This document shows positions 1 to 39,295 of a stretch of 39,295 nucleotides of DNA, piece after piece (within the stretch, counting starts at the first letter, position 1; each line of letters begins with the position of its first letter). Below the pieces are notes generated by a model. That model was not told the origin of the DNA. It did not search any database and saw nothing but the letters and a program-made list of their open reading frames with translations. Position numbers and translations under genes: made by a program. Source of the DNA: Alphaproteobacteria bacterium (GTDB taxonomy: Bacteria; Pseudomonadota; Alphaproteobacteria; UBA9219); assembly GCA_019233975.1 (NCBI GenBank), contig JAFALY010000011.1, forward strand, positions 1 through 39,295, written 5' to 3'.

Positions 1-22
1 ATATTTTAAAAAGCATATTCAC

Positions 23-358
23 ATGACGACAAAAGAAGAACGTCAAGACAGGCACAGCAAGCAGGCCGACAAGCTAAAGCACACGTCTGCGATGCGTAAG
101 CTTATTGTTGCAGCGTGTGTTATCTGTATTCATATTGCCGCAGTTACCGCAGTTACCTGTGCATTATTTGGCTTTGCCCCTGGTGCCTTAACAGCAACAA
201 AGATAGCCCTTATCGTTGGTGGCGCTCTTCTGCTCAGCTTTGCTGAAATGGGCGTTTGGGAAGTCGCCAAACAAAGGCAACGTATGGACAGCGCTCACAA
301 TAAAATATCAGTCAGAGGATTACTGAATGCATTGCTGGGGGGCGGCGATCCTAAATAA
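23..358 (+). CDS. Small two-helix membrane protein, unknown function
   Basis: A 111-residue protein with a charged, Lys/Arg-rich N-terminus (about residues 1-26), then two hydrophobic stretches (about 27-52 and 57-76) that should form two transmembrane helices, and a polar C-terminal tail ending in a Gly-rich segment. I recognise no family. It ends four bases before the candidate left attachment site of the island, so it is probably the original chromosomal neighbour downstream of tRNA-Ser rather than island cargo; this is an inference. The start has no obvious Shine-Dalgarno sequence and lies only 22 bases from the window edge, so an upstream start cannot be fully excluded. Confidence 0.55.
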   Translation: MTTKEERQDRHSKQADKLKHTSAMRKLIVAACVICIHIAAVTAVTCALFGFAPGALTATKIALIVGGALLLSFAEMGVWEVAKQRQRMDSAHNKISVRGLLNALLGGGDPK

Positions 359-361
359 TGG

Positions 362-376
362 ATGGCGGATGGGGTG
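362..376 (+). repeat. Candidate left attachment site (copy of tRNA-Ser 3' end)
   Basis: Bases 362-376 read ATGGCGGATGGGGTG and match 9574-9588 (ATGGCGGATGAGGTG) with one mismatch, in direct orientation. The right copy is the CCA end and acceptor strand of tRNA-Ser(UGA) read on the plus strand. Tyrosine integrases of the P4 type commonly recombine within tRNA 3' ends, leaving such direct repeats. The short length and single mismatch leave real doubt. Confidence 0.55.
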
Positions 377-506
377 TCCGAAAAAATATTTCTTCCGTTC
401 ATCTCATCACGTCTCATAACACCAATAGAACCAATGCTTTTTAACACATTCGATTTTGACTTGATGTACACTGGGCATCGTAACATCTCACAAAATCTCG
501 TCAAGA

Positions 507-1811
507 ATGATGGTAAGGACGATGGTAAAGAAAGCTCCAGATATAGCCCCGGGGGTCATTTCCAGACTGAAAGACCCCGGCATGCACTTTATCGGTTACG
601 TCTCCGGGTTGGCCTTGCGCATCAACAAGACTGGTGCGCGTAACTGGATTTTACGGGCTACGGTAGGCAGCAAACGTCGGGATATAGGGCTTGGAGCCTT
701 CCCGGAGGTCACGGTGGCGCGCGCCAAGGAAATAGCCGCCGAAAAGCGCCAGCAGATACGAAACGGCATTGATCCAGTCGCCGCACGGGAAGCGGCACAA
801 ATGGCTCTGAAAGCCGATCAGGCTTCCTTTATTACCTTCCGCGAAGCGGCTAAGCAGTATATCGCCGCGCATGAAGCAGGATGGAAAAACCTGAAACATG
901 CCGCCCAGTGGCGCACCACCCTTGAGGCTTATGCTTATCCTGAAATCGGTGACCTTCATGTCCGCGACGTTGCGCTGCCGCACGTTCAGAAAATCATTGA
1001 ACCTATCTGGCATAAAAAGACTGAAACGGCGAACCGCCTTCGCGGACGCATCGAGAAGGTTCTCGATTGGGCAACCGCGCGTGGCTTTCGCAGCGGCCAA
1101 AATCCCGCCAGATGGAGGAGTAATTTAGACATGCTCCTCCCTGCGAAGGGCAAAATTGCCAAAGTCCAGCACCACGCGGCTCTTGAATGGCACCAATGCG
1201 GATCGTTCATGGCCGAGCTGCGCCAGCAGGAAGGCTTTAGCGCAAGAGCATTGGAATTTTGCATCCTGACCGCTTGTCGATCCGGGGAAGCGCGTCTTGC
1301 AAAATGGTCGGAATTTGATTTTGATCGCAAAGTCTGGACGATCCCCGCCGTACGCATGAAAGCAGGAAAAGAGCATCGGGTGCCCTTGTCGGCGCAAGCT
1401 ATGGCATTACTTAACAAGCTTCCACGCGAAGAAGGAACCGATCTGCTTTTTCCAAACGGCAAAGGGACTTGCCTCAGCGACATGGCGCTGACCATGCTTT
1501 TACGGCGCATGACGAAAAACTGTACTACGCATGGTTTTCGTTCGACCTTCCGGGATTGGGCGGGTGAAACTACGGCCTTCCCGCGCGAAGTTATCGAACA
1601 TGCGCTCGCGCACCAGTTAAAGGACAAAGCTGAAGCTGCCTATGCAAGGGGTGACATGTTCATGAAACGCACACTCTTGATGCAAGCATGGGCGGATTTT
1701 ATCGACAAACCAGCGGCAGGTGAAAACATCGTGTCAATCGCTCGTTCTGGTACGGACGTTCCCGTGGCCGTTGCAGACACTCACGCGCATCAACAAGTTC
1801 AAGTTGGCTAA
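507..1811 (+). CDS. int: P4-type tyrosine integrase (site-specific recombinase)
   Basis: A 434-residue tyrosine recombinase with the DUF4102-type N-terminal domain (about residues 14-95, including the GLALRI, GARNWILR and RRDIGLGAFPEV stretches), a core-binding SAM-like domain (about 105-200) and a catalytic domain (about 225-385). The catalytic residues are visible: Arg258 in TACRSGEA, His342 and Arg345 in THGFRSTFRDWA, His365 and His369 in the HALAHQL segment, and the nucleophile Tyr379 in AAYARGD. It should integrate and excise the element at the adjacent tRNA-Ser 3' end. Start choice is ambiguous: ATG occurs at 507, 510 and 522, and the family's usual N-terminus (MVKKA) fits 522, where AAGGA is close by. 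A 31-residue tail follows the catalytic tyrosine region and looks intact, so the element may still be mobile. Confidence 0.93.
   Translation: MMVRTMVKKAPDIAPGVISRLKDPGMHFIGYVSGLALRINKTGARNWILRATVGSKRRDIGLGAFPEVTVARAKEIAAEKRQQIRNGIDPVAAREAAQMALKADQASFITFREAAKQYIAAHEAGWKNLKHAAQWRTTLEAYAYPEIGDLHVRDVALPHVQKIIEPIWHKKTETANRLRGRIEKVLDWATARGFRSGQNPARWRSNLDMLLPAKGKIAKVQHHAALEWHQCGSFMAELRQQEGFSARALEFCILTACRSGEARLAKWSEFDFDRKVWTIPAVRMKAGKEHRVPLSAQAMALLNKLPREEGTDLLFPNGKGTCLSDMALTMLLRRMTKNCTTHGFRSTFRDWAGETTAFPREVIEHALAHQLKDKAEAAYARGDMFMKRTLLMQAWADFIDKPAAGENIVSIARSGTDVPVAVADTHAHQQVQVG
509..529 (+). repeat. Left paired GATGGTAA repeats (candidate integrase arm sites)
   Basis: GATGGTAAG (509-517) is followed by GATGGTAAA (521-529), a tandem pair with a 12-base period. 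An equivalent pair with the same period and orientation lies at the other end of the element (9512-9532). The pair overlaps the first codons of the integrase gene. Binding by the integrase N-terminal domain is an inference. Confidence 0.5.
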
Positions 1812-1816
1812 GAAGC

Positions 1817-2482
1817 ATGTCTGTTCATACGAAAAAAATACTTCCAGAATGGCTACCAAAGGCAGTAAAAAAATGGGCTGGCAAGCATGCCGCCGAGCTT
1901 TCAAAGCCAAATAAAGACGATGTTTGGAAGCGAATTTACCGATTGCTTTATTCCCGTGACAATGAATTACAGCAAGTGTGGCGCTGGCTGGAAGAACAGT
2001 CAGCTGATGCTCCGGGAGCATTTATGGAAGAGGTCTTTGACCAACTGCACGTCAGTAATCAGCTAAGAAAGGCTGATCCCCAAATTAGGCAAATGAGGGA
2101 ATTGGCAAAGAAAGCCATCCCCAGTCTCAAAAAAACTCGAATACACCTTCAAAAAATGCATGAGCTTGATGGTTTCTCTTGGTATCTGCCGCAAATTGAC
2201 GCTCTCATCCAAGACCTTGAGGCCAGAGAAGGAGGGTATGACTATCTTGAGAACAACATTTGTTCGAGCAAAAATGTGTTCGGACTTGGAAGGAAAGAAA
2301 AAACGATCAAAGGACAATCGATTTCCTTCACTGTCAGGCTTGCGCGGTACATGGAAGATTTAGGCGCACCCTCATTAGACATGGCCGCTGTGGTGGCCAA
2401 TACAATTTTTGGTACTTCATACACTGGAGCAGACGTTGCAGGAATGCGGGGGAGTAGAAAGAGAAAAAACATTCATCCCTAA
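1817..2482 (+). CDS. Unknown island protein, helical, basic C-terminus
   Basis: A 221-residue protein starting five bases after the integrase stop, so probably co-transcribed with int. The sequence is largely helical in character and rich in Lys, Arg and Glu; it has no membrane segment or signal peptide. The C-terminus ends in a short basic string (RGSRKRK) preceded by a hydrophobic segment containing VVANTIFGTSYTGADV, which could be a small nucleic-acid-binding helix-turn-helix-like unit. I do not recognise a named family. Its place directly behind int suggests an accessory role in element maintenance or regulation, but this is only inferred from position. Confidence 0.75.
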   Translation: MSVHTKKILPEWLPKAVKKWAGKHAAELSKPNKDDVWKRIYRLLYSRDNELQQVWRWLEEQSADAPGAFMEEVFDQLHVSNQLRKADPQIRQMRELAKKAIPSLKKTRIHLQKMHELDGFSWYLPQIDALIQDLEAREGGYDYLENNICSSKNVFGLGRKEKTIKGQSISFTVRLARYMEDLGAPSLDMAAVVANTIFGTSYTGADVAGMRGSRKRKNIHP

Positions 2483-2517
2483 AACTTTTTTGAATGTTCA
2501 TCGTCTAATCTTGTCTC

Positions 2518-2566
2518 ACATGTTGTGGTTACGAACCTTCAACTCTAACCGAGGTTCACAACGTGT
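2518..2566 (+). promoter_or_regulatory. Inverted repeat spanning the alpA leader and start codon
   Basis: ACATGTTGTG (2518-2527) and CACAACGTGT (2557-2566) form inverted arms matching at 9 of 10 positions, separated by 29 bases. The right arm contains the GTG start codon of alpA and the Shine-Dalgarno GAGG (2551-2554) lies in the loop. It could be a DNA operator for an autoregulator, or an RNA stem that hides the start codon; the sequence alone cannot decide. Confidence 0.4.
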
Positions 2567-2799
2567 CAGCAAAAACACCCAAGACCATCCATGCTAGTGG
2601 AACTCTACCACAACATGGTTTCATCAGACAAAAAAATCTGATCCCAGACATTATCCCGATTTCAGGCGCTCAATTATGGCGCTGGGTAAGGGATGGAAAA
2701 TTTCCTCATCCATTAAAGCTATCTCCTAGGGTCACAGCTTGGGATGTCCAATCTGTAAGGAGCTGGATTGAAGCTCAGCATAAAGAAGGTGCAATATGA
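2563..2799 (+). CDS. alpA: AlpA-family transcriptional regulator
   Basis: A 78-residue protein of the AlpA/MerR-like winged-helix type that serves as transcriptional regulator in P4-like satellites and integrative elements. The conserved order is visible: an ISGAQLWRWVRDGKFPHP core (helix-turn-helix plus the G-x-FP-x-P wing), followed by VTAWDVQSVRSWIEAQ, where the Trp and the helix match the family. The gene uses GTG at 2563, with GAGG eight bases upstream. It overlaps the next gene by four bases (ATGA), so the two are likely translationally coupled. In AlpA-bearing elements the protein typically controls excision or replication genes; here the downstream primase and RepA-like genes are the natural targets, which is inference. 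Confidence 0.88.
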   Translation: MSAKTPKTIHASGTLPQHGFIRQKNLIPDIIPISGAQLWRWVRDGKFPHPLKLSPRVTAWDVQSVRSWIEAQHKEGAI

Positions 2800-3053
2800 C
2801 CTGTCCTATCTGCGCCTATCAGGCCAACCCCAGCGCCAAAGTTGAGCGCGGTACAGTATGTGACGTTCATGCTGACGATTTCTTTCCCCCTGCCGGGAAA
2901 ACAACAAAATCAGCAGAACAGCTCTTGACCGACTACGGCATCCCATCCCATCACGAGCTTGTCCCCCACATTCAGGATATTTGCGCAAGGCGAGATCGAG
3001 CGGTGGCTTTCCTCAAAGCTTTTATCGGAGGGCGCGGCAATGACCATGCTTAA
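2796..3053 (+). CDS. Small Cys/His-rich protein, possible zinc-binding, unknown function
   Basis: An 85-residue protein that overlaps alpA by four bases and the following primase gene by 14 bases. The N-terminus has CPIC, then a Cys and a His 17-20 residues later in VCDVH, a spacing that could bind zinc (Cys-Cys-Cys-His). The remainder is soluble and moderately charged, with no recognised domain. Position inside a replication operon suggests a nucleic-acid-associated accessory role, but no family supports that. Coding potential is supported mainly by the nested overlaps on both sides. Confidence 0.7.
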   Translation: MTCPICAYQANPSAKVERGTVCDVHADDFFPPAGKTTKSAEQLLTDYGIPSHHELVPHIQDICARRDRAVAFLKAFIGGRGNDHA

Positions 3054-3837
3054 TCTTGCCCTGTCCTACATCAAGCGCGGCCTTCCGGTGTTTCCGCTGG
3101 TGCCGCGCAGCAAGGTGCCGTTGATTTCCAAAGCCAAAGGCGGGAGTGGTTGTCTTGACGCGACTTGTGACACGGACAAAATCCTCAGATGGTGGACAGA
3201 CTGTCCGGATGCTAATATCGGTCTTGCTACGGGAGCCGCAAGCGGAATTGATGTGCTTGACGTTGACCCGCGCCATAATGGGCATCTGAGCCTTAATACC
3301 CTTGTTCAAAAGCATGACAAGATCGGCAAGACCCCGATAGTTCAAACAGGCGGCGGCGGACTTCATTTCCTGTTTCGCCATCGTGAAGGCATGTCCGGCA
3401 GCGTCGGGCTTATTGGTGAGGGATTGGATGTTCGCGCCGATGGCAACTATGTTGCTGCTGTTGGCAGTATCCATGAAAGCGGTAACGCCTATGAATGGAA
3501 GCCGGGGTTATCGCTGGACGATGTGCCGCTGGCCGACTGGCCGAACTGGCTGTCCCAAATGGTAATGTCTAATAAGGACAGCCGGAAAGCTGCGTCGCCC
3601 GAACATTGGCGCGAAATGATAGCGCAAGGCGTTCAGGAGGGTGGGCGTAATAATGCCGTCACAAAGCTCGCAGGTCACTTGCTGGGTAAAAAGGTTGATC
3701 CCCACGCCACCCTCGATCTGATGCTGATATGGAACCAAGTCCGGTGTCACCCGCCGATGGATGAGGAGGAAGTATTCCAAATCGTTGAGAATGTCGCCGA
3801 GCGTGAGTTCAAGAAGCGCATGGGGAGAAGGCCATGA
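3040..3837 (+). CDS. Bifunctional primase/polymerase (prim-pol, AEP superfamily)
   Basis: A 265-residue protein of the prim-pol domain found in plasmids, satellites and prophages; it makes primers and can extend DNA. Visible hallmarks are the N-terminal YIKRGLPVFPLVP segment, WWTDCPDANIGLATG, the acidic metal-binding motif DVLDVDPRHNG (Asp71, Asp74 and Asp76), a Gly-rich GGGGLHFLF segment with His109, and VRADGNYVAAVGS. The ATG at 3040 was chosen because GGAGG lies eight bases upstream and the domain begins immediately; an in-frame ATG at 2959 lacks support and would overlap the previous gene deeply. It overlaps the ATPase gene by four bases. With that gene it forms a two-protein primase-helicase module instead of the fused primase-helicase seen in P4. 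Confidence 0.9.
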   Translation: MTMLNLALSYIKRGLPVFPLVPRSKVPLISKAKGGSGCLDATCDTDKILRWWTDCPDANIGLATGAASGIDVLDVDPRHNGHLSLNTLVQKHDKIGKTPIVQTGGGGLHFLFRHREGMSGSVGLIGEGLDVRADGNYVAAVGSIHESGNAYEWKPGLSLDDVPLADWPNWLSQMVMSNKDSRKAASPEHWREMIAQGVQEGGRNNAVTKLAGHLLGKKVDPHATLDLMLIWNQVRCHPPMDEEEVFQIVENVAEREFKKRMGRRP

Positions 3838-4943
3838 GCTACATCGAAGGATTGACTGAAACGGAAAACATGATCGAAAAACCAGCGCCCTCGTTTTTAC
3901 CGCTCGTCACCCATAACCTATCCGATTTCCTCGGCCTAATCCTGCCACCACGCAAGATGCTATTATCCCCTTGGCTACCGGAGAAAGGCTTGGCGATGAT
4001 TTATGCCCCGCGTGGTATCGGTAAAACCTTTCTTGGCCTCAGCGTTGCCTATGCCGTCGCCGTGGGCGGTGAGTTCTTGGGCTTCAAGGTAGCGGAGCCA
4101 AGGAAGGTTTTGTATATCGACGGTGAAATGGCCGCGAGTGAATTGCAAATTCGTACCCGGCACATCAGCGCCGGGTTCGGTAAAGAACCGCCTGAACCGG
4201 GTTATTTTCGGATGTTGGCCGCCGACATTCAAGAGCGCGGCCTTCCTGATCTTGCAACGGCGGAGGGGTTGCAAGCGATTAATGTTGAGGTAAGGGATGC
4301 TGATCTGATTGTGTTGGACAATCTCTCGACCCTCATTCGCAGCGGTAAAGAAAATGACGCAGATGCTTGGGGCTTGGTACAGGATTGGATATTAGAGCAA
4401 CGTCGTGCCGGACGATCTGTCATCCTGATCCATCACGCCAACAAAATGGGCGGTCAACGCGGCACCAGCAAACGAGAGGACGTGTTGGATGCGGTTTTAA
4501 GTTTATCCTTGCCAGAAGATTATAAGGACATAGATAAAGCCCGGTTCAACATACATTTTACCAAGGCTTGTCATTTTTATGGCTCCGACAGGGAGCCGTT
4601 GGAGGCGCGATACGAAGTCCAAGACGGTAAGGGGTTGTGGTCGCGGTCGAAAATTAAGACCAAAGTCGAAATAGGGCTTGAAGGCGTTTCTGAGAACTTG
4701 TCCTTGCGGCAGGCGGCAGAGGCGTTAGGTCTTTCAAAATCCACGATCCAAAGGCACAGGAGCAAACAGGCCAAAACAACCCCGGCCTTGGCGAAGTCGT
4801 GGAGCATGAACCCTGTCCCGGCGTCCCAACCCTTAAGCCGTGGGACAGTGGGACAGTCAGTTACGGCTGATCTTGAGAAGCTGATTGCAGAAGCAAGGGG
4901 GACGAAGAAACCGCCGGAACCGGGACTGCCTGATGCGCCTTGA
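3834..4943 (+). CDS. RepA-like RecA-fold ATPase/helicase with C-terminal HTH
   Basis: A 369-residue protein of the RepA/RSF1010-type hexameric ATPase group (AAA_25). Walker A is APRGIGKT (about residues 58-65), the strand LYIDGEM (about 93-99) follows, Walker B is DLIVLDNLS (about 157-165), and ILIHHANK (about 197-204) matches the post-Walker-B His motif of this group. Residues about 288-312 (LSLRQAAEALGLSKSTIQRH) form a clear helix-turn-helix, which may tether the protein to the element's origin. The start overlaps the primase stop by four bases and has AAGG upstream. The last 83 bases overlap the opposite-strand terminase-like gene, and the C-terminal Pro/Ser-rich tail in that overlap is probably non-conserved. 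Likely role: unwinding at the element's origin, inferred. Confidence 0.88.
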   Translation: MSYIEGLTETENMIEKPAPSFLPLVTHNLSDFLGLILPPRKMLLSPWLPEKGLAMIYAPRGIGKTFLGLSVAYAVAVGGEFLGFKVAEPRKVLYIDGEMAASELQIRTRHISAGFGKEPPEPGYFRMLAADIQERGLPDLATAEGLQAINVEVRDADLIVLDNLSTLIRSGKENDADAWGLVQDWILEQRRAGRSVILIHHANKMGGQRGTSKREDVLDAVLSLSLPEDYKDIDKARFNIHFTKACHFYGSDREPLEARYEVQDGKGLWSRSKIKTKVEIGLEGVSENLSLRQAAEALGLSKSTIQRHRSKQAKTTPALAKSWSMNPVPASQPLSRGTVGQSVTADLEKLIAEARGTKKPPEPGLPDAP

Positions 4944-5208
4944 TCTCGGCCAGAAGTTTATCCAGAACCGCGTTGTTCGGCTTGCGCTCAATCTGCACAT
5001 TCGCCAGCCGGGGCGTGACATAGGGTAAAATGATCCCGGCGCATTGCGCCCGGAAGGTCAAGGATTGGTTTTCGTCGCGGACGATGCCAAGCAGAAGTTC
5101 GACAGGCGACAAACCTTCAGCTCCGGCTTCTATCGCCAGCGTCGCGGTCTTGGTCATTTTACTGCCCTTCGGCCTTCCAGCCCCAGGACGACTTCCACCT
5201 CTTGACAT
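4861..5208 (-). CDS. Terminase-small-subunit-like DNA-binding protein
   Basis: A 115-residue protein beginning SRGGSRPGAGRPKGSK, the N-terminal signature common to phage terminase small subunits and related packaging or DNA-recognition proteins. A helical middle (SPVELLLGIVRDENQSLTFRAQCAGIILPY, split here by residue 50) is consistent with the helix-turn-helix-plus-oligomerisation layout. No large subunit is in the window. The gene is convergent with the RepA-like gene, overlapping it by 83 bases, so its last roughly 27 residues share DNA with another protein. In phage satellites a stand-alone small terminase redirects packaging of helper-phage capsids; this function is inferred from family resemblance and context. 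It could also be an unrelated small element protein with the same N-terminal motif. Confidence 0.7.
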   Translation of the reverse strand: MSRGGSRPGAGRPKGSKMTKTATLAIEAGAEGLSPVELLLGIVRDENQSLTFRAQCAGIILPYVTPRLANVQIERKPNNAVLDKLLAEIKAHQAVPVPAVSSSPLLLQSASQDQP

Positions 5209-5231
5209 ATTGTCCCCACTTGAATTTTTTG

Positions 5232-5244
5232 ATTGATAATCAAT
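5232..5244. promoter_or_regulatory. Palindrome between divergent terS-like and DUF5677 genes
   Basis: ATTGAT-A-ATCAAT is a perfect 6-base inverted repeat with a one-base centre, in an AT-rich 89-base gap between two divergently transcribed genes. It is a candidate operator for a small regulator such as AlpA; no binding evidence is available. Confidence 0.3.
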
Positions 5245-5297
5245 ATATCAGAGAACTTAGCTTAATAATAGGCAATCGATCAGGAAGGATAAGAATA

Positions 5298-6110
5298 ATG
5301 TCAATCAATGAAGAGGGTTTTTTATCTCCGGACATTTCACAATGGATCACTAAACATCGCAAGGATAACTCCGGGTGGTTTTCTCTGACAGATCAGCTTA
5401 ACCGCTTGGGACAGAGATTAATGCTGACCTCCAAACCCCCACAGGAAGATAATCAAAAAATCTTAATTGCCTTTTACTTTGTCCGTGTCCTTTCCGCATT
5501 TCAAGGTATCATCTTTCTAGCCGAGCGCGGCATGACTGTTGAGGCGCAGACCTTGGCACGCAGTTGTCTCGAAACGGTTTTTTGCATTTCTGCTATCGCA
5601 GAAGACCCGGATTTCTATAAGCACCTCATTGACGCCGACACTGGCCACAAAACAAAAGCGGCTAATAGGCTAATAGCTTTACCAGATGCTCTAAAGGGAT
5701 TAACTCCCGAACAAACAAAAAACATTGAGAATTTTGTACAATCGAGAAATGAAAGTGAGAACAAAGGGGTAGACCTCAATTTGTATTTAGCAGCCAGCAA
5801 AGGTGGGCTAAGCGATATATATGACACCCTTTATCGGTATCTTTCAAATAAAGCAGCGCATCCATCCCTTGCCGCACTCGACCGATACTTTAGTGAACAT
5901 AAGATCAAATGGGGGCCTGATGTTGACGATGTGGCCGAAACGCTCAGCGCGGCGTCTATGGCACTCCTAAGTGCCATAAAGCTTTTTGCGAAAATACTCG
6001 GGCAAGATAATTATGGACAGGATATAGAAGCATGTTGGAATACGTATCAAACCCTCATCGAAGAACAAACAAAAGAAGTTGATATTGAGATGAGTAAAGT
6101 CGCCACCTAG
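5298..6110 (+). CDS. DUF5677-like protein, possible island cargo
   Basis: A 270-residue, mostly helical cytosolic protein. The features resemble the DUF5677 family: a segment ARSCLETVFCISAIAEDPDF (about residues 77-96 of this start) with the conserved Arg and Glu, a Lys-rich helix around GHKTKAAN, and YRYLSNKAAHPSLAAL, which matches the conserved Ser-x-x-x-His-Pro motif. The ATG at 5298 was chosen because AGGAAGGA lies just upstream. Codon use is more AT-rich than in chromosomal neighbours, consistent with transfer. The biochemical function of the family is unknown to me, although such genes often occur in variable islands. It ends six bases from the convergent membrane-protein gene. Confidence 0.75.
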   Translation: MSINEEGFLSPDISQWITKHRKDNSGWFSLTDQLNRLGQRLMLTSKPPQEDNQKILIAFYFVRVLSAFQGIIFLAERGMTVEAQTLARSCLETVFCISAIAEDPDFYKHLIDADTGHKTKAANRLIALPDALKGLTPEQTKNIENFVQSRNESENKGVDLNLYLAASKGGLSDIYDTLYRYLSNKAAHPSLAALDRYFSEHKIKWGPDVDDVAETLSAASMALLSAIKLFAKILGQDNYGQDIEACWNTYQTLIEEQTKEVDIEMSKVAT

Positions 6111-6116
6111 CAATAT

Positions 6117-6437
6117 TCAAGGCTTTTCCGATAAACCCTTCTTTTCATAAAACCACTTATCATAAACAGGGTCAGGCATACCCCCTAAACTCTCAATACG
6201 TTCTTTTTCATTTCTTTTAGGGACAAGCGCAACCCAGCGCAGATGTTCATCCATACTTTCCAATAAAGATTTTACCTCTCTTGCTTCCTTGGCATTGCTT
6301 GATGATAGGTTGTCCAAAATTCCGCACATGTGTTTCGTGTTCATAGCGATAGCTTCGAGCCATCCAGATATGTGCTGAGCTATGAACAAAAGCCAAAGTC
6401 CGATTATAACCAGCACACCCACCGCGATTTCTATCAT
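6117..6437 (-). CDS. Small single-pass membrane protein, unknown function
   Basis: A 106-residue protein with one N-terminal hydrophobic helix (about residues 3-24, IAVGVLVIIGLWLLFIA) and no cleavage signal, then a soluble region with a helical, charged stretch (about 45-70) that could form a coiled coil, followed by a Pro/Lys-rich tail. The layout suggests a membrane-anchored protein facing the cytoplasm. No family recognised. It lies nine bases downstream of the lipoprotein gene on the same strand, so the two are probably co-transcribed, and both act at the envelope. Confidence 0.6.
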   Translation of the reverse strand: MIEIAVGVLVIIGLWLLFIAQHISGWLEAIAMNTKHMCGILDNLSSSNAKEAREVKSLLESMDEHLRWVALVPKRNEKERIESLGGMPDPVYDKWFYEKKGLSEKP

Positions 6438-6446
6438 GGCGACCTC

Positions 6447-6797
6447 CTACTGATCTTTAACGGTCGTAAGCTGCCAGCCCTTGGCCTGCAAACAGGCATT
6501 CATCAGCTGGTTCCGGGCGGTCTGGTTCATATCCTTGGCGCGGACTTGTCCGCCGCCGCCGTTCCAGTTGGCGTTGCCTCCAGCGCTGTTCCAATTTGCA
6601 TTGCCGCCGCCGCCCGACCAAGCCGCCGTATTCGCTACCGTGACCGGAGCCGATGCCATTGCGCTCTGCATGCAGGCATAGTTATCGGTACTGAAATCTT
6701 GTTGTGTCGACCCGGGCTTGACCCAGACCTGATGAGAACAGCTTGTGAGCAGCAAACAGGCGGCGATCCCGGCACAAAAAACTGAAACTTTATTCAT
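6447..6797 (-). CDS. Putative lipoprotein with Gly/Asn/Trp repeat
   Basis: A 116-residue protein with a lipoprotein signal: Lys3, a hydrophobic core, and the lipobox LLTSC near residues 16-20, giving Cys20 as the lipidated residue. The middle holds two near-identical blocks GGNANWN (about residues 62-84) flanked by Gly-rich runs. Three Cys residues in all include two after the lipobox (YACMQSA and MNACLQAKGW), a pattern also seen in small envelope lipoproteins such as those with the ACxxxKGW ending. The start at 6797 is preceded by GGGGAG at seven bases; a TTG 15 bases further upstream is not needed. Function unknown; outer-membrane or inner-membrane anchoring cannot be decided. Confidence 0.72.
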   Translation of the reverse strand: MNKVSVFCAGIAACLLLTSCSHQVWVKPGSTQQDFSTDNYACMQSAMASAPVTVANTAAWSGGGGNANWNSAGGNANWNGGGGQVRAKDMNQTARNQLMNACLQAKGWQLTTVKDQ

Positions 6798-7160
6798 CCT
6801 CAAACTCCCCAACAGTGAAGAAGCCAGCCAGAGGATTACCCACTGGTGGCCGGGGAGTTGATAAACCTGCTGTAACAGAGGTCGCGCAGACCTTTAGACT
6901 TTCGTCCTGAACATACATCTGCGCCTCCCCGACCGTCGGTCGAGGAGTGCTTTTCCGGTTGCACAAAACCGGTTACAGCAAGGGTTATCACGCCCCAAAG
7001 ACAGGTATGCCCTGCCTCTGCCGCACAGAATGAGGACAAGAACAGCATACGTCAACAGAAGAAAATCTGAGGTAACAATCTAGTAACAAAGAAAGTTATC
7101 GATTAAGCTAATAGTTTAGATTTTGTATCCAATTCCATGCTCATACTTCATGAGGGGACA
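6798..7160. promoter_or_regulatory. Divergent intergenic region with two hairpin-forming repeats
   Basis: This 363-base gap separates the lipoprotein gene (minus) from the KAP gene (plus). I see no convincing gene in it. It holds two close inverted repeats: GACCG-T-CGGTC (6931-6941), with flanking CTCC/GGAG bases that extend the pairing imperfectly, and CCGGTT-N6-AACCGG (6955-6972). Neither is followed by a T-run on either strand, so they do not look like intrinsic terminators. The last 90 bases are AT-rich and probably contain the promoter of the KAP gene. Confidence 0.4.
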
Positions 7161-9323
7161 ATGCCGACGAACGATCTACCAATTACCAACAATGGGGATG
7201 ATCTCTACGGCTTCGATCCCTTCGCCAATGCTATCGCTACATCCGTCAAAAAGATGTCCGCGCCCGAAGGCGTTGTTATTGCCATCAATGGCTTGTGGGG
7301 CAGCGGCAAGACCAGCGTCCTCAACCTCATCGCCGAGAAATTAAAAGATAACGATCAAATCGAGGTTGCACCCTTTAATCCATGGTGGTTTTCGACTTCA
7401 GAAGCCCTGACGCTAGGTTTCCTCAACGATATGCATGTCTTGCTGGGCAAATCCCTCGGCGATCAGGCCAAGGAGATTTTCCGCAAGTTTGATAGCTTGC
7501 TGGGCGCTACCGGGAAAATCATCGAGCTTGCTGGTGACGCCGTTGTTCCCGGAGCTGGTAAAGTCGTGGCAGCCACCACCAAAATTGGCATGAAGGGGCT
7601 TGAGGGTCTTGTATCGGAAGATACCTTGCCCAAGTTGTTCGCGAAAATCAGCGACCTTCTTAAGGCATCCGAAAAACGCTATGTTGTCATCATTGATGAC
7701 ATTGACCGCTTGCCACCCGATGAAGCCTTGCAGCTATTCCGGCTCATCAAGTCCGTGGGCCGCTTACCCAATGTGATTTACATTCTGGCCTACGACCGTG
7801 TCTTGGCCGAAAAACTGATCCAAGAAAAGTTTCCCTCTGAAGGCCCCCACTATCTCGATAAGATCGTGCAAGCGGCCTTCGAGGTACCGCCGATCACCAA
7901 CGACGACTTGCGCGATCAGTTTATGAAAGAGCTGGGGGACATCTGTAAGAAACCCGACGGCGAAGACGAGAAGTATTTTTATAACGTCATGTATGGCGCG
8001 GTGACGCCGGGCTTTACTACACCCCGCGACATTAAGCGTCTGCTTGGCATGTTGGAAGTGACATGGCCTGCTGTTCAAGATGAGTTGAACCGTGCTGACT
8101 TCGTGGCGTTGGAGGCCATTCGTCTGAAATATGTCGCGCTTTACAAGGCACTTCGCGACAATCCTGGCCTACTTACTGGCACCGGACGCTCGACCGGGCG
8201 CGATAAGCAAGATATAGCTGATATGTGCAATCAGGCTTTCTTAACAGTCGTGCCGCCCTCAGACCGCGAGGCGGTGAGAACCTCTCTGATGCGGATTTTC
8301 CCAAGGCTTCAATCTGTGTGGGGCAATCTCTATTACGACGACAGTCGAAACCAAACTTGGACGCGCGACAGGAACGTCTGTTCCCGCAAATTTTTCTCGG
8401 CTTATTTCCGTCTTGACGTATCGGGGGATGTTCTATCGAGGAAGGAAGTTGCTTCGATCATCGCCGTTGCCGGGGACGAAGCCGCATTGACACAGAAATT
8501 CCTTGACGGCATTCAGACGAAAATGAAAAGCGGTCGCTCGAAAGCATCCGTTATGTTGGACGAATTGACGCTTAGCGCTGACGACATAAAGGAAGCCGAC
8601 GCCCCTGTGTTCCTGAAAACGGTTCTCGGCCTTTATGAGAAACTATGGCTCGCTAGTGACAAGGCCAGAGGCATGATGGCAATCGAGGACAATCGGCTTC
8701 GCTTGCACTGGCTCTTGAACGCCCTACGCCCACGGTTCACGGTCAAAAAACGAAACGAACTGCTGACGAAAGCGCTCAGCGATGCCCCGACAGCCTGCCT
8801 CTTGGATTTTGCCGAGCGCATGGATTCCGAACAAAAACCCAGTAGCAATGGCACTGTCACACCGGAAGACGAGCGTTTCGTTGATGCCGCGACTGCTGAG
8901 GCTTTAGTGAAACTGGCAGCTGAACGGGTAGAAGCCGACGCCAACAATAATTTGCTTGGCAAAATCGAAGACCTTATGCGCTTCCTGTATGCTGTCCGGC
9001 GCATGTTACCCAACGGGGCTGAAGAAGTGCTGAAGATCACAAGCTCTGCCCTTAAGGACGACGATTTTGTCCTTAACCTTGCCTTTAGTTCCGTAGGGCA
9101 AACGTGGTCGCAAGGTATGGGCATGATCGGCTTAGGTGACTTGGTTGCTGTCGGTAAATCGAAAATCAACAAGACCGATATAAGTAACGTGGCCGATCTC
9201 GATGTGTTTATGAAACGGCTAATCGAGGTTCGCGATGGGGGCAAACTGAGCGCCGACCAGCAAGAAGGTCTCAAGGCTTTTTTCCAGCTCTGGGACGAGG
9301 CTGGCGAAGTCGAAGCAGCATAA
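7161..9323 (+). CDS. KAP-family P-loop NTPase
   Basis: A 720-residue protein of the KAP NTPase family (STAND-like). It begins with the family's YGFDPFA entry motif; Walker A is GLWGSGKTS (residues 44-52), followed by FNPWWFS (72-78), and Walker B is YVVIIDDIDRL (174-184), then the sensor-like VIYILAYDR (205-213) and the conserved FEVPPI. KAP proteins usually carry a membrane insertion; the small hydrophobic segment around residues 115-145 is Gly/Ala-rich and is not a convincing helix pair. The C-terminal half (about 330-720) is helical and unrecognised. The ATG at 7161 has GAGG five bases upstream. KAP NTPases occur in anti-phage systems such as Qat, so as stand-alone cargo of a satellite-like island a defence role is plausible but inferred. 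Confidence 0.87.
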   Translation: MPTNDLPITNNGDDLYGFDPFANAIATSVKKMSAPEGVVIAINGLWGSGKTSVLNLIAEKLKDNDQIEVAPFNPWWFSTSEALTLGFLNDMHVLLGKSLGDQAKEIFRKFDSLLGATGKIIELAGDAVVPGAGKVVAATTKIGMKGLEGLVSEDTLPKLFAKISDLLKASEKRYVVIIDDIDRLPPDEALQLFRLIKSVGRLPNVIYILAYDRVLAEKLIQEKFPSEGPHYLDKIVQAAFEVPPITNDDLRDQFMKELGDICKKPDGEDEKYFYNVMYGAVTPGFTTPRDIKRLLGMLEVTWPAVQDELNRADFVALEAIRLKYVALYKALRDNPGLLTGTGRSTGRDKQDIADMCNQAFLTVVPPSDREAVRTSLMRIFPRLQSVWGNLYYDDSRNQTWTRDRNVCSRKFFSAYFRLDVSGDVLSRKEVASIIAVAGDEAALTQKFLDGIQTKMKSGRSKASVMLDELTLSADDIKEADAPVFLKTVLGLYEKLWLASDKARGMMAIEDNRLRLHWLLNALRPRFTVKKRNELLTKALSDAPTACLLDFAERMDSEQKPSSNGTVTPEDERFVDAATAEALVKLAAERVEADANNNLLGKIEDLMRFLYAVRRMLPNGAEEVLKITSSALKDDDFVLNLAFSSVGQTWSQGMGMIGLGDLVAVGKSKINKTDISNVADLDVFMKRLIEVRDGGKLSADQQEGLKAFFQLWDEAGEVEAA

Positions 9324-9373
9324 TAGGGCAAATTTCAAAAAATTACGCAGTTTTCGAAGGGCATCCTCAATTC

Positions 9374-9420
9374 TAATTCCCCATCCGGGCAGCCCGGACG
9401 TTTCCCGAGTTAGGGAATTA
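9374..9420. repeat. Nested stem-loop structure near the right end
   Basis: TAATTCCC (9374-9381) pairs with GGGAATTA (9413-9420), and inside it TCCGGG (9384-9389) pairs with CCCGGA (9393-9398). Both stems are perfect. It could terminate the KAP transcript, although no T-run follows, or be a recombination accessory site near attR. Confidence 0.45.
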
Positions 9421-9511
9421 AACGTTCAGAAATCTCCGCTCTTCTTCTGCGAAGATATGAGCTGGAAAGATTTTTTCTGAGATGATGCAAAAAAGACTCA
9501 CCCTAAAAAAT

Positions 9512-9532
9512 GATGGTAAGCCTGATGGTAAG
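9512..9532 (+). repeat. Right paired GATGGTAAG repeats (candidate integrase arm sites)
   Basis: GATGGTAAG occurs at 9512-9520 and again at 9524-9532, with the same 12-base period and the same orientation as the pair at 509-529. It lies 42 bases inside the tRNA-Ser end of the element. A relic of an integrase start is an alternative, but the bases after the pair do not match the integrase reading frame. Confidence 0.5.
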
Positions 9533-9574
9533 ACGGCAAAGACATCAAAATTATTTTTATAAATCAACAAGTAA

Positions 9575-9664
9575 TGGCGGATGAGGTGAGATTCGAACTC
9601 ACGGAGAGCTTGCACCCTCGCCGGTTTTCAAGACCGGTGCCTTAAACCGCTCGGCCACTCATCC
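9575..9664 (-). tRNA. tRNA-Ser(UGA)
   Basis: Read on the minus strand, the 90-base sequence begins GGATGAG and ends CTCATCC-G-CCA, which pair as a 7-base acceptor stem. The anticodon stem CCGGT/ACCGG encloses the loop CTTGAAA, giving anticodon TGA (plus-strand bases 9628-9630). A long variable arm (GAGGGTGCAAGCTCTC region) and GTTCGAATC in the T-arm complete a class II serine tRNA. CCA is encoded. Its 3' end forms the right boundary of the island, and the gene remains intact. Confidence 0.95.
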
Positions 9665-9706
9665 ATCGGGCCTTGATAACAGATGTTTCGGACGAAAAAA
9701 AGCCTG

Positions 9707-10483
9707 TTATCGCAGTTCCAATATAACGGGTGTATGGTCGGAAGCCTTATCCACCGCACGTGGTAACGCGTCAATCGTGCAAGATACCATGCGGTCTGCC
9801 GCCTCTGGCGACAGCAGGAAATGGTCTATTCTGAGGCCATTATTGCGCGGCCAGGCGCCCGCCTGATAATCCCAGAACGTATAGGCTTTCTCTTGTTTGG
9901 GGTGCAGGGCGCGAAATGCTTCGGTATAGCCTAGTGCCAGTAATCGCTGAAATTGTGCACGCGACTTGGGGTGATACAGGGCATCTCCCTCCCATCCCTT
10001 TGGATCGTACACATCCGTTGCAGCCGGGATAATATTATAATCGCCGGCCAGCACAACAGGCATTTCTGTTTTTAGCAATTCGCCCATACGGCGATGCAGA
10101 CGTTTCATCCATGCAAGCTTGTAAGCGTATTTATCGGTATCCATGGGGTTACCATTCGGCAAATACAGGTTGGCGATGCGTACACCGCTGATGGTTGCTT
10201 CTATATAGCGGGCTTGTAAATCTTCTGTTCCGCCGTATAGCGGCAAGCCTTCCTGTACATCGCAAATAGCTTCGCGTGACAGCAGCGCAACACCGTTATA
10301 GCTTTTCTGTCCTAGCACGTGTGTTTTGTATCCCAACGCCTGAAATTCCATGGCAGGAAACGCATCCGTCTCGCACTTGATTTCCTGCATTACTAAGACA
10401 TCAGGCGCAGTGCTTTTTAACCAGTCGGTGATGTTCGACAGGCGCGCCCGTACAGAATTGACGTTCCAGGTTGCGATTTTCAT
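9707..10483 (-). CDS. xth: Exodeoxyribonuclease III
   Basis: A 258-residue exonuclease III/AP endonuclease of the EEP fold. It repairs abasic sites and removes 3' blocking groups. Family signatures are visible: MKIATWNVNSVRAR at the start (Asn7), QEIKC with catalytic Glu34, YLPNGNP near residue 106, GDYNIIP with the catalytic Asp, the RIDHFLLS segment and the terminal SDHTPVI with the catalytic Asp-His. Length is normal. It lies four bases downstream of the RatA/Coq10 gene, which suggests co-transcription. An inverted repeat, GATAACAG/CTGTTATC, overlaps its stop codon. Confidence 0.95.
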   Translation of the reverse strand: MKIATWNVNSVRARLSNITDWLKSTAPDVLVMQEIKCETDAFPAMEFQALGYKTHVLGQKSYNGVALLSREAICDVQEGLPLYGGTEDLQARYIEATISGVRIANLYLPNGNPMDTDKYAYKLAWMKRLHRRMGELLKTEMPVVLAGDYNIIPAATDVYDPKGWEGDALYHPKSRAQFQRLLALGYTEAFRALHPKQEKAYTFWDYQAGAWPRNNGLRIDHFLLSPEAADRMVSCTIDALPRAVDKASDHTPVILELR

Positions 10484-10487
10484 GGCA

Positions 10488-10940
10488 TCAGCCCCCGTCT
10501 ATGCCTTTACGTCCATAGAGTGTTGCGGCGCGCATTTCAAATGCTTCCACCATTTTGCGTAATGCCTTGTCAAAAAAGGCGTCTATCGCCGCCTGCAGGA
10601 ACGGGGATTTAAAATCAAAATCAACGTGAAAGGTAAGTGCGCACGCCCCGCCTGGCGCAGCGTCAAACCGCCAATGGTTTTTAAGTTTGGCCATGGGGCC
10701 TGATACGTAATTGACTGTTATCTCATGCGGTCGCTGTAGTGTGACGTCAGACCGAAATTTTTCATGAAAAATTTTGTATCCGATAATCAGGTCGGCGACC
10801 ATGCGTATATCACTCTGTGACAAAATACGGGATGCTTTGCACCAAGGCAAAAATTCTGGATACCGGTCAACTGCTGCAACAAGGTCGTACAGTTGCTCAG
10901 GCGTATAAGGTAATACGCGCGTTTCTGTGTGCGACGGCAT
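10488..10940 (-). CDS. RatA/Coq10-type SRPBCC protein
   Basis: A 150-residue single-domain START-like (SRPBCC) protein. The opening PSHTETRVLPYTPEQLYDLV and VDRYPEFLPWCKASRI match the Coq10/RatA family, as do INYVSGPMAKLKNHW-like residues (here VNYVSGPMAKLKNHW) and FDFKSPFLQ. Members either bind ubiquinone for respiratory function (Coq10) or, in Escherichia coli, interfere with ribosome subunit joining (RatA). Given the many respiratory genes nearby a quinone role is reasonable, but no sequence feature proves it. The gene follows ctrA after 11 bases on the same strand, so read-through from ctrA is possible. Confidence 0.88.
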   Translation of the reverse strand: MPSHTETRVLPYTPEQLYDLVAAVDRYPEFLPWCKASRILSQSDIRMVADLIIGYKIFHEKFRSDVTLQRPHEITVNYVSGPMAKLKNHWRFDAAPGGACALTFHVDFDFKSPFLQAAIDAFFDKALRKMVEAFEMRAATLYGRKGIDGG

Positions 10941-10951
10941 TATCCTGAAGG

Positions 10952-11671
10952 TCAGGCTGTCTTGGCGGCAGCCTTTGATGCATCAGACGCGGCGGCTGGC
11001 GGATCGCGCAACACATAGCCGCGGCCCCAAACCGTTTCGATGTAATTTTCACCACCGGCGGCCTGAGTCAGCTTCTTACGTAATTTGCAAACGAATACGT
11101 CGATGATCTTCAATTCCGGTTCGTCCATACCGCCATACAGGTGGTTCAGGAACATTTCCTTGGTCAGGGTCGTGCCCTTACGCAGGCTGAGCAGTTCAAG
11201 AATACCGTATTCCTTGCCGGTCAGATGCAGCGGCGCGCCTTCAATTTCAACAGTGCGCGTGTCGAGATTGACGATCAGCTTGCCCGTGCGGATAACGCTG
11301 TCCGAATGGCCTTTGCTGCGGCGGATGATGGCGTGAATGCGGGCGACCAGTTCGCGACGGTCAAATGGCTTGGTCAGATAGTCATCAGCGCCGAAACCGA
11401 GACCCTTAATCTTGTTATCCAGTTCGGACAGACCGGACAGGATCAGGATAGGTGTCGTGACGCGCGCGGCGCGCAGGCGGCGCAAAACTTCATAGCCGTC
11501 GATATCCGGCAGCATGAGGTCGAGAATGATAATGTCATAGTCGTAGATCTTGCCGATTTCGAGACCATCTTCACCCAGGTCGGTGGTGTCAACGATGAAG
11601 CCTTCGGCTTGCAGCATGAGCTCGATGCTCTTGGCGACGGAGGTATCGTCTTCAACGAGGAGTACGCGCAT
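10952..11671 (-). CDS. ctrA: CtrA cell-cycle response regulator
   Basis: A 239-residue OmpR-type response regulator with a receiver domain (residues 1-120; acidic Glu7, Asp8 and Asp9, phosphoacceptor Asp51 in LDLMLPD, Lys101 in TKPFD) and a winged-helix DNA-binding domain (about 125-230). The near-invariant CtrA sequences [30 protein letters not shown] and [14 protein letters not shown] mark it as CtrA. Phosphorylated by CckA through ChpT, it controls cell-cycle, motility and division genes, and its partner chpT lies in this window. The tail after [13 protein letters not shown] is Ala-rich and ends in Thr-Ala, not the Ala-Ala known from Caulobacter for ClpXP turnover. The start has GAGG seven bases upstream. 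Confidence 0.96.
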
Positions 11672-11764
11672 ATTTTTGCCTCATATGTTAATGTCGGTAG
11701 ACGCAAGCAACCTGTGTGATTGGTTTACGATGAATGAAGAATGCACGCTCATCGCAAGATCACG

Positions 11765-11805
11765 TTAACCTGAATATTAACATAAACGATTAAGAATTGG
11801 TAAAC
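11765..11805. promoter_or_regulatory. Candidate CtrA sites upstream of ctrA
   Basis: Two imperfect CtrA boxes lie 94-134 bases upstream of the ctrA start. TTAA-N7-TAAAC at 11790-11805 differs from the consensus TTAA-N7-TTAAC at one base. GTTAA-N8-TTAAC at 11764-11781 is palindromic but has a spacer one base too long. The region is AT-rich and serves as the ctrA promoter region by position; autoregulation is known for ctrA in Caulobacter, and here it is an inference. Confidence 0.4.
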
Positions 11806-11872
11806 TTTATTAATGGTGATATTTTACATCAACAAAAGACAAATTATATCATTAATATCAATATGTTGATAA

Positions 11873-13453
11873 TCAATGCGTAAGCAGGATTAGCGCAGAC
11901 ATTGGTTGAAGCAAAACCAATCGCCCCTGCCGTTTTAGATTAACTGAAAACAGCACGTCGCAAACAGCTTCACTTTGTATCGAGTATGCAATGACTTTGT
12001 CAGTAAGGTTAAAGACACAGCGTACAACGCGCTTTTTATAACCAGCATTGAAGCGTTCAAAAATAATCAGCCCCTTGGATGCTGGTACAGCACGGAAGCC
12101 ATCGGTCAACATAACGGGCTCAGATTTTCTCCATGCGATAATGCGTTTAGCAAAAGCAAGCGTACTATTCGGTTTTTTCTGCTGTGCAGTGACCGATAAA
12201 CGTCCGTGCTCTTTTGCGAAAGGTAGCCACGTGGATTGCGCGGCGCTGAAACCACCATGCGCTTTTTTATCATCCCATGGCATGGGCGTGCGGCAGCCAT
12301 CCCGCCCCTTAAATTTTGGGTAGAAGGCCAAGCCAAAAGGATCCACCATTTTGTCGTAAGGCACATCGGCTTCTGTTAGCCCCAGCTCTTCCCCCTGATA
12401 CATGCAATAGTGACCAGGCAGGCAAAGTCCGAACAGTAAGGCCACGCGTTCAGAACCCCTACCCCAGCGGCTGCGCACGCGCATGACATCATGGTTTGAT
12501 AGTGTATAGCAAAATGACTGCCCGCGCTTTTTATTCTTTTCTACGTCAACGACAGCCTGTTTGAACATAGCCGCGTCAGGTTTGTTTTTTAGAAGGCTGA
12601 AGCTATACGCTGTATGCAATCGGCCTTTTGCAGTGTATTGCGCGGCGCGTGCATATGGGTTCTCACCATTGACTTCGCCCAACAAAATGGCTCCGTATTT
12701 ATCCGCCTGATGGCGCAGTTCTTCAATAAAAGGCAATGTGTCGGCGTGTGCTTCGGAATACTTCCGAATTTGTCGCGCTTGCGGAATGTTGTCAGGAACG
12801 TCGGGCGCCACCGGCATGAATGCAGGGCGCGCCGGATTATTGCGTAACAACGGATCCGCAAATCCGGTATGAATGGCATCGAGCCTGAATCCATCCACGC
12901 CCATTTCAAGCCAGAATTTTCCAACAGACATCAAGGCACGGCGAACTGCCGTGTTGCGAAGATTAAAGGTGGGTTGGCTGGTCAGGAATTGATGAAAATA
13001 GTATTGCTGTCGCGCAGTATTCCATGTCCATGCACTGCCGCCAAAATAAGACAACCAATTATTGGGCGGTGTGCCGTCTTTTTTGCCGTTCGCCCATACA
13101 AACCAATCTGCCTTTGCGTTGTTCGTGCTTGATGAGCCTTGAACAAACCACGGATGTTGGTCGGAGCAATGACACCAAACCTGGTCGATAATGATTTTCA
13201 GGCTATGTTTGTGCGCCTTGTTCAGCAGTTTTTCAAAGTCGCGTAAAGTACCAAAGCGTGGGTCAACATCGTAATAATCACTGACGTCATAACCGAAATC
13301 TTTTTGCGGTGATTTTACGAACGGTGATATCCAGACCGCATCGACGCCAAGGTCGGAAATATAGGGTATTTTTTGTGTAATGCCGGGCAGGTCCCCTACC
13401 CCGTCGCCGTTGCTGTCCATGAATGAGCGAGGGTAGACCTGATAGATCAGCAT
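11873..13453 (-). CDS. GH13 alpha-glucosidase
   Basis: A 526-residue glycoside hydrolase of family 13, most like the alpha-glucosidase/oligosaccharide group that begins with IYQVYPRSF. The nucleophile is Asp192 (GVDGFRLDAIH), the acid/base Glu260 (LLGEVNGE) and the third carboxylate Asp322 (SNHDVMR). Region I reads IDQVWCHCSDQHPWF, where the usual Asn or Ser before His is Cys, an uncommon variant. The C-terminal beta domain (about 430-526) is present. No signal peptide is seen, so it probably cleaves imported or stored alpha-glucosides in the cytoplasm. It starts two bases after the cheR stop and therefore probably belongs to the chemotaxis transcript, an odd partnership. The short N-terminus before IYQ (Met-Leu) suggests the start is tight. 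Confidence 0.9.
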   Translation of the reverse strand: MLIYQVYPRSFMDSNGDGVGDLPGITQKIPYISDLGVDAVWISPFVKSPQKDFGYDVSDYYDVDPRFGTLRDFEKLLNKAHKHSLKIIIDQVWCHCSDQHPWFVQGSSSTNNAKADWFVWANGKKDGTPPNNWLSYFGGSAWTWNTARQQYYFHQFLTSQPTFNLRNTAVRRALMSVGKFWLEMGVDGFRLDAIHTGFADPLLRNNPARPAFMPVAPDVPDNIPQARQIRKYSEAHADTLPFIEELRHQADKYGAILLGEVNGENPYARAAQYTAKGRLHTAYSFSLLKNKPDAAMFKQAVVDVEKNKKRGQSFCYTLSNHDVMRVRSRWGRGSERVALLFGLCLPGHYCMYQGEELGLTEADVPYDKMVDPFGLAFYPKFKGRDGCRTPMPWDDKKAHGGFSAAQSTWLPFAKEHGRLSVTAQQKKPNSTLAFAKRIIAWRKSEPVMLTDGFRAVPASKGLIIFERFNAGYKKRVVRCVFNLTDKVIAYSIQSEAVCDVLFSVNLKRQGRLVLLQPMSALILLTH

Positions 13454-13455
13454 AA

Positions 13456-14316
13456 TCAGATTTTAGTGCCGGTGGCGGCAAAAGCGGATTGCGGTTTGGC
13501 TTCGGTTGATTTCACGTACATGCCGTGTTCTCCAGGCATAGGCGAGAATTTATCACTGATACCCAGAACCGTTTCCGCGCCACCCAGGAATAAGACGCCA
13601 TCGTTGGGCATAAGATTGTATATGCTGTCCAAGACACGTTTCTTTGTTGGCACATCGAAGTAGATTAATACATTGCGACAAAACACAACATCAAATGCAC
13701 CTAACGAATTGACGTCAGTCAGCAGGTTTGCTTCCCTGAATGTCGCCATAGCACGAAGTTTTTCGCTAATTTGCCAGCGATCACTGCTCAACTGCTGGAA
13801 GTATTTAACAAGGTGCGTGACAGGCAGGCCGCGCTGAACCTCAAACTGGGAATAAATCCCCTGTCTGGAACGCTCAACCATTTCACGGGAGATATCTGTG
13901 CCGACAATATCAATACGCCAACCGGTCAGCCGTGCGGCCATTTCCGAGCATATCATGGCTAGGGAATAAGCTTCCTGTCCGCTCGACGACGCAGCCGACC
14001 AGATTCGTATATGCTTTTTATCTGCACGCGCAGTCAGGAGCTTAGGCAAAACAATATTTTGGAAGTTCGTGAATGGCTTGTTGTCGCGGAAGAAGAATGA
14101 CTCGTTGGTGGTCATTGCTTCTGTGATGTCTTTCAAAATGGACTCGTCCTTTTTCGAGCGTATAAGGTCGGCCATATCCTCGAGTGTCTTCAGATTATAT
14201 TTTCTGACAACGGGGGTCAGGCGGGATTCAATCAGGTACGCTTTCTCTGGTGTCAGGACGAGGCCTGAGCGCTGCCTTACAATGCCAGAGAAAAGTTCAA
14301 AATCTTCTGATTTCAT
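13456..14316 (-). CDS. cheR: Chemotaxis protein methyltransferase CheR
   Basis: A 286-residue CheR that transfers methyl groups from S-adenosylmethionine to glutamates of chemoreceptors. It has the N-terminal helical domain (about residues 1-75) and the Rossmann-like methyltransferase domain (about 80-270). Visible motifs are MTTNESFFFRD (about 68-78), the SAM-binding IRIWSAASSSGQEAYSLAM (about 103-121), GTDIS (about 138-142) and FCRNVLIYFD (about 212-221). It overlaps cheB by four bases. There is no C-terminal TPR extension; a Lys/Ala-rich tail follows the domain. The presence of CheR with CheB implies receptor adaptation, although no receptor gene is in the window. Confidence 0.95.
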   Translation of the reverse strand: MKSEDFELFSGIVRQRSGLVLTPEKAYLIESRLTPVVRKYNLKTLEDMADLIRSKKDESILKDITEAMTTNESFFFRDNKPFTNFQNIVLPKLLTARADKKHIRIWSAASSSGQEAYSLAMICSEMAARLTGWRIDIVGTDISREMVERSRQGIYSQFEVQRGLPVTHLVKYFQQLSSDRWQISEKLRAMATFREANLLTDVNSLGAFDVVFCRNVLIYFDVPTKKRVLDSIYNLMPNDGVLFLGGAETVLGISDKFSPMPGEHGMYVKSTEAKPQSAFAATGTKI

Positions 14317-15461
14317 CGCGCGCCTCTCGTTGCAACTTGACGCGTGACATGACCAATCTCATTTAATGGGTAGACGCCTGAGCAAACACCCGCCATAGCA
14401 ACGGCGCCGGGCATGCCCCAGACAACGCTGGTTGCTTCGTCTTGGGCAATAACGGCGCCGCCTGCGGCAATCACCTGCTCACTTCCCTTGAGCCCATCCT
14501 GTCCCATACCCGTCAGAATGACAGTCAGGATGTTGCGTCCGTATATGGGCACCAGCGATCGCAGCATGGGGTCCACGGAAGGGCGGCAGAAATTCTCAGG
14601 CGGTTCCTTGTTCAAGCTGATAGTCACCTGCCCCGCCACACGTGACAGAGTCATGTGATAGTCGCCCGGCGCCAGATAATAATGATTGGCTACAACCGGC
14701 ATGCCGTCTTTTGCTTCTTCACACTTAACGTTACACTGATTGGCGATGTGATCTGCCAAAATAGCCGTGAATGATGGGGGCATATGCTGTGTGATGACCA
14801 CAGGCACGCCCGGCGTTGCCCCTACCGCGCGAATGACTTCAAACAACGCCTGCGGCCCACCTGTTGATGTGCCGATCGCTACAATATCAGGGCTTATGTG
14901 TGGCATGGGGCGCAAGACAATGTTACGCTTTGTTGGCGCTGCAACATGCTGGATAGTCGCTGTTTTTTGCGTTGAGGCTGATCGGACACCCTTGTTTCTG
15001 GCGATCTTGGATAGTTCAACAACTTTTTCGATAAGGTCGTGGTTGAAGCTGTTAGACGAGTCATCGATCAATTCACGGTCTGACGTCGGCTTTGGCAGAT
15101 AATCCGTTGCGCCCAATGAAAGCGCCTTCAGACTGATTTCTGCATTTTTGTGCGTAAGTGTTGAAGCCATGATGATCTGTGCGGCGGGATCAACCTGCTT
15201 CAAAAGCGGGATTGCGGTGAGGCCGTCCATGATCGGCATCTCGATATCCAGAATAATAACATCGGCAGGTTCGCGTTTCAGCAAGTCAACCGCGTTTTGG
15301 CCATTGCTCGCCGTTCCAACGACAGTAATTTCGGGTCGGCCACGCAAAGCGCGTGCAATTAAACCACGTATAACCGCTGAATCATCAACAACAATTGCAC
15401 GACAGGCAGTGGACATATCGCTAACCGACCCCTTGGTTTGCTCTGTTGGGGGTAAAGACAT
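14313..15461 (-). CDS. cheB: Chemotaxis response regulator protein-glutamate methylesterase CheB
   Basis: A 382-residue CheB with an N-terminal receiver (Asp26, Asp27, phosphoacceptor Asp72 in ILDIEMP, Lys124 in LPKPT) and a C-terminal methylesterase domain with catalytic Ser199 (GTSTGGPQ), His226 (ITQHMPP) and Asp322 (LTGMGQDG). It removes methyl groups from chemoreceptors and is activated by phosphorylation from CheA. The interdomain linker is Ser/Thr-rich. A second Met at residue 16 (15416) would place the receiver at the usual N-terminal distance and is an alternative start; the one chosen has GGTGG-like bases upstream. It follows cheY by 15 bases. Confidence 0.95.
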   Translation of the reverse strand: MSLPPTEQTKGSVSDMSTACRAIVVDDSAVIRGLIARALRGRPEITVVGTASNGQNAVDLLKREPADVIILDIEMPIMDGLTAIPLLKQVDPAAQIIMASTLTHKNAEISLKALSLGATDYLPKPTSDRELIDDSSNSFNHDLIEKVVELSKIARNKGVRSASTQKTATIQHVAAPTKRNIVLRPMPHISPDIVAIGTSTGGPQALFEVIRAVGATPGVPVVITQHMPPSFTAILADHIANQCNVKCEEAKDGMPVVANHYYLAPGDYHMTLSRVAGQVTISLNKEPPENFCRPSVDPMLRSLVPIYGRNILTVILTGMGQDGLKGSEQVIAAGGAVIAQDEATSVVWGMPGAVAMAGVCSGVYPLNEIGHVTRQVATRGAR

Positions 15462-15476
15462 TCAGACCACCAGACC

Positions 15477-15848
15477 TTACTGCGTAATTACGCCTAATTG
15501 CGTCAATTTGCCACGAATGATATCGGCATCAAACGGCTTCATAATGTATTCGCTGGCACCGGCGCTCAGCGCTTCACGTATGTGGGTCATATCATTTTCA
15601 GTAGTACAGAAAATAATCTTGGTTCCCTGCGCGTTAGGCAAACCATGAAACTGCTTCATAAACTCCATGCCGTTCATAATGGGCATATTCCAATCAAGAA
15701 GGATAATGTCCGGTATGGATTTTCTGGTTTCATTAAGCGCCTGTTGGCCGTCTTCGGCCTCGGTGCAGCCAAACCCCATGCCCTCCAGAATTTGTCTTGC
15801 GACTTTGCGGATAACTCGGCTGTCATCGACAATTAAGCAGCTTTTCAT
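15477..15848 (-). CDS. cheY: CheY-type single-domain response regulator
   Basis: A 123-residue stand-alone receiver with Asp8 and Asp9, phosphoacceptor Asp52 (LLDWNMP), Thr82 (CTTEND) and Lys104 (MKPFD). The DWNMPIMNG pattern is typical of CheY, which receives phosphate from CheA and binds the flagellar switch or another output. No second domain is present. It sits between cheW and cheB on the same strand, with 34 and 15-base gaps, so it belongs to the che operon. Confidence 0.92.
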   Translation of the reverse strand: MKSCLIVDDSRVIRKVARQILEGMGFGCTEAEDGQQALNETRKSIPDIILLDWNMPIMNGMEFMKQFHGLPNAQGTKIIFCTTENDMTHIREALSAGASEYIMKPFDADIIRGKLTQLGVITQ

Positions 15849-15882
15849 GCGAGATACACTTCCGAGCTAGGGGTCAGAACAA

Positions 15883-16359
15883 TTAGGCGCGAAGCAGGCG
15901 AGACACGTCCAGAACAATAAGCAAGCGATCGGTCAGTCTGTGTATACCGCTTGAGACTTCCAGCCAGCGTGAGTCTAATGTCACCGGATTGCGTTCGTAG
16001 CTATCCGAGGCCAGAGTCATAACTTCACCCACCTTGTCGACTATGAGGCTGTAAAGCTCTCCATCATGGTCAACAACAACACTCATGGATTTTGCCCCTT
16101 CGGGGCGCTGCTCCACGCCAAGCCGTGTACGAACATCAATTGCGGTCACGATGCGGCCGCGTAAGTTAAGCGATCCGGCAACCTCAGGCGGTGCCAAGGG
16201 GACATGAGTGATGCGTTGGGGACCAAGAATATCGCGGACTTCCAACACGGGTATTCCAAATAACTGATCGGCCACAAAAAGTGTGACGTACATATTGTCG
16301 TCAGCCGAGGTTATGGTTGTCAGCGCCGTGCCCAATTGGACACTCGTTTGCGGGATCAT
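15883..16359 (-). CDS. cheW: Chemotaxis adaptor protein CheW
   Basis: A 158-residue CheW-like SH3-type scaffold that couples chemoreceptors to CheA. The family features are MYVTLFVADQLFGIPVLEVRDIL (split after residue 40), PLAPPEVAGSLNLRGRIVTAIDVRTRLG with the conserved NLRG, SLIVDKVGEVM and the closing LLIVLDVSRLL. An extra 20 residues precede the domain. The ATGA overlap with the cheA stop implies coupled translation, so CheW and CheA are made together. Together with the two CheW-like domains inside CheA, it gives several scaffold units in this system. Confidence 0.94.
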   Translation of the reverse strand: MIPQTSVQLGTALTTITSADDNMYVTLFVADQLFGIPVLEVRDILGPQRITHVPLAPPEVAGSLNLRGRIVTAIDVRTRLGVEQRPEGAKSMSVVVDHDGELYSLIVDKVGEVMTLASDSYERNPVTLDSRWLEVSSGIHRLTDRLLIVLDVSRLLRA

Positions 16360-18947
16360 AGGGTGCCCCCTTGGTTCAGCAGATTTTGATGCAAGGCTGC
16401 CAACAGACCATCACGGTCATTCTTGGCCAGATAGTCTGTAAACCCGACCATGTGACCACGTTCAATGTCACGCGGTGTTGTATGTGACGACATCGCCAGA
16501 ATAGGCAGATTTTTCCAGCGACTGTCGTTGCGGATCTTGTGCACAAAATCAAAACCGCTCATGTCAGGCATTTCAATGTCACTGATGATGGCGTCGAACG
16601 ACAGCCCGTCTTCGTGCAGTTTGAGCGCATCGGTCGGTCCCTGGACTGCTGTGACATCATATCCTGCCACGGCCAGCAACGGGGACAGCAGGTTTCTGAA
16701 GAACGGGCTGTCATCAACAAGCAGAATGCGCCGGTTTTCGAGGGAGGCACCAAAGCCCGTATCCCCCTGAATACCAAACCAGTCGCCGAAGGCCGTCGTG
16801 ACATAATACGACGCATCGATAATGTCTGTTGCCTTGCCAGAGATAACAGATGTGCCCAGGTAACCCGGGCGTTTGGTCGACAAATCCACATGTAGTTTTT
16901 CTTCTACAATGTCGAGGATCTCATCGACCATAAGTCCCATGTTTTTGTCGCGATCAGCGAAAACTAGCACCTGCTGCTCGCCAGTCACCCCCACTTCATT
17001 GGAACATCCCGCGACTGATATCAGGGGCATCAGAGTGCCGCGATACTGCACCACCAAAGTGTCGCCCGAGTGTTCAATGCTGTCACGATCAATATTTTCC
17101 AGTCGGGCAACCAGCGACAAGGGTACGGCCTTGGGCGATCCGTCGCCCGCACGAAACAGAAGGAACGACTGGCCGTCATCCCGATGCGTGGCAGAGCCAA
17201 TCGCAGCATGTTTGCTGATGCTCGCATCCGCTTGGATGTCAGCGGCATGCTGCACAAGCCCATTCGGGTCAAGGATCATGATGACGTTGCCGTCACCAAG
17301 AATGGTGTTGCCTGAGAACACTTTGATGTCACGCAGTATCGGTGAAACTGGTTTGACAACAATTTCTTCCGTGTCATAGACGCGATCAACGATCACACCA
17401 AATGATGAACTGCCGGTCTGTATGACTATGATAAAATAGCAGCCATCTTCACGAACCTCATCCTGCCCGAGGCCCAGCGTACGGCGCAGAGAAACAAGTG
17501 GTAGCAGACGGTTCCTTAAACGCAGCACAGGCGTACCGTTGATACGTTCAACGCGATGTTCGCTTTCAGCAGATGATTGTACCAATTCGACAACGCAAAT
17601 CTGCGGTATCGCGAAACGTTCCTTGTTGCATTCAACGATAAGCGCGGAAACGATAGCAAGTGTAAGAGGGATTTTGATAAAAAACCGCGAGCCCTTGCCT
17701 TTTGTTGAGCTAAAGTCAATTGTGCCGCCAATTTTTTCAATATTGGTTTTGACAACGTCCATGCCGACGCCACGACCCGATACCGAAGTAACCTGCGCTG
17801 CAGTCGAAAAGCCTGGCTTAAAGATAAACTGCATGATTTGTTGGTCAGACATGGTCGACAGATCAGCTTCACTCGCCAGACCCTTTTCGATGACCTTCGC
17901 TTTGATCTTTTCGAGTGCCAAACCACGACCGTCATCAGAGATTTCAATGATGATGTGCCCGCCTTCGTGATAGGCGTTGAGCAACACCGTACCCGTTTCG
18001 GGTTTGCCAGCTGCTGCACGTTCTGACGGCTTTTCAATACCGTGATCCGCAGAATTGCGCACCATGTGGGTCAGTGGATCTTTGATAAGCTCAAGAACCT
18101 GCCTGTCGAGTTCGGTTTCGGCACCAACCATCTGCAGGTCAATCTTTTTGCCGAGTTCATGCGCCAAATCGCGAATAATGCGTGGCAACTTTGCCCATGC
18201 ATTGCCAATGGGTTGCATACGCGTCTTCATGACGCCTTCTTGCAATTCTGACGTAACCTGGTTCAGGCGCTGCAGTGGTGTCGAGAATGAACTGTCTTTT
18301 TGATCGCGCAATATCTGCAGGAGCTGATTGCGCGTCAGCACAAGCTCGCTCACAATCGTCATCAGGTTTTCAAGCAAGTCTACGCCGACACGAATGGATT
18401 GGTCGGCGACTGACGCACCCTTGGGGCCAGTTTCTTCGGTGGATTTCGCAGGCGTTGTTTGCGCGGTCTGTGCGGCTACAGGCTTCGTCGCTTCTATCTC
18501 CACATGCGCTTCCGCGTAAAGCTCTTCAACCACCGGAGCATGCACTTCTGCTGGCGCGGCATCGACCAACTTCCCGTTGGCCATATCATTGAGGGCACTG
18601 ATCAGGTCCGTGTCCGCCCCCTCTGGTTCCGCTTCATGCGCTTCCAGATGCGCAAGAATCATCTTGATGCAATCAATGGATGCAAGGATGAGATCGACAG
18701 CGCGCGGCGTAACAGAAAGCTCGCCATCACGGAATTTGCCTAAAACGTTTTCAGCCGCATGCGCAACTTTTTCAAGGCGCGGAAGCCCCAGGAAACCACA
18801 TGTTCCCTTGATGGTATGGACCAACCTGAAGATGCTGCTTAGCAAATCCGGGTCGTTGGGTTTTTGTTCAAGCTGCACCAGCTCAACGTCCAGAGTCGCA
18901 AGGCTTTCGCTGCATTCAGTCAGGAATTCGCGAAGTAAATCGTCCAT
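16356..18947 (-). CDS. cheA: Hybrid chemotaxis histidine kinase CheA with receiver domain
   Basis: An 863-residue CheA. Domains in order: Hpt (residues 1-105; His44 in LVHTIKG), an Ala/Glu/Pro-rich linker without a clear CheY-binding P2 domain (about 106-185), dimerisation domain (about 187-250), HATPase (N-box HMVRNSADHGIE, G-box DDGRGL and GVGMDVVK), a first CheW-like domain (about 395-530), a second (about 575-700; AVPLSLVARLENI), and a C-terminal receiver (about 730-855; SDIEMP). The start at 18947 was chosen over a Met seven codons upstream because AGGAA precedes it at seven bases. The receiver may be a phosphate sink or alternative target. The double CheW-like layout and receiver set it apart from the E. 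coli type and suggest a non-canonical or multi-receptor array. Confidence 0.95.
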   Translation of the reverse strand: MDDLLREFLTECSESLATLDVELVQLEQKPNDPDLLSSIFRLVHTIKGTCGFLGLPRLEKVAHAAENVLGKFRDGELSVTPRAVDLILASIDCIKMILAHLEAHEAEPEGADTDLISALNDMANGKLVDAAPAEVHAPVVEELYAEAHVEIEATKPVAAQTAQTTPAKSTEETGPKGASVADQSIRVGVDLLENLMTIVSELVLTRNQLLQILRDQKDSSFSTPLQRLNQVTSELQEGVMKTRMQPIGNAWAKLPRIIRDLAHELGKKIDLQMVGAETELDRQVLELIKDPLTHMVRNSADHGIEKPSERAAAGKPETGTVLLNAYHEGGHIIIEISDDGRGLALEKIKAKVIEKGLASEADLSTMSDQQIMQFIFKPGFSTAAQVTSVSGRGVGMDVVKTNIEKIGGTIDFSSTKGKGSRFFIKIPLTLAIVSALIVECNKERFAIPQICVVELVQSSAESEHRVERINGTPVLRLRNRLLPLVSLRRTLGLGQDEVREDGCYFIIVIQTGSSSFGVIVDRVYDTEEIVVKPVSPILRDIKVFSGNTILGDGNVIMILDPNGLVQHAADIQADASISKHAAIGSATHRDDGQSFLLFRAGDGSPKAVPLSLVARLENIDRDSIEHSGDTLVVQYRGTLMPLISVAGCSNEVGVTGEQQVLVFADRDKNMGLMVDEILDIVEEKLHVDLSTKRPGYLGTSVISGKATDIIDASYYVTTAFGDWFGIQGDTGFGASLENRRILLVDDSPFFRNLLSPLLAVAGYDVTAVQGPTDALKLHEDGLSFDAIISDIEMPDMSGFDFVHKIRNDSRWKNLPILAMSSHTTPRDIERGHMVGFTDYLAKNDRDGLLAALHQNLLNQGGTL

Positions 18948-19025
18948 CTTCAGGTTCCTAGTTTTCAAGCATTAGCAGGCGAAAGGAGAACGGTTAACAG
19001 TCTAGCACAAATATTTAACAAAACC

Positions 19026-19682
19026 TTATGAAGCAGCGGCAAGTCGTATGCAGGACAACGACAAATCAAGCTTATCATCTGCGGCCTTGTTTGACGCAAG
19101 GGAAAAACCGAAGTGCGTTGCAAAAATGCCCGTTACATAAGCCTGTACCGTACGGGGCGTCAGGTCATCTATTGCCACCTGCTGATACAGAGCGTCATGA
19201 ATTTGCGGGGTGTAAGTGATTGATTTACCGGTAATTGACAGGCTACAGCCCATCAGATCCAACGTGTCTGTGGGGTTAACAATAACTTCACCACCGTAAG
19301 GAAGTAGTTCATCAACCAACATCAGCAAATTAAGAACGACTTTTAAAAACCCCTTGTTTTCGGCAGCGGCATCTGGAATGGCATTGTCGGCCCATGTCAT
19401 GCGAGTTTTGCTATGTGCCAGATACTGCTCAGCCGTTTGCCTAACTTCCTTGACCGGGATTACACCTTCGCTCCCCGCCCGGCCGTAGGCCATGCGAAAA
19501 AGGCGCAAGCGACGAGAAGCATTGCCCGCACTATCGCTAATTAACTTCATCGCTTCATCGATAACGGAACCGCCAATATCTTCGATCAGTTCAACACCGT
19601 TGTTAATCGCGCTGACAGGGCTCACCAGGTCATGACAGATTTTTGAGGACAGGAGTTCCAGTACCCGAATATCTATTTGCAT
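19026..19682 (-). CDS. chpT: Histidine phosphotransferase ChpT
   Basis: A 218-residue protein of the ChpT family: a histidine-kinase-like dimer with the phosphoacceptor His17 in SSKICHDLVSPVSAINNG, a second helix, and a degenerate ATPase-like C-terminal domain (about residues 90-210) without nucleotide-binding boxes. ChpT relays phosphate from CckA to CtrA and CpdR, so the gene complements ctrA 7 kb away; no CckA is in the window. AGGAG lies five bases upstream of the start. A perfect palindromic CtrA box lies 76 bases upstream, which would put chpT under control of its own output. It precedes the che operon on the same strand with 78 bases to cheA. Confidence 0.93.
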   Translation of the reverse strand: MQIDIRVLELLSSKICHDLVSPVSAINNGVELIEDIGGSVIDEAMKLISDSAGNASRRLRLFRMAYGRAGSEGVIPVKEVRQTAEQYLAHSKTRMTWADNAIPDAAAENKGFLKVVLNLLMLVDELLPYGGEVIVNPTDTLDLMGCSLSITGKSITYTPQIHDALYQQVAIDDLTPRTVQAYVTGIFATHFGFSLASNKAADDKLDLSLSCIRLAAAS

Positions 19683-19757
19683 GACAGCTCCTTTGGCATC
19701 CAGAATGACACCGGATTCGCGTTAATGTGTGTACAGTTTACTTTCTAGTGAGGAAGC

Positions 19758-19774
19758 GTTAAGGGACACTTAAC
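19758..19774. promoter_or_regulatory. Perfect palindromic CtrA box between chpT and nadK
   Basis: GTTAA (19758-19762), a seven-base spacer GGGACAC, and TTAAC (19770-19774) match the full CtrA consensus TTAA-N7-TTAAC on both strands. The site lies 76 bases upstream of chpT and 22 bases upstream of nadK, in the only intergenic gap between the two divergent genes. CtrA sites of this form act at the -35 position for activation or by overlap for repression in Caulobacter. Regulation here is inferred from the perfect match. Confidence 0.65.
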
Positions 19775-19796
19775 GAAGCAACTAGATAGTAACCTA

Positions 19797-20558
19797 ATGA
19801 AAATAGCTTTTACCGCTGCCCGTAATCATTTGGCCCGTGAAGCTCTGACGGAACTGACCGTTACGCATGGCCAACACGATATTGCACATTGCGACGTGAT
19901 CGTCGCCCTTGGCGGCGATGGACACGTCATGCGCACTTTGTTTGAGGGGATGGAAGCTGGCAAATCCGTCTATGCACTACGTCGAACAAAATCTGTTGGG
20001 TTTCTCTGTAACGACTTCACGACCGATCAATTGGTCGAGAAAATCTCTGCGGCGCAGTCAGTCGTACTGCACCCGCTTCGGCTGGAGGCAACCGATGTTG
20101 CAGGCAAACGCCACACAGCGCTGGCCATCAACGAAGTGACCGTCATTCGTGAAACGCCACAATCCGCGCGTCTGAAGATCAGCGTGGATGGTGTTGAGCG
20201 CCTTAGCCAGTTCAGCGGTGATGGCATTCTGGTCGCAACGCCTGCAGGCAGCACGGCTTATAATCGTTCGTGCAACGGCCCCATCATGCCGTTGGACTCC
20301 CGTTCCCTTGTTATGACTGCCATTAGCGGCTTCTTGCCACGCGGATGGTCACATGCCATCTTGCCGGAAGATGCGACGATTGAGATAGAAGCATTGGAAG
20401 TTGGCAAGCGCCCTGTTCGCCTGGAAGCCGGATTGTCCGTTATTCATCAGGCGCAGTATGCCAAGATCAAGCTTGCGAAAGACAAGCATATGACGTTGCT
20501 GTTTAACCCCGATGAACATCTGGGTGAACGCATTATTCGCGAACAGTTTATGATTTAA
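19797..20558 (+). CDS. nadK: NAD kinase
   Basis: A 253-residue ATP-NAD kinase that makes NADP+. The signature GGDGH (Gly39-Gly40-Asp41-Gly42) sits in VIVALGGDG, the substrate-binding NE appears in AINEVTV, and the hallmark FSGDGILVATPAGSTAYN is present (about residues 138-155). NadK is essential in most bacteria. It is a short form without an N-terminal extension. There is no strong Shine-Dalgarno at the start, so translation may be weak or the mRNA short-leadered. It is convergent with fabF, with only seven bases between the two stops. Confidence 0.94.
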   Translation: MKIAFTAARNHLAREALTELTVTHGQHDIAHCDVIVALGGDGHVMRTLFEGMEAGKSVYALRRTKSVGFLCNDFTTDQLVEKISAAQSVVLHPLRLEATDVAGKRHTALAINEVTVIRETPQSARLKISVDGVERLSQFSGDGILVATPAGSTAYNRSCNGPIMPLDSRSLVMTAISGFLPRGWSHAILPEDATIEIEALEVGKRPVRLEAGLSVIHQAQYAKIKLAKDKHMTLLFNPDEHLGERIIREQFMI

Positions 20559-20565
20559 TTCAGGC

Positions 20566-21825
20566 TTACTTGTAAGTCTTAAAGATGATGCTGGCATTCG
20601 TGCCACCAAACCCGAACGAGTTTGACAGAACGGCGCTAACCTTCTTTTCCTTGGCCTTCAACGGAACAAGGTCCATACCCTCGATGCCATCATCCGGCTG
20701 ATGCAGGTTAAGGGTCGGCGGCATAATGCTATCACGCATTACCAGAATGGAATAAATCGCTTCAACAGCGCCCGCTGCGCCCAGCAAATGGCCGATAGCA
20801 GACTTCGTGGACGACATCGATACATCGGCTGCATGTGCCCCCATCAAACGGCGTACGGCGCCGAATTCAATGGTGTCCGCCATGGTTGATGTGCCATGGG
20901 CGTTCACGTAACCGATATCATCCACACTCAAACCTGAACGCTTTAGAGCCATTTGCATGGCGCGATAGCCGCCATTGCCGTCTTCCGACGGTGCCGTGAT
21001 GTGATAGGCATCGCCCGACAGGCCATAACCGGCGACTTCGGCGTAAATCTTTGCACCGCGCTTTTTGGCGTGTTCCAGTTCTTCAAGCACCAAAACGCCT
21101 GCGCCTTCGCCCATGACGAAGCCATCGCGATCCTTGCTGTAAGGGCGTGAAGCTTCCTTGGGGCGATCATTAAAACCGGTTGACAGCGCGCGTGCTGCAC
21201 AGAAACCGGCAATGCCAACACGGCAGATCGCAGCTTCGGCGCCACCAGCAATCATGATATCGGCGTCATCCAGTGCGATCAGGCGTGCCGCATCACCAAT
21301 GGCGTGAGCCCCTGTTGCGCAAGCTGTCACAACTGAATGATTGGGGCCGCGATATCCATGCATTATGGAAATCTGCCCCGACGCGAGATTGATCAAGCTA
21401 CGCGGAATGAAGAACGGTGAAACACGGCGTGCGCCCTTTTCGTGCAGCACAATGGATGTTTCATAAATTTCATTCAGGCCACCGATGCCAGAACCCACCA
21501 TGACGCCAACGCGGTCGCGCTGTTCGTCATTGGCCGGGACGTATCCGCAATCCTTGATAGCTTCGTCAGCCGCAGCAATAGCGAAGTGGATGAACGTATC
21601 CATCTTCTTCTGCTCTTTCGGTTCGATGTACTTATCGGGATTAAAGTCAAATTCACCTGTGCCACGCGGAACTTGTGCTGCGACCTGGCAGGTCATGTCG
21701 GAAGGATCGAAATGCGAAATGCGGTCGATCGCGCTTTCGCCGGCAATCAGCCGGCTCCAGCCATGTTCGATACCAACGCCAAGAGGCGATACTACGCCCA
21801 GACCTGTGACAACCACACGGCGCAT
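20566..21825 (-). CDS. fabF: 3-oxoacyl-[acyl-carrier-protein] synthase II
   Basis: A 419-residue condensing enzyme (thiolase fold) that elongates fatty acids from malonyl-ACP. Catalytic residues are Cys169 (VTACATGAH), His in NAHGTST, and His in KSAIGHLLGAAG; the N-terminal RRVVVTGLGVVSPLG is standard. Length matches FabF exactly with the ATG at 21825. A TTG 24 bases upstream is in frame but gives a non-conserved extension. It lies 33 bases downstream of acpP on the same strand, the common acpP-fabF pairing, so both should share a promoter in the gap upstream of acpP. Confidence 0.96.
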   Translation of the reverse strand: MRRVVVTGLGVVSPLGVGIEHGWSRLIAGESAIDRISHFDPSDMTCQVAAQVPRGTGEFDFNPDKYIEPKEQKKMDTFIHFAIAAADEAIKDCGYVPANDEQRDRVGVMVGSGIGGLNEIYETSIVLHEKGARRVSPFFIPRSLINLASGQISIMHGYRGPNHSVVTACATGAHAIGDAARLIALDDADIMIAGGAEAAICRVGIAGFCAARALSTGFNDRPKEASRPYSKDRDGFVMGEGAGVLVLEELEHAKKRGAKIYAEVAGYGLSGDAYHITAPSEDGNGGYRAMQMALKRSGLSVDDIGYVNAHGTSTMADTIEFGAVRRLMGAHAADVSMSSTKSAIGHLLGAAGAVEAIYSILVMRDSIMPPTLNLHQPDDGIEGMDLVPLKAKEKKVSAVLSNSFGFGGTNASIIFKTYK

Positions 21826-21858
21826 GTTCAATCCATTCCTGTTTTTCAAAAGAACTGC

Positions 21859-22098
21859 TTAGGCAGCCTTCTTTGACGAGATGAAGTCAACCGCGTCCTT
21901 AACGGTGACGATCTTTTCAGCGGCGTCATCCGGAATTTCGACGGCAAATTCTTCTTCAAAGGCCATGACGAGTTCAACGGTGTCCAGGCTGTCTGCGCCC
22001 AGATCATCAATGAAGCTGGCATTGTCCGTGACCTTGGCAGCGTCAACGCCCAGATGTTCGATCACGATCTTCTTCACGCGTTCAGCAATGTCGCTCAT
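21859..22098 (-). CDS. acpP: Acyl carrier protein
   Basis: A 79-residue acyl carrier protein. It carries growing acyl chains on a 4'-phosphopantetheine attached to Ser37 of the [10 protein letters not shown] motif. The protein is acidic and four-helical, with the usual [10 protein letters not shown] and [12 protein letters not shown] segments. AAGG lies about eight bases before ATG. It is the first gene before fabF and divergent from the ABC transporter gene across 253 bases. Confidence 0.97.
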
Positions 22099-22243
22099 AA
22101 TTCTTAGCCTTCTGTTGTTACCACTAAACGAGCCCTCAGCGGCCCCATACCAAGGCCATTCATGAATCAGCTCTATGTTTGAATGGACTTCTCTATGCGG
22201 GGAATGGGGTCTTGTCCAGTAATTTCATTAGTTTTCGCCAATT

Positions 22244-22253
22244 TTGACGTCAA
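22244..22253. promoter_or_regulatory. TTGACGTCAA palindrome in acpP-ABC divergent promoter gap
   Basis: A perfect 10-base palindrome TTGACGTCAA lies in the 253-base gap between divergent acpP and the ABC exporter gene. Each half resembles a -35 box (TTGAC) facing each gene. I could not find matching -10 boxes with confidence, so the assignment is tentative. Confidence 0.25.
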
Positions 22254-22351
22254 CATATTGAATTTGAATGTTTTTACATCAGACTCAGTATGTTTTGCGC
22301 TTGCGAAAAACGACAGGATGGTTATCTCTTCATGGGATAAAGCGAGGTTTT

Positions 22352-24133
22352 ATGACGTCCAATTCCCCCAAAGAGTCTCAAAAGAATACAAACGCATTGG
22401 CCCAGTTGGCTCCGTTTCTACGCCCCTATGGCAAGGCGATTTTGGGCGCTGGCGTTGCCCTGTTGGTGGCCGGGGTAACAGTCCTGAGTATCGTGGGTGG
22501 CTTGCGGCACGTGATCGATAACGGCTTTGCAACTGGCAATACGGCCCTGCTGGACGCCACTTTGGGCCGGTTAATGATCGCCATCCTCGTCCTCGCCCTT
22601 GCCACCTATAGCCGCTATGGGCTCGTGACATGGCTGGGGGAACGTATTACGGCGGATCTGCGGCGTGTTATCTTTGCGCATATTCTACGCTTGAGCCCGG
22701 CCTTTTTTGAGGTAACGCGCAGCGGTGACATTCTATCGCGCCTGACGTCCGATATCAGCATCCTGCAAACACTCATTGGTTCTTCCATTTCGGTTGGGCT
22801 ACGCAACGTCGTCTTGTTGATTGGCGGCGTTATTATGATGTTGACCACCAGTCCGAAATTAACACTGTATGTGATTATGGGCATTCCAGCCGTTGTTGTG
22901 CCCATTATTATTTTGGGCCGCAAAGTGAAGCGCCTTTCCAAAGCGACGCAAGAAAAAATGGCCAATGTGAATGCTGAGGCAGAAGAGACAATATACGGTA
23001 TTCGCACCATACAGGCCTATGTTCACGAAAATATCAGCAGTGAGCGCTATAATGCCCACATCGAAGAGTCCGTTAAGACCGCGCAAAAACACATCTACGC
23101 ACGCGCCCTGCTGACTGCGGTTGTCATTACGCTCGTCTTTATGGCGATCGGCATTGTTTTGTGGATTGGCGGCAACGACGTTTTACATGGCGTTATTACA
23201 GCCGGCCAGTTGTCAGCCTTTGTTGGATATGCCGCCATTGCAGCGGGAGCCAGCGGCGCGATTAGCGAAGCAATGGGCGACCTGCATCGTGCATCGGGCG
23301 CGACGGAAAGGCTCTTTGATTTGCTGGCGCAGAAACCGGAGATCAGCCCCCCCGTTCCCCCACTTATGCTGCCGGAATTGTCATTGGGAGCCTTGGCGTT
23401 TGAGCAGGTCACTTTTAACTATCCCGCCAGACCAGATCAGCAAGCCCTGCATGACATCAGCTTTAGCCTCAGGCATGGCGAACGTGTGGCCGTGGTTGGA
23501 CCCAGTGGCGCTGGCAAGACAACGCTTTTGCAACTTGCGCTGCGTTTTTACGACCCTCAGTCAGGGCGCGTTACTCTAGATGGCGTAGACATCAAACAGG
23601 TAGATCCGCGTGCGCTGCGCAACCGCATCGGTATTGTGCCGCAGGAGCCGGTTATATTCTCGTCCACTGCCCTCGATAACATTGGCTTTGGCAATCCATC
23701 AGCCACGCGTGATGAGATTATCGCTGCCGCCAAGGCAGCACATGCTGACGAATTTATCAGCGCCATGCCCGATGGCTATGACACATATCTGGGAGAAAAA
23801 GGCGTGCGTCTGTCCGGCGGGCAACGCCAGCGCATCGCTATAGCCCGCGCGATTTTGCGCAACCCTGCTCTACTGTTACTTGATGAGGCAACATCAGCAC
23901 TGGATGCAGAGAGCGAACGCCTGGTGCAGGAAGCATTGGACAAACTGATGCACAACCGTACGACGCTGATTATCGCACACAGGCTGGCGACCGTTCGTGA
24001 TGCCGACCGTATTCTGGTGATGGAAGAAGGGCGTATTATTGCGTCCGGTACACATCAGGAACTGGTGGCAGAAGGCGGTTTGTATGCCCGCCTCGCCTCG
24101 CTGCAGTTTACTGGCGATCCCACGGCGGCCTGA
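22352..24133 (+). CDS. ABC exporter, fused membrane and ATP-binding domains (MsbA/multidrug type)
   Basis: A 593-residue half-transporter with six transmembrane helices (about residues 20-300) and an ATPase domain (about 345-580). Walker A is GPSGAGKTT, the Q-loop IGIVPQEPVIF, the signature LSGGQRQRIAIARA, Walker B LLLLDEATSALD and the H-loop IAHRL. It should form a homodimer that flips a lipid or exports a hydrophobic compound; MsbA-like or drug exporters both fit. The ATG at 22352 was chosen because GAGG lies four bases upstream and the N-terminus ahead of it is non-conserved. The end overlaps the convergent tag gene by 26 bases. Confidence 0.93.
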   Translation: MTSNSPKESQKNTNALAQLAPFLRPYGKAILGAGVALLVAGVTVLSIVGGLRHVIDNGFATGNTALLDATLGRLMIAILVLALATYSRYGLVTWLGERITADLRRVIFAHILRLSPAFFEVTRSGDILSRLTSDISILQTLIGSSISVGLRNVVLLIGGVIMMLTTSPKLTLYVIMGIPAVVVPIIILGRKVKRLSKATQEKMANVNAEAEETIYGIRTIQAYVHENISSERYNAHIEESVKTAQKHIYARALLTAVVITLVFMAIGIVLWIGGNDVLHGVITAGQLSAFVGYAAIAAGASGAISEAMGDLHRASGATERLFDLLAQKPEISPPVPPLMLPELSLGALAFEQVTFNYPARPDQQALHDISFSLRHGERVAVVGPSGAGKTTLLQLALRFYDPQSGRVTLDGVDIKQVDPRALRNRIGIVPQEPVIFSSTALDNIGFGNPSATRDEIIAAAKAAHADEFISAMPDGYDTYLGEKGVRLSGGQRQRIAIARAILRNPALLLLDEATSALDAESERLVQEALDKLMHNRTTLIIAHRLATVRDADRILVMEEGRIIASGTHQELVAEGGLYARLASLQFTGDPTAA

Positions 24134-24644
24134 GACGGTGAATGTGGTTATAAATTTCGCAAGTCTTGGCATGCGCGCCGGGTAGATAGCCGATGCTCAT
24201 CAAAAACTCGCCGACAATCTCTCCGCCCATAAATGAAAAGGTGGATTTAAACAGCTTTACCCAGTCATCTTTCGGGCGCGGATGATGCGCATCAATCCAC
24301 AAGGCAAAGCTTTTATGGCTTTTCTTGACCTGCTTTAAAACCTGCGCGTTATGAACAATTGCGCGTATCTTTAAGCGATTGCGAATAATGCCTTCATCTG
24401 CCAACAGCCTGCGCATATCGCGCTCATCGTAAGCGGCCACCTTGTTGATGGAAAAACGGTCAAACGCCTTATTCAGGCTTTGCCGTTTTTTAAGAACAAT
24501 TTCCCATGACAGGCCCGCCTGCATGATTTCCAATGCAAGGCGTTCAAACAGTACGCGATCATCGTCTACCGGGAACCCATATTCCGTATTGTGGTATGAG
24601 GCATGCACCGGATGGTCGGGTGCTATCTTACAATAGTTGGACAT
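24108..24644 (-). CDS. tag: DNA-3-methyladenine glycosylase I
   Basis: A 178-residue Tag glycosylase that excises 3-methyladenine from DNA. It keeps the opening CKIAPDHPVHASYHNTEYGFP (the usual C-x-W start has Ile-Ala here), the catalytic-pocket Glu in LEIMQAGLSWEIVLKKR, and FMGGEIVGEFLMSIGYLPGAH with the zinc-binding His. The usual Cys and His zinc ligands appear as Cys5, His18 and the C-terminal His-Ala-Lys-Thr-Cys. It lies three bases downstream of the DUF1467 gene, last in the nuo-birA-rnj transcript. The 3' end overlaps the ABC exporter gene. Confidence 0.93.
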   Translation of the reverse strand: MSNYCKIAPDHPVHASYHNTEYGFPVDDDRVLFERLALEIMQAGLSWEIVLKKRQSLNKAFDRFSINKVAAYDERDMRRLLADEGIIRNRLKIRAIVHNAQVLKQVKKSHKSFALWIDAHHPRPKDDWVKLFKSTFSFMGGEIVGEFLMSIGYLPGAHAKTCEIYNHIHRLRPPWDRQ

Positions 24645-24647
24645 GCT

Positions 24648-24902
24648 TTACATATTCATATGTGACGCAATAACTCGATACGACAGCCAGTCGCTCTTGA
24701 TCAACTCATAAGCTACAAACCAGATAGCGAGTGAGATAACTGACGTAACAAGCACCTTCTTTTTCAACCCATGCTTAACCGGTGCCCCGGGCATTTCCCC
24801 GGATTTGGGCGCGTCTATGGTCTTTACGCCAAACGGCAGTGTACAAAACAAAACCAGCCACCAGATCATGACATACACAACAATGCCGGAAAAAATATTC
24901 AT
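24648..24902 (-). CDS. DUF1467 family membrane protein
   Basis: An 84-residue protein with two transmembrane helices (about residues 5-25 and 50-70). The N-terminal VVYVMIWWLVLFCTLPFGVK and APVKHGLKKKVLVTSVIS match the DUF1467 family, found almost only in alphaproteobacteria and regularly next to rnj and nuo genes. Its function is unknown. ATGA overlap with rnj indicates translational coupling. Confidence 0.9.
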   Translation of the reverse strand: MNIFSGIVVYVMIWWLVLFCTLPFGVKTIDAPKSGEMPGAPVKHGLKKKVLVTSVISLAIWFVAYELIKSDWLSYRVIASHMNM

Positions 24903-26578
24903 CCTACCCTCACGATATGAATCTCCGTCACTGGCTTCTTGCCATGTACTTCCTGCAAGAACCGGCGAACGGCTTGTGATACCGCGTTTTTGACAGCCAT
25001 ATCGTCCAAACGTGTTGATTTGGGCATGCCCTCAACGGCGTCATGCGCTGTATCGGAAACTTCATCCTGCAACTTTAGCTCATCCGTTTCAAGGACAAGC
25101 CCCATCAGGCTGCATTGGGGTGGTTGCACAACTGTACCCTTACGGTCCATAACCACCGTTACGACCACGCCACCATTGTGAATAAGTTTCTTGCGTTCTT
25201 TAGTCGTTGCGTCATCAAGACGCCGTAACACTTTGCCATCTATGCATAAACGACCATGGTCGACTTCGCCCACGACACCAAAATCATTCGGCGCAATGCG
25301 GATAATCTGGCCATTTTGCGGAATAAGCGTGTGCGGAACCTGGCAGGCCTTGGCTATTTTCTCATGCTCTAACTGGTGACGCGCCTCACCATGCACGGGT
25401 AAAACCAGTTTCGGGCGCGTCCATTGATAGAGTTGCGTTAGTTCTTCCTGCGCCGGGTGGCCTGATACGTGAACATTCGCATCACGATAGGTGATGAGGT
25501 TTAACCCACGTGACATCAATTTATTCTGCAATCGCGCTATTTCTTTTTCATTGCCCGGAATATCGCGCGAGGAGAAAATGACCGTATCGCCTTCGTCAAT
25601 GGCGACTTCGGGATGGTCATCAACGGCGATGCGCCACAAAGCTGCACGCGGTTCGCCCTGACACCCGGTGCAAACCATGACAATCTTGTCGCGCGGACAT
25701 TGCATGGCTTCGTCTTCGCTCAACAGATTATGAAATTCCGGCAAGTAGCCGCAATCATCGGCAACGTCCGCATTGCGCCATAGTGATCGCCCCACAAGCG
25801 TAACGTAGCGCCCATATTCACCTGCAACAGTTATAATGGACTTGAGGCGTGCGATATTGCTGGCAAAGCAGGTAACAATGATGCGGGTATTAATCTGCCC
25901 AAACAGTTTGTGTAGTTCATCACGAACTTCACGTTCAGAGCCTGAGTGACCCTGCACCAAGGCATTAGTTGAATCCCCCACAACAGCCAGCAAGCCTTCA
26001 CGGCCCAATGCCTTCAAGCTTTCTTCATCCGTTACATCACCCACCAAGGGTTCCGGGTCAAATTTCCAGTCGCCAGTGTGTAGTGTCGTGCCATGCTTGG
26101 TTGTAAGCGCCAACATATTGGATTCGGGTATGGAATGTGTCACCGAAATCATGCGCCCCTTAAACGGACCGGCTTCAAAACTACCTGACAGTGGTAATTG
26201 GATAATCTTTACAAGTCCGCCGTGTTCGCGATGCGACAACTTGTTCCGCACAAGCTCTGCCGTAAAGCGTGTGGCATAGACGGGACAACGCAACTGTGGC
26301 CATAAATGTTCAATGGCGCCGATGTGGTCTTCGTGGCCATGCGTGACCAGCATGCCAACCAACTGGTCACGACGTTCGGCGATAAACGAAATGTCCGGCA
26401 TAATGATCTCAACGCCCGGTGTTGTTTCATCACCAAACGTGATACCGCAATCAACCATCAGCCATTTTCCGGCCGTGCCGTAAAGGCTGAGGTTCATGCC
26501 AATTTCACCCGCACCCCCTAGCGACAAATACCACAGCGCGTCATCCGGCGGCGTAAACTGATCCTGTTTTATTCTCAT
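24899..26578 (-). CDS. rnj: Ribonuclease J
   Basis: A 559-residue metallo-beta-lactamase/beta-CASP ribonuclease with 5'-to-3' exo- and endonucleolytic activity on RNA. The metal-binding motif is HGHEDHIG (His80, His82, Asp84, His85), with further ligands in HTGDWKFD and the HVSGHPAQEEL segment. The middle carries the beta-CASP insertion (GRSLWRN). Length is normal for alphaproteobacterial RNase J. It overlaps both birA and the DUF1467 gene by four bases, so it is in the same unit. It processes rRNA and turns over mRNA in this class. Confidence 0.96.
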   Translation of the reverse strand: MRIKQDQFTPPDDALWYLSLGGAGEIGMNLSLYGTAGKWLMVDCGITFGDETTPGVEIIMPDISFIAERRDQLVGMLVTHGHEDHIGAIEHLWPQLRCPVYATRFTAELVRNKLSHREHGGLVKIIQLPLSGSFEAGPFKGRMISVTHSIPESNMLALTTKHGTTLHTGDWKFDPEPLVGDVTDEESLKALGREGLLAVVGDSTNALVQGHSGSEREVRDELHKLFGQINTRIIVTCFASNIARLKSIITVAGEYGRYVTLVGRSLWRNADVADDCGYLPEFHNLLSEDEAMQCPRDKIVMVCTGCQGEPRAALWRIAVDDHPEVAIDEGDTVIFSSRDIPGNEKEIARLQNKLMSRGLNLITYRDANVHVSGHPAQEELTQLYQWTRPKLVLPVHGEARHQLEHEKIAKACQVPHTLIPQNGQIIRIAPNDFGVVGEVDHGRLCIDGKVLRRLDDATTKERKKLIHNGGVVVTVVMDRKGTVVQPPQCSLMGLVLETDELKLQDEVSDTAHDAVEGMPKSTRLDDMAVKNAVSQAVRRFLQEVHGKKPVTEIHIVRVG

Positions 26579-27291
26579 AGAAAACCCAATACATCGCCTG
26601 TTGATATCAGACGGTCTTGTTCATTATCCATACGCAGAATAAGGTTGCCTTGCTCATCAAGGCCATTCATCAAACCTTCTATCGGCGTTTCCTGCCCTGG
26701 CAGCTTCACTTTTAAAATACCCTGCTTGGCATGGGCCAACCAGTCGTTACGCACAACTTCAAACCCCTGTGTCTGTCTGACCATATGCCAGCGATCAAGT
26801 GCAATCAGTAAATCATCTAAAACAGCACTAATGGTTACCTGCTGATTTCCTTCCGCCGCCAGTGATGTGCAAGGGTAGAGCGCTTCGGCCGGAAAATGCA
26901 GAATATTTATGCCAATGCCGACAACCAAACCACCTTCGACGGTTTCAATAAGAATACCGCTGATCTTTTTGCCGTCCACCAAAACATCATTGGGCCATTT
27001 AAGGGTAATGGGGGCACTAGGTAGTGCCTTTTGAACTGCGTCATAGATAGACAGCGCAACGACAAAACTATAAGTCGGCCATTCGGAAACCGGTATGCGC
27101 GGGCGTAATAATACAGACGCGTACAGATTACCCTCTGGCGAATGCCAAACACGTCCCTGCCGACCACGGCCACTGGTTTGCTCGCGGGCCGTGATCACCA
27201 GCCCTTCGCTTTCTCCTGCCTCAGCGGCGTTTTTCACATCGTCGTTGGTGCTGCCTGTGGCAGCCACACGCTGGATGCGCCAGCCTATCAT
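26575..27291 (-). CDS. birA: Biotin--[acetyl-CoA-carboxylase] ligase
   Basis: A 238-residue group I biotin protein ligase that adenylates biotin and attaches it to the carrier protein AccB. The ATP/biotin motif GRGRQGRVW (residues 41-49), the KWPNDVLVDGKKISGILIE stretch (residues about 98-116), and GIGINI are present. It lacks the N-terminal DNA-binding domain of E. coli BirA, so it should not act as a repressor. It overlaps nuoN and rnj by four bases each, placing it in the long respiratory transcript. Confidence 0.95.
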   Translation of the reverse strand: MIGWRIQRVAATGSTNDDVKNAAEAGESEGLVITAREQTSGRGRQGRVWHSPEGNLYASVLLRPRIPVSEWPTYSFVVALSIYDAVQKALPSAPITLKWPNDVLVDGKKISGILIETVEGGLVVGIGINILHFPAEALYPCTSLAAEGNQQVTISAVLDDLLIALDRWHMVRQTQGFEVVRNDWLAHAKQGILKVKLPGQETPIEGLMNGLDEQGNLILRMDNEQDRLISTGDVLGFL

Positions 27292-28757
27292 CCGCGAATG
27301 AACCCGCTGATGGCTGCGATTGCGCCGTCAATGATGGGTTGTGGCCATACAGTGAAGATGATCATATACAGCGCGGCCAGCGTAACCGTTGCACGAACGC
27401 CAAAGCATGGGCAGGCGTCAATGATCTGCTTACTCTCGTCAAAATACATGACCTTAATCAGGCGTAGGTAATAGAAAGCCGCAACAACTGAGGTGACGAC
27501 TGCTATAACCGCCAATGGCACCATGCCTGCCTTGACGGCGGCCAAAAAGATAAAATATTTCCCGAAGAACCCAGCCAGCGGCGGCACGCCTGCCAATGAG
27601 AACATAAAAACCGTCATGGCCAGGGCCAATAGCGGGTTCTTTTTAGCGATCCCGGCAAAGTCTTCGATTGCCTCAACCTGCTGCCCCTGCTTGCGCAGCG
27701 AGATAATCACGCCAAATGCGCCCAGCGTGTTGACAAAATATATCGCTAGATAAATCAGCATGGCCGAAAGACCATCCTTGTTCATGATAGCCAGTGCGGA
27801 CAGCGCATAACCCACATTGGCGATCGAGCTGTAAGCCATCAGGCGCTTCACGCTCTTTTGTGCCAGGCCGGCAAAGCTGCCCAACAGCATGGAAGCGACG
27901 GCAATAAACACGACAATCTGCTGCCATTCCATCGCCAACGGCATGAATGGCTCACGTAACAGGCGCAGGAACAAAACCAGCGCTGCCATTTTGGGCGCCG
28001 AAGCAAAGAAAGCGGCCACGGGCGTTGGGGCGCCTTCGTAAACGTCTGGCGTCCACATGTGAAATGGTACGGCTGAAACCTTGAAAGCCAGAGCAGCCGT
28101 CACAAAAACCAAGCCGATCGTCAGACCGATGGTGTGTGGGGCGGCATCTTTGAATACGAAACTGAGCTTCACAAAATCGGTGGTGCCGGCATAGCCATAA
28201 AGCAGTGAAATACCGTAGAGCAGCAAGCCAGATGACAGCGCGCCCAACACGAAGTATTTCAGACCGGACTCGCTGGACTTAGCATCGTCACGCTGGAACG
28301 CTGCGAGGACATACAGGGCGAGACTTTGCAGCTCCAGACCAACATAAAGCGCAATCATATCGCTGGCTGAGACCATCAGCATCATGCCAAGCGTCGCGAA
28401 TAAGATCAGAACCGGATATTCTGGGCGCGCGATTTTGTGGTTTTCCAGATATCCGCCCGATAGGAAAACAGACAAGGCCGATGCCGCAAGGATTAGCAGT
28501 TTTATAAAACGCGCCAGCGTATCATCGACAAACATTGTGCCAAAAGCGAACACAGGCGCCGTACCACCCATCAGAAACGACAGACGATGCGGCGAGATGA
28601 GCGTCGCCGCTGTGATAATAAAGGACAATACTGTCAGGGCGGACACAACGTGGGTTGTGTTGCTGCGGTTGACCAAGCCAACCAAAAGCAGCAGCAAGCC
28701 CAACGCCGCAAGCGAAACTTCCGGCAATACGATCATAAGGGAATGTAGATTATCCAT
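27288..28757 (-). CDS. nuoN: NADH-quinone oxidoreductase subunit N
   Basis: A 489-residue Mrp-antiporter-like subunit of complex I with about 14 transmembrane helices, forming one of the three proton channels. The conserved Glu in YVGLELQSLALYVL, the Lys in GLKYFVLGALSSG, and the AFKVSAVPFHMWTPDVYEGAPTPV channel region (split after residue 235) are visible. It overlaps nuoM by eight bases and birA by four. Confidence 0.97.
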   Translation of the reverse strand: MDNLHSLMIVLPEVSLAALGLLLLLVGLVNRSNTTHVVSALTVLSFIITAATLISPHRLSFLMGGTAPVFAFGTMFVDDTLARFIKLLILAASALSVFLSGGYLENHKIARPEYPVLILFATLGMMLMVSASDMIALYVGLELQSLALYVLAAFQRDDAKSSESGLKYFVLGALSSGLLLYGISLLYGYAGTTDFVKLSFVFKDAAPHTIGLTIGLVFVTAALAFKVSAVPFHMWTPDVYEGAPTPVAAFFASAPKMAALVLFLRLLREPFMPLAMEWQQIVVFIAVASMLLGSFAGLAQKSVKRLMAYSSIANVGYALSALAIMNKDGLSAMLIYLAIYFVNTLGAFGVIISLRKQGQQVEAIEDFAGIAKKNPLLALAMTVFMFSLAGVPPLAGFFGKYFIFLAAVKAGMVPLAVIAVVTSVVAAFYYLRLIKVMYFDESKQIIDACPCFGVRATVTLAALYMIIFTVWPQPIIDGAIAAISGFIRG

Positions 28758-30249
28758 GGCTTCCGCCTGCTAGTTTAAGTGTATCTGACAAAATCTTTTC
28801 CGCCGTGGGGGCAAAGACATTGCGGAATGGCGCCGGGTATATGCCAATCCATAGAACCAATGCCAGCAAGGGCAGAAACATGGCGTATTCACGTGCATTC
28901 AGGTCCGGCATCGCGCGTACGTCATCCTTGGTCAGGTCTCCATAGAACAGGCGACGATAGAGCCAGAGCATATAGGCGGCTCCGAGAACCACGCCGGTTG
29001 CAGCGATAAAGGCGTACCAGCTATTGGCCAAATAGGCACCCTGCATGCTTAGAAATTCACCGACAAAGCCGCTTGTGCCCGGCAAGCCGACGGACGCCAG
29101 CATGAACAACATGAACACCAGTGCGTATTTCGGCATGTTGTGGGCCATGCCGCCATAACGGGCAATGTCACGTGTATGCAGGCGGTCATAAACGACGCCG
29201 ACGCAAAGGAACAAGGCTGCTGACACAAATGTGTGTGACAACATGACCATCATTGCGCCATCCAAGCCGGGTTGGTTAAAGCTGAAAATGCCAAGCGTGA
29301 CATAGCCCATATGCGCAACGGACGAATAAGCGATGAGCTTCTTCATATCCGACTGTGCGAGAGCGACGAGCGAGGTATAGATAATTGCAATCAAGCTAAG
29401 GCCAATGACCAACGGTGCGAACTTAACGCTGGCCTCAGGCAGCATCTGCACGGCAATACGAATAAAGCCATAACCGCCCATTTTCAGCAGCACACCCGCC
29501 AGAATAACGGAACCTGCTGTCGGTGCTTCCACGTGCGCGTATGGCAGCCATGTGTGAAACGGCCACATTGGCGTTTTAACAGCGAAGGAAGCAAAGAACG
29601 CCAGCCATAGCCATACAGCCATTTCTTTTGGAAACCCTGCGCCGATCATAGCGCGCATATCTGTGGTGCCGACATGCTGAACCATCGCAAAAATCGCAAC
29701 CAGCATGAGGACGGAGCCCAAGAAGGTGTAGAGGAAGAACTTATACGCAGCATAAGTACGCTTTTCACCACCCCAGATACCGATGATAAGGAACATCGGT
29801 ATCAAAATACCTTCAAAGAACAGGTAGAACAGCACGAAGTCGAGAGAGGTGAACACGCCTACCATCATGCTTTCGAGCAATAGCAGCGCGATCATAAATT
29901 CCTTTACGCGTTTATGTACGCCGCCAATGGCCGACAAAACGCATATGGGGGTCAGGAAAGTTGAAATGATAACAAACCAAACCGAAATACCATCAACGCC
30001 TTTGATATAGGCGATTTTATAGGCCGGTATCCAAACCAGATTTTCTACCAGTTGGAATCCCGTGTTCGCCGGGTCAAAATATTTTAACGTCAGCAGCGAA
30101 ATGACGAACGTCGCCAGCGATACCCACAACGCGATCTGCTGCGCCGCTTTTTCCTGTAACTTACCCTCACCGCGCACGCACAGCATAATCAGTAACGCGC
30201 CGACCAGTGGCAGGAAAGTGATAACGGACAGTATTGGCCAATTCGGCAT
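28750..30249 (-). CDS. nuoM: NADH-quinone oxidoreductase subunit M
   Basis: A 499-residue antiporter-like membrane subunit of complex I with about 14 helices. The quinone/proton pathway shows FYLFFEGILIPMFLIIG with the key Glu, and FAVKTPMWPFHTWLPYAHVEAPT with the conserved Lys and His residues. MPNWPILS at the start and the length are standard. It follows nuoL after three bases and overlaps nuoN. Confidence 0.97.
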   Translation of the reverse strand: MPNWPILSVITFLPLVGALLIMLCVRGEGKLQEKAAQQIALWVSLATFVISLLTLKYFDPANTGFQLVENLVWIPAYKIAYIKGVDGISVWFVIISTFLTPICVLSAIGGVHKRVKEFMIALLLLESMMVGVFTSLDFVLFYLFFEGILIPMFLIIGIWGGEKRTYAAYKFFLYTFLGSVLMLVAIFAMVQHVGTTDMRAMIGAGFPKEMAVWLWLAFFASFAVKTPMWPFHTWLPYAHVEAPTAGSVILAGVLLKMGGYGFIRIAVQMLPEASVKFAPLVIGLSLIAIIYTSLVALAQSDMKKLIAYSSVAHMGYVTLGIFSFNQPGLDGAMMVMLSHTFVSAALFLCVGVVYDRLHTRDIARYGGMAHNMPKYALVFMLFMLASVGLPGTSGFVGEFLSMQGAYLANSWYAFIAATGVVLGAAYMLWLYRRLFYGDLTKDDVRAMPDLNAREYAMFLPLLALVLWIGIYPAPFRNVFAPTAEKILSDTLKLAGGSHG

Positions 30250-30252
30250 GGC

Positions 30253-32205
30253 TTAACCCTTCAACCAGAACCAGGAGATAAACACCGCCACGCCGATAAC
30301 CATGGCGAAGGCGTAGTGATAAACATAACCCGTTTCAATCGCGCTGGCGCGTTGTGCCAGACGGACAACGGCACCGGCAACCCCGTCGGGCCCAAAGCGG
30401 TCAATGAACCCATCATCACCACGCTTCCACAGAAAGTCGCCCAATTTGCGTGCCGTGCGCACAAACAGATAGTCATAGGCTTCGTCAAAGTAATATTTGT
30501 TATAGACTGCGCGATACGCAGCCCCTAGTGACGATGCGCACTTGGCGGGCCAATCCGTCTTTACGGCGTAGAAAACATAAGCGAGCGTGATGCCTGAAAC
30601 GCCCATCAGTAAGGGCAGCCACTTATAAATCTCATCCACATGTTCGGCAGCCGCGACAGTATCACGTTCCGGCACAACAAACAGGGCATGTCCCCAAAAT
30701 ACCGCCCTGCCCTCACCACCAAACCAGTTCCACGCGCAGTAACCGGCAAAAACAGCACCGAGTGCGAGTGGCACCAGAGGTAACAGTATAACCAGCGGTG
30801 ACTCATGGGCGTGGTCCAAGGTATGATGATCGGCACGGGACTTGCCATGGAAGGTCATGATGATCAGGCGCCATGAATAGAAGGCCGTCATAAAGGCGGC
30901 GGCAAGACCAAGCACATAGGCCAACTGCCCATACCAAGTGCCGCTGGCAATCGCGGATTCTAAAATCAGGTCCTTGGAATAGAAGCCGGCAAAACCGAAT
31001 ACGCCGTCGATACCAATACCGGCCAAGGCCAGCGAGCCTATCCACATCAGGGTATAAGTCTTTGGAATGATCTTCCAGATACCACCCATTTTGCGCATAT
31101 CCTGCTCGCCAGACATGGCGTGGATGACAGAGCCAGCGCCAAGGAACAAAAGCGCCTTGAAAAAGGCGTGGGTCATCAGGTGGAACACGGCGGCTGAGTA
31201 AGCCGATACACCGGCCGCAAAGAACATGTAACCAAGCTGGCTCATTGTTGAATAAGCGATAACGCGCTTGATATCGAACTGCGTCAGGCCGATGCTGGCG
31301 GCGACGATGCAGGTCAAGGCACCGACAACCGCCACGACAGCCAACGCGCTTGGCGCATACTCAAACAGCGGTGACAGGCGGCTGACCATAAAGACGCCAG
31401 CCGTGACCATGGTTGCAGCGTGAATAAGGGCTGAAACGGGTGTGGGACCTTCCATGGCGTCCGGCAGCCATGTATGCAAGCCCAACTGTGCTGATTTACC
31501 CATGGCACCCACAAACAGTAGCAAGCAAACTGTGGTCAACGCAGGCAGGTTGTGGCCAAGGAAGATAATCTGCGTGTCCGCCAACTGTGGAGCGCGCGCA
31601 AAGATGTCGGTAAATTGAATGCTGTCGAACAGCAGATAGCAGCCAAAGATGCCAAGCATAAACCCGAAGTCGCCGACGCGGTTGACAAGGAAAGCCTTGA
31701 TCGACGCATTGTTCGCGCTGGTCTTGTGGAACCAGAAGTTGATCAGCAGATATGACGCAACACCGACACCCTCCCAGCCAAAGAACATCTGAAGCAGATT
31801 GGAGGATGTAACAAGCATCAACATGAAAAACGAAAACAGGCTGAGATACGCCATAAAGCGTGGGATACTCTTGTCATGGCTCATATACCCAACAGAATAG
31901 ATATGCACCATAGAGGACACGCCATTCACGACAACCAACATCACTGCCGTTAGTGTATCGATATGCAGGGCCCACGAAACATTGAGCGTGCCGGACTGAA
32001 TCCATGGCAACAACATGCGGTCAAGGACATGATGTTCCAACGCCACATAGTTAAACAGCATCACGGATGCCGTAGCCGCGCACAGCATGAGCGCGCATGT
32101 AATGATTTGCGCGGCACGATCGCCAAGCGCGCGGTTGCCAAGGCCGACAATAATCGCACCAAGAAGCGGTGCAAAAACAGCGATAAGATCAAGCGGCAGT
32201 GTCAT
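30253..32205 (-). CDS. nuoL: NADH-quinone oxidoreductase subunit L
   Basis: A 650-residue subunit of complex I, the largest antiporter-like unit, with 16 transmembrane helices including the long amphipathic lateral helix toward the C-terminus. FFGWEGVGVASYLLI with the essential Glu, GKSAQLGLHTWLPDAMEGPTPVSALIHAATMV and VIAYSTMSQLGYM are characteristic. It overlaps the preceding GNAT gene by 17 bases, an unusual neighbour inside this operon. Confidence 0.97.
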   Translation of the reverse strand: MTLPLDLIAVFAPLLGAIIVGLGNRALGDRAAQIITCALMLCAATASVMLFNYVALEHHVLDRMLLPWIQSGTLNVSWALHIDTLTAVMLVVVNGVSSMVHIYSVGYMSHDKSIPRFMAYLSLFSFFMLMLVTSSNLLQMFFGWEGVGVASYLLINFWFHKTSANNASIKAFLVNRVGDFGFMLGIFGCYLLFDSIQFTDIFARAPQLADTQIIFLGHNLPALTTVCLLLFVGAMGKSAQLGLHTWLPDAMEGPTPVSALIHAATMVTAGVFMVSRLSPLFEYAPSALAVVAVVGALTCIVAASIGLTQFDIKRVIAYSTMSQLGYMFFAAGVSAYSAAVFHLMTHAFFKALLFLGAGSVIHAMSGEQDMRKMGGIWKIIPKTYTLMWIGSLALAGIGIDGVFGFAGFYSKDLILESAIASGTWYGQLAYVLGLAAAFMTAFYSWRLIIMTFHGKSRADHHTLDHAHESPLVILLPLVPLALGAVFAGYCAWNWFGGEGRAVFWGHALFVVPERDTVAAAEHVDEIYKWLPLLMGVSGITLAYVFYAVKTDWPAKCASSLGAAYRAVYNKYYFDEAYDYLFVRTARKLGDFLWKRGDDGFIDRFGPDGVAGAVVRLAQRASAIETGYVYHYAFAMVIGVAVFISWFWLKG

Positions 32206-32716
32206 TGCACATCCCCACGGGAATATTGTCTACATTTAGATGGTAAAACTTGCTGTCCACCTGCATTACCGGAAATGCTGGTGGAAGATCGGCTTTGTTA
32301 ATGGAAGCAAAGCCGTTTTTTTCATAAAAGCGGTGTGCTGCAATAAATTTGTCTGTGGTACCGAGGAAAACGTCTTGAATCTGTTTTTGTTGGCACCACT
32401 GCATCGCCTGCACAAGCAATGAGTAAGCAATCTTATGGGGGTTGCCGCGATAGTCGGCGTGAACAAACATTTTTCTGAGAGCGACCTGCTGATTACCAAT
32501 ATTCTTTAGCGCTATCGTACCAACGACGTGTGCCCCAACAGCGGCAATCCAGAAATTTCCAATGCCATCCTGATAATATGACTTTATGTCTGCCAGATCT
32601 GGTTGCTGCTCACGTGTGATCTGAATGCCAAACTCATCCTGCTGAATAGGCAAGATAAGATTGTAAATCGCATCACAGGGGCGGCCATCATAAGGTATGA
32701 CTTGAACGGCGCTCAT
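32189..32716 (-). CDS. GNAT family N-acetyltransferase inserted between nuoK and nuoL
   Basis: A 175-residue protein of the GCN5-related acetyltransferase superfamily. The acetyl-CoA-binding motif A shows VALRKMFVHADYRGNPHKIAYSLL (split after residue 96), with the usual R-G-x-x-x-K/R variation of the R/Q-x-x-G-x-G/A loop, and motif B shows FIAAHRFYEKNGF. Substrate unknown. It lies between nuoK (4-base gap) and nuoL (17-base overlap), so it must be co-transcribed with complex I genes. Whether it acetylates a complex I subunit, a ribosomal protein or a small molecule is unknown. Confidence 0.88.
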   Translation of the reverse strand: MSAVQVIPYDGRPCDAIYNLILPIQQDEFGIQITREQQPDLADIKSYYQDGIGNFWIAAVGAHVVGTIALKNIGNQQVALRKMFVHADYRGNPHKIAYSLLVQAMQWCQQKQIQDVFLGTTDKFIAAHRFYEKNGFASINKADLPPAFPVMQVDSKFYHLNVDNIPVGMCNDTAA

Positions 32717-32720
32717 TCGT

Positions 32721-33026
32721 CTAGCCCTTCATCATATTAGCATCTTCAACGGCAATATTGCCGCGGTTGCGGAAATACACGACCAGAATAGCAAGGCCAA
32801 TGGCAGCCTCAGCCGCAGCAACGGTGAGGATCAGCATGGTAAAGACCTGACCGACCAGGTTGTGTTGAAAGACCGAAAACGCAACAAAGTTGATGTTAAC
32901 GGCCAGCAGGATCAACTCAATCGACATCAGGATAACAATAACGTTCCTGCGATTGATGAAGATGCCCAGCACACCAATGGTAAACAATATGGCGGCGACA
33001 ATCAGATAATGTTCAAGTCCGATCAT
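32721..33026 (-). CDS. nuoK: NADH-quinone oxidoreductase subunit K
   Basis: A 101-residue subunit with three transmembrane helices, starting [15 protein letters not shown]. Glu in [10 protein letters not shown] and Glu in [11 protein letters not shown] are the buried proton-pathway carboxylates. The long in-frame extension upstream to 33128 is non-conserved and is not part of the protein, because the start at 33026 gives the exact family length. It lies between the DUF2059 gene (8 bases) and the GNAT gene. Confidence 0.97.
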
Positions 33027-33034
33027 AGTATGTC

Positions 33035-33577
33035 CTATAGGGCCATTTCTTTCGGCACGTTCAGGTTGTTTTTGCGCATTTCTTCGATCAGCTTCAGCGT
33101 GGCCGCAGCGGCTACTTCTTTGCCCCAAACTGAACTGATCTGCAGCGTTTGCTGCATAATGACCGGCAGTTTGCTCAAAACAGTTTGACCAGTTGGTGAT
33201 TTATAAAAGGCAATCATGTTTTGCATGTCGCCGACACTCAGGTTTGCGGCATAGATGTGTGCGATGTGGTCACGCAATTCGTCCATGTGCGCAGTAAATT
33301 CAGGGATTAGGAACTTGCTTAGTAGATTGCTGACCTGCTGCGCTTTTTCCGGGTTATCGCGAACCATCAGGTTGGCGTAACTCTTCATAAGTATGGGCAG
33401 TACTTGTTTGCTGACTTCATCGGATTTGGTGATGCTCATCAATTCGCGCGCAGTCGCCAGCGATTCATCCGTTAACGCCGCAGTGCCATTTGTCGTAACA
33501 GCATCATCTGCTTGCGCGATGCCCAACGAGAGTATGCTCGTCAAAGCTAACATACAGAGGAATGTTTTTAGCTTCAT
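33035..33577 (-). CDS. DUF2059 secreted protein inserted between nuoJ and nuoK
   Basis: A 180-residue protein with a Sec signal peptide (about residues 1-23, cleavage likely after AQA), then a helical DUF2059-type domain (about 90-150; [41 protein letters not shown], split around residue 115). The [11 protein letters not shown] motif is diagnostic of the family. The function is unknown; the product is probably periplasmic. The start overlaps nuoJ by four bases and nuoK follows after eight, so it is cotranscribed with complex I genes. A periplasmic protein here could assist complex I biogenesis, but this is speculation from position. Confidence 0.85.
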
Positions 33578-34182
33578 AGCTGAACCCCCTTCCCGCTTTC
33601 GACTTTAACGACAGTGATCACATCAGCGATTTCACGGCTCAATTGCTGGTCAACATTCTGACGGCGCACATCCTTGCGGTGACGCAGTGTCAGGCAGATC
33701 GCGCCAATCATGGCGACCAACAGGACAAGGCCGGATACCTGAAATGCGTAGAAATAGTCAGTATACAACAGGCGGCCAATAGCACGCGTGTTGTCTACAG
33801 CATCAGCCCCTGCGGCTTGTACAACAGACAAAAGCTGCGGGTCCGTTTTCCATGCGAGTCCCAGCATAACCAACTGGGCCAGCAGCACGGCGCCCACAGC
33901 ACCACCGATGGGCAGGTAACGGCTAAACCCGCTGCGCAAATCTACAAAATTGATGTCGAGCATCATGACAACGAACAAGAACAGAACGGCGACGGCGCCG
34001 ACATAGACGATGACAAGGATGAAGGCCACAAATTCCGCACCGATCAGCAGAAACAAACCAGCCGCATTAAAGAATGCCAGAACGAGGTACAGAACGGCAT
34101 GTACGGGATTGCGCGATGCCACCACCATACCGGCGGACAGTATGAGTATCGTCGCAAACAGATAGAAAACGATTTCAGTCAT
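33574..34182 (-). CDS. nuoJ: NADH-quinone oxidoreductase subunit J
   Basis: A 202-residue subunit with five transmembrane helices. ASRNPVHAVLYLVLAFFNAAGLFLLIGAEFVAFILVIVYVGAVAVLFLFVVMML (shown split) is the conserved core, containing the Tyr and Gly residues of the pi-bulge helix. The C-terminus is longer than in E. coli, as usual in alphaproteobacteria. It follows nuoI by 15 bases. Confidence 0.96.
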   Translation of the reverse strand: MTEIVFYLFATILILSAGMVVASRNPVHAVLYLVLAFFNAAGLFLLIGAEFVAFILVIVYVGAVAVLFLFVVMMLDINFVDLRSGFSRYLPIGGAVGAVLLAQLVMLGLAWKTDPQLLSVVQAAGADAVDNTRAIGRLLYTDYFYAFQVSGLVLLVAMIGAICLTLRHRKDVRRQNVDQQLSREIADVITVVKVESGKGVQL

Positions 34183-34197
34183 TGTTTTACCCTGTTG

Positions 34198-34683
34198 TTA
34201 CCGATACCGCGCGTCACTGGCGATGTTGGCAGCAATCAACGCTTCCCAACGATCACCATTAGCCAGCAGGCGTTCCTTGTTGTACAAAAGCTCTTCGTGC
34301 GTTTCGGTCGCGAATTCGAAATTCGGGCTTTCGACAATCGCGTCAACCGGGCACGCTTCCTGACACAATCCGCAATAAATGCATTTGGTCATGTCGATGT
34401 CATAGCGCGTCGTGCGTCGGCTGCCATCCTCGCGCGGCTCGGCCTCAATCGTAATGGCCTGCGCGGGACAGATGGCCTCGCATAGCTTGCAGGCAATGCA
34501 GCGTTCCTCGCCATTCGGGTAGCGGCGCAGAGCATGCTCACCACGAAAACGCGGGCTGATTGGCCCTTTTTCATAGGGGTAGTTCAACGTGACTTTACGC
34601 TTGAACATATAAAAGAATGTCAGCGTAAACCCACGAATGAGTTCATACAGGAAAAGACGTTTTACGCGGCGCACAATAGCCAT
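34198..34683 (-). CDS. nuoI: NADH-quinone oxidoreductase subunit I
   Basis: A 161-residue ferredoxin-like subunit that binds two 4Fe-4S clusters (N6a and N6b). The cysteines are Cys62, 65, 68 and 72 ([12 protein letters not shown]) and Cys101, 104, 107 and 111 ([12 protein letters not shown]). The N-terminal amphipathic helix and [16 protein letters not shown] are standard. It bridges the peripheral arm and the membrane arm next to the quinone site. It follows nuoH by seven bases. Confidence 0.97.
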
Positions 34684-34690
34684 TAGACAC

Positions 34691-35698
34691 CTATCGCGGC
34701 AGTTTGTCGAAGTAGAGGAGATATCCGGCCGTCAACACAACCCAAACAAGGGACAACGGTAGGAAGAATTTCCAACCGATACGCATCAGCTGGTCATAGC
34801 GGTAACGGGGCAAGGTAGCGCGCGTCCACAGGAACACAAACAGGCAGAAGCACACCTTTGCCGCGAACCAAATAAAGCCGGGTATAAAGGCAAGGGCCGC
34901 CAGCGGGGGTAACCAGCCGCCAAGAAACAGGATGGTAGTCATGGCGCTCAGCAAGATCATGTTCGCATATTCGCCAAGGAAGAAGAGCGCAAAGCTCATT
35001 GATGAATATTCCGTGTTAAAGCCGCCGACGAGTTCGGACTCGCCTTCCGGCAGGTCGAACGGGTGACGGTTTGTTTCCGCAAGTGCGGACACAAAAAACA
35101 CAATAAACATCGGGAACAGGATAGAGAATGCGAACCAACCATCCTTTTGCGCCTCAACAACCCTGGAGAGGTTCAGCGAACCTACGCACAACATGACCGT
35201 TATGATGACAAGGCCAATTGAGACTTCGTATGATACCATCTGTGCCGCCGAACGCAACGCGCCAAGGAATGAGTACTTCGAGTTAGAAGCCCAGCCAGCA
35301 ATGATGATGCCGTAAACGCTGAGTGATGATATGGCAAACAGATACAATACACCGACGTTGATATCAGCCAGCACGACGCCTTCCTGAAATGGAACGACCG
35401 CCCATGTGGACAGCGCCAGAAAGAACGTCAGCATCGGCGCGCCAAGAAACAGTGCCGCATTGGCACCAGTTGGAATAATGGTTTCTTTGCCCAGCAGTTT
35501 AACGCCGTCGGCAATGGGCTGTAGCAGGCCAAAGGGGCCAACAACATTCGGTCCACGGCGCATTTGCATGGCGGCCATAACGCGGCGCTCGGCATAGGTC
35601 AGATAGGCGACTCCGATGAGAACCCCAACCACGACAACAACGATCTTGATAATGAGGATCAGGAGTTGGAGGCCGTATTGTTGAATAAATTCCATCAT
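34691..35698 (-). CDS. nuoH: NADH-quinone oxidoreductase subunit H
   Basis: A 335-residue membrane subunit with eight helices that forms the quinone-binding channel. [42 protein letters not shown] (split near residue 50), [17 protein letters not shown] and [13 protein letters not shown] are the family hallmarks with the conserved acidic and Arg residues. It overlaps nuoG by four bases. Confidence 0.97.
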
Positions 35699-37749
35699 GC
35701 TGCCACTCCGGTTTTAACGGGCATGATTTCTGCAACGCACTGCGCCATGGTCGGCGAAGCGCGGCTGATCACATCCGTCATATAGAAGTTATCGACGGCA
35801 GTGCCCAGCGGTAGAGTTGACAAAGCTCCCTCTGCTCCAAAGTTTACCCACGCTGACTTTTCAACATGGCCGATTTTTGCCAGCACTGGCGCGGCCTTAA
35901 ACATAGCATCGCGTAATTGGGCTAGATCGTTGAAGGAAAGCGGCTTGCCAATTTTCTCAGACAAAGCGCGGATAATCTTCCAATCTTCACGAGCTGCGCC
36001 CGGCGGGAAAGCGGCGCGTTGCGTCAATTGTGGACGACCTTCGGTATTGACGTAAATACCGCTCTTTTCCGTATAGGCTGCGGACGGCAAAATGACATCG
36101 GCACGATGCGCGCCCTTGTCGCCGTGATGCCCCTGATAAACGACGAATGCTTTGCCCAGACGTTTGGTGTCGATCTCGTCCGCACCCAACAACCAGACAA
36201 AATCCATATCCCCTTGCTCGCATGCCTTCAGAATGCCGTTGGTGGAAAGTCCTTTGGCTTGCGGCACAAAGCCGAGGTCAAGGCCACCCACGCGTGACGC
36301 CGCGAGTTGCAAGACGTTAAAGCCGTTCCAATCCTCGCGAACGACATTGAAAGTTTCTGCAAGTTTACGGGCTGAGGCCAGCAAGGCATTGCCACCTTCA
36401 CCAGCCAATGCGCCTGCACCGACGATAATCATTGGATTCTTGGCAGATTTCAAGATTGCAGCATATTCATGCTTGCCGGAGATCAGATCATTAATCGCCA
36501 ACGCGGATGTGCCAACATGACGGTATGGGTAAGTCAGGTCAACGGATGCACCGATCAACCCAACACGCATGCCGCCGCGCAGCCAACGCTTGCGAATGCG
36601 CGCATTGATGATGGAGGCTTCGTGACGCGGATCTGTGCCGATCAGCAGTATGGCGTCGGCCTGTTCAATGCCGGCAATACCGCTGTTCATGATGTAGGCC
36701 GCGCGGGTGGAGACATCGGCTTCTGCACCATCCTGACGACAGTCGATATTGTTTACGCCCAAGGCTTGCATCAATGACTTAAGCGCAAACATGGATTCAC
36801 AATCAGCCAGATCGCCAGCGATAGCGGCAATATGGGCCGGAGCGCAATCTTTCAGCTTGTCGGTTATGGCGGTAAAGGCTTCATCCCATGTGGCGGGCTG
36901 CAACCGTCCGTCACGGCGGACATAGGGCTGATCCAAACGTTGACGCTTTAACCCGTCACAGGCAAAGCGGGTTTTGTCGTTGATCCATTCTTCGTTCACT
37001 TCTTCATTCAGGCGCGGCAAAACACGCATGACCTCATTACCGCGCACGTCGATACGGATATTGCTGCCAACGGCGTCCAGCACATCAATGCTGTCCGTTT
37101 TCTGGTATTCCCACGGGCGGGCCGTGAATGCGCCGGGCTTGTTGGTCAAGGCGCCAACCGGGCAAACGTCGATCAGGTTACCCGAAAGTTCGGATGACAG
37201 CGCGCGCGTAACGTAGGTGCCGATTTCCATTTTTTCGCCACGGAAAACGCCTCCCAGTTCAGGTGTGCCACAGATTTCATCCGCAAAACGAACGCAGCGC
37301 GTGCAGTGAATGCAGCGCGTCATAACGGTTTTAACCAGCGGGCCAAGTTCTTTGTCTTTTACTGCGCGTTTCATTTCTGCAAAACGGCCACGATCAAAAC
37401 CATAAGCCATGGCTTGGTCTTGCAGGTCACATTCGCCGCCCTGGTCACAGATGGGGCAGTCAAGCGGATGGTTAGCGAGCAGCATTTCCATCACACCCTT
37501 GCGTGCCTTGTGCACGGTTGGCGTGTCGGTGTGGACGACCATACCGTCGGCACAGGGCATGGCACAACTGGCCACCGGCTTTGGCGTCTTTTCAATTTCG
37601 ACCAGACACATGCGGCAATTTGCCGGCACGCTAAGTTTATCGTGATAGCAAAAACGCGGGACTTCGATTCCCAATTGCTCGCAGGCCTGCAGCACCGACG
37701 TGCCGGCTGCGACTTCAATCTCTGTACCATCAATGGTTAGTTTGGGCAT
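35695..37749 (-). CDS. nuoG: NADH-quinone oxidoreductase subunit G
   Basis: A 684-residue iron-sulfur subunit. The N-terminal 2Fe-2S domain has Cys34, Cys45, Cys48 and Cys62; the His-ligated cluster uses His94, Cys98, Cys101 and Cys107 ([14 protein letters not shown]); a further 4Fe-4S cluster uses Cys146, Cys149, Cys152 and the later Cys in IDVCPVGAL. The remainder is the molybdopterin-oxidoreductase-like fold without a cofactor. It passes electrons from the NADH site in NuoF toward the quinone. Its first 13 bases overlap the preceding unknown gene, and the ATGA at 35695 overlaps nuoH. Confidence 0.97.
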
Positions 37750-38258
37750 TCTGTACCTGCCAAATCATTTCTAGAGTAGACAACCGTCATCGAAATTCCA
37801 CGAATAGGCAACCGCGCATCTCTGCGAGGAAATTGTAAGGTCTCATCAAGTAGCCCATATTCGATGTGCCCAGTGCTAATCGAGAAAATTATTCTGTTAT
37901 TTTGAGAAGATATATTTTTCTCTATTTCTCCAAAGGCGTCATGTTCCACAGCAATAACACAAGCATACTCCAACTCAGAGTGCATCATTTCTGCGCAATA
38001 CACACCCATCACACCCTCATCCGGATATCTAAGTTCAAAATGAGGTATTGCTTGGCATCGCGCTAATTCTCTCCAGTCCTCAACGAGAGAGGTAACACGA
38101 TCAATATCATTATAAATTTCAAGTTCGCATTTTTTAGAGGTGTTTAAAAATCGACAGTCAACATGCAAGGTGCGATGCCGTCCTTCAGGCGATAACCCAA
38201 TCACTTGATGTGCACTGACAACTTCAAATGCTGCCTGTAGACTGCCGCCCCCAATCAT
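37737..38258 (-). CDS. Unknown protein inserted between nuoF and nuoG
   Basis: A 173-residue soluble protein with no signal peptide or membrane segment and no family I recognise. It is acidic to neutral with alternating beta-type segments and several charged stretches, ending near [10 protein letters not shown]. It overlaps nuoF by four bases and nuoG by 13. Its base composition is visibly more AT-rich than that of nuoF and nuoG, with runs such as the one around 37890-37930. Such composition and unique placement are consistent with later acquisition into the operon, kept in frame-compatible overlap. Function unknown; a regulatory or assembly role for complex I would be a guess. Confidence 0.8.
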
Positions 38259-39295
38259 GCAGCCCTCGCTTCTTTGCGATATTGTTCAATGCGCTCGACC
38301 ATCACCGGGCGGAAATGGCGGATCAACCCCTGAATGGGCCAAGCCGCCGCGTCGCCCAAAGCGCAAATGGTATGACCTTCAACTTCTTTGGTTACTTCCA
38401 GCAACGTGTCGATTTCCTCAACCGACGCATTGCCCTTTACCATGCGCTGCATAACGCGATACATCCAGCCCGTACCCTCGCGGCACGGAGTACATTGGCC
38501 GCAACTTTCATGCATATAGAAATGTGACAGGCGTGCTATGGCATAGATAATATCAGTTGATTTATCCATGACGATAACGCCAGCAGTGCCAAGACCAGAG
38601 CGTGCTTCGCGCAAGGCGTCAAAATCCATCAAGACCGTATCGCAAACTTCCTTCGGCAAAACGGGGGTCGATGAACCGCCTGGGATAATGCCCAGCAGAT
38701 TATCCCAACCACCACGGATGCCACCTGCGTGCTTTTCAATCAGTTCCTTTAACGGGATACTCATCGCTTCTTCGACATTGCAAGGCTGGTTGACGTGGCC
38801 GGAGATGCAGAACAGTTTAGTACCGTTATTCTTGGGACGGCCAAAGCCATTAAACCAAGCGGCGCCACGCCGCAGAATTTCAGGAACTGCAGCTACAGTT
38901 TCGACGTTATTGATAGTCGTCGGGCAGGAATACAAACCGGCGCCCGCAGGGAACGGCGGCTTGTTGCGCGGCTGGCCTTTTTTGCCTTCGAGACTTTCCA
39001 TCAAAGCGGTTTCTTCACCGCAGATATAAGCGCCTGCCCCACGGTGCAGATAAACATCGCAATCCCAATCGGAACCGGCGGCATTCTTACCCAGCAGCCC
39101 GGCGTCATAGGCCTCATCAATCGCCTTCTGCATATTCGAGGCTTCGTTATAAAACTCGCCGCGAATGTATATATAGGCAGCATGAGCGTTAATGGCGAAG
39201 CAGCCGAATAGAATTCCTTCCAGTAACCGATGTGGGTCATAACGCAGAATATCGCGGTCCTTACACGTACCCGGTTCGGATTCATCGGCATTGAT
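38255..39295 (-). CDS. nuoF: NADH-quinone oxidoreductase subunit F (partial, 5' end outside window)
   Basis: The C-terminal 346 residues of NuoF; the gene runs off the right edge of the window, so the start and the N-terminal FMN-domain part are missing. The visible sequence opens with [15 protein letters not shown], the FMN-binding acidic loop, then [19 protein letters not shown] (NADH-binding Gly-rich region) and the cluster N3 ligands in [11 protein letters not shown] plus the last Cys in TICALGD. It oxidises NADH and reduces FMN in the peripheral arm. It overlaps the unknown gene by four bases. Confidence 0.97.

Follow-up and report, generated by a model that had tools for sequence, protein, structure and literature searches.

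The element at positions 363-9574 (9,212 bp) of the window, by which we mean the whole 39,295-bp stretch of DNA analysed here, is probably a TerS-bearing, PICI-type integrative phage satellite of an alphaproteobacterium. This reading is favoured because the gene order is that of PICIs and PICMIs and because related elements include capsid-forming, TerS-TerL, TerS-only and minimal forms. The features of the locus are collected in table 1.

Table 1. Positions of the element's genes, repeats and integration target in the window.
Feature	Position	Strand	Basis or remark
attL, left attachment core	363-376		displaced copy of the tRNA-Ser 3' end, 13/14
Possible integrase arm-type repeat, left copy (GATGGTAAGGACGATGGTAA)	503-528		85% over 26 nt with 9506-9531
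int, tyrosine integrase	507-1811	+	Arm-DNA-bind_3, Phage_int_M, Phage_integrase
orf221	1817-2482	+	no known family; starts 5 bp after int; place of the PICMI int-adjacent gene iolg/icg
alpA, excisionase/regulator family	2563-2799	+	PF05930, 3.9e-8, above cut-off
Small Cys-containing ORF	2796-3053	+	overlaps alpA and prim; no family match
prim, primase	3040-3837	+	Prim-Pol 6.7e-36, PriCT_1 4.3e-14
repA-like AAA_25 ATPase	3834-4943	+	5.5e-31; C-terminal HTH-like region
terS-like, candidate terminase small subunit	4861-5208	-	phrog_15261, 1.8e-11
DUF5677 protein	5298-6110	+	1.6e-23; upstream TTG start at 5202 also possible
Small ORF with N-terminal hydrophobic stretch	6117-6437	-	no assigned family
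Glycine-rich lipoprotein-like ORF	6447-6812	-	sequence reading; no Pfam match
KAP P-loop NTPase, PifA-like	7158-9323	+	KAP_NTPase 2.6e-51; PADLOC PifA 2.4e-110, nearly full length
Possible integrase arm-type repeat, right copy	9506-9531		pairs with 503-528
tRNA-Ser(UGA), integration target	9575-9664	-	3' end, 9575-9588, is the right attachment core

The window is the complete contig C14 of a 1.88-Mb MAG whose gene content is alphaproteobacterial. The 147 bp at its start recur unchanged as the final 147 bp of contig C1 and nowhere else in the genome, and therefore the left flank of the element is chromosomal. This flank has the order ubiH-dapD-fur-polysaccharide deacetylase-like (names by sequence reading), followed by orf0 (23-358), for which no homologue was found outside its own genome. 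To the right of the element lie tRNA-Ser(UGA), an exonuclease III-like gene and then ordinary chromosomal genes. The surroundings of tRNA-Ser(UGA) in genomes of the same family differ from those in the window, and the homologues of window proteins that occur near tRNA-Ser in these genomes are without a conserved neighbourhood. Two more distant integrase-family genes of the same MAG (G000:C6:70034-71176 and G000:C16:72808-73623) possibly belong to other islands.

The original prediction placed the element at 362-9590; the boundaries are backed by the attachment core and the tRNA-Ser layout of relatives, and the span is corrected to 363-9574, its right end being the 3' end of tRNA-Ser(UGA). On the plus strand, attL reads TGGCGGATGGGGTG and the tRNA 3' end reads TGGCGGATGAGGTG, with 13 of 14 positions identical, but this single pair is only modestly significant alone (shuffle P about 0.02). 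The decisive support for the boundaries is comparative and does not come from the single repeat pair. Among 74 loci of integrase relatives with enough upstream DNA, 41 carry the core TGGCGGANNN[GA]G[TA]G at most 300 bp upstream of int, where 0.04 would be expected, and the core is usually followed by TCC or TCT, as it is in the window. A tRNA-Ser in the window-like orientation lies 3.4-11.2 kb downstream of int in 15 of 80 relatives, and seven of the 80 have one 147-231 bp upstream of it. In the complete relatives tested, the core corresponds to the 14 nt with which their own tRNA-Ser ends; the exception is G058, in which the core was not found upstream of int and a transposase-like ORF adjoins that end. 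Given these positions in the relatives, an integrase gene far from the tRNA is a normal layout of the clade, and the element can be delimited as 363-9574, with int starting 144 bp inside attL. A second repeat pair, of the GATGGTAAG type, is present near both ends (503-528 and 9506-9531), and comparable pairs occur in G058 and G206. These repeats look like integrase arm sites.

The same comparison supports the view that the integrase is specific to tRNA-Ser. Its relatives (48-59% identity) are found throughout Proteobacteria, and the integrase tree supports a group of seven in which the window sits together with L144, L186 and L199. Genes that look inovirus-like by sequence reading, namely those for a Zot-like ATPase and small membrane proteins, adjoin a related integrase gene in one viral contig (L222, IMGVR_UViG_2645727519_000001), so that integrases of this class may serve filamentous phages as well.

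All genes named in the original prediction (int, an unknown gene, alpA, a Cys-rich gene, prim-pol, a RepA-like gene and a terS-like gene) are present with open reading frames. For the scanned ORFs, its statement that capsid, tail and conjugation genes are lacking stands as well, and no portal or relaxase gene was seen among them. From alpA through the Cys ORF and prim to repA, neighbouring genes share 4 to 14 bases at each junction and are probably transcribed as one operon. Compared with phages and plasmids, RepA has distant matches only. The separate primase and ATPase had been set against the fused protein of P4; they are indeed separate here, but this separation does not discriminate, because L144, a 6.6-kb minimal element of the same integrase clade, encodes all three domains, Prim-Pol, PriCT_1 and AAA_25, in a single fusion protein of 648 aa.

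The terS-like gene runs antisense to repA, whose 3' end it overlaps. The matching family, phrog_15261, is without an assigned function, and a named TerS family was matched marginally (0.021). A class-wide search for phrog_15261 located members directly upstream of the large terminase in two genomes, L121, whose large terminase has phrog_2 and Terminase_6N/6C matches, and L131, whose TerL was identified by sequence reading. Another member is found in G058 beside an Sf6-type TerS (PF20901, 1.7e-37), and the G058 and G042 members weakly match terminase-small-subunit families. A tblastn search with the protein in phages and plasmids and a scan of viral contigs gave no match. The single-sequence fold reached a pLDDT of 63 with no fold match in PDB and therefore counts neither way. 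The homology is remote; the product is a likely TerS.

The region from 5298 to 9323 consists of cargo. The PifA-like NTPase is probable anti-phage cargo, judging from its family. Weak homologues (27-32%) of the glycine-rich lipoprotein-like product are encoded just upstream of tRNA-Ser in two genomes of the same family (L061 and L066), a likeness for which composition bias may account.

Most of what is known about phage satellites comes from Enterobacterales, Vibrionaceae and Gram-positive cocci. When the gene order was compared with the satellite classes, it matched that of Gram-negative PICIs and PICMIs. Gram-negative PICIs carry int, alpA, genes for interference and, in some cases, terS, and they have a primase and a replication initiator, which can be fused into one protein (PMC6092414). 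With such elements (e.g. EcCICFT073; PMC6092414) the window has in common an integrase at one end together with site-specific integration at a chromosomal attachment site, the AlpA regulator, which can be MerR in other such elements, a primase followed by a replication initiator downstream of that regulator (by domain families) and interference cargo. As for packaging, PICIs of this kind lack structural genes and rely on their own terS or on the cos of the helper; no structural gene was found in the window element, and its terS-like gene, a remote match, may be a counterpart of the PICI terS. The window element differs in its two-protein Prim-Pol/AAA_25 module, the opposite-strand position of the terS-like gene, the tRNA-Ser target and the alphaproteobacterial host. 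In PICMIs of Vibrionaceae, int is followed by an unknown gene that adjoins or overlaps it, then by alpA, in many cases a further small gene of unknown function, and a primase gene; packaged satellite dropped strongly when alpA, int, the gene next to int or the primase gene was deleted (PMC10803314). This series and the lack of capsid genes are shared with the window. However, PICMIs are defined by a DUF3987/DUF5906 primase and by insertion next to fis (PMC10803314), whereas the window has Prim-Pol/PriCT_1 and tRNA-Ser in their place and adds repA, the terS-like gene and cargo, so that it is not a PICMI.

Of the other classes, capsid-forming PICI-like elements (L321, L194 and L314) share alpA and a related integrase and/or RepA with the window; they have a head protein and both terminase subunits, whereas the window has the terS-like gene only; neither head morphogenesis genes nor TerL were found in 363-9574, and the capsid-forming identity was rejected. 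P4-like satellites share the tyrosine integrase and the AlpA/Vis-family gene with the window, and in both there is a primase-helicase function and defence cargo. Unlike them, the window has a terS-like gene and lacks the fused alpha protein; no P4 capsid-sizing or transactivation family was recognised, and P4 identity was likewise rejected. As far as the descriptions in the papers that name them go (PMC10803314, PMC11389934), the marine tycheposons and VEIMEs are similar in being satellite-like integrative elements with proposed virion carriage. A literature search that excluded the main SatelliteFinder survey found no described alphaproteobacterial PICI, which is weak evidence of absence. The proposal of an undescribed satellite is therefore only partly right, since the plan itself is that of Gram-negative PICIs and PICMIs. 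The element is best described as a probable PICI-type element in Alphaproteobacteria that combines a Prim-Pol/AAA_25 module, a terS-like gene on the opposite strand and PifA-like cargo.

Integrases and/or RepA proteins of the window type occur in several satellite-like elements with head and terminase genes, in which no tail gene was found, and in others with TerS-TerL, with TerS only (G058) or with a minimal set. L321, an IMG/VR contig of 12.6 kb, has int (44%), RepA (41%) and, at the far end, a tRNA-Ser. It encodes a major head protein (4.9e-67), a head protease (5.8e-49), a portal (5.9e-114), a head-tail adaptor, HNH, TerS (5.2e-44) and TerL (1.9e-129); tail genes were looked for and none was seen. 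Its predicted plan is that of a capsid-forming PICI. The gene content of L314 (RepA 46%) resembles this type and L194 (Lysobacteraceae NML93-0793), which has int (51%), tRNA-Ser, a head protein (1.1e-89), scaffold, adaptor, TerS and TerL. TerL without a recognised capsid gene was found in the tRNA-Ser elements L184 and L141, the former also having a DNA methylase. Related integrases are accompanied by TerS and TerL in tandem in L184, L205 and L230, the first two of which are tRNA-Ser elements, and a serine-resolvase-like gene precedes TerS in L184 and L230; these three, with no recognised capsid gene, are possible terminase-only satellites. The G058 element in tRNA-Ser(GCU) (C1 of that genome, L136:9529 to L137:1675) contains int, HTH_17, a Toprim/DUF927 primase and a restriction enzyme. 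Two TerS-type genes are adjacent in it, no TerL was seen and the restriction enzyme, Type ISP-like, would be its cargo. It is a candidate second TerS-only satellite.

The suggestion of a satellite-like island in tRNA-Ser is borne out by the boundaries, the gene order, the TerS-family gene and the kinship of int and RepA with capsid-forming satellite-like elements. A helper prophage was not found in the MAG. The only TerL region found there (C16:1-16000, L303) encodes, by sequence reading, TerL, a portal-protease-capsid-connector series, DUF2460/DUF2163/NlpC-like genes and a large tail protein, with no obvious major tail or tape-measure gene; the cluster looks GTA-like, resembling gene transfer agents. 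A TerL-model match on C26, considered as a second TerL locus, reads as a PhoH-like ATPase. A lytic phage could serve as helper, as could a prophage that is missing from the assembly.

If the element is a satellite, its life cycle would be as follows. The integrase inserts the element into the tRNA-Ser 3' end, as comparison supports; AlpA, from its family and the gene order, would act as excisionase, activator or both, and the excised circle would be replicated by the alpA-cys-prim-repA operon. Upon helper infection or induction, the TerS-like protein of the island would recognise island DNA and direct the large terminase of the helper, and the island would be packaged into helper particles. 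The PifA-like NTPase, and perhaps also the DUF5677 protein, would block phages.

On the one hand, the satellite reading is favoured by the exact boundaries, the gene order, the lack of structural and relaxase genes among the scanned ORFs, the position of TerS-family members next to terminase genes elsewhere, the PifA-like cargo and the satellite kin. On the other hand, the remote TerS match, the missing helper prophage and the relatives with other contents count against it. G206 has the same integrase class and RepA in tRNA-Ser(CGA); its cargo is umuDC-like and PIN-like, and no packaging gene was recognised in it. A relaxase-like protein is encoded in the tRNA-Ser elements of two RepA relatives, L105 and L106; for this reason neither int nor RepA alone marks a satellite. 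The next best reading, which we consider unlikely, is a defence-carrying island capable of excision and replication that lacks a packaging strategy of its own and spreads passively by generalised transduction, GTA or natural transformation, its terS-like gene encoding some other small DNA-binding protein. G206, the GTA-like cluster encoded in the genome and the weak TerS homology would fit such an island, whereas the presence of a TerS-family gene and the recurrence of TerS, TerL and capsid modules on the same integrase/RepA chassis would not.

Conjugation offers another route, in which an integrative mobilisable element with oriT only is moved by a conjugative helper. L105 and L106 lend this some credit, but they have a different integrase and a Toprim-type primase, and no relaxase was found among the scanned ORFs of the window element. 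We consider this reading very unlikely. Marginally less credible still is an immobile, decayed prophage or decayed capsid-forming satellite that has lost its head genes. It would account for int, alpA, primase, RepA and TerS all belonging to phage-related families, and capsid-forming relatives do exist; yet the reading frames of the core genes are undamaged and overlap closely, independent elements at different tRNA-Ser genes show the same compact plan, and no structural remnant was seen. P4 membership, IME membership and a decayed prophage all rank below the PICI-type reading.

If the PICI-type satellite is placed among its relatives, a proteobacterial satellite lineage can be tentatively outlined, although we lean slightly against it: one chassis (tRNA-Ser integrase, AlpA and Prim-Pol/AAA_25 RepA) would carry interchangeable packaging modules (none, TerS only, TerS and TerL, or a full head module). 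The integrase/att signature, TGGCGGANNNGGWG upstream of int and a tRNA-Ser at the far end, is searchable, and a PifA-like defence gene is now linked to a mobile element. With exact boundaries, this signature and relatives that range from minimal to capsid-forming, module exchange on one chassis becomes testable. Should the shared-chassis reading be true, PICI-type and capsid-forming satellites would interconvert by such exchange, and TerS-only satellites would exist in Alphaproteobacteria.
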